Source: Halorubrum sp. CSM-61
Lineage (GTDB): Archaea; Halobacteriota; Halobacteria; Halobacteriales; Haloferacaceae
Assembly (NCBI RefSeq): GCF_003781945.1
Contig: NZ_RJJW01000002.1
Location: 490,864 to 540,387 of the forward strand
Length of the DNA: 49,524 nt
Direction: 5' to 3'
Shown here: positions 1 through 49,524 of the stretch, one piece after another
How positions within the stretch are numbered: the first letter of the stretch is position 1
Layout: the number at the start of each line of letters is the position of its first letter
Notes under the pieces: model-generated
Told to the model about the DNA's origin: nothing
Seen by the model: the letters and a program-made list of their open reading frames with translations, nothing else
Database searches by the model: none
Made by a program: the position numbers and the translations under genes

Positions 1-307
1 TCAAAGGGGCAGTCGCTGTGGGCGGCGCAGGCGACGTAAGCACCGCAGCGAGCACCGCGAGCGAGGAGCGCAGCGAGCGTGCGCCGCCCACAGCGGCTGG
101 GGCTTTGGAGGTGTTCACCGTCGATCCCCGAGAGGTCTTCGCCGCAACACCGTCGACCACTTATAAACAACCGACAGCAACGCCACTCGACCACTTATAA
201 ACAACCGACAGCAACGCCACTCGACCACTTATAAACAACCGACAGCAACGCCACTCGACCACTTATAAACAACCGACAGCAACACCACTCGACCACTTAT
301 AAACAAC
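1..307 (+). repeat. Dispersed structured repeat, copy 1 (left end cut by the window)
   Basis: The stretch opens with the core string caaaggggcag. It runs through an arm at 14-29 that is perfectly complementary to 80-95, encloses the core gacgtaagcaccgcag, and closes with ggggctttggaggtgttcacc. The outer bases caaag (2-6) can pair with ctttg (103-107) across a symmetric GGG/GGG internal loop. The same order of cores recurs in four other copies in the window. The two stem-loops that precede this part in other copies lie outside the window. An array of TATA-like 34-bp units follows. No reading frame is conserved between copies, so I treat it as non-coding. Confidence 0.85.
157..307 (+). repeat. 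34-bp tandem array carrying five TATA-like boxes
   Basis: Units start at 157, 191, 225, 259 and 293. There are four full units and a final partial one, nearly identical (one g-to-a change in the fourth). Each contains cttataaac, which looks like a haloarchaeal TATA element. No gene begins just downstream on the plus strand; the next gene (L15e) points toward it. A homologous 34-bp array, with about seven substitutions per unit, abuts another copy of the structured repeat at 20548-20640. It is not CRISPR, because no unique spacers separate the units. Confidence 0.9.
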
Positions 308-441
308 TACCTCACAAACGTGCTATACCCACTCCCGCAGTGAATCAACCCCACGTTCACCGATGAACGGCGCTACGTCGACGTCGTCACTAGGCGACTG
401 ATAAACGAGAGAAGTCGGTCGGAACCGCCGTCGGCTGAGCG

Positions 442-1032
442 TTACTTGCCCTGCCGATCGTTGCCGGTGACGCTCGGGCGGGTCTTCTCCGTGCCCTTCC
501 CGCGCGTGCGCTGGCCGCGGCCCTTCGTGCCGGCGGAGGTGAGCCCGCGGTAGGCGCGCCCCTTGTGGTCGTCCGAGGCGATCCACCCGAGGTCGTCGTC
601 GTTCTCGATCGCGGGGTGGTTCGGATCCACCAGAATCACTTCGTGCCACTTCTGGGAGCCGTCCTCGCCGACCCAGTAGGAGTTGAGCACGCGGAGGTTC
701 CGGTACTTGCGCGAGGCGCGCTCCTCCGAGATGCGCTGGATCGACTTGCGACGCGAGAGGCGGTTGACGCCCTGGCGCTTCGAGCGACGGCCGGCCTTGT
801 GTCGCTGCTTGCGCGAGCCGCCCTTGCGGACGCTCACGCGGGCGACGACGACGCCCTGCTTCGCCTTGTAGCCCAGCTCGCGGGCCTTGTCCAGCCGAGT
901 GGGGCGCTCGATGCGCTCGATGGCGCCCTCGTCGCGCCACTCCTGTTTGCGCTGCCACTGCAGCTCCGCCAGTTTCCCCTCCTTGGGGGACCGCCACGCC
1001 TCCTTGATGTGCGAGTAGAAACTTCGTGCCAT
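442..1032 (-). CDS. rpl15e: 50S ribosomal protein L15e
   Basis: This encodes a 196-residue basic protein with the archaeal/eukaryotic L15e signature: start MARSFYSHIKEAW, a central RGGSRKQRHKAGRR-like basic stretch, and LRVLNSYWVGEDG near residue 115. It is a structural protein of the large ribosomal subunit that binds 23S rRNA. Length matches the family. It stands alone, with no ribosomal operon partner in the window, and is transcribed toward the TATA-box array at 157-307. The ATG at 1032 is the natural family start. Confidence 0.97.
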   Translation of the reverse strand: MARSFYSHIKEAWRSPKEGKLAELQWQRKQEWRDEGAIERIERPTRLDKARELGYKAKQGVVVARVSVRKGGSRKQRHKAGRRSKRQGVNRLSRRKSIQRISEERASRKYRNLRVLNSYWVGEDGSQKWHEVILVDPNHPAIENDDDLGWIASDDHKGRAYRGLTSAGTKGRGQRTRGKGTEKTRPSVTGNDRQGK

Positions 1033-1092
1033 ATGTTGTCCGCGGACGGTTGCGATTCAGCCGCGAAGCGGCCACATGTCGTCTCGTCCCGG

Positions 1093-1160
1093 GGCGCGGC
1101 GTCGACGGCGACGGTCGCGTCGGCGTCGGCGTCGGCGTCGACGTCGACGTCGACGTCGAA
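1093..1160. repeat. Low-complexity GTCGGC/GTCGAC hexamer tract
   Basis: About ten consecutive hexamers of the form gtcggc and gtcgac lie upstream of rpl15e, inside the otherwise gene-free stretch 1033-1411. Conceptual translations give only poly-Ala/Asp/Val or Arg runs, so I see no gene here. The rpl15e promoter must lie between this tract and 1032 or within it. I could not identify it with confidence. Confidence 0.6.
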
Positions 1161-1411
1161 GCCGGTCCCGGCGGCGAGTGCCCGCTGTGTCCGCACCAGC
1201 GAGTTGTTCGTACTTCCCGCGGTTCGCCCTTAACGGCTTCGCTACGGCATTCGCGTGGGGATGGGTGGCACTCGACGATCAGCTCGGATGGGCCGACCGA
1301 GATATCGACCACAGCGGCTCCATCACTCCGTGACCGTGTATCGTGAAGAGTGGCGTTCTCCACGAGGCGTTCGCCAAAAGGGTTTTCTCATGAAAGACCG
1401 AACGAACGCAT

Positions 1412-1765
1412 ATGTCTCGTGAGCGCGGTGATGCCGGGCGATACACAGAGACCGTCACGCTCGACGACGTTCTCGGGGTGTTCGAGTCGGTCGCAGGTCC
1501 GGTGGTCACCTCGGGCGATGTCGCCGAGACCCTCGATTGCTCCCGGGAGACAGCGCGACGGAAGCTTCGCAGCCTCGAAGAACAGGGTCACGTCGCCAGT
1601 CGAAAGACGGCAGGGCGGGTCGTGTGGTGGATCGCAGACGAGAATGACCCCGTACGAGGGGTCGACCCGAACGACGGATTCTGGGAGTTCGAGCCCGGCG
1701 CGTCCGGTGAGTCCGACGTGTCCGAACGTGTCGACGAGATCCTGTACGGCGACGGAACCGCATGA
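1412..1765 (+). CDS. Winged-helix DNA-binding protein, likely antitoxin of a PIN toxin
   Basis: This is a 117-residue acidic protein. Residues about 15-75 form a winged-helix module: VTSGDVAETLDCSRETARRK is the helix-turn-helix, followed by an EEQGHV...GRVVWW wing. The C-terminal 40 residues are acidic and probably extended, as expected for a toxin-neutralising tail. The stop overlaps the next start (ATGA at 1762-1765), which implies translational coupling to the PIN gene. Canonical VapB antitoxins are usually AbrB or ribbon-helix-helix, so a winged helix is unusual. The antitoxin role is inferred from the pairing. Alternatively it could be an unrelated MarR-like regulator. Confidence 0.75.
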   Translation: MSRERGDAGRYTETVTLDDVLGVFESVAGPVVTSGDVAETLDCSRETARRKLRSLEEQGHVASRKTAGRVVWWIADENDPVRGVDPNDGFWEFEPGASGESDVSERVDEILYGDGTA

Positions 1766-2217
1766 GCGATCCGGGTGCGACGCCGACATTCGTCGATACG
1801 GGAGCGTTCTACGCGTGGGCGGACGAAGACGACGCCCACCATCAAACGGCCACCCGACTGTTCGATGCCATCCGCTCCGGCGATGTCGCCTACCGACCGA
1901 TATTCACGTCGCAGTTCGTTCTTTCGGAGTTCGCGACCCTCGCGCTCTACAAGCTCGGCCACCGGGACGCGGTTCGCGCCCTGAACGCGATCCGGGACGC
2001 AGCGAGTATCAACGTCGTCTCGGTGGATGACGCCATCTTCGAGACCGCTGCCGAACAGTTCGAAGCGTACGACGATCAGGAGATCTCCTTCGTGGACCAC
2101 ACGACCGGCGTTCTCGCATCGGAGCGAGACGTCGAACACGTCTTCGCGTTCGACCGCGACTTTCGAACGCTCGGGTTCACGCTCGTTCCGGAGGATGTAG
2201 CCGTGTCGATCGGGTGA
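1762..2217 (+). CDS. PIN-domain ribonuclease, VapC-like toxin
   Basis: This 151-residue protein has the PIN-domain acidic residues in order: FVDTGAFYAW (Asp near residue 12), VLSEFATL (Glu near 53), SFVDHTTGV (Asp near 115) and FAFDRDFRTLGF (Asp near 134). VapC-type PIN proteins cleave RNA with Mg2+. The gene overlaps the upstream winged-helix gene by four bases. Length is slightly above the usual VapC size of about 130-140. The cleavage target cannot be told from sequence. Confidence 0.9.
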   Translation: MSDPGATPTFVDTGAFYAWADEDDAHHQTATRLFDAIRSGDVAYRPIFTSQFVLSEFATLALYKLGHRDAVRALNAIRDAASINVVSVDDAIFETAAEQFEAYDDQEISFVDHTTGVLASERDVEHVFAFDRDFRTLGFTLVPEDVAVSIG

Positions 2218-2393
2218 CACGCACTCGGGTCACCGCTCTCCGGTAGTGTTCACGTCTGCTTGCGCGGTTCGGTCGAGCACGCCCTTCCGTACGGTGGCTC
2301 GTTCGGGATCGCGGCCACCGTCGACGAGATCGAGCAGCGAGACGCCGCGCAGGAGTCGATCGACTGCCTCCGAAAGCGTCTCGTCGTCAGTCG

Positions 2394-2687
2394 TCAAAAG
2401 CCGTACCGCTTGTGGGCCTCATCGATGGGGACGATCTCAAGCACGCGCACCTCGCTTTCGTCCTCCAAGATCGTATAGATGGCCGTGTAGCTTCGAGAGA
2501 TATGCATCCGGTACCGGTCGCGGCGGCCATCGATGGGGAGCTTCTCTTTGTCTCCACGGCCGCGACCGGGGTACGGGTCCGCTGCGAGGTACCCCAAGTT
2601 CTCCGTGCAGATCCGCTCAGTCTTCTCGTCGGCGACATCGAGGAACTCGCGGGCCCTCTCACCGAGCAGGACCTCGTACTCAGACAT
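2394..2687 (-). CDS. RelE/ParE-family toxin
   Basis: This 97-residue basic-faced small protein has the RelE fold pattern: EVLLGERAREFL at the N-terminus, a central basic LPIDGRRDRYRMHI strand and the terminal strand pair AIYTILEDE / VRVLEIVPIDE. RelE homologues cleave mRNA at the ribosome; ParE homologues target gyrase, and sequence alone does not decide here. It lies directly after the small antitoxin gene, overlapping it by eight bases, in the usual antitoxin-first order. Confidence 0.88.
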   Translation of the reverse strand: MSEYEVLLGERAREFLDVADEKTERICTENLGYLAADPYPGRGRGDKEKLPIDGRRDRYRMHISRSYTAIYTILEDESEVRVLEIVPIDEAHKRYGF

Positions 2688-2874
2688 CCGAGAGGGGAGT
2701 CAGCTCCTCGCGGTCCGCGTCCTCTAGCTCCCGAAAGCGCTCTTCTAAGTCCTCCCGGCGGCGCTGCTTCGCGAGCTGTTTGAGCAGATCGTCGTACGTC
2801 TGGCCGGGCTCTTTCAGCTCGTGGAGCTCCTTTCGCGTCTCTTCGGTCACCGGGATACGCTTGTCCGCCGACAT
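2680..2874 (-). CDS. RelB-like small antitoxin (DUF7557-type)
   Basis: This is a 64-residue protein. The start IPVTEETRKELHELK resembles a ribbon-helix-helix-type strand and helix. It is followed by YDDLLKQLAKQRRREDLEER, a long charged helix, and an acidic tail. It overlaps the RelE-like gene by eight bases. A tTAAGa-like box near 2905 lies about 30 bases upstream of the ATG, consistent with a leaderless promoter. I believe it belongs to the haloarchaeal DUF7557 antitoxin group, but the assignment is from memory of the pattern. Confidence 0.8.
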   Translation of the reverse strand: MSADKRIPVTEETRKELHELKEPGQTYDDLLKQLAKQRRREDLEERFRELEDADREELTPLSDV

Positions 2875-2991
2875 AGCTCTGTACGGACGTATCGGGCTGA
2901 CAGTCTTAACAGTTCGGGTGGCACGGACTCACCCCTCGACAACTGGACGGAGCGCGTCCGCGGTGACCCCTGTCCATTCACGGAAGCCGAT

Positions 2992-3432
2992 CTACTCGGA
3001 AGCCGATCCGTAGAGATCGACGTCGAGATCAGCGGTTTCGGTCTGGACCCGTATCCGATTCACGAAATCGGTTTCGTCGTCCGTCACGACGGGTTCATCG
3101 AGCACGATCGCCGTCGCCGCGACGATCGCGTCAGCCAAGCCGACGCCGATACCGTTCGGATCGGCGGACTGCGTCCGTCCCTCGATCTCGCCGGCCCGCT
3201 TCGCGACGGGAGCGGTGAGGTCGACCCGTGGGAGACCCTCGATCAGCCGTTCGAACGTCTCGCGGTCGTGAGCGGTCTGCGTTCCGTTTCCGACCGCGAT
3301 CCACAGTTCGGTGACCACGATCCGCGGCACGCGTCTCGGGGCCCCGGATCGCTCGATCGCTCGTGCCTTGTCGATCGCTTCCGGTCTGTTGGCGTCGAGG
3401 TCGATGAGGAAGTTCGTGTCGAGGACGACCAC
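2992..3432 (-). CDS. vapC: PIN-domain toxin, VapC family
   Basis: I chose the GTG at 3432, which gives 146 residues beginning directly with the PIN strand VVVLDTNFLIDL. A longer frame from 3519 only adds an Arg-rich stretch. The acidic residues are present: DTNFLIDL, VVTELW, GLADAIVAATA and VTDDETDF. A GAGGAG ribosome site lies 11 bases before GTG. The stop of an upstream in-frame stretch (TAG) shares its G with this GTG, the tight coupling typical of vapBC. The upstream antitoxin frame lacks a start codon; see 3432-3557. Confidence 0.88.
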   Translation of the reverse strand: MVVLDTNFLIDLDANRPEAIDKARAIERSGAPRRVPRIVVTELWIAVGNGTQTAHDRETFERLIEGLPRVDLTAPVAKRAGEIEGRTQSADPNGIGVGLADAIVAATAIVLDEPVVTDDETDFVNRIRVQTETADLDVDLYGSASE

Positions 3433-3557
3433 TACGATCGCTTCTCCTCGAGGTCCTCGACGGCGAAGCGCGTCCCGCGCCGCGAGCGCCGCGTCTCGGT
3501 CTCGATGAACTGGTACCACGTCGCGCGGGTCGGCGCCGCGTAGCGCCGTCGCTCATC
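3432..3557 (-). pseudogene. Probable frameshifted antitoxin remnant before vapC
   Basis: A 41-codon open stretch begins at codon GAT (3557) and ends with TAG at 3434-3432, sharing one base with the vapC start. Its peptide includes RATWYQFIETETRR and GTRFAVEDLEEK, which looks like a real acidic antitoxin tail. It has no ATG or GTG start. An ATG (3556) sits in the wrong frame right at its beginning. Adding seven bases to make a gagcgac direct repeat would restore ATG-in-frame (MSDERRR...). I infer a short contraction, or a sequencing error, disrupted the antitoxin. Confidence 0.4.
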
Positions 3558-3573
3558 GGTCGAGGCGGAGCGC

Positions 3574-3611
3574 GATAAAGAAAACCGCAAGGAGTCGGCC
3601 CGTGAGGGCCG
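3574..3611 (-). terminator. Terminator of S-layer gene 1
   Basis: A perfect six-base-pair hairpin (3596-3601 with 3606-3611, loop 3602-3605) lies about 33 bases after the S-layer stop. On the minus strand it is followed by a T-rich run ending in tttctttat. The second S-layer gene has the same structure at 7704-7742 with one change that is a G-U wobble only in minus-strand RNA, supporting RNA-level function. Confidence 0.75.
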
Positions 3612-3643
3612 GTAGTTAGCGAGTGTGGTGAATCGCAGCCGCG

Positions 3644-6619
3644 TTACTCGTTACGCCGCGTCGCGAGCAGCGCAGCCGCGATGAGGGCGACGAGGGCGAC
3701 GAGCGCACCGAAGCCGGGCGTGCCGTCTTCGGAGCCGTCGTCACCGTCTTCGCCGTCGGATCCGTCGTCACCGTCGTCGGAACCGTCCTCACCGTCGTCG
3801 GTTCCGTCTTCGCCGTCGTCGGTACCGTCCTCACCGTCGTCGGTACCGTCCTCACCGTCTTCGCCGTCCTCACCGTCTTCGCCGTCCTCGGTACCGTCGT
3901 CGACCTGCTCGACGATGACACCGTCAACGGCGTCCTGGCCGCTGAAGGCAGCCTGACGGAACGAAGCCGTGAACGTGTCGTTCACGCTCTGCGAGCTCAG
4001 GTCGTACGGAGCGGCCTCGAACGAGCCGTCAGCGTTGACCGCGATCTCGTCGGCGGTCAGCGTGAAGCGCGGCGAGGTGTCCTGGTCCGAGCGCAGGCGG
4101 ACTGCGAACTCGGTACCGGGCGCGACGTTCGTCGTGCCGGTGATCGAGGATTCCTCGCTCAGCGGCGCCTCGACGAGATCGTCGTTGTTCGTGTCGAACT
4201 CTGCTTCGGCCTCTTCGACGGCGAACGTCGCGTTCGCTGTCTCGTAGGCGTCTTCGAGCTCGTCAGAGTCGAAGGTAGAGCCGGCACCACGCAGGAGACG
4301 CTGGTCCTGCACCGTGAAGTCAACCTGGTACTCGTCGCCGTCCTCGAACGTGTCCGAGGCGACAGAGTTCACAGTGTCGATGTCGGTGAGCACGTAGTAG
4401 TTGTCCGTCTCGCCGTCGTAGACAACCGTGAAGGCGCTCGTGAACTGACTCTCAGTCAGATCCGCGGCCACGTCGACCGTCTTGGGGTCGGCGTTGCGGC
4501 CGGGGTTCTGCTCTTCGAGCACCAGACTCGACGCGTTGTCAGAGTTGGACACACCATTGAGTCCATTGTTGCTCGTCGAGAGCAGGTTGTACAGCTGCGT
4601 CGTGGCGTCGTCACCGTCCGCACTGACGTTCGAGAGGGCTCCCTCGACGCCAGGGGCGGTAATCTGGTGGACGAGCACGTCGCTGTCGCTCGGGTTGCTC
4701 GACGTGTCGAGCGCGATCGTTTCGGTCTCGGTGATCGTGTCACCAGTCGCGTTGTTGATCGCATCGACAACGTCAACGTCGTCGTCGTCGAGCGCGTCGC
4801 TCACGCTCTCAGCGCCGTCGCCGCTCGTCCGCCACAGCGCCATCTCGGGCGCCGTGCGCTCCTCAATGAGGAGCGTGGACACGTCGTCCTCGTTGGAGAA
4901 CGCGTCTTCCGCGTTGCTCGCCGAAGCGGAGATAATCTCGTAATCGCCCGTGTCGAGCATCTTGCCCAGCGTCTGAGCGTCGCTACTCTGGTTATCGAGC
5001 GTAGCCTCGTCGTCGTCGCTCGCTGCTTCGACGATCGTTCCGCTAGCCTGACCAGCCTGGTAGGTGTTGAAGAGGATGGTGACTTCGCCGTCAGCATCCG
5101 CGTCGTCAACACCGTCAGTCACGGAGATGTTCGCCTGGTAGTTCGCTTCGTCGGCGTCGCCGATCACGACGTAGCCGGACTCGACGTCTTCGAGTTCGAC
5201 CGTGATCTCTGCGACGTCACCCTGCACAACCTCAGACGAGGCGTCGGCGAACTGCACGCCGCCCTCGCCAGCTTCGACGACGTCGAAGTCGCTGGAGGTG
5301 GCGGTGATACCGGAATTGTCGTCAGTCACTTCGATCGAGTAGGTGTCCTCGTCGGAAACCTGACCGAAGTTGGCGTCGAACTCACCGTTCGTGTCGATCT
5401 CACCGGTGACCGTATCGTACACGTCACCGTCGGAGTCGAGCAGCTCAACCGTGACGTCACGGTTGATCGTGTCGGAGGTGACCGTCGCGGTCACGTCCTC
5501 GTCAGTCTCGAACTCCTCTTCGTCGGCCTCAACTTCGAGACCGAGGTTGCTCACTTCGAGCGTCGTCTCAGTACCTGCGTCGTTCGTGATGTTGTAGTCA
5601 CCAGTCTCGAAGTCATCAGTGTCGACGACGTACACGAGACTGTTCGCGCCAGTACCACGGGTCCGGCTGACACCAGGCCCGTCAATGTCGAAGGAATCAC
5701 CGGAGGTGTTGCTTTCGAGCGCAACATTCTCACCGGAGAACGCTTCGTAGTTCCCGCTGTCGTCGTACGTCGTGACGACGCTTGGCGCGAACGTGACATC
5801 TACGGCGTCACTGCTCACGTCATTGCCAGAGGTATCCGTGACATCAGACACGGACACGTTTTCGACGTTGTTGTAAACCGTAGTCGTCGGGATTTGGACT
5901 AGTCCAGGAGCGGCTTCAGTACCGGAGATGTCGCTCACGGAAACAACGGTTCCGTTGCTCAGGCCGATATCGGCACTACCACTGGAGACGTCGACGTCCT
6001 CGCTGAAGGAGACCTCAAGAACGGGAGTTGTGGTACCGTTCTCGTAATGAGTTGCCTTCCGGATGGAAGGCGCATCCACGTCTGCCGAGACCGTGCCCAC
6101 GGTCTGGTCAGTTTCTTCGTAGGTCCCGTCTGCGTTAGCGTCCACATCAGCGGTAACGTCGAAATCACCGCTTTCCGTCACAGAGACCTGATCAGCCGTG
6201 AAGCTGACGTTGAGGCTGTCACCAGCCATTCCATTGTTGTCGTCCCACTCGATGGTAACCGTGTTCGCCGAGGCGTCAAGGTTACTATCGACGTTCGTAG
6301 TATTGGTGTCGGCACCCGTACTCTCGACAGCCTGGTTAGTTAGGCTGGCGGAGGACAGATCGAACTCATCTGCGAACTTGAACGTAACGTTCGCGTCTGT
6401 ATTGCCGTTACTGCTGTCAACACCATCTACGGTGATATTGATGTCATAAGACTGTTCTCCAGAGCCAGCGGTATCAGGCGAAATATTCCCGCCTGAAGTC
6501 CCGCTAGCTTGTGCAGCTGCCGGAGCAGCCGCAAAGCCGACGGCAACCATGGAGACGACCATGACCGCCGCGAAGAAGATCGCGTTGACCTTCTTGCGTG
6601 TAGTAGTTTCGTTTGTCAT
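3644..6619 (-). CDS. csg: S-layer glycoprotein, paralogue 1
   Basis: This 991-residue protein forms the cell-wall lattice. A Sec signal peptide occupies about residues 1-37 (hydrophobic core FFAAVMVVSMVAVGFAAA, then Ala-rich cleavage region). Then come Ig-like beta domains rich in Asp/Glu/Thr with many N-X-S/T sequons, a linker of repeated GED/GTDD units, and a C-terminal PGF-CTERM tail (TPGFGALVALV, PGF near residue 968) for archaeosortase processing and lipid attachment. From the RKATHY motif near residue 190 onward it is closely homologous to the second S-layer gene; the region before that is unrelated. It has its own promoter, leader and terminator. The low Lys and Cys content is normal for halophilic surface proteins. 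Confidence 0.95.
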   Translation of the reverse strand: MTNETTTRKKVNAIFFAAVMVVSMVAVGFAAAPAAAQASGTSGGNISPDTAGSGEQSYDINITVDGVDSSNGNTDANVTFKFADEFDLSSASLTNQAVESTGADTNTTNVDSNLDASANTVTIEWDDNNGMAGDSLNVSFTADQVSVTESGDFDVTADVDANADGTYEETDQTVGTVSADVDAPSIRKATHYENGTTTPVLEVSFSEDVDVSSGSADIGLSNGTVVSVSDISGTEAAPGLVQIPTTTVYNNVENVSVSDVTDTSGNDVSSDAVDVTFAPSVVTTYDDSGNYEAFSGENVALESNTSGDSFDIDGPGVSRTRGTGANSLVYVVDTDDFETGDYNITNDAGTETTLEVSNLGLEVEADEEEFETDEDVTATVTSDTINRDVTVELLDSDGDVYDTVTGEIDTNGEFDANFGQVSDEDTYSIEVTDDNSGITATSSDFDVVEAGEGGVQFADASSEVVQGDVAEITVELEDVESGYVVIGDADEANYQANISVTDGVDDADADGEVTILFNTYQAGQASGTIVEAASDDDEATLDNQSSDAQTLGKMLDTGDYEIISASASNAEDAFSNEDDVSTLLIEERTAPEMALWRTSGDGAESVSDALDDDDVDVVDAINNATGDTITETETIALDTSSNPSDSDVLVHQITAPGVEGALSNVSADGDDATTQLYNLLSTSNNGLNGVSNSDNASSLVLEEQNPGRNADPKTVDVAADLTESQFTSAFTVVYDGETDNYYVLTDIDTVNSVASDTFEDGDEYQVDFTVQDQRLLRGAGSTFDSDELEDAYETANATFAVEEAEAEFDTNNDDLVEAPLSEESSITGTTNVAPGTEFAVRLRSDQDTSPRFTLTADEIAVNADGSFEAAPYDLSSQSVNDTFTASFRQAAFSGQDAVDGVIVEQVDDGTEDGEDGEDGEDGEDGTDDGEDGTDDGEDGTDDGEDGSDDGDDGSDGEDGDDGSEDGTPGFGALVALVALIAAALLATRRNE

Positions 6620-6801
6620 TGTTGTTGTGTGTTGTCTGCGTCGCGTTGGCAGCTTTCTCCGTCACCTGTCGCCCGATCGTCGATCGACCGACACCGCGTC
6701 GAGGGCGCCACCGGACTCGGCTCAGGGTTACTCGCTTCCACGCATTATGTGGGGTGGGGGTACTGCATCCATAACGTACATCGGTTCTGATAAATACTTT
6801 G
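6620..6801 (-). promoter_or_regulatory. S-layer gene 1 promoter and long SD-less leader
   Basis: On the minus strand, acaaagtatttatcag (6787-6801) is shared with the second S-layer gene and contains the TATA-like box. A start about 27 bases on would give a leader of roughly 150 bases. The leader keeps blocks shared with the other gene: ccgagtccggtggcgccctcg, aggtgacggagaaagctgcca-like sequence, and a CA-rich acacaacaacaATG context. There is no GGAGG before the ATG, so translation probably does not use a Shine-Dalgarno site. Confidence 0.7.
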
Positions 6802-7703
6802 TGTATCGTACTAACGCTCTAAACCCCAGAAGATAGCCGTTTTAGTGCCTTAGACTTCCAATTATGGCGTCTGGGAAGAACACCGTAAATACCGCTTAAT
6901 GAACTATTATTCTCCTATATACCCCACCGAAACGTTTAGACGTATAGACGATAGAAAGTCAGGCGGGAGCTCCCGGTGGACGACGCACACACTTCTTGGA
7001 TAGGGGTCACGCGTCGTCCCCGTCCCGTTTTCACAGTTGTAAGCGGGAATTAACAGCTGTCAGAGGCACTTCGATACGCTATCCCGAGCTGATTCTCAGC
7101 TAGCCGATTCGCTCAAACCGTTAGCGGGGACGAACAGCGACCCGAGCTCGCTTCCGTCCTCGCCGTCAAAGCTCTCCCACCGCGTGCGGACACCCACCAC
7201 TACTGACCTCCCAGACGTAGTCACCGTCGGCGACTCGCGCTATTAACTGACGCTCTCGAACGCGTGTACGCCAACACATCTTATCTCGGGGACCATGCCG
7301 ATCGCAATCCCGACGGTGACGGTGACGTGTTCGTCACGACATCGAGCTCGATGCCACGTTCCGACTCACCCGAATCATCGCCTGATCCGCGTCCGGGTTG
7401 TTAGCTCGTTGGCGTTATCGAACTCCGGCTATTGAGCCATCGTTGATGCGGTCATTCTATCCAGCCGGCGACCTGAGACCAGTAGCACTCGAAACCCGAT
7501 CCCGACAGAGAACCCTCTCTGTCGACGGTTTGTCGTCAAGGGAAGGATCACGAGGGATACCGGAGGCTCCAGCCGGCCTTAGACAACTGTCCGATCAGTG
7601 TATGCGTGTCTGAATAGCTCCGCGCTCTCGGGATGAGTAACTCTGTCTGTCGTCCACGAGTGAAGCGACGCGTACAACTGTCGCTCGCCGATCGAAGCGT
7701 GAC
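6802..7703. other. Gene-free interval between the two S-layer genes
   Basis: I see no convincing gene here. Short frames such as 7398-7613 lack acidic haloarchaeal composition and any recognisable domain. The part at 6830-6960 is noticeably AT-rich compared with the rest and could hold extra promoter or protein-binding sites for the S-layer gene. Confidence 0.6.
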
Positions 7704-7742
7704 GCGATAAAGAAGCCGCGTGGAGTCGACCCGTGAGGGCCG
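7704..7742 (-). terminator. Terminator of S-layer gene 2
   Basis: A hairpin (7727-7732 with 7737-7742, loop gtga) follows the S-layer 2 stop. Minus-strand RNA has one G-U pair in place of the G-C in the paralogue's terminator. A T-rich run follows (ttctttatc). The hairpin and surrounding 3' sequence are shared with the paralogue. Confidence 0.72.
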
Positions 7743-7774
7743 GTGGTTAGCGAGTGGTGTGAATCGCTGCTGCG

Positions 7775-10633
7775 TTACTCGCGACGCCGTGTCGCGAGGA
7801 GCGCGGCAGCGATGAGCGCGACGAGGGCGACGAGCGCACCGAAGCCGGGCGTACCGTCTTCGGTTTCGCCGTCGGTGCCGTCGGTTCCGTCGTCGGTTCC
7901 GTCTTCACCGTCGTCGGTTCCGTCGTCGGTACCGTCGTCACCGTCGGTGACGTTGCCGTCGTCGCCGTCTTCACCGTCAGTAACGTTGCCGTCGTCACCG
8001 TCGTCACCGTCGGTGACGTTGCCGTCGTCGCCGTCAGTGACGTTGCCGTCGGTTCCGTTGCCGGCCGATTCGACGATGACACCGTCAACGGCGTCCTGGC
8101 CGTCGAAGGCGGCCTGACGGAACGTCGCCTCGAAGGTGTCGTTGACGCTCTGTTCGCTCAGATCGAACGGAGCGGCCTCGAACGAGCCGTTAGCGCCGGT
8201 CGAAACCTCGTTTGCGGTTAGCGTGAAGCGCGGCGAGGTCTCGTCAGTCGAGCGCAGGCGGACTGCGAACTCGGTACCGGGCGCGACGTTCGTCGAGCCA
8301 GTGACCGAGGAATTCTCGCCCATCGGCGCCTCGATGAGATCGTCGTCGTTCGTATCGAACTCTGCTTCGGCCTCTTCGACGTCGAACGTCGCGTTCGCCG
8401 TCTCGTAGGCGTCTTCGAGGTCGTCAGCGTTATCGAAGCCGCTGGCCGAGCCCTGCAGGAGGCGTTCGTCCTGCACCGTGAACTCAGCCGAGAACTCGTC
8501 GCCGTCCTCGAAGTCCTCACCAGCTTCGTCGTTCAGGCTGTCCTGGTCGACGAGGATGTAGTAGTTGCCCGTCTCCCCGTCGTAGGCAACCGTGAAGACG
8601 TTCTCGAAGGCGGTCTGTCCGAGCTCGCTCGCGTTGATCGTCTTCGCCTCTGCGTTACGGCCGGGGTTCTGCTCCTCGAAGATGAGGTCGGCCGCGTACG
8701 CGTTGTTCTGGTTGTTACCGTTGTTCAGCAGTTCGTACAGGTTCTCCGTCGCAGTGTTGTCGGACGCGCCGACAGATTCGAGCGCGCCTTCAAGACCGGG
8801 AGCGGTAACCTGGTGAACCAGCACGTCGCTGTCCGTACCGTCCGGGTCGAGTGCGACCGAGTCGGTCTCCGTGATAGCGTCGTTGTTGACCGAGTCGTTG
8901 ATCGCGGTGACGACATCGACATCGTCGTCGTCGAGTGCGTCGCTCACACTCTCAGCACCGGACGGGCTCGTCCGCCACAGCGTCATCTCCGGCGCTGTAC
9001 GCTCCTCGATGAGGAGCGTGGACACGTCGTCCTCGTTGGAGAACGCGTCCTCCGGGTTGTCCGCGGCAGCGGAGATCATCTCGTAGTCGCCCGTATCGAG
9101 CATCGTTCCGAGCTCTTGGGCATCGCTATTCTGGTCTTCGAGCGTAGCCTCGTCGTCATCGCTCTCGGCTTCGACGATCGTGCCGCTAGTCTGACCAGCC
9201 TGGTAGGTGTTGAAGAGGATGGTGACTTCGCCGTCAGCATCCGCGTCGTCAACACCGTCAGTCACGGAGATGTTCGCCTGGTAATTCGCGTCGTCCTGGT
9301 CGCCGATCACGACGTAGCCGGACTCGACGTCGTCGAGTTCGACCGTGATCTCGGCAACATCACCCTGCGTGACGTCAACCGAGCCGTTAGCGAACTGCAC
9401 GCCGCCCTCGCCAGCTTCGACGACGTCGAAGTCGCTGGAGGTGGCAGTGACACCGGAGTCGTCGTCAGTCACTTCGATCGAGTAGGTGTCCTCGTCGGAA
9501 ACCTGACCGAAGTCGGCGTCGAACTCACCGTTCGAGTCGATCTCGCCAGTGACCGTATCGTACACGTCACCGTCGGAGTCGAGCAGGTCAACCGTGACCG
9601 GGCGGTTGATCGTGTCGGAGGTGACCGTCGCGGTCACGTCCTCGTCCGTCTCGAACTCCTCTTCGTCGACCTCAACCTCGAGGCCGAGGTCGCTCACTTC
9701 GAGAACAGTCTCGGTACCTGCCTCGTTCGTGATGTTGTAGTCACCAGTCTCGAAGTCATCAGTGTCAACGACGTAGACCTGGCTGTTTGCACCGGTACCA
9801 CGAGTTCGGCTGACACTGGGACCGTCGATGTCGAACGCGTCGTTCACGGCGCCTTCAAGCGCGACGTTTTCGCCAGAGAACGCATCGTAGTTCACAGAGT
9901 CGTCCGTCGTGTCAACCGTGCTCGGCGCGAATGTGACATCGAAGTCGTCATCACTCACATCGTTGCCAGCGGTGTCAGTAACACCACTCTGGACCGAAAC
10001 GTTCTCGACGTTGTTGTAGACATCTCCAGTCTCAACGATAAGCTGGCCGGCGTTATTCTCAGAGATGCCGGAGGTGATCGTCTCAGTCGTACCGTCGCTC
10101 AGGCCGACCACGACTTCAGGGGATCCGCTGACATCAATATCGTTGGGGTAAGCGACCTCAACGATAGCGGTGTCAGATGAATCCACGTAATGAGTCGCCT
10201 TCCGCGGCTCGTCGCCACCCGTTTCGTCAATGGTCAGAGTGGTCTCGGACCCGGCATTATTTTCCAGATCGTCACCGTCGTTCAGCGAGGCATTTTCGTA
10301 TGCGTAGACGGTGTATTCGCCCTCATCAAGGTCACTAGCATCGAGTGACCAGCTGTTGTCGCTACTGGGATCGGAGACTGTAGCACTTGGCTCACCAGAG
10401 TCGAAGGTGCCATTGCCGTTAGAGTCTATAGCAACCTGAACTGCGTTTGTCCCGGTAGCATCGACTGTACCACTTACGGTTCCGGATTGGGTTACCGGAT
10501 TGTCGAGCGTAATGCTCGAGTCGTCTGCAGCCGCCGGAGCGGCCGCAAAGCCGATCGCAACCATGGAGACGACCATGATTGCTGCGAAAAAGACCGCGCT
10601 GGCCTTTCCGCGATAGTTTGTATCGTTTGTCAT
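7775..10633 (-). CDS. S-layer glycoprotein, paralogue 2
   Basis: This is a 952-residue protein with a Sec signal peptide (about residues 1-37), Ig-like domains and a PGF-CTERM tail (PGF near residue 929). The first mature domain, before RKATHY, is unlike that of paralogue 1. The rest aligns almost without gaps, with some blocks identical at the nucleotide level. The stalk differs: four NVTDG repeats plus one NGT give five N-glycosylation sequons, where paralogue 1 has only acidic GED/GTDD repeats. It lies directly upstream of paralogue 1 on the same strand, but each gene has its own promoter and terminator. Which one builds the main lattice cannot be told from sequence. Confidence 0.94.
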   Translation of the reverse strand: MTNDTNYRGKASAVFFAAIMVVSMVAIGFAAAPAAADDSSITLDNPVTQSGTVSGTVDATGTNAVQVAIDSNGNGTFDSGEPSATVSDPSSDNSWSLDASDLDEGEYTVYAYENASLNDGDDLENNAGSETTLTIDETGGDEPRKATHYVDSSDTAIVEVAYPNDIDVSGSPEVVVGLSDGTTETITSGISENNAGQLIVETGDVYNNVENVSVQSGVTDTAGNDVSDDDFDVTFAPSTVDTTDDSVNYDAFSGENVALEGAVNDAFDIDGPSVSRTRGTGANSQVYVVDTDDFETGDYNITNEAGTETVLEVSDLGLEVEVDEEEFETDEDVTATVTSDTINRPVTVDLLDSDGDVYDTVTGEIDSNGEFDADFGQVSDEDTYSIEVTDDDSGVTATSSDFDVVEAGEGGVQFANGSVDVTQGDVAEITVELDDVESGYVVIGDQDDANYQANISVTDGVDDADADGEVTILFNTYQAGQTSGTIVEAESDDDEATLEDQNSDAQELGTMLDTGDYEMISAAADNPEDAFSNEDDVSTLLIEERTAPEMTLWRTSPSGAESVSDALDDDDVDVVTAINDSVNNDAITETDSVALDPDGTDSDVLVHQVTAPGLEGALESVGASDNTATENLYELLNNGNNQNNAYAADLIFEEQNPGRNAEAKTINASELGQTAFENVFTVAYDGETGNYYILVDQDSLNDEAGEDFEDGDEFSAEFTVQDERLLQGSASGFDNADDLEDAYETANATFDVEEAEAEFDTNDDDLIEAPMGENSSVTGSTNVAPGTEFAVRLRSTDETSPRFTLTANEVSTGANGSFEAAPFDLSEQSVNDTFEATFRQAAFDGQDAVDGVIVESAGNGTDGNVTDGDDGNVTDGDDGDDGNVTDGEDGDDGNVTDGDDGTDDGTDDGEDGTDDGTDGTDGETEDGTPGFGALVALVALIAAALLATRRRE

Positions 10634-10820
10634 TGTTGTTGTGTCTCGTCTGCGCCGCGCTGGCAGCTTTCTCCCTCACCTCTCGCCCGACCGTCGATAG
10701 CCGACGCTACGTCGAGGGCGCCACCGGACTCGGCTGTGGATAGTTGCGTACCACGCGTTGCAGCGATTGGGATAGGGGTACTGCACTCGTAACACGCGCT
10801 GGTGCTGGTAAATACTTTGT
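10634..10820 (-). promoter_or_regulatory. S-layer gene 2 promoter and conserved leader
   Basis: Minus strand cacaaagtatttaccag (10805-10820) matches the paralogue's promoter. The predicted leader is about 150 bases. It shares the cgagggcgccaccggactcgg and ggcagctttctcc blocks (window strand) and the CA-rich start context without a Shine-Dalgarno site. The block ccgagtccggtggcgccctcg can fold by pairing CGAG with CTCG, so structure may matter. Confidence 0.7.
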
Positions 10821-11445
10821 GCCTATTCTCGTGTGCGAAAGTGTACCAAATAGGCGGCTCGGAGCGTCAGACGCCAGATTTCGATATCGAGAATCGACGG
10901 CATACAGGGCGGCAACGGGCCTCTGTATACGTATTTCGATCATCTGAAACGATTGATGAGACACTTCGGAAGGGAAGGCCTCACGAACGGCGTACACGTC
11001 TCTTTGATACGGATACAGGTCATCCACACCGATTCACACCCGTGGCCGACCGCGAACTGCTCCCGCGCGATCTGAAACGGGCTACCTCCGCTATGGCCGC
11101 GGCCCTTCGTCCCGTGGCGTTCTCCGCCCGGCCCTGTGCGTCGCCGACGCCCAGCCGCCGGATATTTACGGCACCCGGTGGCGTAGGTGGTCTTAGGCGC
11201 GCTCGGGCGTACCACCGACGAGGGTAGGGGGTTGCGTCCGGCCGCGCCGCACGCTCCCTCGACGCCGGGATGCCGCGGTCGCGCGGCAGTTCGGGCGTCG
11301 AGTCGACGACGCACACGGTCGTTCGCCCGCGAACGATAGAGAGACCGACCCGCAGAGGCACACGCCGCGAACGCGGCCCGCGTGTCGGGTCCGGTCGGAG
11401 CGGGGGCGAGAAGCGAGATCGACGCCGCCCGCGACCGAGAGTGAG
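10821..11445. other. Interval upstream of S-layer gene 2 without a recognisable gene
   Basis: Several overlapping frames exist, but none has acidic haloarchaeal composition, domain motifs or a good start context. A taaatatcc-like box lies near 11165 but leads to no gene I can support. Confidence 0.5.
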
Positions 11446-12057
11446 TCACGAACGCAGATCGGTTGGGAGATACTGCGAGCAATCGATCGGGATCGCTTCC
11501 CACGCCGCCTGAATCGCCTGATACCCCGTCCACCCTTCCCCCCGAAGCATCTCGCCACAGGCCCGACAAAATTCTTCGACGGTGCATTTCCCGCCATCGA
11601 GCAGCAGATACAACGGGAACGTGGGAGCGACCGCCTTCCCGCCCGTCGCTTCTGCCTCGGCGAACGCTCGGTTGATGGATCGACGCCCGTGTTTGTCCAT
11701 CAAGATCGCGAACCGATACCGCTCCGTGTGCTGTTCGATTTCGATCTGTACCGATGTCTCTCCGGCGTCCTCCCCGTGTGGCCGGGGAACACACGAGATC
11801 GACGTGAACGACTGGTTCGCATCGTCGTCGAACGGCTCAAGTGCGGTCTTGCTCCCCTCGTGAAGCCACTGCTCTCTCGTCCCGTCAGGCGCGTATTCGG
11901 ATGTCTCCCGGACGTGGCGCTTGAGTTCCTGAAAACAGACGTTCGTCGTCGTCAGCTGTGGATTCTCCGTGACACAAGGCCAGAGACTCGTGTTCGCGGC
12001 GGCGATCAACGCGTCCGTATCGACGATCACCGGATGGCGCACGGCAGCGTCCGCCAT
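11446..12057 (-). CDS. PIN-like domain protein, possible toxin
   Basis: This 203-residue protein begins VIVDTDALIAAANTSLW, an Asp-bearing first strand as in PIN-fold nucleases, followed by TTTNVCFQELKRHV with a conserved-looking Glu. A later ILMDKHGRRSINRAF segment and LYLLLDGGKCTVEEFCRACGEM carry further acidic residues and three Cys. It is longer than normal VapC. Its ATG follows the upstream gene's TAG with no gap, so the two are coupled like a toxin-antitoxin pair. I do not recognise a specific family. The nuclease role is inferred. Confidence 0.6.
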   Translation of the reverse strand: MADAAVRHPVIVDTDALIAAANTSLWPCVTENPQLTTTNVCFQELKRHVRETSEYAPDGTREQWLHEGSKTALEPFDDDANQSFTSISCVPRPHGEDAGETSVQIEIEQHTERYRFAILMDKHGRRSINRAFAEAEATGGKAVAPTFPLYLLLDGGKCTVEEFCRACGEMLRGEGWTGYQAIQAAWEAIPIDCSQYLPTDLRS

Positions 12058-12366
12058 CTACTCCTGGAAAACTCCGGTCCTGTCCAGCTCCGTCGCCTCG
12101 GTAAAGGCGTCTCGCTCACGCTCGATGTCTTCGAGCGCGTCACCGAGAAGAATCTCGACGGCCTCCTCGGACAGTTCTCCCTGCTTGTACCGCTGGTGAA
12201 GCGTGATCTTTTCCTCGTCCGAAAGTGTCTCACGAAGCTTCTCCTGAAGCCCCTGTCGAGCGAGCTCGCTGATGTTGATCCCTCCCAGACGCATCTGATC
12301 GACGACCTGTGACGCCTCCTTTTCGGCTTCCCCCCGGAACTGGATTTTGTCGTTGTTCGTCGCCAT
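12058..12366 (-). CDS. Small helical protein, possible antitoxin of the PIN-like gene
   Basis: From the ATG at 12366 it is 102 residues; a GGAG site lies six bases before it. An in-frame ATG at 12396 would add ten residues. It contains IQFRGEAEKEASQVVDQM and INISELARQGLQEKL, resembling the beginning of a ribbon-helix-helix or similar DNA-binding helix pair. A Glu/Asp-rich helical second half follows. It ends exactly at the next gene's start. The toxin-antitoxin role is inferred from size, order and coupling. Confidence 0.6.
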   Translation of the reverse strand: MATNNDKIQFRGEAEKEASQVVDQMRLGGINISELARQGLQEKLRETLSDEEKITLHQRYKQGELSEEAVEILLGDALEDIERERDAFTEATELDRTGVFQE

Positions 12367-12619
12367 CGTGACTCCTTCTTCATCAGCTACGGACATAGGT
12401 GTTGTGACGCGCCATCCACGTCAGTACAACTCCGATCGGACAGCGGAATGTAGTTTGTGAAGAGAACGCAGACGGTTCGACGGTGGTCCACGAGGCGTGG
12501 ACGCGTTCGCGGACAGACCCCAGTGCAGACCACTGTACTGACACCGACACCCACACAGATACTCCCTGACGAATACTCGGATAATAACACTCATACGCCC
12601 GCGTCGTCTCCGGCTCGAC

Positions 12620-12829
12620 ATGCCCAAGATAAGCGTCGAGATCCCGGGCGAGCTGCTCGAGGACCTCGACGACCACGTCGGCGACGACGGGAAGTTCGTG
12701 AACCGCAGCGACGCCGTTCGCGCCTCGATCCGCAAGACGCTCGACGTGCTCGACGAGATCGACGCGCGCCACGACCGCCTCGACGACGGGTCCGATCCCG
12801 CCGCTCGCGACGAGGCGAGCGATGAGTAG
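12620..12829 (+). CDS. Ribbon-helix-helix (CopG-type) regulator
   Basis: This 69-residue protein starts MPKISVEIPGELLEDLDDHV (strand plus helix A) and continues NRSDAVRASIRKTLDVL (helix B), a classic ribbon-helix-helix DNA-binding domain that works as a dimer. The tail is acidic. It overlaps the following transporter gene by eight bases, so it probably co-varies in expression with it. It may regulate its own operon. Confidence 0.9.
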   Translation: MPKISVEIPGELLEDLDDHVGDDGKFVNRSDAVRASIRKTLDVLDEIDARHDRLDDGSDPAARDEASDE

Positions 12830-13538
12830 CCGGACCGGGGGCGCCGACGGCCCCTTCGCGGCGGATCCCCTCGATCGCTCCGCGGTGGCCGCGGTCGGGC
12901 TGATCACCCTCTTCACCGTCGCCCTGGCCACCGCGCAGCTCACCGCCGCGAAAGTGATCGCCCTCCCGCTCCCGTTCGCGCTGCCGGTCGTCGGCCCCGA
13001 GATCACGCTGCCGGGCGCCGCGCTCGCGTACGCGCTGACGTTCCTCGCGTCCGACTGCTACGCCGAGCTGTACGGGCGCCGCGCCACGCAGGTCGTCGTC
13101 AACGTCGCCTTCCTGGCGAACTTCCTCGTGCTCGCCTTGGTCTGGTCCACCCTCGCCGCGCCCGGCGTCGACCCTCAGGTCGCCGCCGCCTTCGACACCG
13201 CCCTCGGCCCCGCGGCCAACGTCGTCGCCGGGAGCCTGCTCGCGTACGTCGTGAGCCAGAACTGGGACGTGTTCGTCTTCCACGCGATCCGCGACCGCAC
13301 CGGCGAGGAGCTGCTGTGGCTCCGGAACGTCGCGTCGACCGCCAGCAGTCAGGCGATCGACACCGCGATCTTCGTCGGCGTCGCGTTCTACGCCGCGCCG
13401 TTCCTGCTCGGCGTCGGGAATCCGCTCCCGGCGGACGTCCTCCTCGCGCTCGGCCTCGGCCAGTACCTCCTCAAGCTCGCGATCGCCGTCCTCGACACGC
13501 CGATCGTCTACCTCGTCGTCGGCCTCGTCCGGGAGTAG
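12822..13538 (+). CDS. Queuosine-precursor transporter family (YhhQ/QPTR)
   Basis: This 238-residue integral membrane protein has about six to seven transmembrane helices. Family features include LTAAKVIALPLPFALPVVG, ALTFLASDCYAELYGRR, SQNWDVFVFHAIRD and a late ASTASSQAIDTAIFVGVAF segment, all typical of YhhQ/COG1738 proteins. In bacteria these import queuine precursors such as preQ0. In haloarchaea preQ0 feeds archaeosine in tRNA, so salvage for archaeosine is the likely role. The start ATG lies inside the end of the RHH gene. Confidence 0.9.
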   Translation: MSSRTGGADGPFAADPLDRSAVAAVGLITLFTVALATAQLTAAKVIALPLPFALPVVGPEITLPGAALAYALTFLASDCYAELYGRRATQVVVNVAFLANFLVLALVWSTLAAPGVDPQVAAAFDTALGPAANVVAGSLLAYVVSQNWDVFVFHAIRDRTGEELLWLRNVASTASSQAIDTAIFVGVAFYAAPFLLGVGNPLPADVLLALGLGQYLLKLAIAVLDTPIVYLVVGLVRE

Positions 13539-13580
13539 CTCCGGAACCGGACGTTCCGGTTCGCTTCTTGCCGCTCCGTC

Positions 13581-14657
13581 TCACTTCACCGCGAGCGCCC
13601 GCGCGGGCGATCCCGGCAGGTCCGCGGGGATCCGCTCGAACGATCCGCCGGCGTCGTCGGTCCGGTAGACCCCCTCGTTGTGCACCGCCCAAATCGCCCC
13701 GTCCGCCCGCCCGCTCGCGAGGACCGCCCGATAGGTCCCCTCGCCGGTCGGGATTTCTCGGTCGTCGAGACGCTCGAAGCGGGGCGACGGGGCCGACCCG
13801 TCTCCTGTCGTCCGCCGGTAGAGGTACGCCTCGCCGCGGCTGTGCGCCGCCCTCGCCCCCGAGGCCGCGCTCACGACCGCCGTCTCCGGGTCGGCGGGGT
13901 CGACCGCCAGCCCCCAGACGTACCCGTGGTCGAGACCCGCCTCGCGGCCGACGGCCCGCCACGAGTCGCCGCGGTCGCCGCTCTCCGCGAACCCGTCGCC
14001 CGCCGCCGAGTACACTCGGTCCGGGGCGTCCGGGTGCGTCGCGAGCGCGTGGTTGTCGCGCCGGGAGCCCTCGGGCCGATCGATCCACGTCTTCCCGGCG
14101 TCCGGGGTGACGACCAGCGCGCCGGCCTCCACGCCCACGAACCACCGGTCCGGGTCGGCCGGACAGGGCTCGATCCACCGGACGTGGTGGGTGTCGGGGC
14201 GGGGCGGGAACGACCACTCGGACGCGGAGGGGACCGCGGTCAGCCCGCCGACGCGCTCGACGGTGTCGCCGCCGTCCGTCGATCGATACACCCGCGAGGG
14301 CTCCGTGCCGATCCAGACGACGTCGGGGTCGTGCGGGCTCGTCGCGACCGCGGTGACCGCCTCGGGCCCGGAGCCGTCGGGACCGAGCGTCTCGCTCGCG
14401 ACGCGCTCGAAGGTCTCCCCGCCGTCGATCGAGCGGAAGAGTCCGGCGTCGAAGGTCCCGGCGAGCACTCGGGCGTCGGCGGGGTCCCCCGAGGCGAGGC
14501 CCTCGGAGTCGGGGCCCTCGTCGGCGGAACCCCCACCGCTCGACGCGACCGAGAGGCACTCGACCGCGCGGTCCGCCAGCCGGAGCGAGACCGATCCGGT
14601 CTCGGGGTCGACGATCCGGAGTCCGTCGTCGTACGCCGCGTAGACGCGCGCGTTCAT
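13581..14657 (-). CDS. BNR/Asp-box repeat beta-propeller protein
   Basis: The ATG at 14657 gives 358 residues beginning MNARVYAAYDDG; a nine-residue longer frame lacks support. At least five Asp-box motifs occur: RSIDGGETF, RSTDGGDT, VTPDAGKTW, ESGDRGDSW and RTDDAGGSF. They mark blades of a sialidase-like or VPS10-like propeller. No signal peptide is visible, so it probably acts in the cytoplasm. No catalytic sialidase residues can be assigned, so I call it only a propeller protein, perhaps a binding scaffold. It is divergent from the next gene, with about 80 bases between starts. Confidence 0.82.
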   Translation of the reverse strand: MNARVYAAYDDGLRIVDPETGSVSLRLADRAVECLSVASSGGGSADEGPDSEGLASGDPADARVLAGTFDAGLFRSIDGGETFERVASETLGPDGSGPEAVTAVATSPHDPDVVWIGTEPSRVYRSTDGGDTVERVGGLTAVPSASEWSFPPRPDTHHVRWIEPCPADPDRWFVGVEAGALVVTPDAGKTWIDRPEGSRRDNHALATHPDAPDRVYSAAGDGFAESGDRGDSWRAVGREAGLDHGYVWGLAVDPADPETAVVSAASGARAAHSRGEAYLYRRTTGDGSAPSPRFERLDDREIPTGEGTYRAVLASGRADGAIWAVHNEGVYRTDDAGGSFERIPADLPGSPARALAVK

Positions 14658-14738
14658 GTCTCGACCTTCGAGACGCGGCGGCAAAAGGCTTCGACGGGCG
14701 CAAGAGACTTACCCGACTATCCCGTGTGAAATGTACGC

Positions 14739-15470
14739 ATGGATCTCCGCGTCCAGGGGGACGTTCCCCCCGACCCGTTTCTCGGCGCCGCCGACCTGTT
14801 CGAGACCGAGTGCTCCCTCGCCGACCCCGTCCGAGTGACGGTGCGCGAGGACCCCGACGAGCGGACGTGGGCCGGCCACTACGACGGCTACCACGTCCTG
14901 AACGTCTCGAAGCGCGCCGCCACCAGCGCGATGGCCCGCGAGCTCGCCGTCCACGAGCTCTCGCACATGGCCCGCTACGAGGAGGGCCACGCCTCCCACG
15001 TCCAGTCGACGGAGGAGGCGTTGTACCTCGGGCTCTCCGGCGAGCAGGTGGAGCGCCGCAAGCTCGCGCACTGCTACCAGATCGCGAACCACATGAAGGA
15101 CATCTACGCCGACGACATCACACTCTCGGTCGCGCCCGCGGACAAGCTCCTCGGCTTCCTCGAATCGACGCTCGCGGCCGCCGTCGCCGACCGACCCGAG
15201 GTCTCCCGAGACGGCACCCAACCGGTCACGGGCGGCGCGGACCCGGAGATCACCGCGGTCAACGCCGCGTTCGCGCTCGCGTTGGTCGAGCGCCACGACA
15301 TCGCCGGCCCGGACCACCGCATCTACGACCTGGCGCGCGCGGCCGGCAGCGACACCGACGCCGTCGACGTCGGCGCGTTCAAGCGTCGGTTCCTCGAACT
15401 CGGCCCCGACCCCTCCGAGAGCGACTACCGGAAGGCGCTCGTCGCGGCCGCCCGCGCGTACGCCGTTTAA
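14739..15470 (+). CDS. DUF5781-like protein with HExxH motif
   Basis: This is a 243-residue acidic cytoplasmic protein. A zincin-like AVHELSHMARYEEGHASH motif at residues 71-87 holds HELSH plus two further His residues that could complete a metal site. The rest is helical and of unknown function. I believe it matches haloarchaeal DUF5781, by overall pattern rather than a search. Peptidase activity is possible but unproven. It is a single gene, leaderless or nearly so. Confidence 0.75.
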   Translation: MDLRVQGDVPPDPFLGAADLFETECSLADPVRVTVREDPDERTWAGHYDGYHVLNVSKRAATSAMARELAVHELSHMARYEEGHASHVQSTEEALYLGLSGEQVERRKLAHCYQIANHMKDIYADDITLSVAPADKLLGFLESTLAAAVADRPEVSRDGTQPVTGGADPEITAVNAAFALALVERHDIAGPDHRIYDLARAAGSDTDAVDVGAFKRRFLELGPDPSESDYRKALVAAARAYAV

Positions 15471-15738
15471 AAGGAAAGAGAGACCGCGCGGAGAGTCGAA
15501 TTTCGGACCGAGTTTGATGAGCGACGAGTCGACAGACCGCTACGGTTACTTATAAACGGCTTTTGTTGAAACACTAATCTTCAGACATATTCTCGCCTGA
15601 AACGGCCGGTCGATGAGAACTGCTTGACGAACGCTACGACCGCCGCAATCAGCGTGAAAAGATGGAGTAGCGGCGAAAGCTCCTTGACACGGCTGCACTG
15701 GCGTAACTGTTATTGATATACAATTTCAACACAGTAGC

Positions 15739-16017
15739 ATGTCCGAAGCCAGTTCGCCGCCCGAAAAAACGACGGTCAACATCCGAATAACGGAGACGTT
15801 TCTCTCCGACGTCGACGCGACGTGGGAAGAGTTGGGGTACAACAGCCGTAGCGAGTTCGTTCGCGACGTACTCCGTGACGCGGTGAAACATCCCGAGTTC
15901 AACCGTGCGGACCTCAAGGCGATCGCTGCGAGCGAGGTCGACATTCAGGAAGGCCGGACACACTCCAGCGAGGAAATCAAGGCTGAGTACGGACGTGATG
16001 ATTCAAGTGAGCGATGA
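15739..16017 (+). CDS. ParD/CopG-like ribbon-helix-helix antitoxin
   Basis: This 92-residue protein has TTVNIRITETFLSDVDATW and NSRSEFVRDVLRDAVKH, the strand and two helices of a ribbon-helix-helix dimer. A charged C-terminal tail likely wraps the toxin. It overlaps the following RelE-like gene by four bases (ATGA). A gttattgatata box near 15710 is a plausible promoter. It probably autoregulates the pair. Confidence 0.9.
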   Translation: MSEASSPPEKTTVNIRITETFLSDVDATWEELGYNSRSEFVRDVLRDAVKHPEFNRADLKAIAASEVDIQEGRTHSSEEIKAEYGRDDSSER

Positions 16018-16295
16018 GTGAGGAGTGGGACTGGAAGCTCACCGATCGGTCGAAGCGACAACTCGACGCACTCGACGAATACGCTCGCGACCGGATCATC
16101 TCGAAGCTTGAGGAAGTCGTCACCGATCAGTGGCGAGAGCCGACAGACCACCTCGAACCGCTCGCGGGAGCGCCACATCAGAAGCTTCGGGTTGGACAGT
16201 TCCGCCTCGGATGCCGTGCCGATCGTGAACAACGAATACTCTATGTGGTCGCGATCAAAAAGCGGGGTGGAAACGCGTACAGAGGTGACGATTGA
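16014..16295 (+). CDS. RelE/ParE-family toxin
   Basis: This 93-residue protein has WKLTDRSKRQLDALDEYARD, EPLAGAPHQKLRVGQFRLGC and RILYVVAIKKRG, the usual RelE order of helix pair, basic strand and final strand. The ATG overlaps the antitoxin stop. It is independent in sequence from the RelE-like gene at 2394-2687. mRNA cleavage is the likely activity by family. Confidence 0.9.
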   Translation: MSEEWDWKLTDRSKRQLDALDEYARDRIISKLEEVVTDQWREPTDHLEPLAGAPHQKLRVGQFRLGCRADREQRILYVVAIKKRGGNAYRGDD

Positions 16296-16364
16296 AAAGT
16301 TGTGCGACCAGTATTGACCGGAACTGGGACAGAATAGATTATCTTTTGAGGATTTCAGCAGGCA

Positions 16365-16973
16365 TTATAAACCCGAATGCGGTCGGCGTCGCCGGCGGCT
16401 CCGCCGCCGGCTGTCACCGGGCTTCGCCCGGTTGCCCGAGGGACTGTGTCCCTCGCTGCAAGAGGCGCGTCGCGCCTCCCTGCGTGCCTCCGAGCGGCCG
16501 CCCTCGGCGACCGTTGAGGAGCACGCGCGAGGGAGTCGCTGGCGCCGTCGGCGCCAGCGACAGGGCGAGAGCGAAGCTCTCGCTAGCAACCGGACGTAGT
16601 CCGGTGACGAGGTTGGGGAGGCGTGAGGCGCCGTGCGGTTGCGGGTGGGTGGGACTCAAAGGGGCAGTCGCCGGCGGCTTCGCCGCCGGCTGCCAGAGGC
16701 GCGAAGCTCTCGCCCTGCCGCGAGGGCGGCGCAGGCGTTCACGAGAGCGGAGCTCTCGTGAGCCAATCAGAACGCTTCGCGTTCTGATGACGACGTAAGC
16801 ACCGCAAGGAGTGAGCAAAGCGAACGACTGAGGAGCGTGGTTCGAGAGAGCGAAGCTCTCTCGTCATCACGAAAGGCGCTTCGCGCCTTTCGAACGACAG
16901 CGAGCGTGCGCCGCCCTCACGGCTGGGGCTTTGGAGGTGTTCACCGCCGATCTGCAGTCAACCACTTATAAAC
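16365..16973 (+). repeat. Dispersed structured repeat, copy 2, expanded by nested hairpins
   Basis: It is bounded by ttataaac at 16365-16372 and 16966-16973. The order of cores is as in the other copies: stem 3 (16495-16513), stem 2 (16535-16561), gaggttggggaggcgtgag, gggactcaaaggggcag (16651-16667), gacgtaagcaccgca, and gctggggctttggaggtgttcacc. Between these cores lie extra perfect hairpins of 7-10 bp with three-base loops, absent from the other copies. It is therefore about twice the normal size. Reading frames across it are not conserved. Confidence 0.85.
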
Positions 16974-17028
16974 GATCGATAGAACCATCAAAAACGCTCA
17001 TCACCCGTCCGCCGATCGCATCCGACTA

Positions 17029-18426
17029 TTACTCCGCGTCGTTCGGAGCCGCCTCGGGCTCGCCGCCCGACTCGACCGCCTCGTCCTCGCTCATCGACTT
17101 CGCCGCCTCCGCGGCGTCGAGCACGGTGACCCGCGCCGACATGATCCGGGTGTTGTCCACGCGCTCGATCCGGATCCGGACCCCGTCGAACTCGATCTCC
17201 TCGCCCTCCTCGACGAGGCGCCCCGCACGATTAAACACGAAGCCGGCGAGCGTCTCGAACTCCTCGCCCTCGGGGAGATCGATTCCGAGAATCTCGTTGA
17301 CCTCGTCGATGTTCACCTCCCCCTGCACGACGGCGACGTTGTCCTCTAAGAACTCCACCGGGGCCTCCTCGTCGCCCTCCAGGATCTCGCCGACGATCTC
17401 CTCGACCATGTCTTCGAGGGTGATGATCCCCTCCGTGGTCCCGAACTCGTCGATGACGGTGACCATCTGGAGGCGGTTGTCCTGCATCTCCGCGAGCAGC
17501 TCGTCGGCGTTCTTCGACTCGGGGACGTGCAGCGTCGGCTTCACGACCCGCTCCAGCGACGGCTCGCCCTCGGAGTAGCGAAGCTCGCGCACTAAGTCCC
17601 GCACCGTGACGACGCCGATGATGTTGTCGAGGTTCCCCTCGTAGACGGGGACGCGCTCGTGGTCGGCCTGGATGCACTTCTCGATCGCCTCCTCGACGGA
17701 GGACTCCTTCGCGACCGCGGTGACGTCGAGGCGGGGTGTCATCACCTCCTTGGCGATGGTGTTGTTGAACCGGAAGATGCGGTCGAGCATCTCGCGTTCC
17801 TCCTCCTCGATGACGCCCTCGCGCTCGCCCGTCTCGATGATGTTTTGGATCTCCTCGCGGGTGACGTACGTCGACTCGATCGCGGCCCGACCGCCGGTCA
17901 CCTTGTTGACCGCGCGGGTGAGGTAGTCGAAGACGACGACGAGCGGGTACAACACGCCCTCGGAGAGCTTCAGCGGGCGGGCGATCCGCAGCGCCCACGA
18001 CTCGGTGTTCTCGACGGCGTACGACTTCGGCGCGGTCTCGGCGAACAGCAGCACGATCGCCGTGATCCCGAAGGTGGTGAGCAGGATGGTGACCACCGCG
18101 CTCTCGACGTAGACGCCGATGAGCGTCGTCGCGATCGCCGTGATGCCGATGTTCACGAGGTTGTTGCCGACGAGGATCGTCACCAGCAGCCGGTGGGGGT
18201 TCTGCTTCAGGCCCTCGATCGTCTCGGCGCTGCCGACGCCCTCCTCGACGAGGCTCTCGATCCGGTGTTTCGGCAGCGAGAACATGGCGATCTCCGACGA
18301 GGAGAAGAACGCCGACATCGCGAGCAAGACGATTATCGTGAGGACGCCGAGGACCGTCACGATCGGGTCGTCCATGGCTGGCAGCTGCGGAACGCCGGTC
18401 GTCAACGTGGTCGACCACAAGCCCAT
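17029..18426 (-). CDS. CorC/HlyC-type (CNNM) membrane protein with CBS pair
   Basis: This 465-residue protein has an N-terminal DUF21/CNNM transmembrane domain (about residues 20-190: SAFFSSSEIAMFSLPKHRI, ILVGNNLVNIGITAIATTL). A CBS-domain pair follows (MTPRLDVTAV..., VTVRDLVRELRYSEGEP, MVTVIDEFGTTEGIITLEDM), then a C-terminal CorC_HlyC domain (about 370-445). The family is linked to Mg2+ or Co2+ export or regulation, with nucleotide-sensing CBS domains. Substrate is not certain here. It is a single gene; an in-frame ATG at 18375 is an alternative start. Confidence 0.9.
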   Translation of the reverse strand: MGLWSTTLTTGVPQLPAMDDPIVTVLGVLTIIVLLAMSAFFSSSEIAMFSLPKHRIESLVEEGVGSAETIEGLKQNPHRLLVTILVGNNLVNIGITAIATTLIGVYVESAVVTILLTTFGITAIVLLFAETAPKSYAVENTESWALRIARPLKLSEGVLYPLVVVFDYLTRAVNKVTGGRAAIESTYVTREEIQNIIETGEREGVIEEEEREMLDRIFRFNNTIAKEVMTPRLDVTAVAKESSVEEAIEKCIQADHERVPVYEGNLDNIIGVVTVRDLVRELRYSEGEPSLERVVKPTLHVPESKNADELLAEMQDNRLQMVTVIDEFGTTEGIITLEDMVEEIVGEILEGDEEAPVEFLEDNVAVVQGEVNIDEVNEILGIDLPEGEEFETLAGFVFNRAGRLVEEGEEIEFDGVRIRIERVDNTRIMSARVTVLDAAEAAKSMSEDEAVESGGEPEAAPNDAE

Positions 18427-18587
18427 ACTCCCTCATTCTCCGTCCGGTGACCGTTAAAGGGTTACTCTCCGTACCGGTCCGCGAGATCGACGCGGGCCTC
18501 GGCGTCGACCGTCCCCGGCGTCGACCGTCCCCGGCGTCGACCGCCGCCGCCGACACGGTTAGGGGGCCGGCGCCCGACGGATCGCCC

Positions 18588-18917
18588 ATGAGCGACCCAC
18601 CGATCACCCTGTACCGCCTGCAGGCGTGTCCCTACTGCGAGCGCGTCGTCCGCACCCTGAACGAGCTGGGGCTTGAGTACCGGTCGCGGTACGTCGAGCC
18701 GATGCACTCCGAGCGCAACGTCGTCAAGCGCGTCTCCGGCGCCCGCAGCGTGCCGGCGATCGTCGACCGTGAGACGGGCGTGACGATGTCCGAGAGCGCG
18801 AACATCGTGGAGTACCTGCGGGGGACGTACGGTGACGCGGCGACCGATGGGGGCCGCGCAGCCGACGACGCGGCGACCGATGGGGGCCGCGCAGCCGACG
18901 CCGAGGGAGGTGCCTGA
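18588..18917 (+). CDS. Glutaredoxin-like / GST N-terminal thioredoxin-fold protein
   Basis: From ATG 18588 it is 109 residues; upstream in-frame codons are low complexity and unlikely to be translated. It has a CPYC redox motif at residues 14-17 (YRLQACPYCERVVRTLNELG), a SVPAIVD cis-Pro loop and an ESANIVEYL C-terminal helix, as in glutaredoxin or GST N-terminal domains. It is a cytoplasmic thiol-disulfide oxidoreductase. Its C-terminus carries a duplicated DAATDGGRAAD segment encoded by a 33-bp tandem repeat. The redoxin gene starts two bases after its stop, so the two likely function together. Confidence 0.88.
   Translation: MSDPPITLYRLQACPYCERVVRTLNELGLEYRSRYVEPMHSERNVVKRVSGARSVPAIVDRETGVTMSESANIVEYLRGTYGDAATDGGRAADDAATDGGRAADAEGGA
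18834..18899 (+). repeat. 33-bp direct repeat in the glutaredoxin-like gene
   Basis: Two adjacent copies of a 33-base unit (gacgcggcgaccgatggg...) keep the reading frame, adding 11 residues. It probably arose by slippage and may vary between strains. Confidence 0.85.
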
Positions 18918-18918
18918 G

Positions 18919-19428
18919 ATGCCGGACTTCGACGTCGTCTCCCTGCCCGAGACCGACCACGTCGACGAAGGCGACACCGCGCCCGACTTCGCCCGACCGC
19001 TCGTCGACGAGGAGTACTGGGAGGACCGCGCGCTCGACGAGGTCGTCGACGGCCCGACGCTCCTGCTGTTCCACCCGATGGACGGTGCCTTTCAGGCGAC
19101 GTACCTCTACAACACGGTCGACGACCACGGGTGGGCCGAGGACCTGGACGTCCTCGCCCTCTCGATCTCGACGCCGTACGCCCACAAGCGCCTGCTCTCA
19201 GAGCGCGGCGACGGGATCCGGGCCTTCTCCGACCCCGGCGCGGACGTGGTCGAGGAGTACGGCCTCGCGCACGACGTCGACGGCATGACCGGGATCACGG
19301 AGACGCGCCCGGCGGTCTTCCTCCTCGATTCCGACCGCACCGTCGAGTTCGCCTGGGTCGCGAGCGAACACCCCGAGTTCCCCGACGCCGAGGCGATCGA
19401 CGGCGCGGTCGAGCGGCTGGTCGACTGA
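18919..19428 (+). CDS. Redoxin-domain protein lacking cysteine
   Basis: This 169-residue protein has the AhpC/TSA-type redoxin layout: GDTAPDFARPLVDEE, LLLFHPMDGAFQATYLYNT, LALSISTPYAHKRLL and TRPAVFLLDSDRTVEFAWV. It contains no Cys at all. The peroxidatic Cys expected after the F-x-P segment is absent. It therefore cannot work as a normal peroxiredoxin and may be a chaperone, sensor or electron-transfer partner of the CPYC protein just upstream. GGGAGGTG lies before the ATG at 18919, which fixes the start. A T6 run at 19490 may end the transcript. Confidence 0.85.
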   Translation: MPDFDVVSLPETDHVDEGDTAPDFARPLVDEEYWEDRALDEVVDGPTLLLFHPMDGAFQATYLYNTVDDHGWAEDLDVLALSISTPYAHKRLLSERGDGIRAFSDPGADVVEEYGLAHDVDGMTGITETRPAVFLLDSDRTVEFAWVASEHPEFPDAEAIDGAVERLVD

Positions 19429-19518
19429 GGCGGAGGGACGGGGACCGGCACTCCCGGTCGCTCGCACGCGACGCACCCACTCGTCACCCTTTTTTGCGAC
19501 CACCCCGAACGACCTCCC

Positions 19519-20118
19519 GTGACAACGGACAGCGACGTGCTCCGACGGGCGGCCGAGGCGACCGCCGACGGCGACCTCGTGGTCTACCCCACCGAGACGG
19601 TGTACGGGCTCGGCGGCGACGCCCTCGACCCCGCCGCCGTCGAACGGGTGTTCGAACTGAAGGGACGGGAGCGCTCGAACCCGCTCTCGCTCGGCGTCCC
19701 GAGCGTCGACGCCGCGCTCCGCTACACCGAGCCCACCGAGTTCGCGGTCGCGTTCGCCCGGGCGTTCCTCCCCGGGCCCGTGACCGTGGTCGTCGAGCGC
19801 GGCGACGCGGTCCCGGACGCGCTCACCGCCGGGCGCGACCGGGTCGGGATCCGCGTCCCCGACCACGACCTCGCCCGCGACCTGCTCTCGGAGACCGGCC
19901 CGCTCACCGCGACGAGCGCGAACGTCTCCGGGCGCGGGAGCGTCACGCGCCTCGACGACCTCGACGACCGGATCCGCGAGGGGGTCGCGGTCGTCGTCGA
20001 CGGCGGCGAGACGCCCGGCACGGAGAGCACCGTGGTCGACCCCGAGGCGGGGACGATCCACCGGCGCGGCGCGATGGCCGGCGCGATCGAGGCGTGGCTG
20101 GACGACCCGCCGGTGTAA
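19519..20118 (+). CDS. L-threonylcarbamoyladenylate synthase (Sua5/YciO/YrdC)
   Basis: This 199-residue protein makes threonylcarbamoyl-AMP from threonine, bicarbonate and ATP for t6A37 of ANN-decoding tRNAs. Family motifs are VVYPTETVYGLGGDA, KGRERSNPLSL, FLPGPVTVVVER, VGIRVPDH and LTATSANVSG. It is the YrdC-length form without the extra C-terminal Sua5 domain. The start is GTG at 19519. The cttttttgc box just before could serve promoter or terminator roles. Confidence 0.95.
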   Translation: MTTDSDVLRRAAEATADGDLVVYPTETVYGLGGDALDPAAVERVFELKGRERSNPLSLGVPSVDAALRYTEPTEFAVAFARAFLPGPVTVVVERGDAVPDALTAGRDRVGIRVPDHDLARDLLSETGPLTATSANVSGRGSVTRLDDLDDRIREGVAVVVDGGETPGTESTVVDPEAGTIHRRGAMAGAIEAWLDDPPV

Positions 20119-20152
20119 GAGAAGTCGAAACCGCAGCGGAGTCGAATACCGT

Positions 20153-20419
20153 TCAGACCGACAGCGCGCCCTTCGCCTTGATCACGTCGAGGTCCTCGGC
20201 GTCGACCGTGTCGACGTCGAGCCAGTGGGGGACGTACTCGCGTTTGTCGTAGGCCTCGCGCTCGTCTTCGGTGCCGACGGTACACCAGAGCTGCGGCTCG
20301 TCCGGGCCGTGCCAGCCGCCCTGGACGTTGATCCCGAAACACACCAGCTCCTCGCCCTCGTACTCGATCACCGCGTCCCGCCGGATCCCGGGGTCGCCGC
20401 GAATGATGAGGTGTTGCAT
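20153..20419 (-). CDS. Conserved haloarchaeal protein, HAH_0734 family
   Basis: This is an 88-residue protein (MQHLIIRGDPGIRRDAVIEY, VCFGINVQGGWHGPDEPQLW, YVPHWLDVDTVDAEDLDVIK). The two Trp-rich strands and overall pattern match the small HAH_0734 family known only from Halobacteria. Function is unknown. It is convergent with the Sua5-type gene, with 34 bases between stops. Confidence 0.8.
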   Translation of the reverse strand: MQHLIIRGDPGIRRDAVIEYEGEELVCFGINVQGGWHGPDEPQLWCTVGTEDEREAYDKREYVPHWLDVDTVDAEDLDVIKAKGALSV

Positions 20420-20547
20420 ACTCCGTCGTTTGCGGCTTCCGTGCTTAATCGCTTCGGTACGGCGGATCCGTCGAAGTATGGGTCGCAGCTGTCAACGCCG
20501 TTCCGCGGAACTCGCGAGAGTACGTGTCTCAGTTCAGTCGATCGGCT

Positions 20548-20912
20548 GTTTATACGTGATCGAGCGGTGTCGCTGTCGGCCGTTTATACGTGATCGAGCG
20601 GTGTCGCTGTCGGCCGTTTATACGTGATCGACGGCGCTAGGGTGAACACCTCCAAAGCCCCAGCCGCGAGGGCGGCGCACGTTCGTTGCGCGCCTCGCTC
20701 GCGTTGCTCGCTGCGGTGCTTACGTCACCTGCGCTGCCCTCGCAGCTGCCCCTTTGAGTCCCACCCCGTACAGCACCGCCTCCGCACCTCACGCCTCCCC
20801 AGCCTCGTCGCTGGCGCCTTATGAGGCGCCAGCGACTCCCTCGCGCGACGCTCCTCGTGGCCGCCGATGGCGGCCACTCGGAGGCGCGCGCCACCGCACT
20901 GTTCGTTTATAA
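20548..20912 (-). repeat. Dispersed structured repeat, copy 3 (most complete)
   Basis: Read on the minus strand: ttataaac, then stem 3 (gtggccgcc-atc-ggcggccac), gagggagtcg, stem 2 (13 bp, gtcgctggcgcct-cata-...), gaggctggggaggcgtgag, gggactcaaaggggcag, stem 1 (19 positions, one wobble and one mismatch), gacgtaagcaccgcagcgag, ggggctttggaggtgttcacc, and finally three TATA-like boxes at 34-bp spacing (20548, 20582, 20616). The stem arms differ from those of other copies, but their pairing is kept. Confidence 0.88.
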
Positions 20913-21134
20913 GCGATCGCCGTAATTGCTCATACCGTTTAAATACCGTATCGGCGCCATCGATCTACGATATCCACTCCCGCTATCGATCGCAAAGCAC
21001 TCTTCAGCGATCGACTGTCACAGACCGGAACCTGTCCGAAAACGGGTTTTAACAGAGCCGAACCGGCGGGTTACGCCGACTAAACCCGCGTTTACGAGGA
21101 GTATAACCAACGGGTCGACGCCGGTCGGATCGAT

Positions 21135-22088
21135 ATGGATCCTGCGACTGTGCAGCGACGAAGCGACGAGATACTCGACGGAATCGCCGCGGCCGTGGTC
21201 ACCGAGCGGTCGACGCTAAAGACGGTCCTCGTCGGGCTGCTCTCGGACGGCCACGTCCTGCTCGAGGACGTGCCGGGGACCGGGAAGACGCTCACGGCCC
21301 GGTCGTTCGCGGACGCGGTCGACGTCTCCTTCTCGCGCGTCCAGTTCACTCCCGACCTGCTGCCGTCCGACGTCATCGGCTCGAACGTCTTCGACGAGAA
21401 GACCCGCGACTTCGAGTTCCAGCCCGGGCCGGTGTTCGCGAACGTCGTTCTCGCGGACGAGATCAACCGCGCCCCGCCGAAGACCCAGGCGGCGCTCTTA
21501 GAGGCGATGGAGGAGGGGCAGGTGACCGTCGACGGCGAGACCCATCCCCTCCCCGACCCGTTCGTCGTCATCGCCACGCAGAACCCCGTCGAGATGGACG
21601 GCACCTTCGAGCTCCCGGTCGCCCAGAAGGACCGGTTCGCCGTCAAGACCAGCCTCGGCTACCCCGACCGGGCCGGCGAGCTCGAACTGATCGACCGCCG
21701 CGCTGGTCGGCAGGCCTCCTCGCCCTCGATGCGGACGGTCTGCTCGCTCGACGCGCTCACGCGGCTCCGGCGCGTTCCGGAGTCGATCCGCGTGGAGGAG
21801 GGCGTCCGGCAGTACCTCGTCGACGTCGCCCGCGCGACGCGACGGGACGAGCGCGTGAACACCGGCGTGTCGCCGCGGGGCGTCCAGCGGTTCTTCGAGG
21901 TCGTGCGGACCCACGCCGCGCTCGCGGGGCGGAGCTACGCGACGCCGGACGACGTGAAGGCGATGGCGCCGCCCGCGCTGTCCCACCGGATAGTGGTGAC
22001 CCCCGACGCGCGCGTCTCGGGCGTCTCGACGACGGAGATCGTGGACGACGTCCTCTCGGACCTGCCGGTGCCGCAGCTGCGCCCCTGA
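21135..22088 (+). CDS. MoxR-type AAA+ ATPase
   Basis: This 317-residue protein has Walker A DVPGTGKT near residues 45-52, Walker B VVLADEINRAPPKTQAALLEAMEE, sensor-1 VIATQNPVEMDGTFELPVAQ and a C-terminal helical lid with TGVSPRGVQRF. MoxR ATPases work as chaperones that activate or assemble partner proteins, typically encoded with DUF58 (VWA-like) proteins, as here. It is convergent to the partner operon (22112-25797) rather than co-directional. The ATG at 21135 is preceded by a purine-poor context, probably leaderless. Confidence 0.93.
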   Translation: MDPATVQRRSDEILDGIAAAVVTERSTLKTVLVGLLSDGHVLLEDVPGTGKTLTARSFADAVDVSFSRVQFTPDLLPSDVIGSNVFDEKTRDFEFQPGPVFANVVLADEINRAPPKTQAALLEAMEEGQVTVDGETHPLPDPFVVIATQNPVEMDGTFELPVAQKDRFAVKTSLGYPDRAGELELIDRRAGRQASSPSMRTVCSLDALTRLRRVPESIRVEEGVRQYLVDVARATRRDERVNTGVSPRGVQRFFEVVRTHAALAGRSYATPDDVKAMAPPALSHRIVVTPDARVSGVSTTEIVDDVLSDLPVPQLRP

Positions 22089-22111
22089 GCGTCGCGACCG
22101 ACGGGCGTCAA

Positions 22112-22861
22112 TTACCGATCGGAGCCGAAGACCAAGATTACGCCGCCGGCGACGAGCGCGACGAGCGCGCCGAACGGGAGGCCCTCGACGCCGAGCCGGG
22201 CCACTCCCAGCACGACCGCGATGGCGCCCACGCCGACGCTCGCGGCGGCCCCCGCGTGAACGAGCTCGCTCCGGGCGGTGCTCGCACCGCGTTGAACGCC
22301 GATCTGCCCGCCGACGGACACCGCGTTCTCGGCCGCGTCCCGCGCGAGGATCGTCGCGAGCGCCGCGAGCAGGAGCGCGATGGCGTCCGCCCCCTGCGTC
22401 ACTCCCGTCACGAGCACGCCGAGGAACACGAAGCCGGTGCCGACGTCGATCAGGGCCCGACTCCACCGGAACCGGACCGGCGCCAGCGCCGCGGAGAGCG
22501 TCCACAGGCCCGCGATACCGGGAAGCAACTCGAGCCGCTGGGTGACCTGCGGGGGCTGGGTGGCCGCCCGTCCCAACGCGGCGAGAACGACGAGACCCCC
22601 GCCGAGCGCGACCAGCGCACCCAGCGCCCGGAGGGCCGTCCCGTCGCGACGAACGAGCCGTGTACCGATCCCGAACGCGAGGACGCCGACGACGGCCACC
22701 CGGAGGATCTCTCGCTGGAGGGTTCCGTCGGCGACGAGCGCCGCGGCGGCACCCCCGGCGATGAGGGCGACGACGCTGCTCGCGACCGCGGGGCGGCGGA
22801 GGAAGGGAGCGGTTACCCCGTCGGAGGTCGCCGCCGGTCCCGTCGCGTCCGGCGCCGTCAT
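22112..22861 (-). CDS. Multi-pass membrane protein, DUF7519-like
   Basis: This 249-residue protein has six or more hydrophobic helices (VVALIAGGAAAALVADG, ALGALVALGGGLVVLAALG, VFLGVLVTGVTQG, LVALVAGGVILVFG). It is the last gene of the DUF4129-DUF7269-DUF58 operon, 22 bases after DUF58. From position in such clusters I believe it is the DUF7519 family. Function is unknown; it is likely part of the MoxR-linked membrane complex. Confidence 0.75.
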   Translation of the reverse strand: MTAPDATGPAATSDGVTAPFLRRPAVASSVVALIAGGAAAALVADGTLQREILRVAVVGVLAFGIGTRLVRRDGTALRALGALVALGGGLVVLAALGRAATQPPQVTQRLELLPGIAGLWTLSAALAPVRFRWSRALIDVGTGFVFLGVLVTGVTQGADAIALLLAALATILARDAAENAVSVGGQIGVQRGASTARSELVHAGAAASVGVGAIAVVLGVARLGVEGLPFGALVALVAGGVILVFGSDR

Positions 22862-22883
22862 CGGCCACCCCCCTCGGTGGGCG

Positions 22884-24290
22884 TCATCGGCTCCTCCCCC
22901 CGATGGCCGTCATCGCCGCGCCAAGCGGCTGGTCGGGCGTCCAGTCGACGACGGGGACGCCCGCGTTCCGGAGGCCGCTCAGCCGGTGGGACCGCTCCAG
23001 TCGGGCGAGCCGCCCGCCCGCGGTCTCCGCCGTGGTGACGTCCGGGCTGACGACCGTGACGGCGGTCCCGCCGCTCTCGAACCGCTGAGCGATGCGGGAG
23101 GCCTCGTCGTCGCAGAGCGGCGAGATCAACACGACCTGCGTGTCCGCCCCGATCTCGGCCCGAATCCTGGACAGCTGGGCGTCGATCGAGACCGTCCCGT
23201 CGGCATCCGCGCCGTCGCCGTTCCGACCGTCTCCGGTGACGGATCGGGGCGGGGCTCCCCCGCCCTCCCGCTCGGCCGCGCGCGCCGGTTCCGGGGGATT
23301 CAGCCCGAAGGCCGGATCGGTCGCCAGCCGACGGTGGAACCGGCCGGCGTGATCGCGACCGCCTCGGGTCGGAAGCACGCAGACGCGCCGTCCGAACCCG
23401 GCCAGTCCGACCCGGTGATTCGCGTCGAACAGCGCGTCGCCGATGCGGCCGGCGGCGTCGGCGGCGAGCGCGACCGCGTGGGGCTCGGTCGCGTCCGCGG
23501 CTCGGTACGATTCGGGCCGCGCGTCCACGCACACCACCACCTCCGCGAGCCGCTCGGTGCGGAAGGTCATCGAGGTGAGTTCGCCCGTCCGCGCGTATCT
23601 GCGCCAGTCGATTCGGCTCGCGGGGTCCCCGCGCTGGTACTCCTCGACGGAGTGGAACTCGAGCCCCTCGCCCCCCTCGTCCGTGACCAGCGGGCCCGGG
23701 TGGTGGCCGCTCGGCGCGCGCAGCGGGACGTCCGGGACCGCCGCCTCGCACTCGAAGGCGCTTGCCGCGGCGATAGAGGTCTCGACCTCCACCGATCCGC
23801 TCGCGTCGCGACAGAGGGCGGTCACCGGCTGAAACACGTGACGCCCCGGACGGGCCCGGAGCTCGTAGCTGATCGTCGCCTCGCCGCCCGGGAGCAGCGA
23901 CGTCGCACACCGCGGCGACCCGTCGGAGACCGAGAGCATCGCCGGGACCCCGTCGACGATCCGGACGTCGGCGATCGGCGCGTCCCCCTCGTTAGTGATC
24001 GTCGTCCGCACGGACACCCGCTCGCCGTCCGCCGGCGACGCCGGGTCTATCTCCCGTCGGACGGACAGATCGGGATCCGAAGTCGCAGTGAGACGCGGGT
24101 AGGCGGTGTACGCGCCGGCGACCGCGCCGACTAACAACAGTGGGGGGCGCTTCGCGAGGACGCCGATCGCCACCGCGAGCAGCGCGACGGCGGCGACCCC
24201 CTGCCAGCGACCGGTCCGCCGAACGGACGACGATCGACCCGTCCCGGACGACGGTTCGGCCGCGGCCCCGCCGTCGGTTCTGGCTGTCAC
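22884..24290 (-). CDS. DUF58 domain protein
   Basis: This 468-residue protein starts at GTG 24290, overlapping the previous stop (GTGA). Two N-terminal membrane helices (about residues 28-65) are followed by a beta-rich domain and the DUF58 signature SRIDWRRYARTGELTSMTF near residue 255, then a VWA-like segment (VVVCVDARPESY, QVVLISPLCDDEASR). DUF58 proteins pair with MoxR ATPases in envelope or complex-assembly roles. An acidic, Gly-rich insert lies around 345-375. Confidence 0.9.
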   Translation of the reverse strand: MTARTDGGAAAEPSSGTGRSSSVRRTGRWQGVAAVALLAVAIGVLAKRPPLLLVGAVAGAYTAYPRLTATSDPDLSVRREIDPASPADGERVSVRTTITNEGDAPIADVRIVDGVPAMLSVSDGSPRCATSLLPGGEATISYELRARPGRHVFQPVTALCRDASGSVEVETSIAAASAFECEAAVPDVPLRAPSGHHPGPLVTDEGGEGLEFHSVEEYQRGDPASRIDWRRYARTGELTSMTFRTERLAEVVVCVDARPESYRAADATEPHAVALAADAAGRIGDALFDANHRVGLAGFGRRVCVLPTRGGRDHAGRFHRRLATDPAFGLNPPEPARAAEREGGGAPPRSVTGDGRNGDGADADGTVSIDAQLSRIRAEIGADTQVVLISPLCDDEASRIAQRFESGGTAVTVVSPDVTTAETAGGRLARLERSHRLSGLRNAGVPVVDWTPDQPLGAAMTAIGGRSR

Positions 24291-25117
24291 TGGACCCCCT
24301 CCCGAGCCGCCGACCGCCGGTCCGAGCGGCGGTCAGAAGCTCGACCGGCGTCCCGCTCCGCGTCCCGGTCGGCGGTCGGTCCCGCGTTCGGTCTCGCGTT
24401 CGTGTCGCGGTCCGAGCGCCGCCCGCTCGCCGCGGTCGAGTCCTCACCTCCGGCCCGGTCGCCATCCTCGACCGCCGATCGCTCGTCGGCGGCCTTCGCC
24501 AGGATGGCGTCGACGGTTCGGCCGGCCGGATCGGCGTCGAGGGTGTGGCTCCGGACGGAGAGAGCGCCCGAGACGCCGCCCTCCGAGGAGGAAAGGTAGG
24601 GGGCGGCGACGGGGTCGCTCGTCCAGGTTCCCTCGTCGACGCGACGCGCGGCGTCGGTCCGCGAACGGCCCTCCGCGCGCATCGTCGCCCGGACCGCCGC
24701 CTCCCGGAGCCGACGGCGACGGTCGTTCTCCGACCCCGCGGAGAGGAACCGACGCAGTTGCCCGCCGCCGTCGCCGTCGAACGACGCGCCGGGATGCGTC
24801 GCCGTCAGGACGCCCTCGACGGCCGGCGGCGTCGCCTCGCTGACGCCGCGGACGCGCTGTGCCGCCGCGAGGAGCGACGCGAGCCCGACCGCCAGCAGGC
24901 CGAGGACCGCCAGCACCACGTAGTCGCTCCCGAGAGCCTCGATCGCCGCGTCGATCCGGAGCAGGCCCTCCGTCTCCGGAGCGAAGGCGACGAGCAGTCC
25001 GGCGCCGAGCGCCGCGACCCCCGCCAGGAGGAGCAGGACGCGGATCGCCCGGCCGACGCCGGCGAGCAGCCCTCCGGCGCCGGGTCGGCGCGTCTCCGCA
25101 CCGCTCGGGTCGGTCAC
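24287..25117 (-). CDS. Membrane protein, DUF7269-like
   Basis: From GTG 25117 it is 276 residues; a longer Arg-rich frame to 25270 is a shadow of the upstream gene. Two hydrophobic helices occur near the N-terminus (VLLLLAGVAALGAGLLVAF, YVVLAVLGLLAVGLASLLAA), then a soluble domain with GRSRTDAARRVDEGTWTSD and PYLSSSEGG. The tail is Arg/Asp-rich repeats (SDRRSDRRS). It overlaps both neighbours by four bases, so the operon is tightly coupled. I assign DUF7269 by operon position and pattern. Confidence 0.75.
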   Translation of the reverse strand: MTDPSGAETRRPGAGGLLAGVGRAIRVLLLLAGVAALGAGLLVAFAPETEGLLRIDAAIEALGSDYVVLAVLGLLAVGLASLLAAAQRVRGVSEATPPAVEGVLTATHPGASFDGDGGGQLRRFLSAGSENDRRRRLREAAVRATMRAEGRSRTDAARRVDEGTWTSDPVAAPYLSSSEGGVSGALSVRSHTLDADPAGRTVDAILAKAADERSAVEDGDRAGGEDSTAASGRRSDRDTNARPNAGPTADRDAERDAGRASDRRSDRRSAAREGVQ

Positions 25118-25797
25118 GTCGCACCGCCCTCCAGCGCTCGGAGTCCCTCGCGGGCCCGGTCGACCTCCGCGTCGACCGAGCGGCCGCCGTAGTGCACGTG
25201 CTCGAACGCGGAGACGATCGACTCGACGGCGTCGCGGTCGAGGCCGCGAGCGCGAGCGAGCGCCCGGCACTCGTCCGGGGTCGTCGTCGCGGGGCGCTCC
25301 GGGTTCAGCCGGCGTATCACCGCCACCCAGGCCCGGTCCACGTCGTGTTCAGGGTCCGTCCCGGGCCAGCGTCCGGCCGCCGACCGCGTCCCGGCTCCGG
25401 CGGTCGCTCGGGAGTCGCGCCCGATGAGATCGGCCAGCGCGTCCCGGTACCGATACGCCAGCGCGGCCACCCCCAGAACCGCCACGACCGGCAGGAGGAG
25501 ACGGAAGAGCCGGCTCAACAGCGCGATCAGGCGGTCGAACAGCGAGGGTTCGTCGACCGCGGTCGCGCCGCCGGCGGCCCCGCTGGCGGCCCCGCCGCCG
25601 CTCTCCGCGCCGCCGCTCTCGATCGACTCCTGAATCGCGGCCGCGTCGTCCTGTCCTATCGGCAGGCTCTCCCAGTCCGGGTTTATCTCCTCGTCCGGAT
25701 CGGTCGTCAGGCTCGTGTCCAGCGTCGTGGACGCGACGCTCAGCGACGTGATCGCCAACAGCGCTATCAGCGCCGACAGCAGTCGCGACCGATTCAT
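25114..25797 (-). CDS. DUF4129 domain protein
   Basis: This 227-residue protein has an N-terminal signal or anchor (LLSALIALLAITSLSVAS), a Gly/Ala-rich extracytoplasmic linker, a membrane helix LLLPVVAVLGVAALAYRY near residue 105, and a cytoplasmic DUF4129 domain (AVIRRLNPERPATTTPDECR, SAFEHVHYGGRSVDAE). It is first in the operon and so sets its expression. DUF4129 proteins often accompany MoxR/DUF58 or transglutaminase clusters. Confidence 0.88.
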   Translation of the reverse strand: MNRSRLLSALIALLAITSLSVASTTLDTSLTTDPDEEINPDWESLPIGQDDAAAIQESIESGGAESGGGAASGAAGGATAVDEPSLFDRLIALLSRLFRLLLPVVAVLGVAALAYRYRDALADLIGRDSRATAGAGTRSAAGRWPGTDPEHDVDRAWVAVIRRLNPERPATTTPDECRALARARGLDRDAVESIVSAFEHVHYGGRSVDAEVDRAREGLRALEGGAT

Positions 25798-25984
25798 GAA
25801 TCGGGAGACGACGCGACGGACTGACAGCCGCTACTCGGCGACTCGGTGAGGACCAACTGCATTCACTGGGTGACCGCGCCACGGAGGGTTTAGTATAGAC
25901 ACCGTAACGACCGCGAGGCCCTCGCTATGGGGACGAGCCGAGAGGCGAACGGCCTCCCGTGACCGGAGCGTTCGGTCCGAGCGG

Positions 25985-27805
25985 CTAGCCGGAGTAGTAG
26001 TACTCGCCCTCGCGCTTCTGGGAGCTGTCGAGCTGCGAGCCCGGCTTGTTGATCCGGGGGCGACCCGTCCGCTCGTCGCGGCGGAAGGTGATGTCGAGGT
26101 CGGCGAGGAACTCGTTCATCCCCTCGCGCATCTCCTGTGGCGGGGTCGCGTGCCCGCGCTCGGCCGGCTCGCCGTCGAACACCATCAGGCGGTCGGCCAG
26201 CAGGTCGATCATGTAGATGTCGTGGTCGATCACCATCACGGTCGCGTCGTGGTTCTCCGCGTACCGACGGATCGCCGTCGTCGCGCGCACCCGCTGTTCG
26301 ACGTCGAGGTGCGCGGAGGGCTCGTCGAGGAGGTAGAGGTCGGCCTCCTCGGAGAGGCACGCCGCGATGGCGACGCGCTGACGCTCCCCGCCCGAGAGGT
26401 CGGTGAGATTCTGCTCCATCACGCGGTCGAGCTGGAGCGGTTGAGCGATCTCCGTGTTCCAGTAGGAGCTACCGAACTCGTCGGTGATCGACGCGAGGAA
26501 CGCGTCGACGCGCATCGGCTGGTCGATGTCGATGTACTGCGGCTTGTACGCGATGTCGAGCGCGAAGTCGAGCTCGCCCTCGTCCGGCTCCAGCGAGCCG
26601 GCGAACAGCTTCGCGAGGGTCGACTTCCCGATCCCGTTCGGCCCGACCACGCCGAGCACCTCGGAGCGGTTGATCTCGCCGCCCTCGACGTGTAGCTCGA
26701 ACTCGCCCTCCCCGTAGGACTTCGTGAGCTCGGGATACTCGACCAGCGTCTCGCTCCGTGAAGAGACCCGCGGGGCGTGCTCCTCGAAGGTGATCGCGGA
26801 CGGCCGGATCCGCATGTTCTCGTTGTCGAGGTACCCCTTCAGGTACTCGTTGATCCCGTTGCGGACCGACTTGGGATCGGTGATGACCCCGTACGCCCCC
26901 GGCTCCCCGTACGCGACGTGGAGTGTGTCGGCGAGGAGGTCGAGGATGGCGAGGTCGTGCTCGACGACGAGCATCGAGCGCTCGGCGGCGTCGTCGTCCG
27001 CGAGCTCGCGGATGAGCCGGGCGACGACCATCCGCTGGCCGATGTCGAGGTACGGCGTGATCTCGTCGAGGAAGTAGAAGTCGGCGTCGCGGGCGAGACA
27101 CGCCGCGATGGCGACGCGCTGGAGCTCCCCGCCGGAGATGGAGTCGATCGACTGGTCCATCACCGGGTCGATGTTGAGCCGGTCGATGAGGGAGTCGAGC
27201 GCGCCGCGCTCGTCGGTGCGTTCCAACAGCTCGCGGGTGTTGCCGTCGAACTGGTTCGGGATCTGGTCGACGTACTGCGGCTTGCGCGCGACCGTCACGT
27301 CGCCCTCTTTCAGCGATTCGAGGTAGTTCTGGAGTCCCGTGCCGCGGAACCGGTCGAGCACGCGCTCCCAGTCGCCCTCCGACCCGTGGTCGCCGAGATT
27401 CGGAATCATCTCGCCGGCGAGCGCGTGGACCGCCGTCGACTTCCCGATCCCGTTCGGGCCGAGGATGCCGGTGACGTTGCCCGGCTCCGGGGTCGGCAGC
27501 CCGTACAGCGAGAAGGCGTTGTCGCCGTAGCGGTGGACCGGCTCCTCGTCGAGCTCGGAGGGGAGGTTGATGATCTCGATCGCGTCGAACGGGCACTTCT
27601 CGACGCAGATCCCGCAGGTCTCGCCGAGGCAGATCTCCTCGGAGATGTGGATCTGGTCCGGGTCGCCCTCGACCGCGTCCTCGCCGCGCTTCGTTATGCA
27701 CTCCTTGCCCGTCCGGTTGGGCGGGCAGTAGTTCATACACTCGTAGTTACACCGGTCGGGCTGACACCGATCGAGGTCCACGACCGCGATACTGTCGTCC
27801 GCCAT
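25985..27805 (-). CDS. ABCE1/RLI ribosome-recycling ATPase
   Basis: From ATG 27805 it is 606 residues; 11 more codons upstream overlap the previous gene. The N-terminal Fe-S domain has Cys at 14, 19, 23, 27 and 59, 64, 67, 71 for two 4Fe-4S clusters. Two ABC cassettes follow, each with GPNGIGKST, an SGGE(L/R)QR signature and Walker B (YFLDEITPYLD, YLLDEPSAHLD). ABCE1 splits ribosomes after termination and has a role in initiation. The ATG follows the EMC6-like stop by one base (TGAgATG). Confidence 0.97.
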   Translation of the reverse strand: MADDSIAVVDLDRCQPDRCNYECMNYCPPNRTGKECITKRGEDAVEGDPDQIHISEEICLGETCGICVEKCPFDAIEIINLPSELDEEPVHRYGDNAFSLYGLPTPEPGNVTGILGPNGIGKSTAVHALAGEMIPNLGDHGSEGDWERVLDRFRGTGLQNYLESLKEGDVTVARKPQYVDQIPNQFDGNTRELLERTDERGALDSLIDRLNIDPVMDQSIDSISGGELQRVAIAACLARDADFYFLDEITPYLDIGQRMVVARLIRELADDDAAERSMLVVEHDLAILDLLADTLHVAYGEPGAYGVITDPKSVRNGINEYLKGYLDNENMRIRPSAITFEEHAPRVSSRSETLVEYPELTKSYGEGEFELHVEGGEINRSEVLGVVGPNGIGKSTLAKLFAGSLEPDEGELDFALDIAYKPQYIDIDQPMRVDAFLASITDEFGSSYWNTEIAQPLQLDRVMEQNLTDLSGGERQRVAIAACLSEEADLYLLDEPSAHLDVEQRVRATTAIRRYAENHDATVMVIDHDIYMIDLLADRLMVFDGEPAERGHATPPQEMREGMNEFLADLDITFRRDERTGRPRINKPGSQLDSSQKREGEYYYSG

Positions 27806-27806
27806 C

Positions 27807-28115
27807 TCAAGCCACCAGTTGGACGCCGGCCGTCGCAAGCACGGTGTAGCTGATGAACCACAGCGTGAACGTCAGAAACGCCACGTAGAGGTTGTCCTTG
27901 ACGCCGAAGTCGCCGACGCCGATGGCCTTGTACAGCGGGTACTGGGCGACCACGAACGCGCCCATCACCAACACGATGGTCGTGCTGGCGGCGTCGACCG
28001 GATCCGTCCCGACGTACGCGGCCGAGACGACGCCGGCGACGATCCCCGCGAGACAGCAGATCGTCGTGACGACCACGCTTCGGGTGTGGCCCGTTATTCC
28101 GGAGTCGTTGCTCAT
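27807..28115 (-). CDS. EMC6-like membrane protein
   Basis: This 102-residue protein from ATG 28115 has three membrane helices (VVVTTICCLAGIVAGVVSAA, STTIVLVMGAFVVAQYPLY, YVAFLTFTLWFISYTVLATA). The arrangement resembles EMC6/Rab5-interacting family (PF07019) proteins, a conserved part of the ER membrane protein insertase in eukaryotes with archaeal homologues. It is immediately followed by ABCE1/RLI, implying coupled translation. Assignment is by pattern; a profile search would settle it. Confidence 0.75.
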   Translation of the reverse strand: MSNDSGITGHTRSVVVTTICCLAGIVAGVVSAAYVGTDPVDAASTTIVLVMGAFVVAQYPLYKAIGVGDFGVKDNLYVAFLTFTLWFISYTVLATAGVQLVA

Positions 28116-28401
28116 ACGAATCAATCGACGTGCACAGGTGAAAAGCCGTTCGTTCCGCCGAGCGCTCCGGCTCCGAGCGCGTCGTCGTCGCCGCGCTCCC
28201 GACCCCTGCAGACGACCGACGGCGGAGCGCGCGCGAGCCGCATCGCTGACTGACTGGTCAGTCTATCGGCCATTTACCGGAAAATATCACCTTATACCAC
28301 GCCGATAACCAGCAATAAATTCCGGATCAGGCGTCAAAACCCCCGTTCGAGCGGCGTGACGCATCAACATTTATGACGTTGTGCAGTTTCGATTCGTAAC
28401 G

Positions 28402-28683
28402 ATGGAAGGAACTCAAACGGAGGGGCTCGACGACCTCCCGCCGAGCGCCAAGCTCGTCTTCAAGGTGCTCGAGTACAACGGGCCGTTGACCCAGAAGGGG
28501 ATCGTCCAGGAGTCGATGCTGTCGGCCCGAACCGTCCGCTACGCGCTCGAACGGCTGGAGGGGATCGGCGTCGTCGACGAGGACGTCTACTTCGCGGACG
28601 CCCGGCAGAACCTCTACAAGCTCACCGAGCCCGCACAGGAGTTCACGGGCGACGAGAGCGAGGCCTCCTGTACCGCCGACTGA
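28402..28683 (+). CDS. MarR-like winged-helix regulator
   Basis: This 93-residue protein: SAKLVFKVLEYNGPLTQKGI, ESMLSARTVRYALERLEGIG (recognition helix) and VVDEDVYFADARQNLYKL (wing). It is a small dimeric DNA-binding regulator common in Halobacteria. A catttatgac box about 28 bases upstream of the ATG (near 28370) indicates a leaderless transcript. The target is unknown. Confidence 0.9.
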   Translation: MEGTQTEGLDDLPPSAKLVFKVLEYNGPLTQKGIVQESMLSARTVRYALERLEGIGVVDEDVYFADARQNLYKLTEPAQEFTGDESEASCTAD

Positions 28684-28707
28684 GCCGCCGCCGCGTCTCT
28701 CCGGCCT

Positions 28708-29028
28708 CTACTCGGCGTCCTCCGCAGATATTTCTCGCGCTCCGCGCACGGCCTCGGCGACGGTGAGCCCGACGGCGACGAGCAGCGCGAACGTCGCCGC
28801 CAGTACGAACGCCAGCAGCAGGAACCACGCGTCCGGACCGAACAGCGGGTAGTCCCGGGTGTCGATCACCGGCCCGAGGAGCTCCAGCGTCCGGACCGCG
28901 TACAGGAGGACCGCGAGGACCGCACCGGCGACGAGGCCGACGCGGACGTTCCGGTAGAACGCCAGCGACTCCAAGAGCACGAGCATCGGCGGCTTGGTCG
29001 ACCGGTCGGCCGGACTGTCGTCGCTCAC
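28708..29028 (-). CDS. Small two-helix membrane protein (DUF7536-like)
   Basis: From GTG 29028 it is 106 residues; much longer frames upstream are shadows of neighbouring genes. Two membrane segments (VGLVAGAVLAVLLYAVRTL, FLLLAFVLAATFALLVAVGL) flank an outside loop, with charged N- and C-termini. It is conserved-looking but of unknown function. DUF7536 is my tentative label. It is convergent with the MarR-like gene. Confidence 0.7.
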   Translation of the reverse strand: MSDDSPADRSTKPPMLVLLESLAFYRNVRVGLVAGAVLAVLLYAVRTLELLGPVIDTRDYPLFGPDAWFLLLAFVLAATFALLVAVGLTVAEAVRGAREISAEDAE

Positions 29029-29178
29029 GGGCGCCCTTGCGAGCGCGCGCGCAAAGAGCCATCGGAACGCGGGAGGGGGGACGATCGGAACGCGGAGACC
29101 ATCACGATCGAATATTCGTGTCTCAGGACCTGAAAACGCGAGACAGCCGTCAAGTGGGGCCGGGGCGAACGGTCGCGT

Positions 29179-30153
29179 ATGGCCAGAGTCGTGCTGTCGG
29201 CGTTCCCGATGATCGATCCGGAGACGTACCGCGAGGTCCTCGGCGACGCGGTCGACGAGCCCGTCGAGATCGAGGTCGCCGAGCTGGGATCGACCGAGAA
29301 CCTGATCGCGGCGGCCGACGGAGCCGACGCGGTGGTGACCGACATCGACACCCCGGTCACCGCCGAGGCGCTCGACGCGCTCGACCTCCGGGCGGTGGTC
29401 CGGTCTGCGGTCGGCGTCGACAACGTCGACGTCGGGGCCGCCGCGGAGCGCGGCGTCACCGTCACCCGCGTCCCCGACTACTGCACCGACGAGGTGGCGG
29501 CCCACTCCGTCTCGCTGCTGCTCGCCTGCCTCCGGTCGCTGAAGTCCTACGACGACGACGTCGCCGCCGGCGGCTGGAGCTGGGAGGCCGGGCGACCGGT
29601 CCGTCGCGTGAGCGCGTCGACCGTCGGGTTCGTCTCGTTCGGCCCGATCGCCCGGCGCGCGGCCGAGCAGATCGCCGGGTTCGACGCCGACCTCGTCGCC
29701 TACGACCCCTTCGTCGAGTCCGGGGAGATGAGAGAGTACGGCGTCGAGAAGGCCGAGTTCGACGAGCTGTTCGACCGCGCCGACCACGTGGGGGTCTACG
29801 CCCCCCTGACGGACGCGACCCGGGGCATGGTCGACGCCGACGCGCTCGGTCGTCTCGACGAGGACTCCGTGGTCGTCAACGTTGGGCGCGGGCCGGTCGT
29901 CGACGCCGACGCGCTGCTCGACGCGCTGGAGTCGGGGGCGATCAAGGGCGCCGGCCTCGACGTGCTCGCCGAGGAGCCGCCCGAGGACGACCCGCTCGTC
30001 GGGCGCGACGACACGCTCGTCACGCCGCACGCGGCGTGGTACAGCGAGGAGGCCCGCGACGACCTGAACCGGAGCGGCGCCGCCGACGTGGCCGCCGTGC
30101 TCAACGGCGAGACCCCGGAGGGGAGGGTCGATCCGAACGCCGACTGGCTCTGA
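29179..30153 (+). CDS. D-isomer 2-hydroxyacid dehydrogenase family (CtBP/SerA-like)
   Basis: This 324-residue protein has an N-terminal substrate domain and NAD-binding core with catalytic Arg in VVNVGRGPVVD, Glu in LDVLAEEPPEDDPL and His in VTPHAAWYSEE. The dinucleotide loop reads VGFVSFGPIARR rather than the usual GxGxxG, so the middle Gly is Ser. Substrate is unknown; annotation as C-terminal-binding-protein-like or phosphoglycerate dehydrogenase-like is family level only. It stands alone. Confidence 0.9.
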   Translation: MARVVLSAFPMIDPETYREVLGDAVDEPVEIEVAELGSTENLIAAADGADAVVTDIDTPVTAEALDALDLRAVVRSAVGVDNVDVGAAAERGVTVTRVPDYCTDEVAAHSVSLLLACLRSLKSYDDDVAAGGWSWEAGRPVRRVSASTVGFVSFGPIARRAAEQIAGFDADLVAYDPFVESGEMREYGVEKAEFDELFDRADHVGVYAPLTDATRGMVDADALGRLDEDSVVVNVGRGPVVDADALLDALESGAIKGAGLDVLAEEPPEDDPLVGRDDTLVTPHAAWYSEEARDDLNRSGAADVAAVLNGETPEGRVDPNADWL

Positions 30154-30184
30154 CTGGACGAGAGGAAGAGACGACGGATCGCGG

Positions 30185-30991
30185 CTACAGCCGGTCAAGC
30201 GCGTCGAATCCGCCCTCGTCCTCGTCGCGGTCACCGTCGCCGCCGTCGTCTTCGTCCCCTCCCTCGTCCGATCCCGCCTCGGCCGCGTCGAGCGCGCCGC
30301 CGTCGAGGCCCGCCGCGAGCCCGGGACCGAGGTCGTAGGTGTCGCGCACCGTCTGCGCCAGCACCCCCTCGCGGTCGAAGACGACGTAGACGGCGACGAA
30401 GTCGTGCGCGGCGGGCCGGAGGACGAACACCTCGCGGGGGTCGTCGTCCTCGCGCGACTCGTTGACGCGCGCGACGAGGGGTTCGATCGGGAGCCGGCCC
30501 GCCCTGAGGTCGGCGAACGCGTCGCCGCCCGGCGCGTCGGCGAACAGGTACAGCGCGCCGTTCGGCTCGCCGTCGTTCGACCGCGTGGTGATCGAGCCGA
30601 CGGCCTCGCCCGCGGAGCGGAGCTGGTCCCACGCGTCGACGGCGGCCTCGAACATCCCCTCCACGCCGTCCGCGAACCGGAAGCGGCTCTCGCGGACGAC
30701 CTCGACGTCGGCGAAGCGGGCCGACCCGTCGGTCCACGCCAGCGTCGCGTCGACGACGAACCCGGGCTGCAGCGACGCCGCGCGGTCGGCGATATCGCCC
30801 TCGTAGCCCTCGGCGGCGGCGTACAGCGGGTCGAACCGGTCCTCGGCGTCGGGGTCGGTCGGGTCGATCGGTCCCTCCGAGTGCTCGACGAGGACGAACT
30901 CCTCGGGGGGGTCTGACGGCCCGGTCCCGTCGATGTCGGGACGCGGGCGGCGGTCGTGGACGCGGAAACGGCCGCTCGTCGTCGGTTCCAT
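30185..30991 (-). CDS. Conserved haloarchaeal protein, DUF6663-like
   Basis: From ATG 30991 it is 268 residues: MEPTTSGRFRVHDRRPRPD, ending in an acidic Asp/Gly/Glu repeat tail. The middle (ADVEVVRESRFRFADGVEGM, DFVAVYVVFDREGVLAQTVR) is alpha/beta. I recognise no catalytic motif. DUF6663 is tentative. It is divergent from the methyltransferase, with 108 bases between starts, and convergent with the dehydrogenase. Confidence 0.72.
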   Translation of the reverse strand: MEPTTSGRFRVHDRRPRPDIDGTGPSDPPEEFVLVEHSEGPIDPTDPDAEDRFDPLYAAAEGYEGDIADRAASLQPGFVVDATLAWTDGSARFADVEVVRESRFRFADGVEGMFEAAVDAWDQLRSAGEAVGSITTRSNDGEPNGALYLFADAPGGDAFADLRAGRLPIEPLVARVNESREDDDPREVFVLRPAAHDFVAVYVVFDREGVLAQTVRDTYDLGPGLAAGLDGGALDAAEAGSDEGGDEDDGGDGDRDEDEGGFDALDRL

Positions 30992-31099
30992 ACCCGACGG
31001 TCGGGCGGCGGGCGGAAAAGCCGGTCGGAACGGGGCACGCCGGATCCGGACACGCCGGATCCGTATCGTTATGGGGCGGGCGACCCAACCGAGCGGTAA

Positions 31100-31723
31100 A
31101 TGGGGATCCTCGAGGACAAGTCGAACGCCCGCCTGTTCTACAAGTACCTCTCGAAGGTGTACGACCGGGTCAATCGGTTCACGTGGACCGAGGAGATGCG
31201 CGCGGAGGCGCTCTCGTGGCTGGAGTTCGGCGACGATCCGAAAGTGCTCGACGTGGGCTGTGGCACCGGGTTCGCCACCGAGGGACTGCTCGAACACGCC
31301 GACGACGTCCACGGGCTCGACCAGAGCGTCCACCAGATGGAGAAGGCGTTCGAGAAGTTCGGGAAACACGACCGCGTCAACTTCTACCGCGGCGACGCCG
31401 AGCGGCTCCCGTTCCGCGACGACACGTTCGACGTCGTCTGGTCCTCGGGGTCGATCGAGTACTGGCCGAACCCGGTCGAGGGGCTCCGGGAGCTCCGCCG
31501 GGTCGCGAAGCCGGGCGGGCAGGTGCTCGTCGTCGGCCCCGACTACCCGCACAACCCCGTCCTCCAGCGGGTCGCCGACGCGATCATGCTGTTCTACGAC
31601 GAGGACGGGGCCGACCGGATGTTCGAGGCGGCCGGCTACGAGGAGTTCGAACACCACATCCAGCGGGCGAGCCCGCAGAGCCCGCGCGCGATCACGACGG
31701 TCGCTCGGATCCCGGAAGAGTAG
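31100..31723 (+). CDS. SAM-dependent methyltransferase, UbiE/MPBQ-like
   Basis: This 207-residue protein: motif I VLDVGCGTGFATEG near residue 49, the acidic loop HGLDQSVHQMEKAF, FDVVWSSGSIEYWPNPVEGL, and RRVAKPGGQVLVVGPDYPHN. The pattern is that of class I methyltransferases close to plant MPBQ/MSBQ and archaeal quinone methyltransferases, so a role in menaquinone methylation is likely but not proven. A TATCGTTATGG-like box lies just before the ATG. Confidence 0.85.
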   Translation: MGILEDKSNARLFYKYLSKVYDRVNRFTWTEEMRAEALSWLEFGDDPKVLDVGCGTGFATEGLLEHADDVHGLDQSVHQMEKAFEKFGKHDRVNFYRGDAERLPFRDDTFDVVWSSGSIEYWPNPVEGLRELRRVAKPGGQVLVVGPDYPHNPVLQRVADAIMLFYDEDGADRMFEAAGYEEFEHHIQRASPQSPRAITTVARIPEE

Positions 31724-31773
31724 CGACGCGGCGGTCGGGCGGCTCTCTCTCCTCCTCTCCCCGCCTCCCCCTC

Positions 31774-32298
31774 CTACCCCGACTCGACGATCGTCTCCAG
31801 CGTCGCGACGGGTCGACCGCCGACCGAAACCTCGACGGTCACCGTTCGCCCGGGTTCGAGGGTCGGGTCGTTGGTTCCCGCGACCCGGAAGGACGCCGAC
31901 CCGCCGACGCGCCAGTCGCCGTCGGTCGCCGCGTTGAACGCGCCCGTCGGCCCGGGGTGAAATCCCGCAGCGGAGAAGAACGGGACCGGCGGCTGTCGGG
32001 CGAGCGGCTCCCCGTCGACGCGCACTCGGACGTCCAGCTCGCTCGCGTCGAGCGCGTCGCCGCCGCGGTGCGTGACCGCGATCCGATCGTCGGTCGCCGA
32101 CAGCGACAGGGAGGCCGTCGGCGCCGGCTCGGCCGGGGCGTCGATCGCCGCGGTCACGACGCCGCCCGCCAGCACGACCGTGATGGCGAGCAGCAGGACG
32201 CCCGCGACCGGGGCGAGCCCGCGGGCGGACGGGGCGGCCGCCGGTCTCGTCTCCGTCGGCGAGTTCGTCTCGGTCGGGGGGTCGGCGTCGGTGGACAC
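31774..32298 (-). CDS. Type IV pilin-like protein
   Basis: This 174-residue protein has a prepilin-type signal ARGLAPVAGVLLLAITVVLA after a 25-residue Thr/Pro/Ala-rich leader, as in haloarchaeal archaellin/type IV pilin N-terminal domains. The rest is a beta-rich secreted domain (LSATDDRIAVTHRGGDALDA). PibD-type peptidase probably cleaves near Gly27. It may be a minor pilin or an anchored sensor; no pilus-assembly genes are nearby. Confidence 0.85.
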   Translation of the reverse strand: MSTDADPPTETNSPTETRPAAAPSARGLAPVAGVLLLAITVVLAGGVVTAAIDAPAEPAPTASLSLSATDDRIAVTHRGGDALDASELDVRVRVDGEPLARQPPVPFFSAAGFHPGPTGAFNAATDGDWRVGGSASFRVAGTNDPTLEPGRTVTVEVSVGGRPVATLETIVESG

Positions 32299-32346
32299 GG
32301 AGGGCGTGCCGCGGTATCCGTAAAAAGCGTCGGGGCGGGCCGGGCC

Positions 32347-33675
32347 CTACTCGCCGTCGTCCGCCTCGGCGGGGCGCGGCGTCGCGATCGGCTCGAGGCC
32401 GTCGACGAACACCGCGCGGGGCTCGTCGACGACGGTGACCCGATAGGGCGCCGCGGGCGAGAGGGTCCGGACCTCGCCGTCCGCGTCGGTGGTGCCGATC
32501 GCCTGACTGTCGCCGTCGCCGACGCTCTTCGTGACGGTGACGTCGGGGACGGGTTCGTCGGTCTCCTCGTCGCGGACGGTCACCGTCACCGGGCCGCCGG
32601 CGTAGCTGCGGTCGACGGTGACGTTGAAGCCGTCGCCGCTTGCGGAGACGGGCTCGGTGTCGGGGAACGCGTCGAGCGCGATCCGCTGGTGCTCCACGAA
32701 CACCCGTCCCGTCCCGCCGCTGACGAAGGTGCGCAGGAGCCCGAACTCGTGGGGGATGGTGATCCGCTGGACCGAGCCGGCGCCGAACGCGTCGGGCTCG
32801 CGGAGCGACGCCGTCTCGGGGTAGGCCGCGGCGGTGGCCTCGATCGCCTCGTCGTTGCCGATGGCGCCGCCGCCGCGGTCCCAGCGGTCGAGGCGGAAGA
32901 CCTCGCGGACGTACTCGCCGTCGGCGATCGTCGCCAGCACGACCGACCGGTCGCTCGACTCGATGTACACCTCGGTGGCCGCCACCTCGCCGCGCGCGGC
33001 CGAGAGCGCGTAGTCGCGGACGGGGCCCTCGTACACCTGCAGCGCGACCTGCAGCTCGTCGAGGCGGGTCGGGGAGCTGAACCCGTCCGTCTCCTCCGCG
33101 AGCGCGTCGAGCTCGTCGAGCCGCTCGTCGTACTCGCGGGCGATCGCGGCGATGCGGACGAGCTCGTCGAGGAGCTCCCGGTCGGAGATCTCGCCCGCGG
33201 CGTGAGCGCTGAACGCCTCCGCCTGCCGGCTGTTGAGGGTCACCTCGTCGCGCTCGACACGGTTGATCGCGGCGAGGATCCGGCGCTGCCGTTCCGCGCT
33301 CGTCTCGGCGGCCTCGATCCGTTGGACGGCCGCCGCGGTCTCCATGGCGGCATCGGTCTCGTCGACGGCGAAGTCGACCGACGAGCCGAGGTTCGCGCCG
33401 CGGCTCCCGGACCCGAAGCGCGTGTCGACGTCGCTCGGCGCGGACAGCGTCCGGAAGGTGAGGTTCTCCCGGTCCACCTGCAGCGGGTCGCGATCGGCAC
33501 CGAGCGCGCCGACGCTGGGTCCGGCGCCCGTGTCGGCGGGGGCGGCGCTCTCCGCGGCCGAACCGGCCACCGTCGCGGGGTCGGCGACCGCCCCCGCGAC
33601 CGCCGCCGGCGACACCGCACCGGCGATCGGCGCGAGCAGAAGCAGCACCGCGAGGGAGATCGGGAGGGCTCTCAT
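32347..33675 (-). CDS. Secreted protein, DUF7096-like
   Basis: From ATG 33675 it is 442 residues; a longer frame runs into the divergent gene. A signal peptide (LPISLAVLLLLAPIAGAVS), a helical coiled segment (residues about 110-190), a beta domain and a C-terminal carboxypeptidase-regulatory-like Ig fold (TVTVRDEETDEPVPDVTVTK) are visible. A TTTTTATG box about 30 bases upstream supports a leaderless start. It is divergent from the anchored winged-helix gene and may supply its outside signal. The DUF7096 label is tentative. Confidence 0.78.
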   Translation of the reverse strand: MRALPISLAVLLLLAPIAGAVSPAAVAGAVADPATVAGSAAESAAPADTGAGPSVGALGADRDPLQVDRENLTFRTLSAPSDVDTRFGSGSRGANLGSSVDFAVDETDAAMETAAAVQRIEAAETSAERQRRILAAINRVERDEVTLNSRQAEAFSAHAAGEISDRELLDELVRIAAIAREYDERLDELDALAEETDGFSSPTRLDELQVALQVYEGPVRDYALSAARGEVAATEVYIESSDRSVVLATIADGEYVREVFRLDRWDRGGGAIGNDEAIEATAAAYPETASLREPDAFGAGSVQRITIPHEFGLLRTFVSGGTGRVFVEHQRIALDAFPDTEPVSASGDGFNVTVDRSYAGGPVTVTVRDEETDEPVPDVTVTKSVGDGDSQAIGTTDADGEVRTLSPAAPYRVTVVDEPRAVFVDGLEPIATPRPAEADDGE

Positions 33676-33819
33676 ACGCGTTCGGTTCGCGTCAGGACAT
33701 AAAAAATCCACCTCAACGAGCCGGCGAGAGCCGTCGCGGTCCTCGGTCGACCGGACCTCACGAGCCCGACGGCGGGCGAAACGAACGATGGAAAGCGTTT
33801 TGCCCGGCGCCTGAGTGCG

Positions 33820-35160
33820 ATGATCCGTATGCGGAACGCCCCCTCTCGAGCCCTCCTCGTCGGGCTGGTGGTCCTCGCACTCGTCGCGAGCGGTGTCGCG
33901 CCCGTCGCGGGGGACGTGCCCTCCTCCTCGCCTTCGCCCTCCCTCGACGCCGACGCGTCGGCCGCCGATTCGTCGGTCGTCGGCCCGCCGGTCCTCGGTC
34001 GGTCTGCCGTCGACTCGGCGGCCGTCGACTCGCCGACCGCCGAACAGATCGACGAGTCGTTCGACCCGGCCACGGCGACGCGGATCCGGATCGAGCCGAC
34101 GTCGGACCGGGACGCCCGGTGGACCGTGTCGGTCAGGTACGCGCTCAGCGACGAGACCGACCGCGCGGCGTTCGACGTCGCCGGAGACAGGTTCGTCGAC
34201 GGCGAGATCGGCCCCGACGCGGCGCTGTTCGAGGGGTTCGCCCGCGAGGCCAGTCGGAACACCGACCGGACGATGCGGATCGAGGACGTCGACCGCGAGG
34301 TCGTCGTCCACGAGGATCCCTCGTCGTTCGAGGTCGCGACCGACGAGACGACGGCGGTCGGCGAGCTCCGGCTGACGTTCGTCTGGACCGAGTTCCTCGC
34401 GCAGGACGGCGAGAACCTGGTGTTGGGCGACGCGCTGACGACGCCGAACGACGGGACGTGGCTGCTCTCGCTCGAGGAGGGGCAGACGCTCGAAGTGGCG
34501 ACGCCGGACGGATACACCGTCACCGGGACCTCGGACGCCACGGACCGGCTGAGCGACAACGCCGTGATCGTCGAGGGGCCGCGCGTCTTCGGCGAGGATG
34601 AGCGGGTCGCGATCGTGTACGCGCCGGCGGGCGCGACGCCGCCGTGGACGATGCTCACCGCCGCGATCGTCGTCGCCGCGGTGCTCATCGCCGGGAGCAT
34701 CGTCGGCTATCGGCGGATCGGGGGAGACGCCCCCGCCGTGGGGGACGAGAGCGTCGGCAACGGGGCGATCGACAGCGACGGGGCGGGACCGGCGGACTCC
34801 GGCCGACGCGACGCGGCGACCGGCGGCGCCGACGGAGCCGCCTCGGGCCCGGCGAGCGACGGGTCAGGGGCCGGCGACGCGGCGGCGGCCGAGGAGGACG
34901 ACGGGGAGGACCTCTCGCTTCTGTCCGACGAGGAGCGCGTCGAGCGCCTCCTCGAGGACAACGGCGGGCGGATGCGACAGGCCGACATCGTCGCCGAGAC
35001 CGGGTGGTCGGACGCGAAGGTGTCGCAGCTGCTCTCCGCGATGGCGGACTCGGGGCGCGTGGAGAAGCTCCGGCTGGGCCGGGAGAACCTGATCTCGATC
35101 CCGGACGGCGAGGGCGACGACTCCGACGGCGAACCCGGAGACGGCGAGTCCGGTGCCTGA
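33820..35160 (+). CDS. Membrane-anchored winged-helix regulator (DUF7345/DUF7343-like)
   Basis: This 446-residue protein has a signal peptide (ALLVGLVVLALVASGVAPVAG), an outside beta domain (about residues 85-255), a membrane helix (MLTAAIVVAAVLIAGSIVGY near 275), an acidic linker and a C-terminal winged helix (MRQADIVAETGWSDAKVSQL near residue 390). The layout implies sensing outside and DNA binding inside. An in-frame ATG at 33829 is an alternative start. Confidence 0.85.
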   Translation: MIRMRNAPSRALLVGLVVLALVASGVAPVAGDVPSSSPSPSLDADASAADSSVVGPPVLGRSAVDSAAVDSPTAEQIDESFDPATATRIRIEPTSDRDARWTVSVRYALSDETDRAAFDVAGDRFVDGEIGPDAALFEGFAREASRNTDRTMRIEDVDREVVVHEDPSSFEVATDETTAVGELRLTFVWTEFLAQDGENLVLGDALTTPNDGTWLLSLEEGQTLEVATPDGYTVTGTSDATDRLSDNAVIVEGPRVFGEDERVAIVYAPAGATPPWTMLTAAIVVAAVLIAGSIVGYRRIGGDAPAVGDESVGNGAIDSDGAGPADSGRRDAATGGADGAASGPASDGSGAGDAAAAEEDDGEDLSLLSDEERVERLLEDNGGRMRQADIVAETGWSDAKVSQLLSAMADSGRVEKLRLGRENLISIPDGEGDDSDGEPGDGESGA

Positions 35161-35318
35161 GCCCGCGACAGTGAGTCCGGGACTCGAGGCCGCCGGGGGC
35201 GACTCCGAGACCTGAGCCCGGCGACGAGGTCGAGAAGCCACGATCTCGAGAGGGAAACCGCGAGCCCGTAGTGAGGCGTTCCGAAAGCTCTTACAGGCCG
35301 AGCGACGGAGTATCGATC

Positions 35319-36107
35319 ATGAAAGTTCTGGTGACAGTCAAGGAGGTCGCGGAGCCGGACGACGACTTCGCGATCGATGGTACCGACATCGCGGCGTCCG
35401 ACCTCGAGTACGACCTCAACGAGTGGGACGATTACGCGGTCGAGGCGGCGGTACAGCTCGCCGAGGCGGGGATCGCGGACGAGGTCGTCGCCGTCACCAT
35501 CGGGCCGGAGCGCGCCGAGGAGACGATCCGGATGGCGCTCGCGAAGGGCGCGGACCGCGCCGTGCGGGTCTGGGACGACGCCTTCGAGGCCGGCTTCGCC
35601 GACGTGCCCGCGAAGGTCACGACGTTCGAGGCGGTCGTCGAGGCGGAGGAGCCCGACCTCGTGCTCGGCGGCGTGCAGGCCGCGGACACCGGGTTCGGCG
35701 CGACGGGCGTCGCGCTCGCGGAGCGGATCGGCTTCGAGCACGCCGCCGTGGTCAACGACCTGGAGGTCGACGCCGACGCGGGCGTCGCGAACGTCCACCG
35801 CGAGCTGGAGGGCGGCGTCGAGGAGCTGACCGAGGTGGACCTCCCGGCCGTGCTGACGGTCCAGACCGGGCTCAACGAGCCGCGGTACGCGAGCCTGCGC
35901 GGCATCCGACAGGCCCAGCGCAAGGAGATCGACGCGAAGGACCTGGCCGACCTCGGGCTGTCGCCCGACGACGTCGAGAGCGGGCTGACGATCACCTCGA
36001 TGTACGAGCCGGAGAGCGAGTCGGACGCCGAGATCATCGAGGGCGACGCCGGCGAGGCGGCGGGGCGGCTCGCCGAGGTCCTCACCGAGTTGGGGGTGAG
36101 CGCGTGA
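35319..36107 (+). CDS. etfB: Electron transfer flavoprotein beta subunit
   Basis: This 262-residue protein: MKVLVTVKEVAEPDDDF, YDLNEWDDYAVEAAVQLAEAG, the AMP/FAD-contact region LVLGGVQAADTGFGATGVAL and signature VDLPAVLTVQTGLNEPRY. It pairs with EtfA to carry electrons from flavin dehydrogenases to the quinone pool. Its TGA overlaps the etfA ATG (36105-36109). A cttaca box lies about 27 bases before the ATG. Confidence 0.95.
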   Translation: MKVLVTVKEVAEPDDDFAIDGTDIAASDLEYDLNEWDDYAVEAAVQLAEAGIADEVVAVTIGPERAEETIRMALAKGADRAVRVWDDAFEAGFADVPAKVTTFEAVVEAEEPDLVLGGVQAADTGFGATGVALAERIGFEHAAVVNDLEVDADAGVANVHRELEGGVEELTEVDLPAVLTVQTGLNEPRYASLRGIRQAQRKEIDAKDLADLGLSPDDVESGLTITSMYEPESESDAEIIEGDAGEAAGRLAEVLTELGVSA

Positions 36108-37051
36108 TGAGCGTGCTCGTCGTCTCGGAACACCGTCGCGGGGAGCTTCGAGACGTCTCGTACGAAGCGATCACGGCCGGCCGCGAACTCGCCGACGCGC
36201 GGGACGGCGACCTCCACGTGGCGGCGATCGGAGGCGACCTCGACCGGTTCGCCGAGGACCTGAACCGCGAGGGCGTGGACGCGGTCCACTCGGTCGCCAA
36301 CGGCGAGGAGTTCGACCACAACGTCTACCAGTCGGCGGTCGGGGCGCTGCTCGAGAAGACCGGCGCGGGGACCGTCGTGATCCCGAACTCGGTCAACGGG
36401 CTGGACTACGCGCCCGCCGTCGCCGAGGCGCACGACCTCGCGCTGGTGACCGACGCGGTCGGCTTCGAGTACGACGACGGGCTGACCGTCACCCGCGAGA
36501 TGTACGGCTCGAAGGTGGAGACGACCGTCGACGTCGACGGCGACCGCTTCGTCCTCACCGTCCGGGGCGGCGAGTGGCCGCCCGCGGAGGGCGTCGGCGA
36601 CGCAACGGTCGAGTCCGTCGAGGTCGACCACCCCGAGTCCGGCGCGCGCGTCAAGGGCTTCGAGGAGGTCGGCGGCGGCGACGTCGACATCGCGGACGCC
36701 GACGTGCTGGTCTCGGTCGGTCGCGGTATCGAGGAGGAGGAGAACCTGGAACTCGTCGAGGAGCTGGCCGACGCGCTCGGCGCGACGCTCTCCGCGTCCC
36801 GGCCGATCGTCGACAACGGCTGGCTCCCGAAGAACCGACAGGTCGGGCAGAGCGGGAAGGTCGTCACGCCCGACGTGTATATCGCGATCGGCATCTCCGG
36901 GGCGGTCCAGCACGTCGCCGGCATGAAGGGGTCGGACACGATCGTCGCGATCAACACCGACCCGAACGCGCCGATCTTCGACATCGCGGATTACGGCATC
37001 GTGGGCGACCTGTTCGACGTGGTCCCCGCGCTCATCGACGAGTTCGCGTAA
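36107..37051 (+). CDS. etfA: Electron transfer flavoprotein alpha subunit
   Basis: This 314-residue protein has an N-terminal domain (MSVLVVSEHRRGELRDVSYE) and a C-terminal FAD domain: VSVGRGIEEEENLELVEELA, ASRPIVDNGWLPKNRQVGQS, VYIAIGISGAVQHVAGMKGS, IVAINTDPNAPIFDIADYGI. It is coupled to etfB. No fixCX or ETF-quinone oxidoreductase gene lies alongside. Confidence 0.96.
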   Translation: MSVLVVSEHRRGELRDVSYEAITAGRELADARDGDLHVAAIGGDLDRFAEDLNREGVDAVHSVANGEEFDHNVYQSAVGALLEKTGAGTVVIPNSVNGLDYAPAVAEAHDLALVTDAVGFEYDDGLTVTREMYGSKVETTVDVDGDRFVLTVRGGEWPPAEGVGDATVESVEVDHPESGARVKGFEEVGGGDVDIADADVLVSVGRGIEEEENLELVEELADALGATLSASRPIVDNGWLPKNRQVGQSGKVVTPDVYIAIGISGAVQHVAGMKGSDTIVAINTDPNAPIFDIADYGIVGDLFDVVPALIDEFA

Positions 37052-37156
37052 GAGAAAGTTAAGCGAAAGGGGAAAAGCGCGAGCGGAGCGCGGAGCGGAA
37101 GACGAGGGGCTGCCGCGAGAGAAACACCTTTTAAGATCGTCGGGGATGTGACGATT

Positions 37157-37411
37157 ATGCCACACGTCCGGGGGACGGTTCACGGCGTCGCCGCGATGGT
37201 GACGCTCGTGGTCGGGTCGATGCTGACGAACACGATCCGCGAGGAGTACGAGCTGTTCGCGCAGGTCGCCGCGGCGACGACGCACCTGCTGATCGATGTC
37301 GCGGCGCTGCCGGTCTCGCGGGAGATCGCCGAGGTCGTCGTGCCGGTCGGCGTACTGATGGCGATCTGGGTGTTCGCCTACGAGCTCCAGCGGCTCTCGC
37401 GGAGCGGGTGA
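37157..37411 (+). CDS. Small two-helix membrane protein
   Basis: From ATG 37157 it is 84 residues with two membrane helices (GVAAMVTLVVGSMLTNTI, EVVVPVGVLMAIWVFAYEL) and short charged ends. The ctttTAAgatc box at about 37128-37138 sits 20-28 bases before it, so it is leaderless. Function is unknown. It is not obviously linked to its neighbours etfA and rfcS. Confidence 0.72.
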   Translation: MPHVRGTVHGVAAMVTLVVGSMLTNTIREEYELFAQVAAATTHLLIDVAALPVSREIAEVVVPVGVLMAIWVFAYELQRLSRSG

Positions 37412-37513
37412 GGGTCGGAAGGAGCGACGCGAGCGTTTGTTTCCTCCTTCCCGACCGGTGCGGTCCGGTCCGTTCTCGGGGCGTTTATCACCCCGCCCAC
37501 CCTCCCCTCCGCC

Positions 37514-38497
37514 ATGAGCGAGGCCGACGAGCAGACGGCTGCGACCGCGACCGGCCGGGAGATATGGATCGAGAAGTACCGGCCGCAGTCGCTCGACGAC
37601 ATCCACGGACAGGAGGAGATCGTCGAGCGGCTCCAGAGCTACATCGATCAGGACGACATCCCTCACCTTCTTTTCAGCGGGCCAGCAGGTGTAGGTAAGA
37701 CCACCGCGGCCACTGCCATCGCCCGACAGGTGTACGGCGAGGACAACTGGCGTGGGAACTTCCTCGAACTGAACGCCTCCGACCAGCGCGGGATCGACGT
37801 GGTGCGCGACCGGATCAAGGGGTTCGCGCGCTCGTCGTTCGGCGGCGACTTCCGGATCGTGTTTCTCGATGAGGCGGACAGTCTCACCGATGACGCTCAG
37901 TCAGCATTACGCCGGACGATGGAGCAGTTCTCCGACAACACGCGCTTCATCCTCTCGTGTAACTACTCGTCGAAGATCATCGACCCGATCCAGTCGCGGT
38001 GCGCGGTCTTCCGCTTCTCGCCGCTCTCGGACGAGGCGGTCGCCGCGCAGACCCGCGAGATCGCGGCGGCAGAGGGGATCGAGGTGACCGACGCGGGCGT
38101 CGACGCCCTCGTGTACGCGGCCGACGGCGACATGCGCCGCGCGATCAACTCCCTGCAGGCGGCGGCGACGACCGGCGACGTGGTCGACGAGGAGGCGGTG
38201 TACGCGATCACGGCGACCGCGCGGCCCGAGGAGATCGAGTCGATGGTGACGAACGCCCTGGAAGGGGACTTCTCGCGGGCGCGAGCGACGCTGGACACCC
38301 TCCTCACGGAGACGGGGATGGCCGGCGGCGACGTGATCGATCAGCTCCACCGCTCCGTCTGGGAGTTCGACCTGAGCGAGCGCGAGGCGGTCGCGCTGAT
38401 GGAGCGGATCGGGGAGGCCGACTACCGGATCGCCGAGGGCGCGAACGAGCAGGTGCAGTTGGAGTCGCTGCTCGCCTCGTTATCCTTGGAAGAGTAG
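37514..38497 (+). CDS. rfcS: Replication factor C small subunit
   Basis: This 327-residue clamp loader has the RFC N-terminus [17 protein letters not shown], Walker [13 protein letters not shown] (residues 55-66), Walker [14 protein letters not shown] (118-129), sensor [19 protein letters not shown] and a C-terminal collar. It loads PCNA on DNA. Two patches, at the Walker A loop and after the DEAD box, use AT-ending codons unlike the rest of the gene (see findings). No intein is present. Confidence 0.97.
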
Positions 38498-38899
38498 GTC
38501 GTCTCCGGTTCGGGATTCCGTTCGGATCGCAAGAGTGGCTGTTTCGGAGTTTCGTTCGGTCATTTATACTGGATTCAGGGCGGTAGTGACAGAGCGATCA
38601 ACACCGCCAACGCCCCAGCCGTCGCTTATAAACCGTTAACTGCGGATCGACGGCGACCACCGCCAACGCCCCAGCCGTTCGCTTATAAACCGTTAACTGC
38701 GGATCGACGGCGACCACCGCCAAAGCCCCAGCCGTGAAGCGGACGCACGCTCGTTGCGCTCCTCACTCGGTCGCTCACGCTCCCTCGCTGCGGTGCTTAC
38801 GTCACCTGCGTCCGCTTCACGGCTGCCCCTTTGAGTCCCGCCCCGACCGCAACCGCCCCGCACCTCAGGCCTCCCCAGCCTCGTCGGCCGGCGCTTATA

Positions 38900-40053
38900 G
38901 TGCTTCACAGAAGATTTAGGTGTACTCTGCGTGGGTAGGGTAATGACTGGACGGGAGAAAGAGATCGTCCGACACCTCAGTGAGGACGATCTCGACCGCT
39001 TGCTCACACAGACTGATAGCGAGAAGGTGAGCAAGCGGCTCACCTTCATCAAACGGCTGTACAAGGGTGCAACGCTCGAAGACGCAGCCGATGATGTTGG
39101 AAAGTCCCAATCAACCGGGAGTCTCTGGGCCAAACGCTGGAATGAGGGTGGACTCGGGAAACTCACGCCGAACTTCGGAGGCGGGCGGCCTCCGAAGCTC
39201 GGCGATGACGAGCGTGAGCGTCTTATCGAACGACTCGAAGAAGGCGAACCCTGGAAGAAACAGGAAATTCAGCACCTGCTGAACACAGAATTTGACGTCG
39301 AGTTTCATCCGAACTATCTGCCACGATTCCTCTCTGATCTTGGCCTCTCGTACGCGATTCCGCGTACGGAGAGGCCAGATCGACCTGATAATGCCGATGC
39401 AATCCTCGACGAACGCGTTTCCGACGCGTTCGCCGAGGATGAGGTAGACGAGCCACACAACAAACAGCCTGAAGACGACAGTGACGAGGAATGGACGGTC
39501 GATGATGATGTTCGAACAGATGGTGGGACGACGGTCGGTTTCTTCGATATCTCGCACCCACAGCCATGGGACAATTCCCAGCGACTCTACACCGTCAGTG
39601 AGCCGACGATCACCCGGCCGCTGGTGAAAATCGACACACCAGCGGCCGGGTTCTATGCGCTCAACGGTGAGAGCGTCCTCCAGTTCCCGCCCACCCAAGA
39701 GAAAGAGCAGATCTGCGCGTGTTTCAAGGAGGTTCGCGAGCAGAATCCGGGCGAGCGGATTCTGCTCGTCTTGGACAACTTCTCCTCACACATCTGTGCG
39801 CACACGCGGAAACGCGCCCACGAACTCGGAATCGACCTCATCTTTCTCCCAGTCGGCTCACCGCATCTCAACCCGATTGAGCCAGTCTGGAAAAGTCTCA
39901 AATGGGAGTCATCGCCCCTCATCGTGGAGGGCGCGGCAGAGTACCGCGCCCTCCTCGATGAAATCTTCACGAAGTTGACCGACCAGCTGAGTTTCGCAGG
40001 CTCGTGGATCAAGAATCATCTCAGCGGATTCATCCAGAAGTTGCGTTAATCAC
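38900..40053 (+). mobile_element. IS630-type insertion sequence inside the structured repeat
   Basis: The element spans about 1154 bp and has short imperfect inverted ends (gtgcttcac / RC gtgattaac). The flanks read gcgct-tata-[IS]-tata-agcgc. That fits a duplicated TATA or a TA duplication with the outer TA counted in the element. The uninterrupted stem loops of other copies have equivalent length only if TATA was the duplicated target. Confidence 0.85.
38943..40049 (+). CDS. IS630-family DDE transposase
   Basis: From ATG 38943 it is 368 residues; a GTG at 38931 is an alternative. The N-terminal part has a helix-turn-helix (SKRLTFIKRLYKGATLEDAA, DVGKSQSTGSLWAKRW) and a second DNA-binding segment (GGGRPPKLGDDERERLI). 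The DDE catalytic residues lie in VGFFDISHPQPW, LLVLDNFSSHICAH and SPHLNPIEPVWKSLKW. The frame is intact, so the element may be active. Codon use is less GC-rich than in the surroundings. Confidence 0.93.
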   Translation: MTGREKEIVRHLSEDDLDRLLTQTDSEKVSKRLTFIKRLYKGATLEDAADDVGKSQSTGSLWAKRWNEGGLGKLTPNFGGGRPPKLGDDERERLIERLEEGEPWKKQEIQHLLNTEFDVEFHPNYLPRFLSDLGLSYAIPRTERPDRPDNADAILDERVSDAFAEDEVDEPHNKQPEDDSDEEWTVDDDVRTDGGTTVGFFDISHPQPWDNSQRLYTVSEPTITRPLVKIDTPAAGFYALNGESVLQFPPTQEKEQICACFKEVREQNPGERILLVLDNFSSHICAHTRKRAHELGIDLIFLPVGSPHLNPIEPVWKSLKWESSPLIVEGAAEYRALLDEIFTKLTDQLSFAGSWIKNHLSGFIQKLR

Positions 40054-40192
40054 TATAAGCGCCGGCCGACTCCCTCGCGCGTGCTTCTCGGCCGCGGAGC
40101 GGCCTCGAAGGCACGCGCCACCGCGACGCTCACAGTTATAAATCGCCGTCCCGGGGCGCGCTTTTTAAGCCACGCGCGAACCGACGGCGGGT

Positions 40193-40717
40193 ATGCTCGT
40201 CGTCGTCTCGGACACCCACTCGCGCGAGGAGACGAAGCTGCAGGGCCGGACCGCGGAGGCGGTCCGCGAGGCCGACCTCGTCGTTCACGCCGGCGACTTC
40301 TACCGCGAGCCGGTGCTCGACGCGTTCGAGTCGGTTTCTCGGACCCTCCGCGCCGTCTACGGCAACAACGACGACCCGGCGACCCGCGACCGGTTGCCGG
40401 AAGTCCTGACCACCGAGTACGCGGGCGTCCGGTTCACCGTCACGCACCGCCACCGCAGCGGCGACACCGGGCTCGTGATGCTCGGCCGGGAACGCGACGC
40501 CGACGCCGTGATCTGCGGACACAGCCACCTGCCCCGGTTCGACGACTCCGGCGCGCTCCCGATACTGAACCCCGGGAGCCACGCGCAGCCCCGAGGGAAC
40601 CGGCCGGCCCACGCGGAGCTGGAGCCGGCGTCTGAGGGGGAGAGCGAGGACGCGCTGAACGGGCGGCTCGTCACGCCGGACGGCGAGGTCTTCGAGGAGT
40701 TCCGGATCGAGCCCTGA
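40193..40717 (+). CDS. YfcE/MJ0936-type metallophosphoesterase
   Basis: This 174-residue protein: MLVVVSDTHSREE, VVHAGDFYREPVLDAF, VYGNNDDPATRD, FTVTHRHRSG, DAVICGHSHLPRF and LNPGSHAQPRG. All calcineurin-like metal ligands are present. YfcE-type proteins hydrolyse phosphodiesters, often cyclic nucleotides in vitro. A ctttttaag box 24-31 bases before the ATG indicates a leaderless transcript. It follows directly after structured-repeat copy 4. Confidence 0.92.
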   Translation: MLVVVSDTHSREETKLQGRTAEAVREADLVVHAGDFYREPVLDAFESVSRTLRAVYGNNDDPATRDRLPEVLTTEYAGVRFTVTHRHRSGDTGLVMLGRERDADAVICGHSHLPRFDDSGALPILNPGSHAQPRGNRPAHAELEPASEGESEDALNGRLVTPDGEVFEEFRIEP

Positions 40718-41072
40718 GTCGGACGTTTCGGTCGGCTGTACCGGTCTGTCGCCGAAGCGCGACGCCCCGCTCCGTCGGTCACGCCGGAGGGGCAGGGGGT
40801 GGGGAGAGGGAGGGGTCGCAGGGCGAGACCCGAGCGGGCGGGTGTCGTGTGCCGTCGTGGTTCTCCGGTCGGTGACCGATCGCGGGGTGAGGGCCGAAGC
40901 GGGGGACGCATCGACACCTTGTGCCGGTGATAGCTTATAGGTAGCTTATGGACAAAAGCGCGTTTTAGTCATCGACCGAGGGCGGCCGGGATCGGGACAC
41001 AGACGGACGACTGAAACCGGCCAGCGACCGGGCTGCCGAAACGCATAACACCGTGCCGACGGATGCAGGTGT
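40718..41072. other. Intergenic stretch with no gene seen
   Basis: Contains GC-rich low-information sequence. At 40925-40975 there are two agcttat(a/g)g motifs and cgttttagtc, which could be promoter parts for the small gene at 41073. I see no supported reading frame. Confidence 0.5.
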
Positions 41073-41201
41073 ATGCTCCCGGTCGAACCGCTGTTCGTCG
41101 TGATCCTCCTCGTCTTGCTCGGGTTCTTCTTCTTCGCGTTTCTGCTCGTCCGGCGCACCCTGACGGGGCTCCGTGAAGGGTACAACGACGGGCAGCGGTA
41201 A
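41073..41201 (+). CDS. 42-residue single-helix membrane peptide
   Basis: This short gene encodes MLPVEPLFVV, a helix ILLVLLGFFFFAFLLV, then a basic RRTLTGLREGYNDGQR tail inside. Its TAA is one base before the phosphate-transporter ATG (TAAgATG), so they are translated together. It is a candidate small subunit or regulator of the transporter; no family recognised. Confidence 0.72.
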   Translation: MLPVEPLFVVILLVLLGFFFFAFLLVRRTLTGLREGYNDGQR

Positions 41202-41202
41202 G

Positions 41203-42378
41203 ATGGTCGTCGTAACCGTCGCCACCCTCGGCGTCGCCGCCGCGGCCAGCCTCTTCATGGCGTGGTCGATCGGCGCCGGCTCGTCCGGGTCGACCCCGTT
41301 CGCGCCGGCGGTCGGCGCCAACGCCATCTCCGTGATGCGCGCGGGGCTCGTCGTCGGCGTGCTGGGCCTTCTGGGCGCGATCCTGCAGGGCGCGAACGTG
41401 ACGGAGGCGGTGGGGACCGAGCTGATCGGCGGCGTCACCCTCACCGCCGGCGCGGCGATCGTCGCGCTGCTCACCGCGGCCGCGCTCGTCGCGATCGGCG
41501 TGTTCGCCGGCTACCCGATCGCGACGGCCTTCACCGTTACCGGCGCGGTCGTCGGCGTCGGCCTCGCGATGGGCGGGGACCCGGCGTGGCCGAAGTACAC
41601 CGAGATCCTCACGCTGTGGGTCCTCACCCCGTTCGTCGGCGGCGGCGTCGCCTACGGCGTCGCGCGGATGCTCACCGGCGAGGCGCTCCCCGAGCGACCC
41701 CTCACCGCCGCGCTCGCCGGTCTCGTCGGCGCGATCGTCGCGAACGTCGGGTTCGCGCTGCTCGGGCCGGCGGGCGAGCAGGCGTCGCTGTCGGAGGCGC
41801 TCGGTCCCGGGCTCGGGCTCGGCGCGATCGGCACGCCCCTAGTCACGGCCGCGGTCGCCGCGGTCGTCGCGATCGCGGTGTACGCCGACCTCGGTCGCGA
41901 CCGCGCGGGCGCGCAGCGCCGGTTCCTCCTCGCGATGGGCGGGCTCGTCGCCTTCTCGGCCGGCGGCTCGCAGGTCGGCCTCGCGATCGGGCCGCTCGTC
42001 CCGATATTCAGCGACGTCGGGGTCCCCCTGTGGGCGCTGCTCGTCGGCGGCGGGACGGGACTGCTTATCGGCTCGTGGACCGGCGCGCCGCGGATGATCA
42101 AGGCGATCTCGCAGGACTACGCCTCGATGGGGCCGCGGCGGTCGATCTCGGCGCTCATCCCGTCGTTCGCGATCGCGCAGATCGCCGTCGCGTTCGGGAT
42201 CCCCGTCTCGTTCAACGAGATCATCGTCTCCGCGATCGTCGGTGCGGGCTACGCCGCCGGCGACGCGGGCGTGAGCCGGGCGAAGATGGGGTACACGGTG
42301 TTCGCGTGGATCGCGTCGCTCGTGGGATCGTTAGTACTCGGGTTCGGCGTGTACACCGCCGTGCAGTTCGTGTTGTAA
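41203..42378 (+). CDS. PiT-family inorganic phosphate transporter
   Basis: This 391-residue protein has about ten membrane helices. The PiT signature pair appears as FAPAVGANAISVMRAGLVVG near residue 35 and a second half with SFAIAQIAVAFGIPVSFNEI and VSRAKMGYTVFAWIAS. It imports phosphate with H+ or Na+. A longer upstream frame is disfavoured by the coupled small gene. Confidence 0.9.
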   Translation: MVVVTVATLGVAAAASLFMAWSIGAGSSGSTPFAPAVGANAISVMRAGLVVGVLGLLGAILQGANVTEAVGTELIGGVTLTAGAAIVALLTAAALVAIGVFAGYPIATAFTVTGAVVGVGLAMGGDPAWPKYTEILTLWVLTPFVGGGVAYGVARMLTGEALPERPLTAALAGLVGAIVANVGFALLGPAGEQASLSEALGPGLGLGAIGTPLVTAAVAAVVAIAVYADLGRDRAGAQRRFLLAMGGLVAFSAGGSQVGLAIGPLVPIFSDVGVPLWALLVGGGTGLLIGSWTGAPRMIKAISQDYASMGPRRSISALIPSFAIAQIAVAFGIPVSFNEIIVSAIVGAGYAAGDAGVSRAKMGYTVFAWIASLVGSLVLGFGVYTAVQFVL

Positions 42379-42419
42379 GTGGTGTGAGGATCGGTTGGAT
42401 CGATAAACGGTAGATGTTC

Positions 42420-42715
42420 GTTTATAAGTCGTTAGCGCCGGATCGACGGCGAACCCCTCCAAAGCCCCAGTCGGCTCCGGTCGAGGGGCTCGCTGCGCTC
42501 CTCAGTCGCTCGTTTCACTCGCTCCTTGCGGTGCTTGCGTCGCCCATCTTCTCGGAGCCGACTGCCCCTTTGAGTCCCACCCCGCACAGCACCGCCCCGC
42601 ACCTCACGCCTCCCCAGCCTCGCCGGCTCGGCGCTTACAAGCGCCGAGCCGACTCCCTCGCGCGTGCACCTCGCGCCCTGCGGGCGCTCGGCGGCACGCG
42701 CCGACCGCAACAGCG
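42420..42715 (-). repeat. Dispersed structured repeat, copy 5
   Basis: On the minus strand: stem 3 (gcgccc-gca-gggcgc type), gagggagtcg, stem 2 (12 bp, ggctcggcgctt-...), gaggctggggaggcgtgag, gggactcaaaggggcag, stem 1 outer 12 bp (cagtcggctccg), core gacgcaagcaccgca, ggggctttggaggggttc. A single gtttataa box lies at 42420-42427. The inner part of stem 1 is degenerate. Confidence 0.82.
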
Positions 42716-42725
42716 ATCGCAACGA

Positions 42726-43892
42726 TTACTCGTCGCTCGGATACGTCGGCAGCCGCGCGGACTGCGCGCTGCCCCTGACCGACGGGAACGGGAGGTCGGC
42801 ACGCGTCGCTGCGACCTCCTCACCGTCGACGCGCACAGTCACGTCGGCGGCCGCGAGGTCGGCGTCGAACCGGACGAGCGCCAGCGCGATCGGCTCTCCC
42901 GAAGCGGGGCCGACAGCCGCACGGGTCACCTCGCCGACCGCCTCGTCGCCCGCGAAGACGGCCGCACCGGGGGACGGCAGAACCTCGTCGTACCCCTCCG
43001 GGTCGGCGTCGCCGTCGATCTCGGCGGTCGCGTCGGCGAGGCCGTCGAGGTCGAGCCCGACGAGCCGCCGGCTCGGTCGCCCCTGGTTCTCGACGCGGGA
43101 GACGACCTCCTGCCCGACGTAACACCCCTTCTCGAAGTCGAGGGCGTTGCGGAGCCCGAGGACGTTCGGCACCGTCCCCTCCAGTTCGTACTCGAACAGG
43201 GGCGTGCCGGCTTCGAGCGAGAGCGCGTCCCACGTCCGGTAGCCGAACGGGGCCGCGTTGAGCCCGCGGTTGAGCAGGGTGTCGAGCACCTCCTCGGCGT
43301 CCGCGGCCGCGCAGACGACCTCGTACCCCTCCTCGCCGAGGGGCGCGTCGCTCGCGATCACGGTGACGCCGGCGTCGACCATCGACCCGCGGACAAAGGA
43401 TAGCGGCTCCTCGGGCGCGCCCGGTCCGCCGAGCACCGAGGCGATCTTCTCGGTCGACTTGGGGCCGTGGACCCCGAAGACCCCGAGCTCGTCGGAGATG
43501 TCGTCGATCGCCACGTCCTGGATGAACACCTTGCTCGCCCAGTCCTCGGCGACCGCCTCGGCGCGCTCCGGCGGGAGGAAGACGAGCAGGCGCTCGTTCG
43601 CGTTGTACACGTACATGTCCGTCTCGATGCCGCCCTGCGGGTCGAGCAGGAGCGCGTACACCCCCCGCCCGTCCTCGTCCGGGACGCGGTTGGAGACGGC
43701 GTTGTCGACGAACTCGACGCGGTCCTCGCCCGTGACTGCGAGCACGCCGTACCCCATCTCGATCGCGCCGACGACGTTGCGGACCGCCTTGCCGACGCGC
43801 TCGGGCTTCCCGTAGTGATCGACCACCCGACGACCGCCGCGGTCGCGGTACACCGCGCCGTGGGCGCCGTGAGTGTCGGAGACGAGAGTCAT
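42726..43892 (-). CDS. YgfZ/GcvT-type folate-binding protein
   Basis: From ATG 43892 it is 388 residues. It has the YgfZ signature ALDFEKGCYVGQEVVSRVE (K-G-C-Y-x-G-Q-E near residue 255) and a GcvT-like fold (VVDHYGKPERVG, LLLDPQGGIETDMYVY, GVHGPKSTEKIAS). YgfZ/IBA57 proteins help assemble or repair Fe-S clusters using tetrahydrofolate. Annotated sometimes as aminomethyltransferase; the KGCYxGQE motif favours YgfZ. Its stop lies next to repeat copy 5. Confidence 0.9.
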   Translation of the reverse strand: MTLVSDTHGAHGAVYRDRGGRRVVDHYGKPERVGKAVRNVVGAIEMGYGVLAVTGEDRVEFVDNAVSNRVPDEDGRGVYALLLDPQGGIETDMYVYNANERLLVFLPPERAEAVAEDWASKVFIQDVAIDDISDELGVFGVHGPKSTEKIASVLGGPGAPEEPLSFVRGSMVDAGVTVIASDAPLGEEGYEVVCAAADAEEVLDTLLNRGLNAAPFGYRTWDALSLEAGTPLFEYELEGTVPNVLGLRNALDFEKGCYVGQEVVSRVENQGRPSRRLVGLDLDGLADATAEIDGDADPEGYDEVLPSPGAAVFAGDEAVGEVTRAAVGPASGEPIALALVRFDADLAAADVTVRVDGEEVAATRADLPFPSVRGSAQSARLPTYPSDE

Positions 43893-44001
43893 ACCAGTAG
43901 AGAGTCGGGGGAGCGGCAAAAGGTCGCTGGCTTCGTCTGGCGCGGGCGGTCACTCCCGTGCGGACCTCTCGAACGCGCGGGCCTCTCGAACGCACGAGTC
44001 G

Positions 44002-44301
44002 CTACAGCCCGAGACGGTCGCGAACGGCGTCGACGAGGGTATCCGAACCGTTCTCCATCCGGTCTTCGGGATCGGGGACGACGCGGTCGTGGGGGTACAC
44101 GCGCACTTGCTCCTCGCTCTCGACGGTGATGAGCGAGTCGGCCTTCAGCGCCGACAGCGCCTCCTCGACGGCGTCGATGTCGGCGTCGACGGCCGCGCGC
44201 AGCTCCAGCACCGTCATCCCCTCGTCGCCGCGGTCGACGAGCGCGTCCAACAGCGCGACCTCGACGTCCGGCCGGTCGCGGTACTCCGGCTTTGCGGCCA
44301 T
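44002..44301 (-). CDS. Small helical protein, DUF6432-like
   Basis: From ATG 44301 it is 99 residues: YRDRPDVEVALLDALVDRG, TVLELRAAVDADIDAVEEAL, LKADSLITVESEEQVRVY. This resembles a small winged-helix domain. It follows archaemetzincin in the same direction with 68 bases between. The DUF6432 label is tentative and a DNA-binding role is inferred. Confidence 0.75.
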   Translation of the reverse strand: MAAKPEYRDRPDVEVALLDALVDRGDEGMTVLELRAAVDADIDAVEEALSALKADSLITVESEEQVRVYPHDRVVPDPEDRMENGSDTLVDAVRDRLGL

Positions 44302-44369
44302 GCGCAGTAGTTGGACAGGATGCGGTTTACGTCTACCGGCGAGAGGCGAGTCGCCCTCGTCGGCGGACC

Positions 44370-44891
44370 CTACCGGACTAGCCGCGAACAGGAGCCGCAG
44401 AGGTTCTCCTCTTTCACGTCGACCTCGCGGACGGTCGGCGAGAAGGACATGACGCACTTGCTGTTGTCGCAGTGCTCCAAGCCGAGCGTGTGACCGATCT
44501 CGTGGACGACCTCCTTGCGCACGCGATCGGAGAACACATCGACCGCGGGCTTGGTGGAGACGCCCCCGTCGGAGGAGGTTCGGAGCCGGTGCGTCGAGAT
44601 GACGGAGCCGCTGCCGTTGAGGTACGCGAGCCCGAACACGTAGTTCCGGCGTCGGTAGTAGAGGTCGCGCGGGGTGATCCCGATGTTCTTGTCGCCGCCG
44701 CCGACGCGGCCGACGGTCTCGATGAGGTCCTCGGCGCGGTACTGGTCGCGGCCCTCGTCGTAGGCCGTCTCGGGGATCGGCTGGTCGTCGTGGACGGTCA
44801 CGTCGCAGTCGTATACCGAACGAAGCGCGGCGGAGGCCTCGCGTTTCACTCGGGGGGTGACCTCCCCGACTGGGACGATGTCCACGAGCAT
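44370..44891 (-). CDS. amzA: Archaemetzincin
   Basis: This 173-residue zinc peptidase from ATG 44891 has [20 protein letters not shown] (zinc His, catalytic Glu, downstream Cys and Met) and a following CGSC pair that binds a second zinc. The layout HExxHxxGx3C-x4-C-xM-...CxxC matches archaemetzincins. A TATA box 27 bases upstream gives a leaderless transcript. Physiological substrate unknown. Confidence 0.95.
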
Positions 44892-44930
44892 GGAACCGCT
44901 TATGACCGCCGCAATCATAAAGCCCGCGCC
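44892..44930. promoter_or_regulatory. 39-bp divergent leaderless promoter pair
   Basis: The start codons of amzA (44891, minus) and the UPF0146 gene (44931, plus) are only 39 bases apart. cttatga (44899-44905) serves the plus gene and aatcataaa (44913-44921; ctttatga on minus) the minus gene, each 27-29 bases from its start. Each box lies inside the other's initial region. Confidence 0.75.
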
Positions 44931-45443
44931 GTGGTCGCCTCCTCACGTCGCGCGCTGGTCGACGAACTCGCAGAACACGACGACCTCGTCGAGGTCGGAA
45001 TCGGCGACCGGCCAGGGGTCGCGCGAGCGCTCGCGGAGCGAGGCCGCCGCGTCGTCGCCGTCGACGTCGAGCCGGGAGACCGGACGCGCGCGGCCGCACG
45101 AGAGATCGAAGCCGAGGCGGCCGGCGGCTCGCTCCGGGTCCAGCGAGGGGACGTGCTCGCGCTCGTGGACGGGAAGGCGGACGAAAGCGATCCCGGACCG
45201 ATCGTCGACGCGGGCGAAACGGACGCGCTCGACGCGATCGACGCGGTGTACGCCTGTCACCTCCCGGCCGAACTGCAGCGCCCGACCGTCGCGCTCGCCG
45301 ACCGGCTCGAGGCCGCCTGCGTGTTCACCACCCTCGGGTTCGAGGAGCCGGTCGTCCCGGTCCGGCGGCGCTCCGTCGAGGGGGGCTCACTGTACGTCGC
45401 GCGCGGCGGAGCGGGCGAGAGGCGGTCGGCCGGCCCGGAGTGA
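44931..45443 (+). CDS. UPF0146 family protein
   Basis: From GTG 44931 it is 170 residues: [50 protein letters not shown]. This Rossmann-like protein resembles a methyltransferase core but lacks clear SAM loops, as in UPF0146. Divergent with amzA. It is leaderless. Confidence 0.85.
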
Positions 45444-45525
45444 GACACGGGGGACGAAACCGAACGGGACCGGCCGGATCGGCGAGAACCCGAACGTTCT
45501 TTCCCGCTCCTGCCGGCGTACGGGT

Positions 45526-46389
45526 ATGCAGGTCGACGCAGTCGTCCTCGACATCGACGGGGTGTTGGTCGACGTGGCTGACTCCTACCGGCGGGCGATC
45601 ATCGAGTCCGTCGAACGGGTGTGTGACAAGACGATCGATCGCGACGCGGTCCAGTCGTTCAAGGACGCCGGCGGGTTCAACAACGACTGGGAGCTGACGA
45701 ACGCGGCCGCCCTCTACGTGCTCGCCCGCCGCGAGGGGCTCGGAATGGACGTCGAGACGTTCACGGACCGAGTCGCGGAGGGCGGCGGCGGACTCGACGC
45801 CGCGAAGGAGGTCGTCGGCGACCTCCCCCGCGTCGCGCAGGCGCGGGTCCGCGACCAGTGGGACACCGACCGCCTCCGCGAGACGTTTCAGGCGCTGTAT
45901 CTCGGCGAAGAGTTGTACCGCGAGCTTGAGGGCGGCGAGCCGCCGCTGTCGGCGCCGGGATACATCCACGACGAGCCGACCTTGGTCGAACCGAAGACGA
46001 TCGCCGACCTCACCGACCGGTTCGACGTGGGCGTGTTGACGGGGCGGCCCGCCGCCGAGGCGGCGATCGCCTTGGAGCGCGTCGGCCTCGACGTGCCCGA
46101 GGACCGCCGGTTCACGATGGACGACTGGGAGGAGGGGAAGCCGCACCCGCGGGCCCTCGTCGAACTCGCGGAGCGGTTCGACGCCGAGCGGGTCGCCTTC
46201 GCCGGCGACACCCTCGACGACGTGCGGACCGCGCGCAACGCCGACGACGAGGACGCGACCCGCGTCTACTACGGAATCGGCGTCCTCACCGGCGGCCTGA
46301 CCGGCGACGAAGGGCGCCGGAAGTACGCCGAGATCGGGGCGGACGCCGTCATCGAGGACGTGAACGAACTGGTCGAGCTGTTGGAGTAG
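45526..46389 (+). CDS. HAD-superfamily phosphatase (TIGR01548-type)
   Basis: From ATG 45526 it is 287 residues: [17 protein letters not shown] (nucleophile Asp), [18 protein letters not shown] (motif II Thr), [14 protein letters not shown] (Lys) and [17 protein letters not shown] (acidic motif). It probably hydrolyses a phosphomonoester. TIGR01548 is the haloarchaeal/bacterial group it resembles; substrate unknown. It is convergent with the tRNA four bases after its stop. Confidence 0.9.
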
Positions 46390-46393
46390 AAGA

Positions 46394-46468
46394 TGGGCCT
46401 TGCCGGATTCGAACCGGCGATCAACTCGTTATGAGCGAGTCGCTTTAACCGGACTAAGCTAAAGGCCC
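46394..46468 (-). tRNA. tRNA with CAU anticodon (Ile2 or elongator Met)
   Basis: 75 nt fold: 7-bp acceptor gggcctt/aaggccc, D stem gctt/aagc, anticodon stem actcg/cgagt with loop ctCATaa, five-base variable loop, T stem gccgg/ccggc with ttcgaat. The anticodon stem lacks the three G-C pairs of initiators, so it is not initiator tRNA. A73. Ile2 with agmatidine-modified C34 or elongator Met cannot be separated by eye. CCA is not encoded. Confidence 0.93.
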
Positions 46469-46595
46469 GTAATTCGGGGTAAACGGGACGAACCCTTTAG
46501 CGTACCGAATCCGCGCGATCGCAAGACGTGACCGGCGGTGAAGTCGACGACACTGAATCGACACCCACCGCTACGAGGTCTAGGAAACGGAGAGA

Positions 46596-46668
46596 CGCCG
46601 AAGCCAGGACTCGAACCTGGGACCGCCTCGTTAACAGCGAGGCGCTCTACCAACTGAGCTACTTCGGC
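46596..46668 (-). tRNA. tRNA-Asn (GTT)
   Basis: 73 nt: acceptor gccgaag/cttcggc, anticodon stem cctcg/cgagg with loop ctGTTaa, T arm caggttcgagtcctg. G73 discriminator fits Asn. CCA is not encoded; the CCA-adding enzyme gene is 170 bases away. Confidence 0.96.
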
Positions 46669-46841
46669 TCGATTCAGCGTACTCGATTCGTTTTGATAGG
46701 GCTTTCGTTTCCGCCCGACTCGGGTGCGATCGGTTACCGCGTCCCGATCTCGCCGACTCGCAGTCTCCCGATCGCCACTCGGATCACTCCGCTCGTCCGG
46801 TGACCGACACGTTTTCGGCCGGACCGCGAGAAGCCGACTCC

Positions 46842-48230
46842 ATGGACGATCTCGAGGCGGTGCTGTCGCGCGTTCGCGACCGGGCGGTCCCCGACTCCGC
46901 GGAGCGCGAGCACCTGCGGACGGTCGCAGCCGAACTCGCCGACCGGACGCGCGAGGCGATCGCCGACCTCCCCGTCGACGCCGACGTGGTGCAGGTGGGG
47001 TCGACCGCCCGCGGCACGTGGGTCTCCGGTGACCGGGACATCGACCTCTTCGTGCGGTTCGACGCCGACCTCGACCGCGAACAGCTGGAGGAGTACGGCC
47101 TCGCCGTGGGCCACGCCGTCCTCCCCGACGGCCACGAGGAGTACGCGGAACACCCCTACGTGAAGGGCACTCACGAGGGGTTCGACGTGGATCTGGTCCC
47201 CTGCCACGACGTGGCGACCGCCGGCGACCTCGTCTCCGCCGTCGACCGCACCCCGTTCCACGACGCGTACCTCTCCGCGCGGCTGGACGACGCGGTCGCC
47301 GACGACGTGGTGCTCGCGAAGGCCTTTTTAAAAGGGATCGGCGCGTACGGTAGCGACCTCCGCACCGAGGGGTTCTCGGGATACCTCACCGAGCTGCTCG
47401 TCTTGGAGCTCGGCGGGTTCGTCCCCCTCGTGGAGTCCGCGCGGAGCTGGCACCCACCGGTGGAGTTCGACCCGGAGGGCCACGCCGAGCGGACCTTCGA
47501 CGACCCGCTCGTCGTGGTCGACCCGACCGATCCGACGCGGAACGTCGCGGCCGTCCTCTCGGCGGCGAACCTCGCGCGGTTCCAGCACTACGCCCGCGAG
47601 CTGCTCGCGGCGCCGAGCGAGGGGCTGTTCGATCCCGCGGAGCCGACTCCGCTCGACCCCGCCGGCGTTCGCGACCACCTCGACCGGCGGGAGACGACCC
47701 CGGTGGCGGTCGTGTTCGACGCGCCGGACGTAGTCGACGACCAGCTGTGGCCGCAGCTCCGGCGGTCGCTCGACGGGATCGTCGGCGGGCTGGACGAGCG
47801 CGGATTCGACGTGCTCCGGGCGCGGGCGATGACGGACGCGACGGGTCCGGAAAGCGACGGAGCCGGCGCCGAGCGCGCGGCGCTGTACGCCGAACTGGAG
47901 GTCGCGAAGCGGCCGGCCGTGGTCCGTCACGAGGGGCCGCCGGTCGCGGTGCGGAAACACGCCGCGAGCTTCTACGAGTCGTACGCCGACGACGTGGACC
48001 CGGAGACCTACGGCCCGTTCATCGACGGCGACCGGTACGTCGTCGAGCGAGAGCGGGAGTTCACGACGGTTCGCGAGTACCTCGAAAGCGACGCGGCCGG
48101 CGACGTGGCGCTGGGCGCGCAGGTGGAACGGGAGTTCGCCGAGCGCGACGTGTTGGTCGGCGACGCGGTGGCGACGCTCGCGCCCGCGTTCGGCGTGCCG
48201 CTGCGGGAGTTCTACGAACCGCACCCGTGA
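46842..48230 (+). CDS. cca: Archaeal CCA-adding tRNA nucleotidyltransferase (class I)
   Basis: From ATG 46842 it is 462 residues; a GTG at 46800 would add 14. Class I signature QVGSTARGTWVSGDRDIDLF (GS near 53, catalytic DxD near 66-68), third carboxylate in GFDVDLVPCHD, KAFLKGIGAYGSDLRTEGFSG, and an archaeal C-terminal half with VVRHEGPPVAVRKHAASFYE. It adds CCA to tRNA 3' ends. Next to two tRNA genes lacking CCA. Confidence 0.95.
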   Translation: MDDLEAVLSRVRDRAVPDSAEREHLRTVAAELADRTREAIADLPVDADVVQVGSTARGTWVSGDRDIDLFVRFDADLDREQLEEYGLAVGHAVLPDGHEEYAEHPYVKGTHEGFDVDLVPCHDVATAGDLVSAVDRTPFHDAYLSARLDDAVADDVVLAKAFLKGIGAYGSDLRTEGFSGYLTELLVLELGGFVPLVESARSWHPPVEFDPEGHAERTFDDPLVVVDPTDPTRNVAAVLSAANLARFQHYARELLAAPSEGLFDPAEPTPLDPAGVRDHLDRRETTPVAVVFDAPDVVDDQLWPQLRRSLDGIVGGLDERGFDVLRARAMTDATGPESDGAGAERAALYAELEVAKRPAVVRHEGPPVAVRKHAASFYESYADDVDPETYGPFIDGDRYVVEREREFTTVREYLESDAAGDVALGAQVEREFAERDVLVGDAVATLAPAFGVPLREFYEPHP

Positions 48231-48270
48231 GCTCGGAGGGGAACGCGAACCCCGAGACCGAGAGAGCGAC

Positions 48271-48576
48271 CTACCGCGAGAGCCGGTCCGAGACGAGGTA
48301 CACGAGCGCGACGATTCCGAGCAGGACGGCACCGATCGCTGACAGGAACGCCGCGACCCGCGGGAAGACCAGCCAGAAGGCGACGTAAAACGAGAAGGCG
48401 AACGCGAGCAGGCCGGCGATCACGACCCCGCGGGTCGGGTTCTGGACCGCGGCGACGAACGCGCGCTGCGGGAGCGAGAGGTTCCCGAAGTCGACCGGTA
48501 CGTCCGGGTCGTCCGGGTCGTCCGGGTCGGGAGGGTCCTCGGGTGCGGCTTCGCCGGACGAGGCGTCGTCGGTCAC
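48271..48576 (-). CDS. Small two-helix membrane protein with Asp-Pro repeat
   Basis: From GTG 48576 it is 101 residues. An acidic N-terminus with DPPDPDDPDDPDVP repeats (tandem gacgacccg units) precedes two membrane helices (VVIAGLLAFAFSFYVAFWLV, AFLSAIGAVLLGIVALVYLV). It is convergent with cca. Unknown function. Confidence 0.75.
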   Translation of the reverse strand: MTDDASSGEAAPEDPPDPDDPDDPDVPVDFGNLSLPQRAFVAAVQNPTRGVVIAGLLAFAFSFYVAFWLVFPRVAAFLSAIGAVLLGIVALVYLVSDRLSR

Positions 48577-48628
48577 GCGAACCGGTACGGGCCGGATCCG
48601 CCTGTACCTGTCGCTCCCGGAGCCGCGG

Positions 48629-48985
48629 TCAGGCGACCGCGCCGCCGACCGCCGCACCGGCGAGGAACGCGAGCAGGGCGGCCGCCAGGTTCGCGGCCGC
48701 GAACCCGATCGCGATTCGGCCTTCGCCGTCGGCCGCGGCCGAGACGGTCTCGACGGCGAACGAAGAGAACGTTGTGAAGGCGCCGCAGAACCCGACGGCG
48801 GCGACGAGGGTCGCCCCCGAGCCGATCGGCGCGGCGAGGAGGGCGCCGAGCGCGAGGCTCCCGAGCGCGTTGACGACCACGACCGATCGGCGGCCCTCGA
48901 TTCGGAGACCGACCGCGTGCCGACCCACGGCGCCGGCGGACCCGCCGAGACCGACGAGGACGGCCGCGAGCAGCGGATCGGTCAC
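48629..48985 (-). CDS. crcB: Fluoride channel subunit CrcB/FluC (second of pair)
   Basis: This 118-residue protein has four membrane helices with GGSAGAVGRHAVG, VNALGSLALGALL and GFCGAFTTFSSFAVE (the FTTFS fluoride-path motif). Starts at GTG overlapping the previous crcB stop by four bases. Fluc channels are dual-topology or paired; two adjacent genes suggest a heterodimer for fluoride export. Confidence 0.93.
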   Translation of the reverse strand: MTDPLLAAVLVGLGGSAGAVGRHAVGLRIEGRRSVVVVNALGSLALGALLAAPIGSGATLVAAVGFCGAFTTFSSFAVETVSAAADGEGRIAIGFAAANLAAALLAFLAGAAVGGAVA

Positions 48986-49329
48986 AGTCGCCCTCCGACG
49001 AACAACCCGGCCGCGGCGGCCGCGAACCCGGCGGCGTAGCTCGCGGCGACGTACGCGGCGCCGGCGGTCGTCCCGAGCGACACGGCGTCGCCGACGAACG
49101 TGCTGTACGTGGTGAACGAGGAGAGCATGCCGGTCCCGACGAACAGCCGCGTCCGGCGGCTCGCGGCGCGCGTGAGCAACGCCCCGAGCGCGAAGGAGCC
49201 GAGGATGTTCGCGAGAAAGGTGCCGACGCCGGTCGCGTCGCCGACGGCGACGTCGACCCCGTGTCTGGCGACGGCCCCGGCGAACCCGCCGAACGCGACG
49301 AGGAGAAATCCCAGCGGCGTCCGTTCCAT
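48982..49329 (-). CDS. crcB: Fluoride channel subunit CrcB/FluC (first of pair)
   Basis: From ATG 49329 it is 115 residues: FGGFAGAVARHGVD, LANILGSFALGALLT, GMLSSFTTYSTFVGD. It is the partner of the next gene, with opposite charge bias in loops plausible for opposite topology. Its start lies 19 bases after the stop of an upstream incomplete gene. Confidence 0.93.
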   Translation of the reverse strand: MERTPLGFLLVAFGGFAGAVARHGVDVAVGDATGVGTFLANILGSFALGALLTRAASRRTRLFVGTGMLSSFTTYSTFVGDAVSLGTTAGAAYVAASYAAGFAAAAAGLFVGGRL

Positions 49330-49348
49330 ACCGGGGCGTCGCCGGCGC

Positions 49349-49524
49349 TCATCTTGGGTCTTCGGACTCCGCGGTGGCGCCCGCGACCGCCTCTGCACGG
49401 CTCGCGCGTGGGCTGCCGCCGCCGTGCGGAGTCCGCCGCTCGCGGACTCGAACGGTGTGGGCGGTCTCGGTCGCGTCGTCGACGACGAGCGCCTCGCCAG
49501 TCCCGCCCGGGAGACGGGAGGCGA
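49349..49524 (-). CDS. C-terminal end of an unidentified gene upstream of crcB
   Basis: A minus-strand frame open to the window edge ends at TGA 49351-49349. It encodes GTGEALVVDDATETAHTVRV followed by an Arg/Ala/Glu tail. The acidic strand-like part is typical haloarchaeal coding sequence. Position suggests the same transcript as the crcB pair. The product cannot be named from 57 codons. Confidence 0.5.
   Translation of the reverse strand, partial: ASRLPGGTGEALVVDDATETAHTVRVRERRTPHGGGSPRASRAEAVAGATAESEDPR

Follow-up and report, generated by a model that had tools for sequence, protein, structure and literature searches.

A modular, dispersed haloarchaeal repeat with covarying stem-loops and a promoter-like box

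Introduction

What kind of genetic element keeps its hairpins while rewriting their arms? A stretch of 49,524 nt from the genome of Halorubrum sp. CSM-61 (the window) raises this question, since a dispersed sequence recurs in it in which fixed strings alternate with stem-loops whose arms differ from copy to copy and stay complementary. The first-pass annotation of the window read this pattern as selection for the fold, left the element between a structured RNA and a mobile element recognised through its hairpins, and knew of no described family with this design.

The nearest earlier category is that of the haloarchaeal MITE, PATE and SMR repeats, which in Haloquadratum walsbyi occur in opposite orientations at one position and undergo core deletions between direct repeats, PATEs having near-terminal palindromes (PMC3119063). 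For bacterial MITEs, stem-loop transcripts have been predicted (PMC10969869). Neither Rfam, where the element had no match at the gathering or a relaxed threshold, nor the open-access literature searched, which contained no description of the fold and in which the element's strings gave only an unrelated full-text match, holds a family of this kind, and to that extent the initial claim of novelty was borne out.

Results

Architecture of the element and its copies in the window

The repeat unit is about 260 bases long, and all five copies that had been proposed were located in the window by their fixed strings, the order of these strings and their complementary arms, the sense strand being the plus strand in copies 1 and 2 and the minus strand in copies 3, 4 and 5. 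An intact Halorubrum-type copy begins with a TATA-like box followed by GCGGTGGCGCG, stem A, GCGAGGGA, stem B, GAGGCTGGGGAGGCGTGAGG and a spacer, and continues in its 3′ half with GGGACTCAAAGGGGCAG, stem C enclosing an inner GACGNAAGCACCGCA...GAGGAGCGCAGCGAG, and CTGGGGCTTTGGAGGTGTTCACC, after which come one or more TATA-bearing tandem repeats of 34 or 57 bp (stems A, B and C are those numbered 3, 2 and 1, respectively, in the first-pass annotation). On the sense strand, the 3′ hairpin domain of about 120 nt combines an internal loop in which GGG/GGG is conserved with an inner GACGNAAGCACYG / GCGCAGCGAG motif and tandem G.A pairs, and Halorubrum copies add to it a 5′ domain bearing two further hairpins. 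The element is modular, the 3′ domain occurring in other genera alone or in head-to-head pairs separated by about 25 nt; there it retains the ends GGGYGGGACTGAAAGGGGC...GGGGCTTTC, and its hairpin can be reduced to almost nothing (L195; L128, plus strand) or enlarged. The minimum free energies of six folded copies gave z-scores of -3.5 to -8.9 against shuffled sequences.

In copy 3 the structured core (20641-20897, minus strand) starts with GCGGTGGCGCG at its 5′ end (20887-20897) and proceeds through stem A, GCGAGGGA (20837-20844), stem B, GAGGCTGGGGAGGCGTGAGG (20787-20806), GGGACTCAAAGGGGC (20748-20762) and stem C with its inner GACGTAAGCACCGCA (20712-20726) to TGGGGCTTTGGAGGTGTTCACC (20641-20662). 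A TATA-like box lies 5′ of this core at 20906-20912, 34-bp TATA-bearing tandem repeats follow downstream at 20542-20643, and the upstream inverted-repeat end of the surrounding cassette, CGGGAGTGGATATCGTA, is at 20966-20982, all on the minus strand. Copy 5 (core 42448-42708, minus strand) has its 5′ end at 42699-42708, GCGAGGGA at 42654, GAGGCTGGGG at 42602, GGGACTCAAAGGGGC at 42564, GACGCAAGCACCGCA at 42527, GGGGCTTTGGAGG at 42448 and a downstream TATA box at 42421-42427. Copy 2 (16365-16972, plus strand) runs from a TATA box (16365-16371) and a 5′ end at 16379 through GCGAGGGA (16527), GAGGTTGGGGAGG (16609), GGGACTCAAAGGGGC (16651), GACGTAAGCACCGCA (16792) and GGGGCTTTGGAGG (16924-16945) to a downstream TATA box (16966-16972), its stems being made larger by inserted extra hairpins.

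The remaining two copies are cut or split. Copy 1 is cut by the edge of the window, in which only its 3′ domain is present (1-119, plus strand), its complete form beginning about 146 bp before the window at G000:C23:490718 (G000 being the window genome); downstream lie 34-bp tandem repeats with TTATAAA (153-322, plus strand) and the downstream inverted-repeat end of the cassette, CGGGAGTGGGTATAGCA (321-337, minus strand; G000:C23:491184-491200). Copy 4 is a single element divided in two by an IS630-type (DDE_3) insertion (38900-40054, plus strand; transposase 38931-40049) that cuts stem B at its TTATAA loop. Its 5′ part (40057-40142, minus strand) comprises the TATA box (40136-40142), GCGGTGGCGCG (40114-40124), stem A, GCGAGGGA (40071-40078) and the first arm of stem B, and its 3′ part (38709-38897, minus strand) half of the stem B loop, GAGGCTGGGG (38863-38882), GGGACTCAAAGGGGC (38825-38839), stem C and GGGGCTTTGG (38709-38730), followed at 38596-38689 on the same strand by tandem repeats of the 3′ end that are 57 bp long and contain TATA boxes. 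A protein-coding element was considered and rejected, the ORFs in copies 2 and 4 having no Pfam match apart from the IS630 transposase.

Small twin-hairpin inserts were observed inside the stems of many copies (window 16365-16972, L241, L237, L047, L191, L277 and L279), with constant linkers GTGGTT...TCATCA...AACGA or ...TGCCAG... and arms that are perfect yet variable, for example CGAGAGAGC/CGAAAGGCGC; by analogy with SMR-A, which targets PATEs in Haloquadratum, these may represent a further very small hairpin repeat with the present elements as its targets. The window also contains two adjacent long paralogous ORFs (3644-6619 and 7775-10633; 991 and 952 aa) with low-complexity repeats near one end, which read as acidic and Asp/Gly-rich on the coding strand; the ORFs possibly encode surface proteins.

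Covariation of the stems and the strand that folds

Across 51 aligned copies, 97.2% of the cells in the 38 pairs of the 3′ domain are paired, a figure that falls to 29-46% if the partner column is shifted by 1-3 positions, and double-sided change occurs in 31 of the 38 pairs (shuffle mean 16.6, with none of 500 shuffles as high). Because kinship among the copies inflates the slide and shuffle controls, the tests were repeated by other routes. In other genera, where stem C has 53 distinct arms in 65 copies, the ten nucleotides following the 5′ box match the copy's own 3′ arm at 9.02 of 10 positions and the arms of other copies at 6.09 of 10. For the 5′ domain, own-versus-cross arm tests were used because the stem B arms share no sequence and so defeat a MAFFT consensus: stem B, with 62 distinct arms in 125 copies, pairs with its own arm at 8.14 of 9 positions against 6.36 of 9 across copies, and in stem A, where only the inner hairpin was compared, the contrast is weaker (5.35 against 4.59 of 6). 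All three stems that the first reading had proposed are thus real, each pairing better within than between copies.

Co-variation extends to two non-canonical pairs, A.A exchanging with G.G and G.A with A.C. Counted on the sense strand, wobble G.U pairs outnumber A.C mismatches 61 to 10, and re-counts gave 42:7 in Halorubrum-type copies (p=4e-7) and 25:6 in copies of the type found in other genera (p=9e-4). The sense strand is therefore the strand that folds, and such an asymmetry is not expected of a palindrome maintained solely as double-stranded DNA.

Wholesale exchange of arms, inversion of cassettes and inversion within a hairpin all occur, so that not every double change need be a pair of compensated point mutations. 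In one copy (L274, G000:C22:98400-99150) the part of stem C that lies between the two arms is in reverse orientation, as though the hairpin had been turned round as DNA, which suggests that there the palindrome counts more than the inner motif. Since arm change proceeds at least in part by exchange and inversion, double changes alone are weaker evidence, whereas the strand asymmetry and the cross-genus tests are unaffected. With covariation above the shuffle and phylogenetic controls, the element is a candidate structured RNA, and the data point to selection acting on the sense strand as a folded single strand, for which RNA is the natural reading and single-stranded DNA a less likely one; the paired cells, double-sided changes, cross-genus arm tests and G.U excess together support the selection for the fold that had been proposed from the window's copies.

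Promoter-like box, distribution and genomic context

The suggestion that a promoter may drive the element fits the predicted promoter box at its 5′ end: of 145 copies, 85 have a TATA-like box ahead of their conserved 5′ end (59%, against 1% in the control), mostly by 14-16 nt and almost always by 14-23 nt. Among copies without inverted repeats, the box is present in 51 of 106 (2 of 212 control windows), about half having none. At the spacing usual in archaeal promoters, transcription would be predicted to start near the base of stem A.

The count of five describes the window, with one copy cut at its edge and one split; the genome holds far more, at least 150 with a covariance model of the 3′ domain, compared with 40 by BLAST alone. 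The same model found 98, 101 and 60 copies in three complete Halorubrum genomes, a density in Halorubrum of one copy per about 25-50 kb, and matched the 3′ domain in 186 of 242 genomes and 61 of 74 genera of the class. A pattern scan of named genomes gave matches that were almost all haloarchaeal, including Haloarcula, Haladaptatus, Natrinema, Halobellus and Halovenus; its sole match in a bacterial MAG lacks a stem and resembles coding sequence.

Judged by crude gene calls, intergenic positions account for 201 of 209 copies, and the four orientation classes relative to the neighbouring genes are nearly equally filled (62/53/47/39). A role as a UTR, riboswitch, cis-regulatory leader or terminator was rejected on this near-random orientation. 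No regular spacing or replication polarity was seen along three chromosomes among the matches listed. In the three complete Halorubrum genomes, the main replicon carries all 150 of the matches listed, and the Halorubrum-type core gave one match in 72,556 plasmid records, where the IS630 transposase from the window, as a control, was found in 41 records (three of them Halorubrum) and the diverged 3′ domain of other genera in 31. A phage search gave no match to the element.

Cassette exchange and mobility

CGGGAGT inverted repeats bound a subset of copies but are missing from copies 2, 4 and 5 and from several other loci. Among the sites listed, 34 convergent inverted-repeat pairs can be formed; all of them span 419-555 bp, those inspected hold the structured core, and none of the 34 encloses a transposase; no autonomous partner with the same inverted repeats was found among these sites. 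Identical CGGGAGT-to-ACTCCCG cassettes occur at unrelated loci (L015 and L016). Downstream of panB, six other Halorubrum genomes (L235, L237, L238, L240, L241 and L242) carry the element at the same place and in the same orientation, and in the five readable relatives and G000 the arms are complementary within each copy at 10-14 of 14 positions while differing between species; here the G000 cassette is inverted relative to that of G003, with an identical outer flank. The site that follows gyrA is occupied in G000, G003 and G012 (in G012 in the opposite orientation) and empty in many relatives. When empty sites were compared for a target-site duplication, the outer 9 bp were degenerate and no clean duplication was seen. 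At L234 and L254, stem C has been lost through deletion between GGCTGGGG direct repeats. The cassette subset behaves as an exchangeable, invertible unit.

Three further observations concern the surroundings of copies. In other genera (L127, L128, L134, L145, L191 and L193), the 3′ domain lies between ends like GTGTTCAGATAAG / CTTATCTGAACAC, and since these differ from the CGGGAGT ends of Halorubrum, the same fold seems to be carried by repeats of at least two kinds. Sequences beginning GGCTCTGTTGAAATCCT lie on either side of many CGGGAGT cassettes of the window genome, at a distance of about 100 bp (flanks of L275, L279, L018 and L057), and may constitute an independent IS-derived repeat that surrounds the cassettes. 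Beside one element copy, L005:1130-1270 gives a sub-threshold match to sot0042, a TnpB-associated sense overlapping RNA.

Discussion

The two alternatives set out at first, structured RNA and hairpin-recognising mobile element, appear to be partly right together. We give roughly even credence to a modular repeat, non-autonomous and semi-mobile, whose RNA core is under selection and which would be an archaeal counterpart of BOX elements or SINEs. The predicted transcription from near the base of stem A would yield the RNA, a host or IS protein would recognise the folded strand, and arm variants would spread through cassette copying and gene conversion and be retained only while they still pair. 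The element's main role is most likely its own maintenance, as a selfish sequence, with occasional use by the host possible. Several points count against this reading: about half of the copies lacking inverted repeats have no TATA-like box, the search for a transposase with the same ends gave none, no clean target-site duplication was seen, the confinement of the listed Halorubrum matches to the main replicon is unusual for a freely mobile element, and the inverted hairpin interior of L274 puts the palindrome before the inner motif in that copy.

Comparison with known systems places the element near several of them. Like the bacterial MITE-like repeats BOX, ERIC and RUP, it is intergenic, multi-copy, modular and non-autonomous, with predicted stem-loop transcripts, but it is archaeal, unrelated in sequence and class-wide, has its own TATA-like box and contains a 120-nt hairpin with conserved non-canonical motifs and arms swapped wholesale. 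With the MITEs, PATEs and SMRs of Haloquadratum it shares the lack of a transposase, the presence of palindromes, nested repeats, and both inversion and core deletion at a single site; it differs in its conserved RNA-like core and promoter-like box, and no IS-like terminal repeat or matching transposase was found for it (from the named HqIRS families it is set apart by description). Hundreds of intergenic hairpins, at times in inverted pairs, are also typical of REP/BIME sequences with their RAYT proteins, whereas the present element is much longer, has complex internal loops and has no RAYT partner shown. SINEs such as the 7SL-derived Alu are likewise RNA-gene-like repeats with their own promoter-like box, but the element has neither SRP RNA derivation nor evidence of reverse transcription; an SRP/7SL origin, prompted by GCGGTGGCGCGTGCC, was rejected when alignment to the host SRP RNA proved no better than to shuffled sequence. 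The omega-RNAs of IscB and TnpB (HEARO and sot RNAs) are structured RNAs on mobile elements common in haloarchaea; unlike them, the element has no Rfam match or internal tnpB, and the sot0042 match lies outside it.

A bolder reading, rather unlikely in our view, is an undescribed class-wide haloarchaeal ncRNA family, with scores to at least 150 Halorubrum chromosomal copies expressed, arms rewritten by cassette exchange and a conserved 3D core serving specific protein binding or RNA-guided mobility.

It is rather unlikely that the copies form a host ncRNA gene family whose RNA has a cellular protein or target as its binding partner and whose copies are retained because they serve the chromosome (in regulation, as a boundary or in the nucleoid), mobility being incidental. 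Such a family would suit the panB site retained across species with complementary arms, the class-wide range, the fixed distance of the promoter-like box, the absence of any of the 150 listed Halorubrum matches from outside the main replicon and the near absence of the Halorubrum-type query from plasmids in which the IS630 control is common, but it sits poorly with random orientation and spacing, with the many sites empty in relatives, with copy numbers that differ strongly among genera and with the plasmid copies of other genera.

We regard as unlikely a PATE- or REP-like element acting at the DNA level, its single-stranded hairpins being the substrate of an HUH/IS200-IS605-type transposase and having no RNA function. 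The deletions and inversions described for PATEs (PMC3119063) recur here (L234, L254, and the panB and gyrA sites), head-to-head pairs recall BIME organisation, and a single-stranded DNA substrate would likewise produce the wobble strand bias. Against this stand the TATA-like box tied to the 5′ end, non-canonical co-variation typical of RNA, the fold kept at old orthologous sites and hairpins far longer than REP or IS605 ends, with no matching IS605-type end or transposase shown. Quite improbable, finally, is that DNA templating (palindrome correction and gene conversion) makes the paired changes with the fold unselected: wholesale arm replacement, arms common to several loci, cassette exchange and inversion, and the variable perfect arms of the unrelated twin-hairpin inserts would all fit, but templating predicts equal G.T and A.C intermediates where G.U strongly exceeds A.C in three counts, and conserved unpaired motifs, co-varying non-canonical pairs and pairing that persists across genera speak against it.

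Whichever reading holds, the fold is present in most of the sampled genera of haloarchaea but is named in no RNA library. Its copies form a large natural series of compensatory mutations, of help in finding the protein that reads the element and in separating selection on RNA from correction of DNA palindromes, and the element is a marker of cassette exchange in archaeal intergenic DNA.

Follow-up and report, generated by a model that had tools for sequence, protein, structure and literature searches.

Halorubrum sp. CSM-61 carries an IS630-type element inserted at the tip of a stem-loop, between two inverted arms, and the locus raises the question of what guided the element to this position. 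Targeting of TA with duplication of that TA is treated as a signature of IS630/Tc1/mariner transposons. The initial annotation took TA as the target, pointed out that a GC-rich palindrome has its sole TA in the loop, and left either base composition or an extruded hairpin as the possible guide.

The element and the repeat that it interrupts

The window, i.e., the whole stretch of 49,524 nt that was analyzed, at positions 490864-540387 of its contig, contains an intact element lodged in stem 2 of a repeat between 15-nt arms of perfect complementarity (left, gtcggccggcgctta; right, taagcgccggccgac), as had been claimed (Table 1). The range first assigned to it, 38896-40057, overshoots by 2 nt at either end. 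Indeed, of the tata described at each junction, only one TA per side is the end of the element; the other belongs to the target loop.

Table 1. Coordinates of the element, its transposase gene and its target in the window
Feature	Coordinates	Strand	Basis or remark
IS630-type insertion element, TAGTG...CACTA, 1158 nt including terminal TA	38898-40055	+	Sequence; boundaries set by empty sites
IS630-family DDE transposase, 368 aa from ATG; alternative start GTG at 38931	38943-40049	+	ORF, Pfam, NCBIfam, conserved residues
Left tip of element, TAGTG	38898-38902	+	Sequence and relatives
Right tip of element, CACTA	40051-40055	+	Sequence and relatives
Left arm of target hairpin (stem 2 of repeat), GTCGGCCGGCGCTTA	38883-38897	+	Sequence; uninterrupted stem in L188
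Right arm of target hairpin, TAAGCGCCGGCCGAC	40056-40070	+	Sequence; uninterrupted stem in L188
Interrupted repeat unit, left part (stem 1 and conserved linker CCTCCCCAGCCTCG)	38701-38897	+	Limits approximate
Interrupted repeat unit, right part (CTCCCTCGCGCGTGC and stem 3)	40056-40119	+	Limits approximate

The transposase frame, described as intact, is uninterrupted to its end in the window sequence. Its product scores 269.6 bits against the NCBIfam model transpos_IS630 and thus exceeds the curated cut-off of 100; the other NCBIfam match, to IS481, is sub-threshold, and the IS1182 family is not indicated. The Pfam matches are to DDE and HTH domains, and an HUH (Y1) domain is absent among them, so that the enzyme does not resemble that of IS200/IS605 elements. 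Across 33 protein sequences of the clade, D202 and E313 are invariant and D278 is kept in at least 90%; these residues probably form the catalytic DDE triad, an assignment of our own. A sequence search of the PDB with the transposase returned a single weak match, Sleeping Beauty (E value of 0.0019), and the AlphaFold model has a mean pLDDT of 51 and a pTM of 0.35. The tips TAGTG and CACTA are similar inverted ends in the window copy and in its relatives, with weak likeness past the tips. The host genome holds one full copy of the element, and its remaining IS630-family matches are mostly fragments, partial or split. A hairpin (cttcggagg/cctccgaag) lies within the element's own transposase gene at 39173-39197; the nested locus L049 seems to hold a further copy that entered a related transposase gene at the corresponding position.

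The interrupted repeat is made up of several hairpins, the stems of which vary between copies while the linkers are largely constant. One linker, TCACGCCTCCCCAGCCTCG, was found with one mismatch allowed in 52/52 Halorubrum genomes, at 8 to 182 occurrences per genome and 169 in the host genome. Rfam reported only two tRNAs in the window, with no match at the gathering score for the target-bearing repeat. This multi-hairpin repeat of Halorubrum looks like a structured element. Copies of it are present in the window at 1-330 and 16480-17250 (both minus strand), 20500-20920, 38580-40120 and 42418-42702. Tandem units of 34 or 57 nt, with cores that are TTATAAAC-like or TTTATACG, adjoin repeat copies at 153-322, 20542-20643 and 38622-38735. 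Elsewhere in the window, two stretches about 4.1 kb apart (3582-5047 and 7713-9190), with CGTCACCGTC-type repeats, are duplicates of 84-87% identity. A second IS630 relative (L020 in G004:C12; 62% best-segment identity) lies in a hairpin of apparently the same Halorubrum repeat family, beside GGCTGCCCCTTTGAGTCC.

Hairpins at insertions of the clade and of control elements

The search for relatives of the element gave matches in 12 of 52 genomes of the genus, in 39 of 392 genomes of the order (E value of 1e-100), in 33 plasmid records and at 47 loci on genome contigs. Tips were placed at a near-constant distance from the transposase ends with TA required at both, and the constancy of TA is therefore not measurable from the parsed set. 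Many of the 83 site records represent the same site in two collections, which leaves 56 unique sites with both flanks; hairpin scoring used 55, i.e., the 56 minus one with N. For the flank-complementarity set, 44 loci were labeled as failed (13 with tips not found, the rest incomplete), L037, L049 and L083 being among the few that also gave a parsed site. Five parsed sites lacking a flank were dropped from this set, and hairpin scoring dropped the same five plus two with N (L055 and L079).

The complementarity of the two flanks had a median of 9.25 at the 56 sites, which are partly non-independent owing to homologous targets (by eye, L045/L047, L036/L126 and L035/L075), against 5.0 in 3000 mismatched flank pairs, and the score was at least 7 at 44 of the 56 sites against 8.8% of the mismatched pairs. 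With a stricter, near-ungapped hairpin score, 35/55 insertion points reached at least 7, against 1.1% of the 1228 TA sites elsewhere in these flanks, and the TA in use ranked top among the TA sites of its flanks in 32/55 cases (2.7 expected). After the flanks had been joined without the TA, the same threshold was reached at 32/55 points and at 0.8% of 38852 positions, and the insertion point tied with or exceeded all other positions within 400 nt in 23/55. The local DNA fold lay more than two standard deviations below the local mean at 34/55 sites. With a score of 15, the window insertion is joint top among the 55 sites and the best of the 20 TA sites in its own flanks. Arm sequences differ from site to site and are unrelated.

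Seven other archaeal IS630 elements present in several copies, retrieved by family search and with ends set by aligning the copies, served as controls; L294 (left end incomplete), L323 (no alignment to the reference) and L330 (unused) were omitted. Under the same settings, a score of at least 7 was obtained at 37/55 insertions of the clade vs 1/37 control insertions (Fisher p = 5.7e-11), a comparison restricted to archaeal elements in which copies of one control element are counted singly and the G121 copies differ by up to 20%. The initial annotation had proposed to look for palindromes at other insertions, and within the same clade these 37 sites do lie between hairpin arms. Twelve of the 37 control insertions come from G121, a haloarchaeon that shares its family with the window host, where a hairpin was found at 1/12, and it is therefore unlikely that the host or its base composition explains the difference between clade and controls. 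Of the two guides considered at the outset, base composition alone is inadequate, since hairpins recur in the clade at such a frequency and the arms are unrelated between sites, whereas the hairpin holds. That hairpin structure accompanies target choice is supported.

The same clade includes the IS630-like elements ISHti6 (Halorhabdus) and ISNpe13 (Natrinema), and palindromic arms flank the copies L028 and L030 as well. Both adjoin TnpB genes and are possibly located in end hairpins of IS200/IS605-type elements. Among the divergent or further copies L250-L261, inspected by eye, arms are clear in L252, L253 and L258 and were not seen at L250, L259 and L261, the last of which carries one half of the L014 target; L256 is the same locus as L014, and the right end of L251, L254, L255, L257 and L260 is unplaced. 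Arms are present at L262. At the single-ORF IS630 copies L264, L265, L266 and L268, from outside the haloarchaea, a palindrome was not seen; their tips were not fixed, and they are hence uncounted.

According to the initial annotation, copies inserted at TA without any palindrome would leave only a preference for TA. Such copies were looked for, and a hairpin score of 3 or less was found at 14/55 sites, which bear out this expectation only in part. Three of them (L036, L056 and L085) reveal in the empty site a hairpin that a large loop or additional bases had masked. L049, a nested locus, perhaps has its ends wrongly paired, and an alternative pairing yields a hairpin. Half-hairpins were recognized by eye at three more: the right flank of L051 is also found at L008, where the left flank supplies the missing half of the hairpin, L057 carries the left half of the L014 target, and L006 combines halves of two targets. 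These half-target flanks, together with that of L261, are likely products of recombination between copies. The remaining seven of the 55 sites (L005, L009, L017, L034, L083, L109 and L112) show neither a hairpin nor an explanation.

Empty sites and junctions

The joined flanks of 24 + 26 sites were searched against the 392 genomes of the order; empty sites in this sense are homologues at other loci or in other species rather than a pre-insertion strain. An uninterrupted homologue was found for 28/58 distinct filled sites, and each of the 28 has, no more than 6 nt from the insertion point, a stem scoring 6 or more. The arrangement of left flank, TA and right flank occurred in 0/28 of these empty sites, and exact pairs of filled and empty site without TA duplication are provided by L108/L159, L110/L162, L122/L161, L029/L183 and L008/L202.

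For the window insertion, an empty site had been proposed as the means to fix the length of the duplicated target. Several other Halorubrum genomes carry the same repeat at the orthologous position with another stem sequence, so that no exact empty site exists there. A pattern search answered in its place: palindromes of the form GGCGCTTAN{0,4}TAAGCGCC occur 68 times among the 52 Halorubrum genomes (15 in the host genome), 68/68 with N=0, i.e., with no inserted bases, and L188, a different locus with a repeat of the same family, carries the exact window stem without interruption. Both give a target without duplication, and the empty target of the window is most likely GGCGCTTA^TAAGCGCC. An additional TA is thus seen neither in the 68 Halorubrum stems nor in the 28 empty sites, which runs against the view that TA was the target here; the restriction of TA to the loop of the palindrome becomes irrelevant, as the empty sites indicate that TA is not needed.

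The end dinucleotide also follows the element. Four divergent haloarchaeal copies (L014, L021, L252 and L253; 40-60% best-segment identity) have, by eye, GAGTG/CACTC tips instead of TAGTG/CACTA and likewise lie between arms. Since empty sites lack TA and the dinucleotide changes with the element, the terminal TA is, on the sequences compared, part of the element and not of the target.

With TA counted as element, the junctions of the 28 sites differ from the empty sites by 0 nt at 10, +1 at 9, +2 at 2, +4-6 at 4 and -1 at 3. Among the 23 sites with a flank identity of at least 0.85, the change is 0 nt at 8, +1 at 7, +2 at 2, +4-6 (mostly A/T) at 4 and -1 at 2, so that 17/23 gained only 0-2 nt. 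Both two-base gains repeat target bases (CG at L126, AA at L043). Single-base gains repeat a target base at L035, L045 and L084 and do not at L033 and L042, and hence are not all duplications. A/T-rich extra bases are found at L047, L056, L061 and L085. Directly outside the right tip, TATTT is present in both L083 and L085, which have different hosts and targets; at a guess, donor-adjacent bases were carried along with the element. None of the 28 sites lost more than 1 nt of target, so the stem-loop is not replaced. The loops of the 23 well-matched empty sites measure 2-6 nt, except for one of 10 nt, and the insertion lies within 0.5 nt of the loop center in 18/23; when the strongest hairpin is instead taken from the whole 52-58 nt stretch, 16/23 lie within 1 nt of its center.

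The canonical IS630 of G121 behaves differently. Among the 12 loci listed out of a much larger set of matches, four sites have an empty homologue, all colinear and with one dinucleotide at the junction: TA at L312 and L316, AA at L321, and, at L313, TA in one and CA in seven homologues. Unlike those of the window clade, these junctions are those that ordinary target duplication would give.

Target choice, rival explanations and known systems

On this evidence, there is a probability of roughly three in four that the haloarchaeal IS630-related clade selects its targets by structure, i.e., that it recognizes a palindrome of any sequence that is perfect or nearly so and has a tight loop, and enters at or near the loop center with its own TA, both arms being kept. 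Because no TA duplication is seen, the element would be IS630-related rather than a canonical IS630. A more specific proposal, which is held with less assurance and still leans toward being correct, is that a transposase of the Tc1/mariner lineage recognizes the tips of cruciforms irrespective of their sequence and attaches the two transposon ends at one and the same position in the mirror-image loops, with no need for TA and with little or no duplication. The palindrome would extrude as a cruciform, or as folded hairpins, to present two mirror-image loops, and the DDE transposase would connect each loop, at its middle, to one 3′ end of the transposon. As the two loops are mirror images, the joints would fall opposite each other, or nearly so, after re-annealing; loops of even length are predicted to give no duplication, odd or off-center ones a duplication of 1-2 nt. 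Fixed positions of strand transfer fail to predict the gains of 4-6 nt or the new single bases noted above, and these unpredicted bases speak for some end processing.

Such bases would be readily explained if a hairpin nuclease cut the tips of extruded palindromes and an excised element were joined into the break by end joining. Nucleases of the SbcCD/Mre11-Rad50 type are candidates for the cut. Capture at a break would also account for the missing duplication, the variable junctions, the one-base additions foreign to the target and the A/T-rich extras, and it gains a little in probability from the one-base gains that are not duplications and from the fact that the intact tips of parsed copies, being required for parsing, do not count against it. 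However, 8/23 well-matched sites show no base change, a precision greater than that usual for end joining, and a break made by the host should serve the G121 control IS630 too, which has no preference for hairpins (1/12). Break capture is therefore judged unlikely, if to be taken seriously. A somewhat lower probability is given to a hairpin formed on the lagging-strand template, with the element entering the loop of that one strand. Entry into a single-strand hairpin loop resembles transposition of the IS200/IS605 type and fits both the hairpin loops and the missing duplication, but the enzyme belongs to the DDE transposases, which as a class form 3′ joints, and its Pfam matches do not include an HUH domain.

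Two further readings have very little in their favor. Ordinary TA targeting with duplication, the palindromes being a by-product of AT-rich loops in GC-rich stems, could appeal to the TA at both ends of parsed copies (which the parser requires) and to the description of IS630 as targeting NTAN in the portion of the IS1272 study consulted (PMC5678879). Nevertheless, the other TA sites in the flanks rarely lie in hairpins, the IS630 of a related host behaves otherwise, and a TA target-site duplication is rejected on the 28 empty sites and the 68 Halorubrum stems, which makes this reading highly improbable. Lower still, at the edge of what is credible, stands the creation of the arms by the insertion itself, as an inverted duplication of one flank: the arms do vary by site and many are perfect, but 28 sites have uninterrupted palindromic homologues in genomes across the order, which contradict an origin of the arms by insertion.

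If the structure-directed reading is true, the clade is, to our knowledge, the first structure-directed member of the Tc1/mariner superfamily, and a change from sequence to structure as the basis of target choice is possible in this superfamily with the catalytic core kept. Insertions could then mark the palindromes that extrude in living haloarchaeal cells and so make the question of cruciforms in vivo testable, and TA duplications assumed for elements of the clade would need correcting.

The window element shares with IS630/Tc1-mariner elements a transposase that is IS630 by NCBIfam, the DDE residues and a TA beside both tips, whereas the TA of its clade is borne by the element, is not duplicated and adjoins hairpin targets. 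Hairpin-forming repeats are also entered by IS110/IS1111 and other elements, which insert into REP palindromes or integron attC hairpins by means of DEDD enzymes with a guide RNA or by recognition of a specific REP sequence; in the window clade, by contrast, the hairpin sequence varies freely. The nearest precedent may be IS1272, a member of the IS1182 family, unlike the window transposase. In the portion of the study consulted (PMC5678879), its transposition is described as "inverted repeat-replacing" or structure-dependent, with the stem-loop being replaced, and the authors propose a cruciform target, the earlier known targets not being inverted repeats. As far as that text goes, IS1272 and the window clade have in common a DDE transposase, inverted-repeat targets of unrelated sequence (for IS1272 also some non-repeat targets) and no target duplication, but IS1272 removes and replaces the stem-loop, whereas the window clade keeps both arms with the element in the loop. 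No description of the targets of ISHti6 and ISNpe13, both compared by name only, was found in the literature searched, and the titles and abstract beginnings of the open-access literature gave no account of hairpin-tip targeting by IS630. What appears new is an IS630-related clade that combines hairpin-directed insertion with the lack of a TA duplication, structure-dependent insertion as such being already known from IS1272.
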